From Gammaproteobacteria bacterium (lineage in GTDB: Bacteria > Pseudomonadota > Gammaproteobacteria > Xanthomonadales > Wenzhouxiangellaceae): a DNA stretch of 34,577 nucleotides. Where the stretch lies: assembly GCA_009908385.1 (NCBI GenBank), contig JAAAPE010000078.1:1-34577 (forward strand), read 5' to 3'. Below are positions 1-34,577 of this stretch, piece after piece (the first letter of the stretch is position 1; each line of letters starts with the position of its first letter). A program made the translations under genes and the position numbers. Under the pieces are notes generated by a model. The model was not told the DNA's origin, ran no database searches, and worked only from the letters and a program-made list of their open reading frames with translations.

Positions 1-1
1 G

Positions 2-3000
2 GAACTGCAGATTACCATCGCGCCGCAGGGCGACAATTCGTCGACCATCAACTTCGGTGAAATCACCTTCACCGAGGGTGGCGGGCTCTCTCCCGACCTG
101 CACTGGACGCTCGCCGTCAGTGGCGTGGAAGAAGCGCCGCCGGTAGCCGAGGTCGATCCGGCCGCGCTCGATTTCCTGGTCGGCGAGAATGGCTCGACCA
201 GCGGCAGCTTCCAGATCGACAACAGCGGCGAGGCTGATCTCACCTACGTGATCGAGGAGGGCGTTCGGCCGACGGTCGTGCTCGACGGCAAGGTGCTTTC
301 CGAGCCGATCCTGAGCGGCGGGCCGTCCGGCAACATCGAATTGCGCCTCGACGAGGGCCTGAGCTCGACAACCCTGGTCGGCGTCGGCCCCCAGCAGTTC
401 CTGTGGTTCAACCGTTTCACGCCGGACGCCGTGCAGCTGCCGTTCGATCTCGAGCAGGTCGATGTCGCTTTCTTGCAGGCGCTCAATCCGGCCGAAGGCG
501 CCCAGGTGGGCGATGCATTCGACGTCTACGTCTGGGGCCTGCCCGAGGGCGAAACGCTGGACAACGCCAACCTGCTCGCGTCCAGCACCGGCCAGACGGT
601 TGCCGCGCTCGGAAGCTTCCAGACCGTCACCCTGGGTTCGCCCGTGCCGATCGACGGCGCGACGGGTGACGTGCTGATCGGTGTGGTCAACCGCGCCGTT
701 CGCGACCCGCACTTCCCGGCCGCCGGCGACTCCGGACCGTCCCAGGCACGTTCCTGGGCGGCTTTCAACTTCCCGGGCGGCGCGGCCCAGGATCCGCCGG
801 ACCTGTCCACGCCGGCTGCGATCGGACTCATCGAGAGCTTCGGCGTTCCCGGGCGTAACTGGCTGATCCGCGGAATCGGCACCGGCGGCAGCGGCTGTCT
901 GACCCCGGGTGACGTGCCCTGGCTGAACGTTGCGCCGACCAATGGTGTGATCGCCGGTGGCGCGAACGCGATCATCGATGTCGAGATCGACGCCACGGGC
1001 CTGGCCCTGGGCGAGCACGTTGCCGACATCTGCATCCAGACCAACGATCCGCTGAACCCGACGCTGGTGGTGCCCGTGTCCATCGAAGTCGTTGGCGCGG
1101 CCGACCTGCCGGTGATCGACGTTTCGGCTGCGTCCGTTGACCTGACGGCCGAGCTCGGCAATACCGATTCGGTCGACTTCGACATCGCCAACACGGGTAC
1201 CGGGCTGGACCTGGAATGGACGGTCGATACCGCCGAGCCAATGGGCCGGGCGCACGATCCGGCGCTGGACGAGACCTTCGATCTGGGCGGCTTCGTGCTG
1301 GATTCGGCCGCCAACGGCGGCTCGCCGGAGGTCTTCACGGTCCCCGGCGAAGTGGTCAGCAACGGCGGTGTCGTCGGCTTCAGCTTCGAGGGCACGGTCT
1401 CGGGTATCACGGGCGCCGGCTCCTGGGCCTCCGACATGTGCATGATCGTCGAGGCACCGGATGGCACGACCTACGGTCTCGGCGGCTTTACCGGCACGTT
1501 GACGGGCTGCAACGTCAACGCCTGGGACTTCGACGGCAGCGGTTCCACCGACGACGGCACCTATTCCAGCGTGCACGACGATCTCTGGGCCGAACCCGGC
1601 CTCGAGGACGCGGGCGACTGGACGATCACCTTCGTCAACGACTGGAACAGCGCTTCGGCGGCGACCATGACCTGGACCGACGTGAGCGTGACCCTGCACA
1701 AGGTGGACCCGCCGGATGTCTGCGACTCGCCCACGGCGATCAGCTGGCTGTCGGTCAGCCCGGTTTCGGGCAGCACCGCCGCTGGAAACGCGTCAGCGGT
1801 TTCGGTCGAAGCCGACTCCACCGGCCTCCTCGCCGGCACGTACGAAGCGACCCTGTGTATCGACAGCAACGACCCGGCAACGCCGCGCGTTCGTCTGCCG
1901 GTGAGCTTCGAAGTCACCCAGTCTCCGACCACGGCGACCATCTCGGGTGAAGTGCTCAGCACCGGGTACTGCCAGGCCAGCCTGGATCCGGCGGCCGGCG
2001 GCAGCGTGACGGTCGAGGGCTCCCTCGGCGCCATGGTCACCGTGCCGGTCGACGGCAGCGGGTTCTACAGCGTGCTGATGGACGAGGCCGAGAGCCCGGT
2101 CACGGTGTCGGCCTCGGCCCCGGATCACATCGGTGAGCAGCAGACGGGCGTGGTCATCGTCGGCCAGACCGTGAGCGAAGTCGATTTCGAACTGGATCTC
2201 GACTCGGCCTGTGCCACGGTCGATCCCGTTCAACTCGACGCGCAACTGGGCCCGGATGCCTCCACCACGCTGCCGATGACAGTCGGCAACGCCGACGGCG
2301 CTGCCGCGCTCGACTGGAGCGTGTTTACGGCCGAGGCCACCGACAGTCGGGCGCACTTCCCGGCGGTCGCGTACCAGGCCGGCAGCGTGGATGCCGCGGG
2401 CGCGAGCTGGCTGGCCGATCCGGAAGCGGCGGTCTCGACCGGCGCGGCGATCGCGGGCACCCTGCCGCAGGGCGCGGCGGTGCCGGCCTTCTCGACCACC
2501 GGCTTCACCGCCGACGGTTACGTGTCGCTCGACGCGCTCGTACCGGGCAGTCTCAACCTGATCAACGCCTCGCAGCCGACCAACGTCTACGCGGCCGCCT
2601 TCAGGAACAACGACTTCTCGGTCCAGTACCTGCTGGCCTCGGACGGCGGCACCCTGGCGGCCGATACCTTCGGCACGATCGATACCGCCACCGGTACGTT
2701 CACCGCCTCGGGTACGGTCACCGGTGCACCGGCGGGTAGCTGGACGAGCATGGGCTGGGATCACACCACCGACACGCTGTATGCCATGAAGGTGGTCGCC
2801 GGCGGGGATAATCGACTCTACACGATCGATCCGAATACGCTGGTCGCAACCGAAGTCGCAGTTCTCAGCGGCGGCGGGCTGGACCCCGGTGCGATCGTGA
2901 TCGCCATCGCCCTCTCGCCGGACGGCCTGATGTACGGCCTCGATCTCATCGCCGACGTGCTGGTGGCGATCGACAAGGACACCGGCGAAACGTCGGTGAT

Positions 3001-3442
3001 CGGTCCGACCGGCATCGCGGCCAACTTCGCGCAGGACATGGACTTCGATCCGCTCACCGGCACGCTCTACTGGGCCGGCTACCTGGGAAGCGGCGACAGC
3101 CAGATGTTCACGGTCGATACGTCGACCGGCGCGGCGACGGCGATCGGCGACATCCAGGGTGGCAACGAGCTGCTGGCCTTCACCATCGCCCTGCCGCGGG
3201 CGCTGAACTGCCAGGAGTCGGCGACGATTCCGTGGCTGAGCGTCGATTCGACCAGCGGCACGGCACCGGCCGGCGGAAGCAGCGAGATCCAGGTCACCAT
3301 GGACAGCACGGGCCTGGGTAACGGCAGCTACTCGGCGGACCTCTGCATCGAGACCAACGATGCCGAGACGCCGCTGATGGTGGTGCCGGTGACCCTCGAC
3401 GTGGTCGTGGACCAGATCTTCGGCGACCGCTTCGAGAACTGA
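2..3442 (+). CDS. Large secreted BACON-like repeat protein, 5' end outside window
   Basis: The frame is open from base 2, so the GTG at 125 is an internal codon and the true start lies upstream. The stop is at 3440-3442. Three related beta-sandwich repeats share a PWL(S/N)V...G...(L)CI.(S/T)NDP pattern (about nt 890-1095, 1714-1915 and 3205-3405); each has a Cys in the CI(Q/D/E)(T/S)ND motif, and they resemble BACON/choice-of-anchor domains. Between them lie a jelly-roll P-domain-like stretch (about 1330-1710), a carboxypeptidase-regulatory-like fold (about 1930-2200) and a propeller-like stretch (about 2580-3190) with GTIDTATG and YTIDPNT motifs. The first residues (INFGEITFTEGG) look like the end of the Fn3-like domain found after subtilisin (S8) catalytic domains, so the missing part may be an S8 protease; that is inference. 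The protein ends VDQIFGDRFEN. No membrane anchor is seen, so it is probably exported. Confidence 0.8.
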   Translation, partial: ELQITIAPQGDNSSTINFGEITFTEGGGLSPDLHWTLAVSGVEEAPPVAEVDPAALDFLVGENGSTSGSFQIDNSGEADLTYVIEEGVRPTVVLDGKVLSEPILSGGPSGNIELRLDEGLSSTTLVGVGPQQFLWFNRFTPDAVQLPFDLEQVDVAFLQALNPAEGAQVGDAFDVYVWGLPEGETLDNANLLASSTGQTVAALGSFQTVTLGSPVPIDGATGDVLIGVVNRAVRDPHFPAAGDSGPSQARSWAAFNFPGGAAQDPPDLSTPAAIGLIESFGVPGRNWLIRGIGTGGSGCLTPGDVPWLNVAPTNGVIAGGANAIIDVEIDATGLALGEHVADICIQTNDPLNPTLVVPVSIEVVGAADLPVIDVSAASVDLTAELGNTDSVDFDIANTGTGLDLEWTVDTAEPMGRAHDPALDETFDLGGFVLDSAANGGSPEVFTVPGEVVSNGGVVGFSFEGTVSGITGAGSWASDMCMIVEAPDGTTYGLGGFTGTLTGCNVNAWDFDGSGSTDDGTYSSVHDDLWAEPGLEDAGDWTITFVNDWNSASAATMTWTDVSVTLHKVDPPDVCDSPTAISWLSVSPVSGSTAAGNASAVSVEADSTGLLAGTYEATLCIDSNDPATPRVRLPVSFEVTQSPTTATISGEVLSTGYCQASLDPAAGGSVTVEGSLGAMVTVPVDGSGFYSVLMDEAESPVTVSASAPDHIGEQQTGVVIVGQTVSEVDFELDLDSACATVDPVQLDAQLGPDASTTLPMTVGNADGAAALDWSVFTAEATDSRAHFPAVAYQAGSVDAAGASWLADPEAAVSTGAAIAGTLPQGAAVPAFSTTGFTADGYVSLDALVPGSLNLINASQPTNVYAAAFRNNDFSVQYLLASDGGTLAADTFGTIDTATGTFTASGTVTGAPAGSWTSMGWDHTTDTLYAMKVVAGGDNRLYTIDPNTLVATEVAVLSGGGLDPGAIVIAIALSPDGLMYGLDLIADVLVAIDKDTGETSVIGPTGIAANFAQDMDFDPLTGTLYWAGYLGSGDSQMFTVDTSTGAATAIGDIQGGNELLAFTIALPRALNCQESATIPWLSVDSTSGTAPAGGSSEIQVTMDSTGLGNGSYSADLCIETNDAETPLMVVPVTLDVVVDQIFGDRFEN

Positions 3443-3464
3443 CGGGCGCAAGCCCGGCGAACGA

Positions 3465-3503
3465 AAAAGGCCCGGTCGGACGCCGACCGGGCCTTTTCTT
3501 TTT
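3465..3503. terminator. Bidirectional intrinsic terminator between convergent genes
   Basis: A perfect 15-bp stem (3465-3479 with 3483-3497) has a 3-base loop ACG. It is GC-rich at the core with A4 at the outer left arm and T4 at the outer right arm, followed by CTTTTT. The reverse strand also ends its stem in a T-run. It lies 23 bases after the stop of the secreted protein and about 40 bases past the stop of the convergent thiolase gene, so it can serve both. Confidence 0.9.
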
Positions 3504-3544
3504 GGCGCGGGCCGCCGGTGAGGGCGGCTGATGCCGGGGGCGCG

Positions 3545-4723
3545 TCAGACGCGCTCGAAGATTCCCGCGGCGCCCATTCCCGTTCCGATGCACATGGTGA
3601 CCATGCCGTAACGCTGCTCGCGGCGCTGCAGGCCATGAATCAGCTTGGCGGCCAGGATGGCGCCGGTCGCGCCCAGCGGATGACCCAGGGCGATGGCGCC
3701 GCCGAGCGGGTTGACCTTATCGGGGTCGAGTTCCGTGTTGCGGATCACGGCCAGGGCCTGGGCGGCGAAGGCCTCGTTGAGCTCGATCCAGTCGAGGTCG
3801 TCCTTGTCGATGCCGGTCTGCTTGAGCACCTTGGGAATGGCCTCGATCGGACCGATGCCCATGATCTCGGGCGGAACACCGGCCACCGAGAAGCCGCGGA
3901 ATACGGCCAGCGGCTTGAGGTTCAGTTCCTTGACCACGCGCTCGGAGACCAGCACCAGCGCGCCGGCGCCGTCGGACATCTGCGAGCTCGTGCCGGCGGT
4001 GACGCTGCCCTTGGCGTCGAAAACGGTACGCAGATTGCCGAGCGCTTCCGGCGTGGTGTCGCGGCGCGGACCTTCGTCGGTGTCGACGATCGTCTCCGTC
4101 TCGCGAACCGTGCCGTCGGGGCCGGGCACGCGGTTTGTGACCGTCACCGGGCGGATCTCGGTGAACTCGCCGCCGTCGATGGCCGCGATCGCCTTCTGGT
4201 GCGAGCGGTAGCCGAACTCGTCCTGGTCCTCGCGCGAGACGGCCCACTTGCGGGCGACCTTTTCGGCGGTGATTCCCATGCCGTAGGCGATCGCGACGTT
4301 GTCGTCTTCGAACACCTTCGGATTCATCGCTACCTTGTGGCCCATCATCGGCACCATGGTCATGGTCTCGGTGCCGCCGGCGATCATCACGTCGGCTTCG
4401 CCGAGACGGATCCGGTCGGCGGCCATCGCGATGGTCTGCAGGCCCGAGGAACAGAAGCGGTTGACGGTCACGCCCGGCACGGAGTCCGGCAGCCCGGCGA
4501 GCAGGGCGCCGATGCGGGCGACGTTCATGCCCTGTTCGGCTTCGGGCATGGCGCAGCCGACGATGACGTCTTCGACTCGGGCCGGGTCGAGCCCGGGCAC
4601 CTCGGCCAGGGATTCGCGGATGACATGCGCCAGCATGTCGTCGGGACGGTAATTGCGGAAGGCGCCCTTGAACGCACGGGCCACGGGCGTCCGCACGGCT
4701 GAAACTACGTATGCATCACTCAT
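3545..4723 (-). CDS. fadA: Acetyl-CoA C-acyltransferase (3-ketoacyl-CoA thiolase), FadA type
   Basis: A 392-residue thiolase, the usual family length. It catalyses the last beta-oxidation step, CoA-dependent cleavage of 3-ketoacyl-CoA to acetyl-CoA and a shortened acyl-CoA. The nucleophilic Cys91 sits in NRFCSSGLQ, His348 in GGAIALGHPLGATGA and the second Cys378 in CIGTGMGAAGIF. The ATG at 4723 is preceded by GAGGA at 7-base spacing, which supports this start. It is the last gene of the minus-strand run regulator-fadE-fadN-fadA, separated from fadN by a 217-bp gap holding a heptamer-repeat element. It probably forms the trifunctional set with the upstream HAD/ECH protein. Family is certain; the preferred chain length is not visible. 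Confidence 0.95.
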   Translation of the reverse strand: MSDAYVVSAVRTPVARAFKGAFRNYRPDDMLAHVIRESLAEVPGLDPARVEDVIVGCAMPEAEQGMNVARIGALLAGLPDSVPGVTVNRFCSSGLQTIAMAADRIRLGEADVMIAGGTETMTMVPMMGHKVAMNPKVFEDDNVAIAYGMGITAEKVARKWAVSREDQDEFGYRSHQKAIAAIDGGEFTEIRPVTVTNRVPGPDGTVRETETIVDTDEGPRRDTTPEALGNLRTVFDAKGSVTAGTSSQMSDGAGALVLVSERVVKELNLKPLAVFRGFSVAGVPPEIMGIGPIEAIPKVLKQTGIDKDDLDWIELNEAFAAQALAVIRNTELDPDKVNPLGGAIALGHPLGATGAILAAKLIHGLQRREQRYGMVTMCIGTGMGAAGIFERV

Positions 4724-4791
4724 TTAGGAGTCCTCGGATGTCTTGAATTCGGTTCGTGATTGCCTGGCTTGCGTAGAGCAATCTGGAATAG

Positions 4792-4933
4792 GTTTCAGGT
4801 TTCAGGTTTCAGGTTTCAGGACGGCTTCGATTAGAAGAGCAGTCGGCACCAGCGAGTCGGGAAGCGTCCAGGACACGAGGCACCTGCTTCGTCTCCGGAG
4901 GCTTCCCTGAAACCTGAGCCCAGAAACCTGAAG
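4792..4933. repeat. Heptamer-repeat palindromic intergenic element (copy A)
   Basis: The left arm is exactly four tandem GTTTCAG heptamers (4792-4819). About 86 bp later the right arm carries inverted, partly decayed units CTGAAAC, CTGAGCC, CAGAAAC, CTGAAGC (4907-4934). The arms can pair as a long hairpin. It fills the gap between fadN and fadA inside an operon. The same units occur at 10586-10831/12007-12023 and at 24131-24327, while the central segment here is unrelated to theirs. No ORF is supported inside. Confidence 0.85.
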
Positions 4934-4940
4934 CCTTTCA

Positions 4941-7310
4941 TCAGTTTCTGAGCGGCTTGCCGGTCTTGAGCATGTGGGCGATCCGTTCCTGGGTCTTGTC
5001 CATGGCGCACAGCTCGAGGAAGTGTTCTCGCTCGAGGCGGTGGATCCAGGCCTCGTCGACCTTCGAACCCCGGTCGATCTCGCCGCCGCAGAGCACGGTG
5101 GCGATTCGGCGGCCGATCTCGTTGTCGTGCTCGGAAATGAAGCGACCCTCGAGCATGTTGACCAGCAGCATCCGCAGGGTGGCCACGCCCACGTCGCCGG
5201 CCGCGGGAAACTGGCGTTGTGCCATCGGCGGCCTGTAGCCGGCGGCGGCCATGGCGCGAATCTCGTGATGGGCTGCGTGCAGCAGTTCGTGCTCGTGCAG
5301 CACGATGCGGTCGTGCGCGCGCAGGTAGCCCATCTCGCGGGCTTCCATCGCCGAACCGGCGACCTGGCCCATGGCGACCTGCTTGTAACGCCTTTCGAGC
5401 AGGGGGTAGGTGTCCCCGGCCCGCGTGTCCTCGACGATCTGCATGGCCAGCGTGGCCAGGCCGCCGCCGGCGGGCAGCAGGCCCACGCCGGCCTCGACCA
5501 GGCCCATGTAGCTTTCGAGGTGCGCCACGCGCGCGGCGGCGTGCATGGCCAGCTCGAGACCGCCGCCCAGCGCCAGGCCGCGGACCGCGGCAACCGACGG
5601 TACGGCGGCATAACGCAAGCGGAGGTTGACGGCCTGGAAGCCGGTGACCAGCTCACGCACGCTGTCGTAATCGCCCTTCTGGATCGCCTCGGCGGCGGCC
5701 TTGAGGTTCGCGCCGGCCGAGAAGGGGCCGTCGGGCTGCCAGATCACCAGGCCCTCGAAACCCGACTCGGCCCGCTCGATCGCTTCGTTGAGGCCGTCGA
5801 CCACGCCGTTGTCGATGGCCGCCATCTTGCTCTTGAGGCTGGCGATCAGGACATCGTCGTGCAGGGTCCACAGACGGATCGAGTCCGATTCGTGCACCGT
5901 GTCGCCCGATTCGGTCTTCTCGCCCAGCAGGCGCACCGGCTGGTACTGGCGCTGGAACACCGGCAGGTCGGGGCGGGGCAGGTAGCGTGCCTCGTCCGCT
6001 GCCCAGGAGCCCTCGGGGCTGTGCACCGCCTCGATCTCGCCCACCCAGTCGGGCAGGCCGGCCTCGACGCCGGTCCGTCCTTCGCGGATGTCGCGTCCGA
6101 CGAGCTCGGCCATGGCCTGCCAGCCGGCGGACTGCCAGATTTCGAACGGCCCGACTTTCCAGCCGTAGCCCCAGCGAATCGCGAGGTCGACTTCGCGCGC
6201 GCTGTCGGCGATTTCGGCGAGGTGATAGGCGCAGTAATGGAACAGGTCGCGGTGAATCGACCAGAGGAATTCCGTGTACTCGTTGTCGCACCTGGCCAGC
6301 TCGGTCAGTTTCTCGCCCGGATCCTTGACGGCGAGTGTCTTCTTCACGTCCTCGGGCAGGCTGTAGTCGGTGTCGCGGTAGTCGCCCGAGGCCGGGTCGA
6401 GCACGCGAATCGTCTTGCCGTCCTTGCGGAAGACGCCCGCGCCGGCCTTCTGGCCCACCGAGCCGGCTTCGATCAGCTGCTTGAGCCACGCCGGTTGTTC
6501 GAACCAGGCGTGCCAGGGATCGTCCTCGAGCTGGTCCTTCATCGTGTTGATGACGTTGCCCATGGTGTCGAGGCCGACCACGTCGGCCAGGCGGAAGGTA
6601 GCGCTCTTGGGCCGGCCGATGGCCGGGCCGGTGAGGGCATCGACCGTATCGAAGCCCAGGCCGAGTCGATCGGCGTGGTGCATGGTCGAGAGCATGGTGA
6701 ACATGCCCACTCGGTTGGCGATGAAGTTGGCAGTATCCCGCGTGCGGACGACGCCCTTGCCGAGGTTACGAGTCAGGAAGTCCTCGAGCAGGTCGAGCAC
6801 CTTGTCGTCGGTGCCCGAGTGCGGGATCAGTTCGACCAGGTGCATGTAGCGCGGTGGGTTGAAGAAGTGCACGCCGCAGAAGCGCCCGCGCAGCGCGTCC
6901 GGGAGTTCGCGCGACAGATCGGTGATCGACAGGCCGGACGTATTCGACGCGAAAATCGCGCCGTCGCGGATATGCGGCGCGAGCTTGCCGTAGAGGTCGC
7001 GCTTGATGTCCATCCGTTCGGCCACCGCCTCGATGATGAAATCGCATTCCGAGAGCTTGTCGAGGTCGTCGGCGAAGTTCAGCGGTCGGATGAACTCGGC
7101 CAGGTCCTTGCTCGCCAGCGGGGCCGGCTTGAGTTTGAGCAATCGCTGACGACCCTGTTCGGCCAGCTTGTTGCGCGGGCCGTCGTCGCTCGGCAGGTCG
7201 TAGAGGTCGACCGGAATGCCGGCGGCCGTCAGATGGGCGGCGATCTGCGCGCCCATGACCCCGGCACCGAGTACCGCGGCGCGTCGTACCTGAAGCTTGT
7301 GATCCGTCAT
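4941..7310 (-). CDS. fadN: 3-hydroxyacyl-CoA dehydrogenase / enoyl-CoA hydratase fusion, FadN type
   Basis: A 789-residue protein with the dehydrogenase first and the hydratase second, the order of Bacillus FadN and the reverse of FadB/FadJ. The NAD-binding loop is VLGAGVMGAQ (G15-x-G17-x-x-G20). The HAD catalytic pair is likely His148 in GVHFFNPP and Glu160 in MHLVELIP, followed by FIANRVG near 196. The crotonase half spans about 485-700, with oxyanion-hole motif FSAGANL (530-536) and the two general acid/base glutamates at 586 (GGGLELAMHA) and 606 (GLVEAGVGLLP). I chose the ATG at 7310 because AAGGA lies just upstream and the Rossmann strand begins 8 residues later; a start at 7343 would add a low-quality 11-residue leader. 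It performs hydration and NAD-linked oxidation of enoyl-CoA between FadE and FadA. Confidence 0.93.
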   Translation of the reverse strand: MTDHKLQVRRAAVLGAGVMGAQIAAHLTAAGIPVDLYDLPSDDGPRNKLAEQGRQRLLKLKPAPLASKDLAEFIRPLNFADDLDKLSECDFIIEAVAERMDIKRDLYGKLAPHIRDGAIFASNTSGLSITDLSRELPDALRGRFCGVHFFNPPRYMHLVELIPHSGTDDKVLDLLEDFLTRNLGKGVVRTRDTANFIANRVGMFTMLSTMHHADRLGLGFDTVDALTGPAIGRPKSATFRLADVVGLDTMGNVINTMKDQLEDDPWHAWFEQPAWLKQLIEAGSVGQKAGAGVFRKDGKTIRVLDPASGDYRDTDYSLPEDVKKTLAVKDPGEKLTELARCDNEYTEFLWSIHRDLFHYCAYHLAEIADSAREVDLAIRWGYGWKVGPFEIWQSAGWQAMAELVGRDIREGRTGVEAGLPDWVGEIEAVHSPEGSWAADEARYLPRPDLPVFQRQYQPVRLLGEKTESGDTVHESDSIRLWTLHDDVLIASLKSKMAAIDNGVVDGLNEAIERAESGFEGLVIWQPDGPFSAGANLKAAAEAIQKGDYDSVRELVTGFQAVNLRLRYAAVPSVAAVRGLALGGGLELAMHAAARVAHLESYMGLVEAGVGLLPAGGGLATLAMQIVEDTRAGDTYPLLERRYKQVAMGQVAGSAMEAREMGYLRAHDRIVLHEHELLHAAHHEIRAMAAAGYRPPMAQRQFPAAGDVGVATLRMLLVNMLEGRFISEHDNEIGRRIATVLCGGEIDRGSKVDEAWIHRLEREHFLELCAMDKTQERIAHMLKTGKPLRN

Positions 7311-7355
7311 GTTGTTTCCTTCTGATCCGAACTGGAGTTTCAATCAAGAACGTGA

Positions 7356-7421
7356 AACCACGGAAGCCACGGAAATGCTGCTCGAAGCGAGCGTGCCGAG
7401 TATTCCGTGCTTTCCGTGGTT
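7356..7421. repeat. CCACGGAAG-unit palindromic intergenic element
   Basis: The left arm AACCACGGAAGCCACGGAA (7356-7374) holds two near-tandem CCACGGAA units. The right arm 7403-7421 is its reverse complement at 17 of 19 positions. The loop is 28 bp. Degenerate units continue to about 7440 (TTGGTTCCCCGG). It lies in the fadE-fadN gap of a single operon and would form an RNA hairpin in the transcript. It is unrelated in sequence to the heptamer element. Confidence 0.8.
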
Positions 7422-7439
7422 CCCTTGGTTCCCCGGTTT

Positions 7440-9878
7440 TCAGCTGGCCTTGGCCATCGGTGGCTTCATCGCCTGCTGACCGCCGATTTCCCCGGGCGTG
7501 AATTCGTCGACGGCGATGACCTTCGCGGTCAGTTCCTGCGCCCGCTTGAGGTCGGTGCCCTGTTCCTCGGTGATGACGCCGCTGGCTACCGCCTTGCTCA
7601 CCACCTCGTCGACGTTCACCGGGCTGGGTACGACCTTGAGCGCATTGCGCACCGCCATTTCCGCCGGCGCTGCCTTGAGCACCGCCTCGAAGGCCTTCAG
7701 GACCAGGCCGGTGCCGTCGTCCTGGCTGGAGATGTAGGCGCCGGCGATCAGGCGCTCGCGGCTTTCGGACTGTTCCTGCAGCAATCCGGAGATCGCCAGG
7801 CAGGTCCGGTCGTCGGCCGAACGCTGGCGGCGGCCCCAAGGGAACAGCAGCACGCGCAGCAGGCCGCCCGGGCCCCCGACCGGGAAGTTGTGGAGCACGG
7901 CGTAGAGCGCTTCCTCGACCTGCTTCAGGCTGTCGGCGACCGCCCAGCGCACCAGGGGCAGGTCCTCCGCGGGCCGTCCGTCGTCCTCGAAACGCCTCAG
8001 GCTGGCCGAGGCCATGTAAAGGTGGGCCAGCGCGTCGGCCAGCCGACCGGAGAGCATTTCCTTGAACTTGAACTTGCCGCCGAGAATCAGCAGGCACAGA
8101 TCCGCGACCAGGGTGAAGGCCGCACTCAAGCGGTTGACGCTGCGGTAGAGATTGGCCGTGGGGCCCGAGACGGGCGAGCGGCTCAGCAGCCCGCCGGTCA
8201 GTCCGAGCAGGGGGGCGCGGACGAAATTGGAGATGACGAAACCGATGTGCCCGAACAGGGCGCGGTCGAAGGCCGCGGCGTCGTCATCCGCGGCCGATTC
8301 CATTTCCTTCAGCAGCCAGGGGTGGCAGCGAATCGCGCCCTGCCCGAACACGATCATGGATCGGGTGAGGATGTTCGCGCCCTCGACCGTGATCGCCACG
8401 GGGATCGACTGCCACGGGATCGACAGGTAGTTGTTGGGGCCTTCGACGACGGCCTTGCCGCCGTGCACGTCCATGGCATCGTTGAGCACCCGGCGATTGG
8501 CCTCGGTCAGGTAGGCCTTTAGGATCGCCGAGAGCACAACGGGCTTTTCGCCGTGGTCGAGCGCGCTGAGCGTGAGCTTGTGCGCGGCTTCCATGCGGTA
8601 GGTCTCGCCGCCGATCCGCGCCAGCGGTTCGGCGATCCCCTCGAACTGGCCGATGGGCTGCTTGAACTGGTAGCGGACGCGTGCATAGGCGCCGGTGGTC
8701 ATGCTCGTCAGCTTGCCGTTGGCCACGCTCTGGGCCGGCAGCGAGATGGCGCGGCCTGCCGCCAGGCAGTGCATCAGCATGCGCCAGCCCTGGCCGACTC
8801 GCTCGCGGCCGCCGATCACCCAGTCCAGCGGGATGAAGACATCCTGGCCGCGGGTCGGGCCGTTGAGGAAGATGCTGCCGCCGGGCCGGTGCCGATCGCC
8901 GATCTCGACCCCCGGAGTTTCGGTCGGAATGAGCGCGCAGGTGATCCCCAGGTTCTTCTTGTCGCCGAGCAGTCCGTCCGGGTCCTTGGCCTTGAAGGCC
9001 AGGCCCAGCACGGAGGCCACCGGTGCCAGGGTGATGTAGCGCTTGTCCCAGCTCACGCGCAGGCCGAGCACTTCGCGGCCGTTGAACTCCTGCTTGCACA
9101 CGATGCCTTCGTCGGGCATGGCGGCGGCGTCCGAGCCGGCCAGCGGGGAGGTCAGCGCGAAGCAGGGGATGTCCTCGCCCCTGGCCAGGCGCGGCAGGTA
9201 GTGGTTCTTCTGCTCGTCGGTGCCGAAGTGCATGAGCAGTTCGCCCGGGCCGAGGGAATTCGGAACCATGACCGACACGGCGGCCGAAAGGCTGCGCGAC
9301 GCGATCTTGGTCACGACGGCGGCGTTGCCCTGGGCGGAGAAGCCGAGCCCGCCGTATTCCTTCGGAATGATCATGCTCAGGAAGCGCTTGTCCCGGATGA
9401 ACTGCCACGCCTCCGGCGGCAGGTCCATCAGCTCGTTGTTGATCTGCCACTCGTCGAGCATCCCGCACAGCTCCTCGACCGGTCCGTCGAGGAAGGCCTG
9501 CTCTTCGGCCGACAGGGCGGGCTTGTCGATGCCGAACAGCTTCTTCCAGCGCGGTCGGCCCGAGAACAGCTCGGCATCCCACCACACGGTACCGGCGTCG
9601 AGCGCCTCGCGTTCGGTGTCCGAGATCGGCGGCAGGACCGACTTGAACCAGCCGAACAGGCGGTCAGAAATCAGGACCCGGCGGAGCGGCCGGATGGCGA
9701 CCACCGTCAGTGCCGCGGCGGTGATGGCGTAGAGGGTCACGACCGGCCAGCCCGCCGACTGCCAGATCGTCCCCGCCAGTGCGGCCAGGGCGAGCAGGGC
9801 GGACAGCCAGGAGGGTGTGCGGAACCAGGCAAGCGCGAGCAGGCCCACGGCAAGAGCGATGATCAACAACCAGGTCAT
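7440..9878 (-). CDS. fadE: Membrane-anchored acyl-CoA dehydrogenase FadE
   Basis: 812 residues, matching E. coli FadE (814). The N-terminus carries two or three hydrophobic segments (about 2-18, 24-38, 46-62), then the acyl-CoA dehydrogenase core: FALTSPLAGSDAAAMPD for FAD/substrate contact, a middle beta domain, and DAMDVHGGKAVVEGPNNYL in the C-terminal helical domain, followed by a FadE-specific DUF1974-like tail. It catalyses the first beta-oxidation step, FAD-dependent oxidation of acyl-CoA to trans-2-enoyl-CoA. Its ATG overlaps the stop of the upstream TetR gene by four bases (ATGA), so translation is probably coupled. The order fadE-fadN-fadA gives a complete beta-oxidation cycle in one transcript. 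Confidence 0.95.
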   Translation of the reverse strand: MTWLLIIALAVGLLALAWFRTPSWLSALLALAALAGTIWQSAGWPVVTLYAITAAALTVVAIRPLRRVLISDRLFGWFKSVLPPISDTEREALDAGTVWWDAELFSGRPRWKKLFGIDKPALSAEEQAFLDGPVEELCGMLDEWQINNELMDLPPEAWQFIRDKRFLSMIIPKEYGGLGFSAQGNAAVVTKIASRSLSAAVSVMVPNSLGPGELLMHFGTDEQKNHYLPRLARGEDIPCFALTSPLAGSDAAAMPDEGIVCKQEFNGREVLGLRVSWDKRYITLAPVASVLGLAFKAKDPDGLLGDKKNLGITCALIPTETPGVEIGDRHRPGGSIFLNGPTRGQDVFIPLDWVIGGRERVGQGWRMLMHCLAAGRAISLPAQSVANGKLTSMTTGAYARVRYQFKQPIGQFEGIAEPLARIGGETYRMEAAHKLTLSALDHGEKPVVLSAILKAYLTEANRRVLNDAMDVHGGKAVVEGPNNYLSIPWQSIPVAITVEGANILTRSMIVFGQGAIRCHPWLLKEMESAADDDAAAFDRALFGHIGFVISNFVRAPLLGLTGGLLSRSPVSGPTANLYRSVNRLSAAFTLVADLCLLILGGKFKFKEMLSGRLADALAHLYMASASLRRFEDDGRPAEDLPLVRWAVADSLKQVEEALYAVLHNFPVGGPGGLLRVLLFPWGRRQRSADDRTCLAISGLLQEQSESRERLIAGAYISSQDDGTGLVLKAFEAVLKAAPAEMAVRNALKVVPSPVNVDEVVSKAVASGVITEEQGTDLKRAQELTAKVIAVDEFTPGEIGGQQAMKPPMAKAS

Positions 9879-10513
9879 GATGTTGCCTCCAGAGTGCGTC
9901 GGGCACTTTCAGGGATTCGGTTTTCGAGACTGCCGCGAAGGCCCGCGGCAGCGAACTGCACCAGTTCGGCAGCGATGATGCGGGTGTCTTTCAGGGCGGA
10001 CTCGGCCATGGTCAGCGTCAACGCGCCGACAATGAAATCGAGTTGGTGCCGCAAGCGGCCCGGATCAGCGTCGGGCAACGCGTTCGAAACCGCGTCCGCG
10101 AAGCGCCGCATCACGTGCGCATATTCCTGCCGCATCGCGGCATGAAGCGCCGCGTCGCGGTCGGCGAAGGCGCGCAGCAGAAGCTGCATGAAGCGCTGGC
10201 CTTCCGCGTCGCCGCCGCGAGTGAACTCGAGCGCCGGTTCAACGAACGCTTCGAGCACGGCTTCCAGGTCTGGCCGGGAAGTCTGCCGTTCGGTGGCGTC
10301 GAGCCGTTCGAGCCGGGCGGCGTTGAGCGCGTCGAGTCGGCGCCGGAAAATCGCGCGAATCAATTCCTGTTTGGACCCGAAGTAGTAATTGACCGAAGCC
10401 AGGTTGGCGTCGGCGGACTGCGTGATCTGTCGCAATGTCGTCAGGTGGAAGCCCTGTTCGGCGAACAGGCGCTCGGCGGCGTCGAGAATGCGGTCACGGG
10501 TCGAAACGGACAA
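9875..10513 (-). CDS. TetR-family regulator, PsrA-like, of fatty-acid degradation
   Basis: A 212-residue TetR protein. The helix-turn-helix region (about 6-50) reads ILDAAERLFAEQGF...LRQITQSADANLASVNYYFGSK, close to PsrA-type repressors that sense long-chain acyl ligands. The C-terminal ligand domain is helical and variable. No ATG is in frame. TTG at 10513 gives an N-terminus of PsrA-like length and a 5' UTR of normal size from the predicted promoter; TTG at 10531 is the alternative (218 aa) but would start almost at the predicted transcript start. The gene heads the fad operon and overlaps fadE by ATGA, so it is probably an autorepressor controlling the whole set. The family call is firm; equating it with PsrA is inference supported by the operator. 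Confidence 0.9.
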   Translation of the reverse strand: MSVSTRDRILDAAERLFAEQGFHLTTLRQITQSADANLASVNYYFGSKQELIRAIFRRRLDALNAARLERLDATERQTSRPDLEAVLEAFVEPALEFTRGGDAEGQRFMQLLLRAFADRDAALHAAMRQEYAHVMRRFADAVSNALPDADPGRLRHQLDFIVGALTLTMAESALKDTRIIAAELVQFAAAGLRGSLENRIPESARRTLEATS

Positions 10514-10545
10514 TTGAAACGCTCGATTCAAACAACCGTTTCAAT
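10513..10545 (-). promoter_or_regulatory. Operator for the TetR/PsrA-like regulator
   Basis: Perfect 9-bp inverted repeats ATTGAAACG (10513-10521) and CGTTTCAAT (10537-10545) flank 15 bp. Nested at 10529-10542 is CAAAC-AACC-GTTTC, which fits the Pseudomonas PsrA box pattern (C/G)AAAC-N4-GTTT(G/C). The dyad touches the -10 hexamer at 10544-10549, so a bound repressor would block transcription of its own operon. Confidence 0.65.
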
Positions 10546-10572
10546 GCTACTGCGGACGAGCGCTCGCTGCAA
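10544..10572 (-). promoter_or_regulatory. Predicted sigma70 promoter of the fad operon
   Basis: Read on the minus strand, TTGCAG (10567-10572), a 17-bp spacer and TAGCAT (10544-10549). The predicted transcript start is near 10537, about 25 bases before the TTG at 10513. The operator dyad abuts it. Confidence 0.5.
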
Positions 10573-10585
10573 GGGGGACTTCGTA

Positions 10586-10831
10586 GGCTTCAGGGTTCAG
10601 GGTTTAGTGCGGGCGTCCGGGAGCGAGGTGGCGCAGCTTCGCTGCGGAAGCCCTCATGTAGCCGATGGATGGGTGGTCCCGGCCGCAGCGCCGCGACCTT
10701 TCCTTGGAAGGTGCCACGTGCGGAAAGGCCCCGGATCAGGTCCGGGGCTACAAGCCTTGCGGGGACGGCCAAGCCATCGCGGCGCAGCCGCCCGCCCATA
10801 CTCCCAGGTGCCGTCCTGAACCCTGAAACCT
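10586..10831. repeat. Heptamer-repeat element (copy B), left part, interrupted by IS110
   Basis: The left arm GCTTCAGGGTTCAGGGTTTA (from 10588) has TTCAGGG-type units. The right arm starts at 10815 with CCTGAACCCTGAAACCT and is cut at 10831; it resumes at 12007 after the insertion sequence. The centre (about 205 bp) contains the 16-mer CGCGGCGCAGCCGCCC at 10778-10793, identical to 24266-24281 in copy D, and the REP-like hairpin at 10728-10748. No ORF is credible here. Confidence 0.8.
10728..10748. repeat. REP-like GCCCCGGA-loop-TCCGGGGC hairpin
   Basis: A perfect 8-bp stem GCCCCGGA / TCCGGGGC around loop TCAGG. It resembles small REP hairpins seen dispersed in proteobacterial genomes and is nested inside heptamer element B. 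There is no T-run, so a terminator is unlikely. Confidence 0.6.
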
Positions 10832-10833
10832 TG

Positions 10834-10839
10834 TATGTT
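10834..10839 (+). promoter_or_regulatory. -10 half of the circle-junction promoter (left end of IS110)
   Basis: TATGTT lies two bases inside the left end. In the linear insertion it has no good -35. When the ends join through the CT core it lies exactly 17 bp downstream of TTGACC at 11988-11993, giving a full promoter reading into the leader RNA. Confidence 0.65.
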
Positions 10840-10845
10840 CGAGAT

Positions 10846-11010
10846 CGTGGATTTTGAGAGGATAAAGTTGCCGGGGGCGGAGGGACTTAGAAACCCTTTC
10901 TGGCTTTCGCACAGACCGGTTCAGATTTGTCCCGCCCCCACCTCAAGCACCGATGAGGAATCTAGCAGCGATAGACTGCCGATTGATCGCAAGGTTGTGC
11001 TCGAGGGGCT
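10846..11010 (+). ncRNA. Candidate IS110 bridge RNA
   Basis: The non-coding leader folds into two large stem-loops. Loop 1: stem GGGGGC (10873-10878) with GCCCCC (10934-10939), continued by GGGAC (10882-10886) with GTCCC (10929-10933), enclosing 42 nt. Inside are GAAACC (10890-10895), identical to the left target half plus first core base, and GGTTCAG (10918-10924), the exact complement of CTGAACC, the core plus right target half. Loop 2: stem CCTCAAGCAC (10941-10950) with GTGCTCGAGG (10997-11006), one mismatch. Inside are GAATCT (10958-10963), identical to the element's right end plus core (12003-12008), and CAAG (10990-10993), complementary to CTTG at the left end (10830-10833). This is the target-loop/donor-loop order known for IS621. 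Exact 5' and 3' ends are estimated. Confidence 0.8.
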
Positions 11011-11043
11011 CCCCGGCATCCAACTTCCATTGGAGCAATGATT

Positions 11044-11991
11044 ATGGCACACAGCGTTTCTTTGATCAGCCTTGGCGCCGACGTCGACAGCCGCTTCATT
11101 CAGATCAATGGCCACGGTGAGCCCACCGTCCACAAGATCGAGAACTCCCCGCGCGCCATTCGCGCGTGGCTAAAGTCCGTCGCCGCCTCGGCCCGGCTCG
11201 CCGTCGAGGCGACCGGCGCCTATCACCTCGAATTGGTCGATCAGGCGCACAAGGCGGGTCTGACGGTCTACGTCGTCAATCCCCGCGCCATCCGCCAGTA
11301 TCGGGAAAGCGTCGGCCAGCGGGCCAAAAATGACCGCTGCGATGCGAAGCTGATTGCACGTTATATCGACCGCGAGCATGATGAAGTGCGCCCCTACACC
11401 CCGCTGAGCGCCCGACAGCGCAGGGTCTGGCAGCTGCTCAAGCGTCGCGCCACCCTGGTCAAGGCACGCCAGCAGGTCCAGCAGAGCCTGGCCGGCATCA
11501 CCGGGCTGGGTGCACCGCTGCGACAAACGATCGCCAAACTCAATCGGCTGATCACCCTGATCGAAATGCAGATCGAAACCCTGCTCAAGGAGCTGGGCCT
11601 GTGGGAGCTGGTGGAATGCTGCCAGTCCGTCCAGGGCATCGGGCGAGTCACCGCCATGGGTTTGGTCATCGCCTTCGATCGCGGTGACTTCAAAAGTGCC
11701 GATGCCTTCGTGGCCTATCTGGGCATGGATGTCAGGGTCCGGGACTCCGGCAAGTTCGTCGGCCAGCGCAAACTGACCAAAAAGGGCGATGGCGAGTATC
11801 GGCGGCTGATCTACAATGCCGCGGTCACCGCCGGCCGTTACGACTTCAAACCCCTCCTGCAGCGTTTCAAAGACCGCGGCATGAAAAACACCCAGGCCTA
11901 CGTCGCACTGGCGCGAAAGCTGATCCGGATCGCCTTCGCGCTGATGAAAAACCGCGACAGGTTCGACCCAAACCAGCTCAGAATCGCTTGA
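11044..11991 (+). CDS. IS110-family transposase (RuvC-like DEDD plus serine domain)
   Basis: 315 residues. The ATG at 11044 is preferred because GGAG (11032-11035) lies 8 bases upstream; the ATG at 11038 has only 2. Numbered from the 11038 Met, the RuvC-like tetrad is Asp15 (GADVD), Glu57 (AVEATG), Asp99 and Asp102 (KNDRCDAK). A central coiled-coil-like helix (about 140-190) precedes the C-terminal Transposase_20 domain with VQGIGRVTAM (helix-hairpin-helix) and DSGK, whose Ser237 fits the catalytic serine position of IS621 (Ser241). The enzyme would pair target and donor through the leader RNA and recombine at CT. There is no frameshift or truncation. The stop overlaps the -35 hexamer of the circle-junction promoter. 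Confidence 0.95.
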   Translation: MAHSVSLISLGADVDSRFIQINGHGEPTVHKIENSPRAIRAWLKSVAASARLAVEATGAYHLELVDQAHKAGLTVYVVNPRAIRQYRESVGQRAKNDRCDAKLIARYIDREHDEVRPYTPLSARQRRVWQLLKRRATLVKARQQVQQSLAGITGLGAPLRQTIAKLNRLITLIEMQIETLLKELGLWELVECCQSVQGIGRVTAMGLVIAFDRGDFKSADAFVAYLGMDVRVRDSGKFVGQRKLTKKGDGEYRRLIYNAAVTAGRYDFKPLLQRFKDRGMKNTQAYVALARKLIRIAFALMKNRDRFDPNQLRIA

Positions 11992-12008
11992 CCCTCAACA
12001 TAGAATCT
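11988..12008 (+). promoter_or_regulatory. -35 half of the circle-junction promoter and right end of IS110
   Basis: TTGACC (11988-11993) overlaps the transposase stop codon. Fifteen bases reach the end of the CT core, and two more left-end bases complete a 17-bp spacer to TATGTT at 10834-10839 in the circular form. Confidence 0.65.
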
Positions 12009-12023
12009 GAACCCTGAACCCTG
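12007..12023. repeat. Heptamer-repeat element (copy B), right remnant
   Basis: CTGAACCCTGAACCCTG continues the array broken at 10831. It ends 10 bases before the stop codon of the pseudopilin gene. Confidence 0.8.
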
Positions 12024-12033
12024 CGCGCCAGCG

Positions 12034-12561
12034 TCACGCCTCACATTCGTCCGGGTCGACATCGCGGGTGGCGCGGACCCGGCCGGGATTGGAGACGATG
12101 ACGGCGCGGGCGGCGTCCGGGTTGCCGGGGGTGCACAGCCGGATGGTGAGGTTGGTGCCGTAGGCCATGCCGGAGCCCGTGAAGCGAACGCGGTAGCGCC
12201 CGCCGGAGGACATCAGCAGGCCTTCGCTGCCCTGGACCACTCTCAGGACGGCTCCGGGATGCGCGGGCTGGCCGCTCTTTTCGGGGTCGAGGTAGACGAT
12301 CCAGCCGTCCTCCCAGCGATTGCCGCCGGTGCAGCCGAGCCCATCGCTGCTGGGGCAGGCGGCGACGAAGTCGTTGCGCTTGATGGCTTCGCTGCGGGCG
12401 AACTGGAGGTGGGTGACCAGGTGGTTGGACACCGCGGTGAGTCTCTGCTGCTCGAAAAAACGTCCCAGGGCGGGAACGGCTGTGGTGAGGATGACCGCCA
12501 GGAGTGCAATGGCGATCATCATCTCGATGACGGTGAAGCCGGAATGACCGTATCGGCGCAT
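12034..12561 (-). CDS. Type IV pilus/type II secretion minor pseudopilin, GspH/FimT family
   Basis: A 175-residue pseudopilin. The N-terminus MRRYGHSG|FTVIEMMIAIALLAVI carries the prepilin peptidase site (Gly8/Phe9), Glu at mature position +5 and the hydrophobic helix. The C-terminal GspH-like domain has a Cys pair (CPSSDGLGC) and a late RLCTPGN segment. The ATG at 12561 follows GAGGAGG at 5-base spacing; an upstream ATG at 12627 would give an atypical long leader. It is likely a priming minor pilin of a type IV pilus. No other pilus gene is in the window, so it is an orphan here. Confidence 0.9.
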   Translation of the reverse strand: MRRYGHSGFTVIEMMIAIALLAVILTTAVPALGRFFEQQRLTAVSNHLVTHLQFARSEAIKRNDFVAACPSSDGLGCTGGNRWEDGWIVYLDPEKSGQPAHPGAVLRVVQGSEGLLMSSGGRYRVRFTGSGMAYGTNLTIRLCTPGNPDAARAVIVSNPGRVRATRDVDPDECEA

Positions 12562-12697
12562 GGGGACCTCCTCGGAGCGTTGCGGTCGACTGGGGACAGC
12601 ATCGCCCCGCTTGGCGGTGCGCCGCATCGGCAGCTCCCCTGCGAAATCTGTAGGAAAAACGCCTGCCGGATTGTCCGAAGATGCCGGCCGAGCCGGT

Positions 12698-13398
12698 TCA
12701 GTCCTGTTCGTCGAGCCGGTTTTCGAGCGCCGACAGCCGGTCCTCGAGCGCTTCGATGCGGGTCAGCAGGTCGTCGCGCGACGCGGCGGCCGGTTCATCG
12801 CGGCTGGCCGATGCGGACCCGCGGTCATCGTCCGCCGGACTTGATTCGATCGGGCCGCAGAGCAGGTGCATGTAGCGATCTTCTCGCTGGCCGGAGCGGC
12901 GCGGCAGGCGGACTACCATGGCCGGGTCCTTCTGCGACAGGCGTTCGAGGGTCCAGGCGACGTCGTCGGCGTCGTCGAAGCGGTGCAGGCGCTCGCTGCG
13001 CGTCAGCAGTTCGTTGACCGTCTGCGGGCCGCGCAGCATCAGCAGGGTCAGCACGGCCAGCTGGCCCTCGGTCAGCGCCAGGCCTTTTTCCGCCGCGTGC
13101 CGGTAGCGCTCGGCGCGCGAGGAGAACTGATGCCTCACCAGGCCCTTGCGCTCGAGTTCCCGCAGGGCCTGTCCGACACGACCGACTTCGAGTTTCATCA
13201 CCGGGTCGCGGCTGCTTTTCTGGTTGCAGGCCGTCGTCGTGGCATTGAGGGTCAAGGGGTAGGCGTCGGGGGTGGTCGACTCTTTCTCCACCAGGCAGCC
13301 GAGCACGCGCGCTTCAACCTCGCTCAGCCGAACGCCGGCGGATTCTTCGGCCGACTCGCTCGGCCCGTCGTCGTGGCCTCGGTTGCTTTCTTCGATGC

Positions 13399-13402
<4 letters not shown>
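12698..13402 (-). CDS. yceH: YceH family (DUF480) winged-helix protein
   Basis: 234 residues. The DUF480 core begins with LSEVEARVLGCLVEKESTTPDAYPLTLNATTTACNQKSSRDPV, diagnostic of the family, and contains two winged-helix lobes (the second around LTLLMLRGPQTVNELLTRS). The tail ends in a short heptad-rich helix, RIEALEDRLSALENRL. No ATG or GTG is available. The TTG at 13402 overlaps the stop of the upstream aminotransferase as TTGA, suggesting coupled translation with that gene. The molecular role of YceH is not established; nothing here adds a partner beyond the aminotransferase. Confidence 0.88.
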
Positions 13403-14577
<1,175 letters not shown>

Positions 14578-14639
14578 GATAGAACTCCCTACTGGATTCG
14601 TGTGGTGCAGCCGATCACGGCCGCGAACGAGTAAGCCAT

Positions 14640-14645
14640 TATAAT
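14640..14645 (+). promoter_or_regulatory. -10 element TATAAT in the aspC-uvrB divergent region
   Basis: A consensus TATAAT lies 33 bases before the uvrB ATG. It is inside ATTATAAT, which reads the same on both strands, so it could serve either direction. No good -35 and no LexA-type CTG-N10-CAG box was found. Confidence 0.4.
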
Positions 14646-14677
14646 CCCGTTGCCATGCCGACGAGCGAATCCAGTTC

Positions 14678-16696
<2,019 letters not shown>

Positions 16697-16814
16697 CGCC
16701 ACCGGCGCGGCGGCGGGTTCGGACGGTTCAGCGCCGCTTGGCGTTCTGCCCTTGAATCTGTGGGGATTGGCATGCAGTGCTTTCGGTAACTGGATCGAAT
16801 TACAGAAGGCAAGC

Positions 16815-16925
16815 ATGGCCGTCAGCGACAAGCACGTCGCCATCCTCGCCGACGACGACTATCAGGAGCTCGAACTCCACTATCCGCGGCTGCGGCTGAT
16901 CGAGGCCGGCGCTCGCGCAGTCGCT
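16815..16925 (+). pseudogene. Remnant N-terminus of a DJ-1/PfpI family gene
   Basis: An ATG opens a stretch translating to KHVAILADDDYQELEL then HYPRLRLIEAGARAV. This matches the first strand and helix of DJ-1/PfpI class glutamine amidotransferase-like proteins (pattern VAIL..DG.EE.EL.YP..RL.EAGA). Similarity stops near 16925, and the frame then runs into the antisense of the neighbouring lipoprotein gene and ends at 16964. The nucleophile-elbow Cys region (about residue 100) is absent. It looks like a 5' fragment left by a deletion; the 49-codon ORF itself is unlikely to be functional. Confidence 0.65.
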
Positions 16926-16938
16926 CTCCGGCGGCTTC

Positions 16939-17259
16939 CTAGCGGCTGCGGCAGCGGTAGATGACATACCGCCGCTGGCCGTCCTCGATCGGGCCGTCGG
17001 CGACGATCGTATCGCCGTTGAGCTCCCAGGCGCTGTTGCGAGCCAGGTCGGCCAGTTCGGCCTCGATCCTGCCCGGGCTGCGCTCCACGCCGGCGACGCG
17101 GTCGCGCACGGACGTCGTGGTCGTGCCCAGGCGCTCGCAGTTGGTGACCATCGAAGGCTGAACCAGGCGGACGCCCTCGGCGCCTCGCTCGAGCTTGACC
17201 CAGGTACAGCCGGCCGTCAGAACGACGGCCGAGGCGATGCAGGTCATCAGTGTCTTCAT
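16939..17259 (-). CDS. Small lipoprotein, DUF4156-like
   Basis: 106 residues. The signal peptide MKTLMTCIASAVVLTAGC has a lipobox (LTAG|C), so it is probably lipidated and anchored in an envelope membrane. The mature part (LVQPSMVTNCERLGTTTTSV... then RNSAWELNGDTIVADG... and VIYRC) resembles short DUF4156 proteins with two conserved cysteines likely forming a disulfide. GAGG lies 6 bases before the ATG. Function is unknown. It lies downstream of the TonB receptor on the same strand but 140 bp away, with a strong hairpin between them, so it may have its own promoter. Confidence 0.8.
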   Translation of the reverse strand: MKTLMTCIASAVVLTAGCTWVKLERGAEGVRLVQPSMVTNCERLGTTTTSVRDRVAGVERSPGRIEAELADLARNSAWELNGDTIVADGPIEDGQRRYVIYRCRSR

Positions 17260-17354
17260 CGGAACCTCGCGGAAAGCCGGATTTACTTGAGCGCTTCAAG
17301 ATAGGCGCGGCGCCTGGTGGCGTCAATGCACGTCGCGACGCCCGGATTCCGCTC

Positions 17355-17383
17355 GGTGCGGGCCCGGTGGCCGGGCCCGCACC
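17355..17383 (-). terminator. Strong GC hairpin after the TonB receptor gene
   Basis: A perfect 13-bp stem GGTGCGGGCCCGG (17355-17367) with 17371-17383 and a 3-base loop. It lies 19 bases past the receptor stop. There is no T-run on the minus strand, so it is either a T-poor terminator or an mRNA 3'-end stabiliser. Confidence 0.45.
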
Positions 17384-17401
17384 CCGGGCGTTTCGTCCGG
17401 C

Positions 17402-19597
17402 TCAGAAGCGGATGTCCATGCCGACCATGCCGGTGCGCGGACGGTTGGGGCGGGCGCCGTCGGGCAGGCGGGAGATGATCACCTGCTCGTCGAGCAGGTT
17501 GTCGACCTTGACGAAGGCGGTTACGTCGTCGGTGATCGCGTAGCGGGAAATCCAGTCGACGACGAACAGCGACTCGGTGCGGTCGAAGGGATCGTCGACC
17601 CGGTTGCAGCCGACCTGCACGCAGGTTTCGTCCATGTACTTGGCGACGAAATGGTTGTCCCAGCCGCTGGCATGTTCCAGGCCGAGCCGCAGGCTGAAGA
17701 TGTTCTCCGGGATGTCGGCCAGTTCGTCCCCGTCGAAGACTCCGGTGACCGGGTTGTCTTCGCTGATGGTGGCGTCGCTGTAGGTGTAGTTGAGACTCAG
17801 CGGGATGGTGAGCCCGCCGGCGCGCCATTCGTTGCCGAGCTGGAATTCGAAGCCCTTGACGACGGCTTCGCCGGTGACGAAAGTGCCCGAGGTGGCGCCG
17901 TTGCTGCAAGGACTGGCGTTCGAGCAGACCTCGGCCTGGTTTTCGAAATCGCTCAGGAATCCGACCAGCTCGACGAACAGCTCATCGTTGAAATGGCGCA
18001 GGCCGAGTTCGTAATTGACGCTGGTTTCCGGTTCGTCCTGCTCGGTCGCACCGCCGCCGAGCGGTGCGAAGCCGCGGTGGACGCCGGCGAGGAGCTGGAA
18101 GCGGTCGGCGAAGTCCCAGGTCATCGAAGCGCCGGGCAGCCATTCGCTCGCCGAGCTGCTGCGGCGCGAAGGATCGTCCGTGCGTTCGGGGGTCGAGAAC
18201 TGCCGCCGGAAGGTCTCTGCGTCCTCGTAACGCAGGGCGAGGCCGAGCTTCACATCCGGCGTGATCTGCCACTGGTCCACGGCCCAGAACGCGAGCGCAT
18301 CCGCGCCCTCGAGACGGTTGTCGCTGCCGGTCGGCGCGATCACGTCGCGGAAGACCAGGCTGCCGTCGACCTGGTCGTATACCTCGACCGGCTGGAAGCG
18401 ATCCATCCGATCGCTGTGGTCGCGCACGCCGAGCTGCATGCGGTGATCGCCAAAGCTCGCGTCGAGGGCGAGCTCCAGGCCGTAGGACTCGTACTCGCGG
18501 TTGTTGTGCTTGTAGCCCAGGTCTGCACGGTCGAGTTCGCCGCGCAGCACGGCCAGGGCCTCCGCGTCGCCGGCATTCGCGGCGTCGATCAGGGAGCCGA
18601 AGCTGCCCTTGAACCAGTCGCGGGCGAATTCGTTGTGGTAGGCGAGTGCCGAAAGCGCGATGCGGTCGGTCAGGTCGAAATCCCAGGCCAGGGAGAAGCC
18701 CTGGTGGTCATTGGTCATCTGGTCGATCTCCGACAGTCCGTAGCGGCGATTGGGATCACGTTCGAAATCCACGTCGGCCAGGCCGGCGTAGGTCTCGTTC
18801 GAGGTTTCCTCGGAGTACTGGGCCTTGGCCAGCAGGCTTTGCCTGTCGCCCGCCCATCCCAGCTTGAGGATGTAGCTCTGGATGTCGAACCCGGTGTCGC
18901 GGTTGCTGCGGTCGATGTCCTTGAAGCCGTCGCTGCTGCGGTAGACGGTATCGACCAGCCAGCCGAAGCCGCCTTCGCGCCCGCCGACCCAGGCGTGCGT
19001 GTTGTGCCGGCTGTCTTCGCCCAGCATGGTCAGAACGCGGCCGCTGGTCCCGGCAGGGATCGGGGTCGTGACCAGGTTGATCACGCCGCCGGTCGTCTGC
19101 GGGCCGTAACGCAGCAGCGGGGCCCCCTTGAGCACTTCCACCGCGTGCATCTGGAAGGCCTGCGGAAAGTAGTAGGCCGCCGGATTGGAATAGGGGGCCG
19201 GTGCGATCAACACGCCGTCTTCGAGCAGGGTGACCTTGCTGGACCGGCCGCCGGCGGCGGCGCGGATACCGATGTTCGGGCGCAGGCCTTCGCCGTCTTC
19301 CTCGCGGATGTAGACGCCGGGCACCGTCTTTAGCAACTGATTGATGTCGGTTCGGGCTTCGACTTCCATCTGCTCGGGATCGATCACGGCACTCGTGCCC
19401 GCGAGGCGCCTGGCGTCTTCGCTGCTGCCGATGATCCGCAGGCGGTCGAGCAGGGTTCGCAGGACCTTCTCGGTTTCCTGCCCGCTTTCCGGCTGCCGTT
19501 CCTCGGCTTCGGACGGGTTCGTGGGAGTCTGGGCCGCGAGGGTCGAGGTCATGGACAGCGCCAGCGCGCTGAGCAGCAGTTTTCTGAACACGGGCAA
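17402..19597 (-). CDS. TonB-dependent outer-membrane receptor, FecA-like
   Basis: 731 residues. A signal peptide (about 1-22, cleavage after LAA) is followed by a plug domain with GTSAVIDPEQM, LLKTVPGVYIREEDGEGLRPNIGIRAA and SSKVTLLEDGVLIAPAPYSNPAAYYFP, then VEVLKGAPLLRYGPQTTGGVINLVT, typical of Fe(III)-dicitrate-type receptors. The rest is a 22-strand barrel ending in the aromatic terminus MDIRF used for outer-membrane insertion. It imports a chelate using TonB/ExbBD energy. No FecI/FecR genes are adjacent. A promoter with a Fur-like AATGATTCGCGTTT core lies just upstream, consistent with iron control. The substrate is inferred only from plug similarity. Confidence 0.92.
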   Translation of the reverse strand: MPVFRKLLLSALALSMTSTLAAQTPTNPSEAEERQPESGQETEKVLRTLLDRLRIIGSSEDARRLAGTSAVIDPEQMEVEARTDINQLLKTVPGVYIREEDGEGLRPNIGIRAAAGGRSSKVTLLEDGVLIAPAPYSNPAAYYFPQAFQMHAVEVLKGAPLLRYGPQTTGGVINLVTTPIPAGTSGRVLTMLGEDSRHNTHAWVGGREGGFGWLVDTVYRSSDGFKDIDRSNRDTGFDIQSYILKLGWAGDRQSLLAKAQYSEETSNETYAGLADVDFERDPNRRYGLSEIDQMTNDHQGFSLAWDFDLTDRIALSALAYHNEFARDWFKGSFGSLIDAANAGDAEALAVLRGELDRADLGYKHNNREYESYGLELALDASFGDHRMQLGVRDHSDRMDRFQPVEVYDQVDGSLVFRDVIAPTGSDNRLEGADALAFWAVDQWQITPDVKLGLALRYEDAETFRRQFSTPERTDDPSRRSSSASEWLPGASMTWDFADRFQLLAGVHRGFAPLGGGATEQDEPETSVNYELGLRHFNDELFVELVGFLSDFENQAEVCSNASPCSNGATSGTFVTGEAVVKGFEFQLGNEWRAGGLTIPLSLNYTYSDATISEDNPVTGVFDGDELADIPENIFSLRLGLEHASGWDNHFVAKYMDETCVQVGCNRVDDPFDRTESLFVVDWISRYAITDDVTAFVKVDNLLDEQVIISRLPDGARPNRPRTGMVGMDIRF

Positions 19598-19641
19598 TCG
19601 TTCCTTGTGCGTCGTGATGACGGGCGAATCGTGAGGCGCGC

Positions 19642-19671
19642 ATTCTAAACGCGAATCATTTGCATGTGCAA
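19642..19671 (-). promoter_or_regulatory. Promoter of the TonB receptor with possible Fur site
   Basis: On the minus strand, TTGCAC (19666-19671), an 18-bp spacer and TAGAAT (19642-19647), ending 44 bases before the ATG. The spacer reads ATGCAAATGATTCGCGTT, AT-rich and partly matching the Fur consensus (GATAATGAT repeats). The Fur assignment is weak. Confidence 0.5.
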
Positions 19672-19772
19672 GTGCAGATTGGAACGGTTTCGGTTTCGGC
19701 GCGGTTTTGTCCGCAGGAGGAGAGGGGCCGCCTGAGGGCAGGACGGGCCGACCCCGATTGGCCGGGGCCGGG

Positions 19773-20117
19773 TCAGGTTCGGGGAGGTTCTTGCTTTCGG
19801 CGCTGACCGCGCTGCCAGATCATCCAGATCGAGAGCGCCGCCACGGCAAGGTAGAGCGCCCAGTCGTGCCCGGCCCCGAAGCGCTGGCTGGCGATCATGA
19901 CCAGCACGCAGCCGAGTCCGCTGAGGATCGACACGACGAGGGGATGGCCCTCGAGGCTTCGTGCGGCGCGGAGTTGGTCGAGCACGAAGACCAGGGGAGC
20001 ACCTGACGCCAGGGCGGCGCCGGCGACGAACAGCCACGGCGCACCCTGCCAGAGGAGCACGCATGCCCCGGCCAGCAGAGCGGCCAGGGCAGCGGCGGCG
20101 AGACCGGTCGGAATCAA
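19773..20117 (-). CDS. Small four-helix membrane protein, last gene of the ABC operon
   Basis: 114 residues, not recognised as a named family. Four hydrophobic segments are visible: GLAAAALAALLAGACVLLW, PWLFVAGAALASGAPLVFVL, PLVVSILSGLGCVLVMIA and WALYLAVAALSIWMIW, then a basic tail RGQRRKQEPPRT that favours a cytoplasmic C-terminus. The only plausible start is a TTG at 20117 that overlaps the permease stop as TTGA, so it is probably translated by coupling. Its position suggests a role with the exporter, either as an accessory subunit or an envelope-stress protein. Codon use and hydrophobic pattern make it a real gene; function is unknown. Confidence 0.7.
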   Translation of the reverse strand: MIPTGLAAAALAALLAGACVLLWQGAPWLFVAGAALASGAPLVFVLDQLRAARSLEGHPLVVSILSGLGCVLVMIASQRFGAGHDWALYLAVAALSIWMIWQRGQRRKQEPPRT

Positions 20118-21082
20118 GTGTCGGTGGCGCGGCGCCGGAACCAGATGGAGCCGGCCAGCAGGGCCAGCGCGATACCGATGCCGATCCACATGCCCGGGCG
20201 CAGCAGGAATTCGAGGCTGTTGGAGAAGCTCATGAACAGCTCTTCGCTGAACTGTACGTCGGAAAGATCCACGTTGTTGCCGTTGCTTTCCACTTGCCAT
20301 CCCACGTTGCTGGGCAGGATGCCGCTGCCGAGCCGCTTGAGGATGATCATCCCCACGTTGAGCTGCGGCATGCTGAAGCTCGAAAGCAGGCTCCATGCAT
20401 GCTGCAGCAGGGCGATCACGGCCGGGACGGCGACGGCGACCAGGATGGGTACGCGCGGTGCCCAGGACGAGCAGAACACCAGCCAGGCGTAGATGGGCAG
20501 CAGCCACAGACCCTGGATGATCAGGCCGAGTGCCATCACCAGCCAGAGCTTGGGCAGGCTGGCGGGCAGCCAGAACTCGGTGAGGGGGTTGATGCCGGCC
20601 ATCAGCCCGTAGACGGAGGCGATCAGAAGCACGACCACCTGCGTCACGATGACCGCCGCCAGGTAGAGGGCCGGGGCGAGCAGGCAGGCGGTCAGCACCT
20701 TCGAGGCCACGGTCATCGTGTCGGAGACCGGCAGCGACTTCCAGAACAGGATGGAGCGATCCTTGCGCTCGTCGTAAAGACAGCTGGAGAGATAGAACAG
20801 CAGCACCAGGATCAGGATCTGGAAAAAGAGGGTCGAGACCGAGAACAACGCACCGGTGACGAACAGCCGCTTCTGATCCGCAGGCACGTCGGCGAACTGC
20901 CGGATCGCGTCTAGGGTGAAGGCCATCTCGTTGTCGAAGCGTGACCCGAGGATCATTCCGAAAACGATGAAGAACAGGGTCAGACCGAGTATGACGATCG
21001 GCGTCCACTTGAAGGCGCCCGGGCTTTCCCAGAGCTCCCGGCGCATCAGGGTCCACAAAGTCTGAATCGCTCGCGAATTCAT
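20114..21082 (-). CDS. ABC transporter permease (ABC-2 type)
   Basis: 322 residues. The cytoplasmic start MNSRAIQTLWTLMRRELWESPGAFKWTP leads into a first helix (VILGLTLFFIVFGMIL), an extracytoplasmic or loop segment of about 35 residues, then five further helices including LFFQILILVLLFYLSSCLYDERKDRSILFWKSLPVS, the EKD-like coupling region of ABC-2 permeases. A long periplasmic loop precedes the last helix (WIGIGIALALLAGSIWF). The ATG at 21082 overlaps the ATPase stop by ATGA. With the ATPase it forms a GntR/YtrA-controlled exporter; related systems respond to cell-wall-active compounds, but the substrate is not evident here. Confidence 0.9.
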   Translation of the reverse strand: MNSRAIQTLWTLMRRELWESPGAFKWTPIVILGLTLFFIVFGMILGSRFDNEMAFTLDAIRQFADVPADQKRLFVTGALFSVSTLFFQILILVLLFYLSSCLYDERKDRSILFWKSLPVSDTMTVASKVLTACLLAPALYLAAVIVTQVVVLLIASVYGLMAGINPLTEFWLPASLPKLWLVMALGLIIQGLWLLPIYAWLVFCSSWAPRVPILVAVAVPAVIALLQHAWSLLSSFSMPQLNVGMIILKRLGSGILPSNVGWQVESNGNNVDLSDVQFSEELFMSFSNSLEFLLRPGMWIGIGIALALLAGSIWFRRRATDT

Positions 21083-21963
21083 GCCGCTTCCTCCGTGTCG
21101 GCGTGATTCTCGTATTCCTCGCCCATGAGGGCGACGAAGAGATCGGCCACGCTGGGCCGGTGCAGCTCGCCGATTTCCTTGAGCCGGCCGATGTCGCCGC
21201 CGTCGAACAGGAAGATGTGGCGGCCGAAGAGAATCCGTTCGTGGATCGGGTTCATCGCACGGGCCTCCTCGACGTGGTCCGGCTTGACCATGACTTCGCG
21301 GTAGCGCTCGTGGACGGCGTCCATCGTCGCGTTCAGCACCAGCTTGCCGTCCTTGATGAACAGCAGGTCGGTCAGGATATGCTCGACCTCCTCGACCTGG
21401 TGGGTGGTGATCAGGATCGTGCGATCCTCGTCGAAATACTCGTTGAGCAGGTTGGAATAGAAGCGCTTGCGGAACAGGATGTCGAGGCCCAGGGTCGGTT
21501 CGTCGAGCACCAGCAGCTTGGCGTCGATGGCCATCACCAGCGCCAGGTGAAGCTGTACCACCATGCCCTTGGAGAGAGCCTTGACCTTGGTGTTCGGCTT
21601 GACCTTGGTGTTCTTGAGGTAATGCATGCAGCGTTCGCGCGAGAAGCGCGGATGCAGCCGCTCGGTCAGCTCGATGACTTGCCAGACCCTTGCCCAGCGC
21701 GGCAGCACGGCCACGTCGGCGATGAAACAGACATCCTCCATCAATTCGTCGCGGTCCTTGTTGGGTTTTTGCCCGAGCACTTCGAGTTCGCCGTCGAAGC
21801 CGGTCAGGCCCAGGATCGCCTTCAGCGCCGTGGTCTTGCCCGCCCCGTTGGGGCCGATCAGGCCGACGATGCGTCCGGAGGGAACCTCCAGATCGATGCC
21901 GTCGACAGCCCGGTTGCTGCCATAGTAGCGTTTCAGGTTCCGGGCACGAATGGTCAGACTCAT
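21079..21963 (-). CDS. ABC transporter ATP-binding protein, YtrB-like
   Basis: 294 residues. Walker A GPNGAGKT at 37-44, Walker B LLVLDEP at 150-156, D-loop GLD and H-loop TTHQ are intact. The signature motif is degenerate: LSKGM at 130-134 in place of LSGGQ, a variant found in YtrB/CcmA-like exporters. A C-terminal extension of about 80 residues follows the nucleotide-binding domain. It overlaps the GntR gene upstream (ATGA) and the permease downstream (ATGA). It powers the adjacent permease, probably as a dimer. Direction is presumed export, given the ABC-2 permease and the absence of a binding protein. Confidence 0.93.
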   Translation of the reverse strand: MSLTIRARNLKRYYGSNRAVDGIDLEVPSGRIVGLIGPNGAGKTTALKAILGLTGFDGELEVLGQKPNKDRDELMEDVCFIADVAVLPRWARVWQVIELTERLHPRFSRERCMHYLKNTKVKPNTKVKALSKGMVVQLHLALVMAIDAKLLVLDEPTLGLDILFRKRFYSNLLNEYFDEDRTILITTHQVEEVEHILTDLLFIKDGKLVLNATMDAVHERYREVMVKPDHVEEARAMNPIHERILFGRHIFLFDGGDIGRLKEIGELHRPSVADLFVALMGEEYENHADTEEAA

Positions 21964-22331
21964 GGCTTGCTCTCCTTTTCGTCGCGTGCGGCCAGCAACT
22001 CATCGATCGATAGACCGAGTTTCTCGATGCGCTGGACCAGTCGCGGCCATTCCTCGTTGAGAAAATGCTTGCGCTCGCTCTCCAGGAGCTTGCTGCGTGC
22101 GCCTTCGCGCACGAACATGCCGACGCCCCGGCGCTTTTCAACCAGCTCGTCGTCGACAAGCGACTGGTAGGCCTTCGAGACCGTCAGCGGGTTGATCTGG
22201 AAATCGACGGCCACCTGCCGCACCGAAGGCAGGGGCTGTCCTTCCGCCAGCGTGCCGTCAAGGATAGCGGCGACGGTCTTCTCGCGCAGTTGCCAGTAGA
22301 TCGGCTGGTTGTCGTCCCAGCGTGCCTCCAT
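21960..22331 (-). CDS. GntR-family regulator, YtrA subfamily
   Basis: 123 residues. The N-terminal winged helix reads PIYWQLREKTVAAILDGTLAEGQPLPSVRQVAVDFQINPLTVSKAYQSLVDDELVEKRRGVGMFV, which is the GntR signature. Only a short helical tail (about 45 residues) follows, the hallmark of YtrA-type members that dimerise by two helices and lack a large effector domain. It sits two bases after the small leader gene and overlaps the ATPase gene by ATGA. The palindrome over the operon promoter (22620-22658) is the likely operator, making it an autorepressor of the exporter. The signal that releases it is unknown. Confidence 0.93.
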   Translation of the reverse strand: MEARWDDNQPIYWQLREKTVAAILDGTLAEGQPLPSVRQVAVDFQINPLTVSKAYQSLVDDELVEKRRGVGMFVREGARSKLLESERKHFLNEEWPRLVQRIEKLGLSIDELLAARDEKESKP

Positions 22332-22333
22332 CG

Positions 22334-22603
22334 TCAGTGGGCCAGTCCCGTAAACCAGGGCAACAGCTTCAAGCTGGATTTGCCCGACTTGCCGCTGCCG
22401 GCCGAGGTGCGTTCGCTCGGTTTGACGGCCGCGGCCGGGTTGTCGAGACTGTCGACCTGGTGGGCGGCAGTCTGGTTTTCCTGCACGCTTTCCTCCAGCG
22501 CCGTGCGATCGACGGTGAATGACAGCACGAGGCAGACGGCTGCAGCCGCCAACGCCAGCCGGTGCGGGATGGCGAGGGTTCGATGTCGGGTAATCGGCAA
22601 CAT
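22334..22603 (-). CDS. Small single-helix protein, first gene of the ABC operon
   Basis: 89 residues, no recognised family. One hydrophobic helix (about 14-30, HRLALAAAAVCLVLSFTV) follows a basic N-terminus, so a single-pass inner-membrane orientation with most of the chain outside the cytoplasm is likely. The rest is polar and low complexity (SERTSAGSGKSGKSS). AAGGAG lies 6 bases before the ATG, a strong ribosome site, and the gene begins just after the predicted promoter and operator. The two-base gap to the GntR gene indicates cotranscription. It may be a sensor or accessory for the exporter; that is inference. Confidence 0.7.
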   Translation of the reverse strand: MLPITRHRTLAIPHRLALAAAAVCLVLSFTVDRTALEESVQENQTAAHQVDSLDNPAAAVKPSERTSAGSGKSGKSSLKLLPWFTGLAH

Positions 22604-22619
22604 GGTCAGCTCCTTTTGC

Positions 22620-22665
22620 TGTCGTGTTGGTGTACTAGTCTAGTAAAACACCACGACAGAGTCAA
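22620..22665 (-). promoter_or_regulatory. Promoter and YtrA-type operator of the ABC operon
   Basis: On the minus strand, TTGACT (22660-22665), a 17-bp spacer and TAGACT (22637-22642). A 39-bp imperfect palindrome overlaps it: arms 22620-22638 and 22640-22658, with perfect outer TGTCGTG/CACGACA and inner TACTAG/CTAGTA. The inner part resembles the GTGTACTA / TAGTACAC operators of YtrA-type regulators. Binding would cover both the spacer and the -10. Confidence 0.7.
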
Positions 22666-22808
22666 GTCCCTTGTCCTGTCCGGTCGCGGCCGCGGGCGTA
22701 CAGCTGCTCGGGGCGATCTGGTAGACTTTCCTTCCTGGAACCAGCACCCTTCACGGGTGTCACAGGCAAGACTCGAAGAAATCCCCATTTCCGAAGGAGT
22801 TTCACCCC

Positions 22809-23519
22809 ATGAAATTTGCCCGAATTCTGGCCGGCTCGGTGCTGGCCGCAAGCGTTTCGACCGCGGCCATCGCCCAGGACGACAGCCTCGATACGCCCGA
22901 AGAGCGCCTCAGCTACACCATCGGCATGGACATCGGCAGCTCGCTGTCCGAACAGGGCATGGAGCTCGATCTCGACCTGCTGGTCGAGGCGCTGCGTGCC
23001 AGCTACAACGGTGAGGAAACGCGCCTGACCCAGGAAGAAGCTCTGGCCGAACGCGATGCATTCATGCAGCGTCGCCAGCAGCAGATGGAGGCCCAGCGCG
23101 AGGAAGAGGCTGGCGCCAACCTCGAGGCCGGTCAGGCTTTTCTCGCGCAGAACCGCGAGCGCGATGACGTCATGGAGACCGAATCCGGCCTGCAGTACCG
23201 CGTGGTCGAGGAAGGGGATGGTGCCAGCCCGTCTGCCGAAGACCGGGTGACCGTGCACTACAAGGGCACGCTGATCGACGGCACGGAGTTCGACAGCTCC
23301 TATGCCCGCGGCGAGCCGGCGACCTTCGCGCTCAACCAGGTCATTCCGGGCTGGACAGAAGGCGTGCAGCTGATGTCCGAAGGCGCCAAGTACGAGTTCT
23401 TCATTCCCTCTGAGCTTGCCTACGGCGAGCAGGGTCGCCCCGGGCCGATCGGCCCGAACGCCACCCTGATCTTCGAAGTCGAGCTGCTCGAGGTGGCCGA
23501 CAGCGAGTCCCAGGAATAA
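22809..23519 (+). CDS. fkpA: Periplasmic FKBP-type peptidyl-prolyl isomerase, FkpA/Mip-like
   Basis: 236 residues. A signal peptide (1-22, ending AIA|QDD) directs it to the periplasm. The helical N-terminal dimerisation domain (about 25-125) contains LSYTIGMDIGSSLSEQGMELDLDLLVEAL and a long charged helix. The FKBP domain (about 130-228) has VTVHYKGTLIDGTEFDSSYARGEPATFAL, VIPGWTEGVQLM, the YEFFIPSELAYGEQG segment and the closing strand LIFEVELL; the key Asp, Phe, Val-Ile, Trp and Tyr of the active pocket are present. It catalyses proline cis-trans isomerisation and acts as a chaperone for outer-membrane or secreted proteins. AAGGAG lies 9 bases before the ATG. Confidence 0.95.
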   Translation: MKFARILAGSVLAASVSTAAIAQDDSLDTPEERLSYTIGMDIGSSLSEQGMELDLDLLVEALRASYNGEETRLTQEEALAERDAFMQRRQQQMEAQREEEAGANLEAGQAFLAQNRERDDVMETESGLQYRVVEEGDGASPSAEDRVTVHYKGTLIDGTEFDSSYARGEPATFALNQVIPGWTEGVQLMSEGAKYEFFIPSELAYGEQGRPGPIGPNATLIFEVELLEVADSESQE

Positions 23520-23540
23520 TCAGCGACGACAACAATCGCC

Positions 23541-24125
23541 ATGGGGACTTTGCAGGACGCCCTGCTCAAGTCGGGGCTGGCTGACGAAAAGCAGCTGGAA
23601 AAGAGCCGGCGTCGGGGCAAGCCCGGCGCCGGTGATTCCGGGCCGAAGAAGGCCCGCGCCCAGGGTCCGGCCGGCAAGAAGAAGCGGACCGCTCGCAAGA
23701 AGAAGGGCGCCGACTCGGACCTGGCCCGTGCCTACGCGGCCCGCCGCAAGGAAGAAGCGCGCGAGAAGGAGGCCGAGAAGCAGCGCCGCGTCGCCGAGCA
23801 GGAAGAGCGCCGCCGGCGCAACCTGCAGCTCGACGAGATCATCAAGGGCAGCACCCTCAACCGCAAGGAAGCCGACATACCGCGCTATTTCGAGCACATG
23901 GGGCGCATCCGCCGCGTCCTGTGCACGCCCGAGCAGCGAGAGCAGCTCAACCAGGGCGAGATCGGCGTGGTCAACCTGCGAGGCTCCTACCTGCTGGTGT
24001 CTCTGGAGACCCTCGAGAAGTACCGCGAGGTCGCCCCGGACCTGGTCCCCGGCCTGGAAGGACGCGAGGAGCCCGAGGACGACGGCAGCCACTATCCGCC
24101 GGTACCCGACGATCTGGTCTGGTAA
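23541..24125 (+). CDS. DUF2058 family protein (YaiL-like)
   Basis: 194 residues. It begins MGTLQDALLKSGLADEKQ, the conserved DUF2058 start. A very basic Lys/Arg/Ala region (about 20-65) and a charged, probably coiled-coil helix (about 65-95) follow, then the globular end RYFEHMGRIRRVLCTPEQREQLNQGEIGVVNLRGSYLLV and the tail HYPPVPDDLVW. The family is annotated as nucleoprotein/polynucleotide-associated; the basic region fits nucleic-acid binding but activity is unproven. It follows fkpA by 21 bases on the same strand. Its stop codon touches a heptamer-repeat element that fills the gap to the convergent metH gene. Confidence 0.88.
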   Translation: MGTLQDALLKSGLADEKQLEKSRRRGKPGAGDSGPKKARAQGPAGKKKRTARKKKGADSDLARAYAARRKEEAREKEAEKQRRVAEQEERRRRNLQLDEIIKGSTLNRKEADIPRYFEHMGRIRRVLCTPEQREQLNQGEIGVVNLRGSYLLVSLETLEKYREVAPDLVPGLEGREEPEDDGSHYPPVPDDLVW

Positions 24126-24330
24126 ACACAGGGTTCAGGTTTCAGGGTTCAGGTTTCAGGTTTCAGGGTTCAGGGCAGCGGCCAGGAGTGCTGGGCGGCT
24201 ACGCCGCGATTGGATGCCGCCAACGGAAAGCCTGGGTTCCCCTTGCCAGACTGGCGCCGGCGTGCCGCGGCGCAGCCGCCCCGCAATGGCTCCGGCTGCC
24301 GCCCTGAAACCTGAAACCTGAAACCTGTGT

Positions 24331-24332
<2 letters not shown>
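24126..24332. repeat. Heptamer-repeat palindromic element (copy D), filling a convergent gap
   Basis: The left arm (24131-24175) is a run of six TTCAGGT/TTCAGGG-type units. The right arm (24303-24327) has inverted CTGAAAC units. The outer tips ACACAGG / CCTGTGT extend the pairing. Inside, GGGCGGCTACGCCGCG (24193-24208) pairs with CGCGGCGCAGCCGCCC (24266-24281) at 15 of 16 positions, so the whole 207 bp can form one nested hairpin. It begins directly after the DUF2058 stop and overlaps the first bases of the metH stop. Confidence 0.88.
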
Positions 24333-27002
<2,670 letters not shown>

Positions 27003-27006
<4 letters not shown>

Positions 27007-28040
27007 GCCGCTTTCCGCTGCCGAAGGGGACGGGGCGAACGGCCTTCGATCGCCTGCCCGATCGCGGCCAGGTGTTCGGGCGTGGTGCCGCAACAGCCGC
27101 CGATGATGTTGACCAGCCGATCGCGGGCGAAGCCTTCGATGACCGCGGCCATCTCCTCCGGCGTCTGGTCGTACTCGCCGAATTCGTTGGGCAGGCCGGC
27201 GTTCGGGTGGGCCGAGACCAGGCAATCGGCCACGCGCGAGAGCGCCTTGATGTGCGGCTTGAGCTGGTCGGCCCCGAGCGCGCAGTTGAAGCCCGTCGAG
27301 AAGGGCTCGGCGTGTTCGATCGAGTAGTAGAAGGCTTCCGGCGTCTGGCCCGACAGGGTGCGCCCCGAGGCGTCGGTGATGGTGCCGGAAATCATCAGGG
27401 GCCAGCGTTCGCCGCGGCGCTCGAATTCCTCGTGCACGGCGTAGACCGCCGCCTTGGCGTTGAGTGTGTCGAAGATCGTCTCGATGAGAATCAGGTCCGA
27501 GCCGCCGTCGAGCAGGCCGCGGGCCGCTTCCGTGTACGCTTCGACCAGGGTGTCGAAGTCGATGTTGCGATAGCCCGGATTGGTCACGTCGGGCGAAATG
27601 GAGGCCGTGCGGTTGGTCGGACCGATCACGCCCACGACGAAGCGGCGGCGGCCGGTCTCCCCGGTCGACGCGTCGCAGGCCTCGCGGGCGAGCCTCGCGG
27701 CCTCGTGATTGATCTCCTCCGAGAGCTCTTCGAGCGCGTAGTCGGCCTGGCTGACGCGGTTGGCGTTGAAGGTGTTGGTCTCGATCAGTTCGCAGCCCAC
27801 CGCCAGGAAGTCGTGGTGGATGCGCGCGATCAGGTCCGGCCGGGTGAGCGTGAGCAGGTCGTTGTTGCCCTTCAGGTCGTCGGCGTGATCGACGAAGCGG
27901 TCACCGCGAAAAGCGGCCTCGTCGAGCTTCTCGTTCTGGATCATGGTGCCCATGGCGCCGTCGAGCAGCAGGATGCGCTCGGCCGCCGCGCCGAACAGCG
28001 CCTCGACGCCTTCGGGGTCGTGCCATTGCAGTCGGGTCAT
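27003..28040 (-). CDS. metH: Methionine synthase N-terminal subunit, homocysteine S-methyltransferase domain
   Basis: 345 residues, a TIM-barrel homocysteine-binding domain. Zinc ligands are Cys253 (GFNCALGAD) and Cys316-Cys317 (IIGGCCGT), the equivalents of Cys247/310/311 in E. coli MetH. The start [13 protein letters not shown] is typical of MetH. The stop overlaps the C-terminal subunit's ATG by ATGA, and its own ATG overlaps the upstream regulator's stop by ATGA, so all three genes are translationally coupled. This two-gene arrangement is known in Xanthomonadales-type genomes. The subunit binds and activates homocysteine for methyl transfer from cobalamin on the partner. Confidence 0.95.
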
Positions 28041-28966
28041 TTGCGTTCAGCCAGGAATGTGATGATTTCGAAGTTCGGCGTCTTGCGTTCCACCGAGGTG
28101 ATATCGCAGAACGACGCCGTCAGCCCGGCCTTTTCGATCAGGCCGGAGAGTTGCTTTGGCGTGAAGCCGTCGTTGGCGTGCCCGAAGGCCTTCACCTGGG
28201 CGCTGTGGCGGTGCTTCTTCAGCGTGGCCCCCACCAGGCGGCCGCCGGGCTTCATCGTGCGGGCCGCTTCGGCCAGGGCCTGCCGGGGCCGTTCGCTGTA
28301 GGTCAGGGCGTGCATCATCAGAACGCTGTCGAAGCTCGCGTCGTCGAAGGGCAGGGCGTGCATGTCGCCGAGGTGGAAATGGACGTTCCCGAAGGCTTTC
28401 ACGCGTTCCCGTCCGGCCGCGACGACCTTTTCGGAAACGTCGACGCAGTCGATGCTGTCGGCCTGGCGGGCCAGCAGCTCGCCCATCACGCCGTCGCCCG
28501 AGGCGATGTCGAGGACGCGTCCGAGGGACAGCAGCTGCACCAGCGCGCGGGCCGTGGCTTCCCAGGTGCGCCCGGGTGAGTAGTGCCGTTCCATGTCGCC
28601 GGCGACGGAATCCGGCCAGTTGCGGCCGGCGGCGCGCTGCGCCATGATCTCGGGCAGCCGTTCGGCGTCGGCCGACACGACCGCGTCGTCGAGCGCATCG
28701 CGGAACAGGGTCCACAGGCGGTGCAGTTGCGGATTGTCTTCGGGGATGCCCAGCCGGTAGTAGACCGACACCCCGTCGCGCCGGTCGACGACCAGGCCGG
28801 CCTCGCGCAGGCGGGCCAGGTGGGTGGAGACGCGCGGCTGGGCGAGGCGCGTGATCTGCGCCAGTTCAGCTACCGTCAGCTCCTCGGTTTCGAGCAGCGC
28901 CAGCAGCCTCAGGCGGGTCGCGTCGCCCAGCAGGCTGCAATGCCTTCCGGCGCGGTCCAGGTCGAT
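28037..28966 (-). CDS. ArsR winged-helix / SAM methyltransferase fusion regulator, SahR-like
   Basis: About 309 residues. The N-terminal ArsR domain reads [48 protein letters not shown], then [11 protein letters not shown], with no metal-binding Cys motif. The C-terminal class I methyltransferase domain has motif [17 protein letters not shown], acidic CVDVSEK and the later [15 protein letters not shown]. This is the architecture of SahR, which senses S-adenosylhomocysteine and controls methionine-cycle genes; the metH genes directly downstream fit. The frame is open only back to 28978 and has no ATG, GTG or TTG before the ArsR fold. AAGGA at 28974-28978 sits 7 bases before an ATC (28966), which I use; CTG at 28960 is the alternative, and a sequence error is possible. 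Confidence 0.8.
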
Positions 28967-28968
28967 GA

Positions 28969-29000
28969 CTATATCCTTTTATCGCGATTGAAAGATATAG
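28969..29000 (-). promoter_or_regulatory. 32-bp dyad, probable operator of the ArsR/SahR-like regulator
   Basis: Perfect ends CTATATC (28969-28975) and GATATAG (28994-29000) enclose a central ATCGCGAT; 13 of 16 positions are symmetric. It covers the presumed ribosome site and lies 3 bases before the proposed start. ArsR-family dimers bind such dyads; binding here would shut off the regulator and both metH genes. Confidence 0.6.
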
Positions 29001-29117
29001 CGTAGATTATCCGGATGGCGCGTCGGATTCAAGAGTAAAGCCGACTTGCGCCAGTCGCTCGCCGCATCCGGCATATTGGACGGTGATGCAAAGACGATAC
29101 GAATTGCACTACCAAGC
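29001..29117. other. Non-coding stretch upstream of the SahR-like operon
   Basis: 117 bp between the operator dyad and the stop of the small membrane gene. It must hold the operon promoter, but I see no convincing -35/-10 pair. I searched by eye for SAM or SAH riboswitch features and found none. Confidence 0.4.
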
Positions 29118-29375
29118 TCACTCTGCCGCTTGAGTCGTACCGCAGTTCTTGCCCACATCTCCAACGAGCTGTCCGAGTCCGCGTACCGTCAGCAAGTGTA
29201 GCGACAGAATAAGGTTGGCAACGCCGAAGCCCAGAACGCCACCATCGTCGGTGCTGCCTGAAAGATACATCCCGACCATGATCAGACCGATCACCGCGAA
29301 TAGCGGGGGAATCCATGCGCCGATGTGCACGGCGCTCAGCCTTCTGGCCAACCTGTAGCTCAGCCCTTCATTCAT
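29118..29375 (-). CDS. Small two-helix membrane protein, unknown
   Basis: 85 residues, no family recognised. Two hydrophobic segments (GAWIPPLFAVIGLIMVGMYL and VLGFGVANLILSLHLLTV) are linked by the short polar loop SGSTDDGG. AGGAG lies 8 bases before the ATG, a good ribosome site. The window codes it alone: the cupin gene upstream on the same strand ends 174 bp away and the next gene downstream begins 150 bp away. Base composition is slightly lower in GC than its neighbours. It is probably real, based on the ribosome site and the hairpin-like topology; role unknown. Confidence 0.6.
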   Translation of the reverse strand: MNEGLSYRLARRLSAVHIGAWIPPLFAVIGLIMVGMYLSGSTDDGGVLGFGVANLILSLHLLTVRGLGQLVGDVGKNCGTTQAAE

Positions 29376-29480
29376 CGTCGTGCTCCTGAGTCATCGTTGC
29401 ATTCGGATCAGTAGCCGTTGCGCGCAACTTGGCGTGTTCTGCCGGAAACCAAGGATAGTCGGCATCGGGCAGGCGGGGAA

Positions 29481-29519
29481 ATTCCAATATTGCGGAATCT
29501 GACGTAAGAAATTTCTTAC
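29481..29519. promoter_or_regulatory. AT-rich double palindrome before the small membrane gene
   Basis: A perfect 16-bp palindrome GTAAGAAATTTCTTAC (29504-29519) follows ATTCC-N8-GGAAT (29481-29498). The stretch is far more AT-rich than its surroundings. It lies between the cupin gene stop and the small membrane gene, about 105-145 bases upstream of the latter's start. An operator is likelier than a terminator, since the stem is GC-poor. Confidence 0.45.
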
Positions 29520-29549
29520 ACGAGCGGCAGCGCGAAGCGTCATCCGATG

Positions 29550-30419
29550 TCAGGAACAGGACCTGAGGCGATCATGGGTCCGCGTCACGGCCCGTCGCTC
29601 GTTGCGCTCGTTCCAGGGTTGGCCGAAGGTCTTTCGCATGAGCCCGTCGACGGTGCGCAGAACGAGCAGGTTGTAGACCATTTTCGCGAGGTTGCGCGGG
29701 GTGCGCGGGAAGGCGCGCAGCGACATCGAAAAGCCGATGTCGCGGTAGGTCACGAAATGCCACCAGCCGGGCGGGATATAGAGCGCGTCGCCGTGCTCGA
29801 GCTCCGCGACCTGCCCCTCGACGCGTCGAAGCGCCGGATACTTCTCGTAGTCGGGCTCGTCGACGCGCGCGTCGAACAGCGCACTGAACGAGAAGGGCAC
29901 CCGGTAGAGCCAGCGCGTCTGCCCGGGCGAGAAGAGCAACACGCGCTTGGGCCCGCCGAAGTGGCAGAGCAGGATGTCGGCCAGGTCGATGTCGAAATGC
30001 AGCTGCACGCGTGATCCCCTTCCGCCCATGAACAGCACGGGCAGCTTCCTGAAGAACTTCAGGCCCAGCTCCGGGTATTCGAAATCCTCGGTCAGGTCGG
30101 GAATGGTGTTGAAGAAGTTGAAGAAGAACAGCCGCAGGTCGTTCTCTCCCTGCTCGAGGCGGTCCATGTAATCGGCAAGCGGCATTCGCGCCGCCGGCGC
30201 GTGCTGGTGCTCGTGATCACGCGAGGGTCGGCTGTGGTAGAGCGGAACGACGACGTCGCCGGCCCGCGCCTTGAGGTGCTCGACGGTCCACTTCTCGCGC
30301 GCCGGCCAGCCCTCGGTGAGCCGCTCGACGATCAACGGCCGGGCAGGCTGCTTGTACTCGGCCTGGAACGTTTCGGCATCGATCCGGTCGATTCGCGGCA
30401 CGCGCGTGAGATCGACCAT
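29550..30419 (-). CDS. Cupin_8 / JmjC-like Fe(II), 2-oxoglutarate-type oxygenase
   Basis: 289 residues. The double-stranded beta-helix shows the metal triad His141-x-Asp143 (LHFDIDLADI) and His221 (PPGWWHFV), with Lys158 (GGPKRVLLFSP) at the usual 2-oxoglutarate position. The N-terminal RPLIVERLTEGWPAREKWTVEHL is typical of cupin_8 (FIH/JmjC-like) hydroxylases, which modify protein or small-molecule substrates. A helical basic tail (NLAKMVYNLLVLRTVDGLMRKTFG) follows the core and may mediate dimerisation. The ATG at 30419 lies two bases after the gloB stop, so it is cotranscribed with gloB. The substrate cannot be told from sequence. Confidence 0.88.
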   Translation of the reverse strand: MVDLTRVPRIDRIDAETFQAEYKQPARPLIVERLTEGWPAREKWTVEHLKARAGDVVVPLYHSRPSRDHEHQHAPAARMPLADYMDRLEQGENDLRLFFFNFFNTIPDLTEDFEYPELGLKFFRKLPVLFMGGRGSRVQLHFDIDLADILLCHFGGPKRVLLFSPGQTRWLYRVPFSFSALFDARVDEPDYEKYPALRRVEGQVAELEHGDALYIPPGWWHFVTYRDIGFSMSLRAFPRTPRNLAKMVYNLLVLRTVDGLMRKTFGQPWNERNERRAVTRTHDRLRSCS

Positions 30420-30421
30420 GG

Positions 30422-31189
30422 TCAGAAGCTGTCCTTCCAGCGCCTGAGTGCGGCGAACACCTCGACCGGATCGTCTCCGCAGCCCGGCTCGTGCTGCCGG
30501 ACCGCCTCGATGACCGACGGCTCGCGCGTGCGCAGGAAGGGATTGAATCGGCGTTCGGCGCCGATTATCGAGGGCAGGGTGGCCTCGCCGCGCTGGCGTA
30601 TGGCCTCTGCCTCGCGGGCGCGTTCGCGAAGATCCTCGTTGTCCGGCTCGACCGAGAGCGCGAAGCGGCAGTTGGCCACGGTGTACTCGTGGGCGCACAG
30701 GACCCGCGTGTCGGCCGGCAGGCCGGCGAGCTTGTCGAGCGAGGCCAGCATCTGCCCGGGCGAGCCCTCGAACATTCGTCCGCAGCCGACCGAGAACAGG
30801 GCGTCGCCGCACAGCACGAGGCGGTGGCCGAAGAAGGCCAGGTGGATGCTGGTATGGCCGGGGACGCTCAGCACCTCGAAATGCGCCGTCGGTACGTCGA
30901 TGTCTACGCGATCGCCTTCTTGCAGCGCGTGATCGACCTGCGGAATGCGCTCGTCATCGGGTCCGTACACCGGGACGCGATGCTTGGCGAGAATGCCGTC
31001 GATGCCGTCGGTGTGGTCCCAATGGTGGTGGGTGATCAGCAGCGCTCCGAGCGCCAGGCCGTTTTCGGACAACCATCGAAGCGGCGCGTCGGACTCGCCG
31101 GGATCGACCAGGATGGCGTGTCGGCCGTCGTGCAGGGCCCAGACGTAGTTGCTTTCAAGGGTGGGTATGGCGTCGATCGACAGCGGCAT
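30422..31189 (-). CDS. gloB: Hydroxyacylglutathione hydrolase (glyoxalase II)
   Basis: 255 residues, metallo-beta-lactamase fold. The metal motif THHHWDH gives His54, His56, Asp58 and His59; further ligands are His in VPGHTSIH, Asp in LCGDALFSVGCGRMFEG and His in CAHEYTVAN. The C-terminal glyoxalase II extension with substrate-binding basic residues (RFNPFLRT) is present. It hydrolyses S-lactoylglutathione to D-lactate and glutathione, the second step of methylglyoxal detoxification. GGAG precedes the ATG at 31189 by 6 bases; the longer frame to 31324 runs into the divergent gene. It is divergent from the yafS-like gene with only 28 bp between starts, a layout also seen in E. coli. Confidence 0.95.
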   Translation of the reverse strand: MPLSIDAIPTLESNYVWALHDGRHAILVDPGESDAPLRWLSENGLALGALLITHHHWDHTDGIDGILAKHRVPVYGPDDERIPQVDHALQEGDRVDIDVPTAHFEVLSVPGHTSIHLAFFGHRLVLCGDALFSVGCGRMFEGSPGQMLASLDKLAGLPADTRVLCAHEYTVANCRFALSVEPDNEDLRERAREAEAIRQRGEATLPSIIGAERRFNPFLRTREPSVIEAVRQHEPGCGDDPVEVFAALRRWKDSF

Positions 31190-31217
31190 GTCGGGCTCCG
31201 TCTGGTATCCTTTTCGC

Positions 31218-31847
31218 GTGTCCGAGAAGCATTCTAACGCGCGCCCCAGGCCGGCCGGGTTTTCCGCCCTGCAGGCGCTCGAAACCCGTCTGGTCGAGGC
31301 CGGGTTCGCCGAGCGGCGCCCCAACTGGATCCTGGAGGTCGCGCCGACCGCCAGCGCCTCGCCGCGTACGGACGTCCGGAAAAGCCGCGTGCTGGTGGAC
31401 GCCGATTGTTGCTGCTGGCCCTACGCGGCGGCCCTCGACCGCTGGCCGCTCGACGACGACAGCGTTCCGGCCGTGCTGCTCCGTCACGTCTGGCAGCCGG
31501 CGATTCGCGGCGACCTGCTCGGAGAAGCGGCCCGGGTGATCAAGCCCGGGGGGCTGCTGATCTCGGTTTCGGCCAACCCCTGGCACCGGCTCGCGTGGCG
31601 GGAGCTGGGCCGTTCGGCGCTGCGCCTGCCGAGCTGGCCGCAGTTCCAGTGGATGCACGCGCGCTGCGATCTGCAGCTGTCGATCTCGGCCAGCCTCCAG
31701 GTGCGCGGGCTGGTCCCGGGCCTGGTTCCGGTCCTGGTCGTGGTGGCGCGCAAGCCGACCGTACCGGCCCGCATCGAGCCGCTGCGTTTTCGCGAGCCGA
31801 GTCTTGCCGGCGGCTCCGCCGTGGCCAGTCAGTGCCGGGCGGCATGA
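31218..31847 (+). CDS. SAM methyltransferase-like protein, YafS-related position
   Basis: 209 residues from GTG 31218. It has a clear late methyltransferase half: [46 protein letters not shown], matching motifs II-III of class I enzymes. The N-terminal half is short, and a glycine-rich SAM-binding motif I is not visible ([14 protein letters not shown] stands in its place), so catalysis is uncertain. E. coli carries yafS at the same place between gloB and rnhA. No ribosome site precedes the GTG; a TATCCT box ends 6 bases upstream, so a leaderless transcript is possible. Its stop overlaps the rnhA ATG (ATGA). Confidence 0.75.
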
Positions 31848-32281
31848 GCGTGGCGGTGCACATCTGGACCGACGGCGCCTGCCTGGGCAACCCGGGGCCG
31901 GGCGGCTGGGGGGCACTACTGCGCTGGAACGGCCACGAGCGGGAGCTGTCCGGCGGCGAGTCGGAAACGACCAACAACCGGATGGAACTGATGGCGGCGA
32001 TCCAGGGCCTGGAATCGCTCAAGCGGCCCTGCCGGGTGATCCTGACCACCGACTCGCAGTACGTCCGAAAGGGCATCACCGAGTGGATGAACAACTGGAA
32101 GAAGAACGGCTGGCGGACGGCGGCGAAGAAGCCGGTCAAAAACGCCGAGCTCTGGCAGCGCCTCGACCGCGCCCGCGATCGCCACGAGGTGCAATGGGAC
32201 TGGGTCAAGGGCCACAGCGGCCACCCGGAGAACGAACGCGCCGACGAACTGGCGAGTGAGGCGGCTCGCGTTCAAACATGA
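31844..32281 (+). CDS. rnhA: Ribonuclease HI
   Basis: 145 residues. The catalytic set Asp10 ([11 protein letters not shown]), Glu48 (NNRMELMA), Asp70 (TTDSQYV) and Asp134 (ENERADELA) plus His124 (KGHSGH) all fall at the same numbers as in E. coli RNase HI. The basic handle [20 protein letters not shown] (about 81-100) is complete. It degrades the RNA strand of RNA-DNA hybrids in the cytoplasm. It is translationally coupled to the upstream gene by ATGA and followed by a palindromic repeat before dnaQ. The frame extends upstream in the sequence, but similarity begins at the ATG 31844. Confidence 0.97.
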
Positions 32282-32291
32282 AAAGCAACTG

Positions 32292-32354
32292 GTCCACAGA
32301 TGAACACAGATAAATCCAAAAGAAATCTGTGTGTATCTGTGTTCATCTGTGGAC
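32292..32354. repeat. CCACAGATGAACACAGAT-unit palindromic element
   Basis: A perfect 20-bp inverted repeat: GTCCACAGATGAACACAGAT (32292-32311) with its exact complement at 32335-32354 and a 23-bp loop that carries a further ATCTGTGT unit. It is much more AT-rich than its surroundings. It lies between rnhA and dnaQ. There is no T-run on the plus side, so it may be a mobile palindrome and not a terminator; similar strings recur in many unrelated bacterial genomes. Confidence 0.85.
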
Positions 32355-32385
32355 AAAACGGTTTTGAATTCTTAAGGCATCGATA

Positions 32386-33099
32386 ATGAGACAGATTGTC
32401 CTCGATACGGAAACCACCGGTCTCGAGCCCGGGGAAGGGCACCGCATCATCGAGATCGGTGCGCTCGAGATGATCGAGCGGCGCCAGACCGGGCGTAGCT
32501 TCCACGTCTACATCAATCCGGAGCGCGACGTCGAGGACGGCGCGTTGGCCGTGCACGGCATCACCAACGAATTCCTGGCCGACAAGCCGCGTTTCGCCGA
32601 CCTGGCCGCGGATTTCATCGAGTTCATCGGCGAGGCCGAGCTGGTCATCCACAACGCCGCTTTCGACGTCGGCTTCCTGGACGCCGAGCTGGCACGGCTG
32701 GAAACGCCGACCCGCATCGCTGATCATGCCACCATCCTCGACACGCTGATGCTGGCGCGCGAGCTGCACCCGGGCCAGCGCGTCAGCCTGGACGCACTGT
32801 GCAAGCGTTACGAGGTGGACAATTCCGGCCGCGACCTTCACGGCGCCCTGCTAGACGCCGAGCTGCTGGCCGAGGTCTACCTGGCGATGACCGGGGGTCA
32901 GGTCGATCTCGCGCTGGATCTGTCCGCAGACAGCGACGGCGCCGAGAGCAGGGCCGAGGCGCTGCTCGACGTGGACCTCTCGAAGCTGGTCGTGCGGCGT
33001 GCCGACGAGGCCGAGCTGTCGGCCCACCGCGCCCGGCTCGAGGCGATTCGCTCGAGCGCCGGGCATTGCCTGTGGCAGGAGTCGGTGGCCGGGGAGTGA
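32386..33099 (+). CDS. dnaQ: DNA polymerase III epsilon subunit, 3'-5' proofreading exonuclease
   Basis: 237 residues (E. coli 243). DEDDh exonuclease: Asp7 and Glu9 (VLDTETTG), Asp94 ([10 protein letters not shown]), His152 and Asp157 ([12 protein letters not shown]). The linker contains GGQVDLAL at about 170-177, aligned with the beta-clamp-binding QTSMAF of E. coli epsilon. The C-terminal segment that binds the alpha subunit follows ([23 protein letters not shown]). It removes misincorporated bases in the replicative core. The ATG at 32386 lies 31 bases after the palindrome; the rnhA-dnaQ pair is in the same direction here, unlike the divergent pair in E. coli. Confidence 0.96.
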
Positions 33100-33103
33100 C
33101 GGG

Positions 33104-34576
33104 TCAGCGATCGTCGGGTGCGGTCCCGTCGCCGGCGGCCGCGTCCGAGGGCGGCGCTTCCGGCTTGCGGGTCCCGGCGAGCAGGGGGTGGTCGCGCCCT
33201 TCCATCCAGAGCAGGATTTCGTAAAACGTTCGCACGTTTTCGACGTACTGGACCGGTTCATAGCCGCGCGCGTAGCCATACCGGGTCTGGCTGTACCAGC
33301 GTTCCTGAGTCAGCAGCGGCAGCGATTCGCGTACGTCCACCCAGCGATCGGGGTCGCCGCCCCGGATTTCGGTCAGGATTCGGGCGTCTTCGAGATGGCC
33401 GTAGCCGATGTTGTAGGCCGCCAGGGCCAGCCAGAGGTCATCCGGATACTCGATGCGATCGGGGATGCGCTCGATCATCGACCTCAGGTAGCGGGCCCCG
33501 CCCATGATGCTCTGCTCCGGATCGATGCGGTTTTCGATACCGAGCTGGCGGGCCGTGCGGCGGGTGAGCATCATGATGCCCCGGACTCCCGTGCGCGAAA
33601 CCGCGTCGGGGTCCCAGTGGGATTCCTGGTAGCCGACGGCCGCGAGCAGTCGCCAGTCCAGGTCGTGGCGGGCGGCTGCCTCTTCGAAATGCGCGCGCAG
33701 AGCGGGCAAGCGTTCGCGGATCTGGCGCATGAAGGTGTAGGTGCCGACCGGCTCGTAGTTCTCGACGTGGCCGTAGTGGCGCTGTTTCAGATCGGCCAGG
33801 AATCCCCGCTCCTCGGCCAGCAGGAAGAACTCCCGCATTATTTGGACCAGGGAATCGTCGTCGGAGCGCTCGCTCGCCCAGGCGAGCGGCTGCGCCTCGC
33901 CGAGCTCGAAGGCGGGGCGAATGGCGGGAAAGAAGCGGCGATTGAGCTCAAGGATGTTCGAATCGATGATGGTGTAATCGATTTCCTCGCTGCCGAGCGC
34001 TTCGAACAGGTCCTCGATGCTCGCGTGCGGGCGGATTTCGGGCTCGACCGTGACCTCCCCATTCGCCAGCAGGGGCTCGTAGATGGTGCCGTTGATCAGC
34101 GCCAGCCTGCCCTCGGCGAGATCGTCCAGGGAACGCGGACGCGGCGACCCGCGGCGATAGACGACCGTCGGCATGACCTGCTCATAGGCCGGCCCGAAGC
34201 GCAGCTCGCGCTGCCGCGGCGGGCTGCGCGTGAGGTTGGCGGCGATGAAATCGCCCTTGCCCTCCAGCAGCGCGGGTATCAGGTCGGCAACCGAGGGAAC
34301 GGCGATTACCTCGAGCGGCACGTCCAGGTAGCGGGCGAACTCCCGGGCCAGTTCGTATTCGAAGCCGGTTTCTCCCTCGGGGCCGAGGTAATAAGTGGAA
34401 GCGCCGTTGACGGTGAGCATCACGACGCTTCCGCGCGCCTGGATTCGCTCGACCTGCGTCAGCCGGTTGTCGCCCGAGGTGTTGACCAGGACGATGAGCG
34501 CCACCGCGGCGAAGACCTGGCCGAGCGACCACAGGCGCCGGGCGAAGCCCTCTCCCTCCTCCGTGTCGGCGTGCCC
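33104..34576 (-). CDS. mltF: Membrane-bound lytic murein transglycosylase F-like, start outside window
   Basis: The frame stays open to the window end, reading ADTEEGEGFARRLWSLGQVF then AAVALIVLVN, so the GTG at 34504 is inside the membrane helix and the true start lies upstream. A periplasmic solute-binding-like domain (SBP_bac_3 type: GETGFEYELAREFARYLDV, FIAANLTRSPPRQRELRFGPAYEQVMPTVVY) spans about the first 230 residues, then a lysozyme-like SLT domain with catalytic Glu in AAVGYQESHWDPDAVS, GVRGIMMLT and LALAAYNIGYGHLEDAR. This order matches MltF, which cleaves peptidoglycan and forms 1,6-anhydromuramic ends. The C-terminus is proline/acid rich. It converges on dnaQ with a 4-base gap and no room for a separate terminator. 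Confidence 0.93.
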   Translation of the reverse strand, partial: GHADTEEGEGFARRLWSLGQVFAAVALIVLVNTSGDNRLTQVERIQARGSVVMLTVNGASTYYLGPEGETGFEYELAREFARYLDVPLEVIAVPSVADLIPALLEGKGDFIAANLTRSPPRQRELRFGPAYEQVMPTVVYRRGSPRPRSLDDLAEGRLALINGTIYEPLLANGEVTVEPEIRPHASIEDLFEALGSEEIDYTIIDSNILELNRRFFPAIRPAFELGEAQPLAWASERSDDDSLVQIMREFFLLAEERGFLADLKQRHYGHVENYEPVGTYTFMRQIRERLPALRAHFEEAAARHDLDWRLLAAVGYQESHWDPDAVSRTGVRGIMMLTRRTARQLGIENRIDPEQSIMGGARYLRSMIERIPDRIEYPDDLWLALAAYNIGYGHLEDARILTEIRGGDPDRWVDVRESLPLLTQERWYSQTRYGYARGYEPVQYVENVRTFYEILLWMEGRDHPLLAGTRKPEAPPSDAAAGDGTAPDDR

Positions 34577-34577
34577 G

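Follow-up and report, generated by a model that had tools for sequence, protein, structure and literature searches.

How does the small insertion sequence in this window (the whole 34,577-nucleotide stretch of DNA analysed here) come to lie within a repeat of its host? The first-pass annotation had proposed that the leader of its IS110-type gene encodes a bridge RNA directed to host repeats. Our comparison with other copies and with relatives suggests that this Wenzhouxiangella-like bacterium very probably carries a small IS110 element with a guide RNA whose two loops pair with the landing site and with the element's own ends. We give a probability of about 0.95 to the reading that this is an IS110-group element whose left non-coding end encodes an IS621-type bridge RNA directing insertion into host heptamer sites. 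The case is made at the level of sequence, from the element's ends and site preference, guide/target and donor-guide co-variation, a conserved fold and the catalytic residues of the recombinase.

An IS110-group element in a heptamer repeat

The element and its surroundings comprise the following features:

10832..12008, + strand: IS110-group insertion sequence, 1177 bp including the right core copy; matching termini recur at 7 left and 3 right ends of this genome and in the relative L010
10830..10831, + strand: left copy of the CT core dinucleotide, from junctions compared with L010 and other copies
12007..12008, + strand: right copy of the CT core dinucleotide, read from the sequence
10815..10829, + strand: left flank, the heptamer repeat that is the insertion target (the joined flanks give an in-phase heptamer array)
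12009..12023, + strand: right flank, the heptamer repeat continued (same basis)
11038..11991, + strand: IS110 recombinase, 317 aa (Pfam PF01548 and PF02371; D15, E57, D99, D102; S237-G238)

The left junction reads ...CCTGAAAC|CT|TGTATG and the right junction ...ATAGAAT|CT|GAACCC. With 206 nt of non-coding DNA upstream of the recombinase gene, 17 nt downstream, and a short sub-terminal repeat (ATA at 12000-12002, TAT at 10834-10836), the element has the layout of the IS110 group: a long non-coding left end, a short right end and an ATA/TAT sub-terminal repeat. Both Pfam domains of the protein, the DEDD RuvC-like PF01548 and the C-terminal PF02371, score above cut-off, and its two PDB matches at E 0.01 or better are the recombinases of ISCro4 (E 1.9e-17) and IS621 (E 2.7e-16). 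E57, D99, D102 and S237-G238 align with catalytic positions of both; D15, which lies outside the aligned stretch, is placed by position alone. The protein is an intact DEDD/serine recombinase of the IS110 group, pairing a DEDD RuvC-like domain with a PF02371 domain that has the conserved SG.

The host genome (G000) is a draft of 2.94 Mb in 155 contigs with a computed completeness estimate of 85%, and in it we located six further left ends and two further right ends of the element, seven of these eight running into contig ends, which is what a multicopy element should do in a draft assembly. CCTGAAC-type heptamers lie at all 7 left and all 3 right ends seen in this genome: GAACC|CT is found at six left ends and GAAAC|CT in the window copy, and every right end reads CT|GAACCC. 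Elsewhere in the genome (contig C123, 15449-15501; L134) a remnant comprises only about the final 49 bp of the element; CT|GAACCC still comes after it, and by eye it lies near a tRNA-like sequence.

The pattern RAAMCCTGAACC occurs 93 times in the host genome, its reversed form 0 times, and 41 of the 43 genomes of the host family have it at least once, many of them in single digits. Within the host genome, same-strand neighbours within 30 bp are spaced by a multiple of 7 in all 22 cases, and the 11 instances of neighbouring arrays within 300 bp all show one and the same facing orientation, with facing arms 39-168 bp apart; given this phasing and orientation, the arrays look like arms of a palindromic unit. 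The flanks of the window element, when joined, restore an unbroken heptamer array in phase. Sites that are heptamer arms of a palindromic repeat family would offer the element many places to land. The window itself holds three arm pairs (4791-4914, 10594-10830 and 24132-24325) of a palindromic unit with tandem heptamer arms (CCTGAAC/CCTGAAA). A search of open-licence PMC papers with four 12-mers of the repeat gave, among the 20 of 23 matches listed, no title on a bacterial repeat and so no description of this heptamer target, and no such paper had both Wenzhouxiangella and IS110.

A predicted two-loop RNA in the leader

The leader has the following parts:

10870..11017, + strand: predicted bridge RNA core with target loop, donor loop and outer stem (covariance model R1 and fold analyses)
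10882..10933, + strand: putative target-binding stem-loop (stem 10882-10886/10929-10933; inner hairpin 10899-10902/10912-10915)
10892..10897, + strand: predicted left target guide including the core, AACC-CT (the register that suits 6 of 7 left ends best; a moderate match only)
10917..10924, + strand: predicted right target guide including the core, CGGTTCAG (pairs with CT|GAACC in the right flank, where 5 of 6 bases outside the core match)
10925..10926, + strand: candidate target-loop handshake guide AT (complements the donor AT that directly precedes the core, by comparison with the IS621 model, PMC11208158)
10946..11001, + strand: putative donor-binding stem-loop (stem 10946-10950/10997-11001; inner hairpin 10965-10968/10976-10979)
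10958..10963, + strand: predicted left donor guide GAATCT, the element's right end plus core (variable A/G position concordant in 17 of 17 elements)
10990..10993, + strand: predicted right donor guide CAAG, complement of core plus left end (CTTG; invariant in 20 aligned leaders)
10994..10995, + strand: predicted donor-loop handshake guide GT (its first base is the complement of target base -1)

Pairing of GGGAC (10882-10886) with GTCCC (10929-10933) sets loop 1 at exactly 10887-10928, and pairing of AGCAC (10946-10950) with GTGCT (10997-11001) sets loop 2 at exactly 10951-10996, so the two adjacent stem-loops described in the first-pass annotation are where it had put them. The four motifs that it picked out in these loops are present in the order observed in 0 of 200,000 base shuffles of the leader; taken singly, in 50,000 shuffles, GGTTCAG appears in 1.6%, GAAACC in 3.8%, GAATCT in 3.9% and CAAG in 52%.

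Folded alone, the window leader is no more stable than its shuffles (z -1.21; 23 of 200 fold as well), and we dropped single-sequence folding as evidence for the window, so that the case rests on comparison with relatives. The L010 leader folded alone reaches z -3.28, its 5' and 3' parts pairing into an enclosing stem. The unremarkable fold of the window leader would suit another explanation, in which the leader is an ordinary structured 5' UTR controlling transposase translation and the target and donor matches are coincidental; small RNAs and 5' UTR structure do regulate the ISPpu9 transposase, according to partial text of PMC8450116.

We searched for relatives with a covariance model (R1) built from an alignment of four leaders, the window's included; three MAFFT alignments (A1-A3), in which the target loop was by eye misplaced in some elements, were set aside. 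Of 38 sources searched with the model, 23 yielded nothing at E 0.1 and were taken no further; under stricter filters, R1 had matches in 14 of the order's 398 genomes and in 11 of the 369 from the class, with the window's own genome in both. Plasmid relatives (2432 records) were all below 60% identity and were excluded, viral contigs had no match to any pattern, and Rfam gave 0 matches in the window at the gathering score.

Across 22 model-aligned leaders, an alignment that is itself fitted to the structure, 89.1% of cells are paired, compared with 31-41% when the partner strand is slid; changes on both sides occur in 10 of 18 pairs, and the covariation score is reached by 0 of 500 shuffles. 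The count of further pair types in these leaders is not above shuffles (310 of 500). RNAalifold, run on a plain MAFFT alignment of 20 leaders, recovered de novo the target loop's inner hairpin and the two stems of the donor loop, and paired the target loop's outer stem in a different register. The covariance folding across relatives that the first-pass annotation had suggested as a check supports a two-loop fold of the IS621 type, target loop first, conserved with compensatory changes.

Predicted target guides change with insertion sites

In the aligned leaders the right guide consists of the 8 nt after the inner hairpin, ending in AG, the complement of the core. When the right guides of 18 elements are set against their own right flanks, 92.7 of 108 non-core bases match, compared with a permuted mean of 45.4, and 0 of 200,000 permutations reach the observed value. 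Such guide/target permutations, on either side, ignore shared ancestry, an effect that is only reduced by taking one element per target class (9), where 1 of 362,880 arrangements does as well. The window's right guide, which contains the GGTTCAG (10918-10924) already recognised as the complement of the core plus right half of the site, matches 5 of 6 bases, and no foreign target scores higher. Right guides with better foreign targets are those of G201 (one, its own target matching 3 of 6 only), G308 (two) and G432 (two).

For the left guides, 21 elements match their own targets at 107.5 of 147 bases (permuted mean 65.8; 0 of 100,000 permutations). Here the window's guide is weak to moderate, scoring 4.14 of 7, a value that one of the 20 foreign targets exceeds, and G063 (12 better foreign targets), G689 (20), G432 (5) and G117 (5) do not prefer their own target. 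Taken together, both tests bear out the co-variation of loop-1 segments with insertion sites that the first-pass annotation had proposed to look for: that loop-1 guides and insertion sites change in step from one relative to another is supported, and in the window these guides appear complementary to both strands of the insertion site and overlap at the core as in IS621, the right one strongly and the left one moderately.

Several elements entered these tests in part or not at all. G041, G146 and G657b have left flanks only, and are in the left test (21) and not in the right test (18); the left end (C51) and right end (C85) of G040 were paired by assumption, and the row G657 combines elements of two genomes, G546 and G657. 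Left out were the right ends of G014, of G042 and of three from G041, which have no leader on the same contig, together with G025 (left only, near-identical to G027), L120 (a fragment of a G308 copy), L127 (at a contig end), L129 (ends unrecognised), a fifth G128 RNA copy and G308 flanks cut by contig ends. A prior prediction for G014 and G042 was that right guides match right flanks, near GGTTTCAG, GGGTGAAG and CGAATAAG; the best matches of G014 and G042 to the model had E 0.27 and 4.3, and no leader was found in the G014 draft genome.

Some of these loci gave observations of their own. In G014, at about position 120, a close relative (88% over 33 aa) has two right ends, L040 and L041, at CT|GAAACC and CT|TCACCCC, the second site lying in another degenerate repeat. 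In G042 (contig C311, L042) a relative's right end is followed by CT|TATTCGTTAGGTGCAC, which we take to resemble the end of an integron attC site; the right flanks of L042 and L010 have their first five bases, TATTC, in common. Two of 11 copies of a relative in G117 (L053 and L058) have a partial internal leader duplication that repeats part of the bridge RNA. By eye, the sites are REP-like in 13 of the 18 elements with a right flank. The G117 sites are presumably palindromes of the GTAG type that occurs in Stenotrophomonas, and right flanks of the form CC[CT]AC in other elements are also, as we judge by eye, REP-like.

The register of the left guide needs one correction. GAAACC (10890-10895), which the first-pass annotation read as the left half of the site plus the first core base, is present in loop 1; as a guide, this register (GAAAC plus the first core base) fits the window copy only, and the other six left ends fit AACC-CT. 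Among the 93 host sites 36 read xAACC-CT by hand count (34 GAACC, 2 AAACC), whereas six of seven insertions used that form, which favours AACC-CT with p 0.016, a value from a small sample in which some of the 93 background sites adjoin insertions and the 34/2/57 split was made by hand. The left guide is probably AACC-CT, not GAAAC-C, the earlier register being off by one base.

The first-pass annotation had named two findings that would count against it, the lack of a conserved two-loop fold in relatives and identical loop-1 segments at unrelated sites, and neither was observed: the fold is conserved, as described above, and loop 1 recurs at one type of site. Of the six further left ends in the host genome, four show loop 1 complete and unchanged and a fifth shows it unchanged to base 10922, and every copy that displays it sits at the same heptamer type (the sixth further left end and the two extra right ends stop short of loop 1). 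Guide/site co-variation and the conserved fold thus support the proposal of a bridge RNA directed to host repeats, with a palindromic heptamer repeat as the target.

The closest comparison is with L010, from a Wenzhouxiangella sp. MAG (SKQS01000227.1), which is about 81% identical to the window element in protein and gene and was the sole relative in the scan of genome contigs (L011 is the same locus). Between the two RNAs, 11 of 18 guide bases differ compared with 6 of 130 other bases (Fisher p 2e-8), and in the donor half 2 of 79 bases differ. L010 is inserted at TTAACCTCC|CT|TATTCA; its right guide TGAATAAG complements CT|TATTCA without a mismatch (6 of 6), and its left guide matches 5 of 7 bases of its own target, better than all 20 foreign targets. 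Read from these alignments, the pair is a case of natural retargeting, in which the RNA has been rewritten for a different, matching site. That guides track insertion sites across unrelated targets, and that they differ between the window and L010 where the rest of the RNA is conserved, makes an ordinary 5' UTR with coincidental matches very improbable.

Donor guides, working model and known systems

Loop 2 is consistent with guides complementary to the element's own joined ends, as in IS621. The first-pass annotation had equated GAATCT with the right end plus core and taken CAAG as complementary to core plus left end, and both assignments carry over to the relatives: the variable base of the right end (ATAGAAT or ATAGGAT) is matched by the donor guide in all 17 elements, and CAAG does not vary in the 20 aligned leaders. 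In IS621 the handshake position is the base after the right donor guide (PMC11208158, partial text). At the corresponding place, handshake base 1 complements target base -1 in 20 of 21 elements (5 of 100,000 shuffles), a signal that comes largely from one element group (G where the target has C) and so does not represent 21 independent events; handshake base 2 agrees in 7 of 21 only, no better than shuffles (16,881 of 100,000).

A further feature links the two ends of the element:

11988..12006, + strand: right end with TTGACC (11988-11993), a predicted -35/-10 pair with TATGTT (10834-10839) in the circular form, at 17-bp spacing

In a fixed register the window reaches 9 of 12 for this junction promoter, and the 17 elements tested range from 7 to 10 of 12; the window's score is equalled by 11 of 300 shuffles and those of some relatives far oftener, and the promoter is individually weak in several relatives. 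IS621 RNA starts at a circle-junction promoter (PMC11208160, partial text).

On the bridge-RNA reading, the element would excise as a circle whose joined ends form the promoter TTGACC-17 bp-TATGTT, from which the RNA would be transcribed. Loop 1 would pair with the host site GAACC-CT-GAACC, the left guide with one strand and the right guide with the other, and loop 2 with the element's joined ends AGAAT-CT-TG, after which the DEDD/serine recombinase could exchange strands at the CT core. Many targets look like palindromic-repeat arms, which makes a structural preference possible, and several left guides match poorly, yet it is even less probable that a protein or the DNA structure of palindromic repeats chooses the target with the RNA as a passenger, since the window and L010 recombinases are about 81% identical and their sites nevertheless differ as the guides predict, the donor guide and handshake base co-vary too, and IS621 is experimentally RNA-guided (PMC11208160, partial text).

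We tentatively suggest, as a possibility that we consider rather less than even, that target-loop guides in this clade evolve almost independently of the rest of the element, tracking the host's palindromic repeat family, and that register ambiguity may allow several site variants. If this is true, IS110 loop-1 sequences could serve to discover host repeat families, and ambiguity of the left-guide register in a heptamer array may let one RNA accept both GAACC-CT and GAAAC-CT. The elements also form a natural collection of predicted bridge RNAs, well resolved and differing in target, in which one close pair differs mainly in guides; pairs of this kind allow programming rules (guide length, mismatch tolerance, handshake base) to be tested with no design step. 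The window adds a small recombinase of environmental origin that has a repeat as its target.

Bridge RNA, its mechanism and natural retargeting have already been published (PMC11208160, PMC11208158, PMC11187229), and the window element is a fresh example of a mechanism that is not new. As far as sequence can show, it works like IS621. According to partial text of PMC11208160 and PMC11208158, IS621 shares with the window element a DEDD RuvC domain with a PF02371 serine domain, a long left end with a two-loop RNA in which the target loop precedes the donor loop, left and right guides that overlap at a CT core, ATA/TAT flanking the donor and insertion into intergenic repeats; it also has a full set of handshake bases and a circle-junction promoter, for which the window element has candidates. 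The window recombinase is distant from that of IS621 in sequence (E 2.7e-16), its target is a heptamer repeat whereas that of IS621 is the E. coli REP, its right guide spans 6+2 nt, and the L010 leader has an enclosing 5'/3' stem in its single-sequence fold. REP-targeting insertion sequences (ISPpu9, ISPpu10, ISPa11, ISPsy8 and others) also insert into multicopy intergenic palindromic repeats (PMC1525189, partial text), whereas the window element uses CCTGAAC heptamer arrays. Natural redirection between related elements is described for the seekRNA pairs ISEc11/ISXne4 and ISEc21/ISMch6 (PMC11187229, partial text), which like the window and L010 have altered guide segments at different, matching targets; in contrast to these pairs, the window and L010 differ in both target guides, with the donor half of the RNA almost unchanged (2/79).
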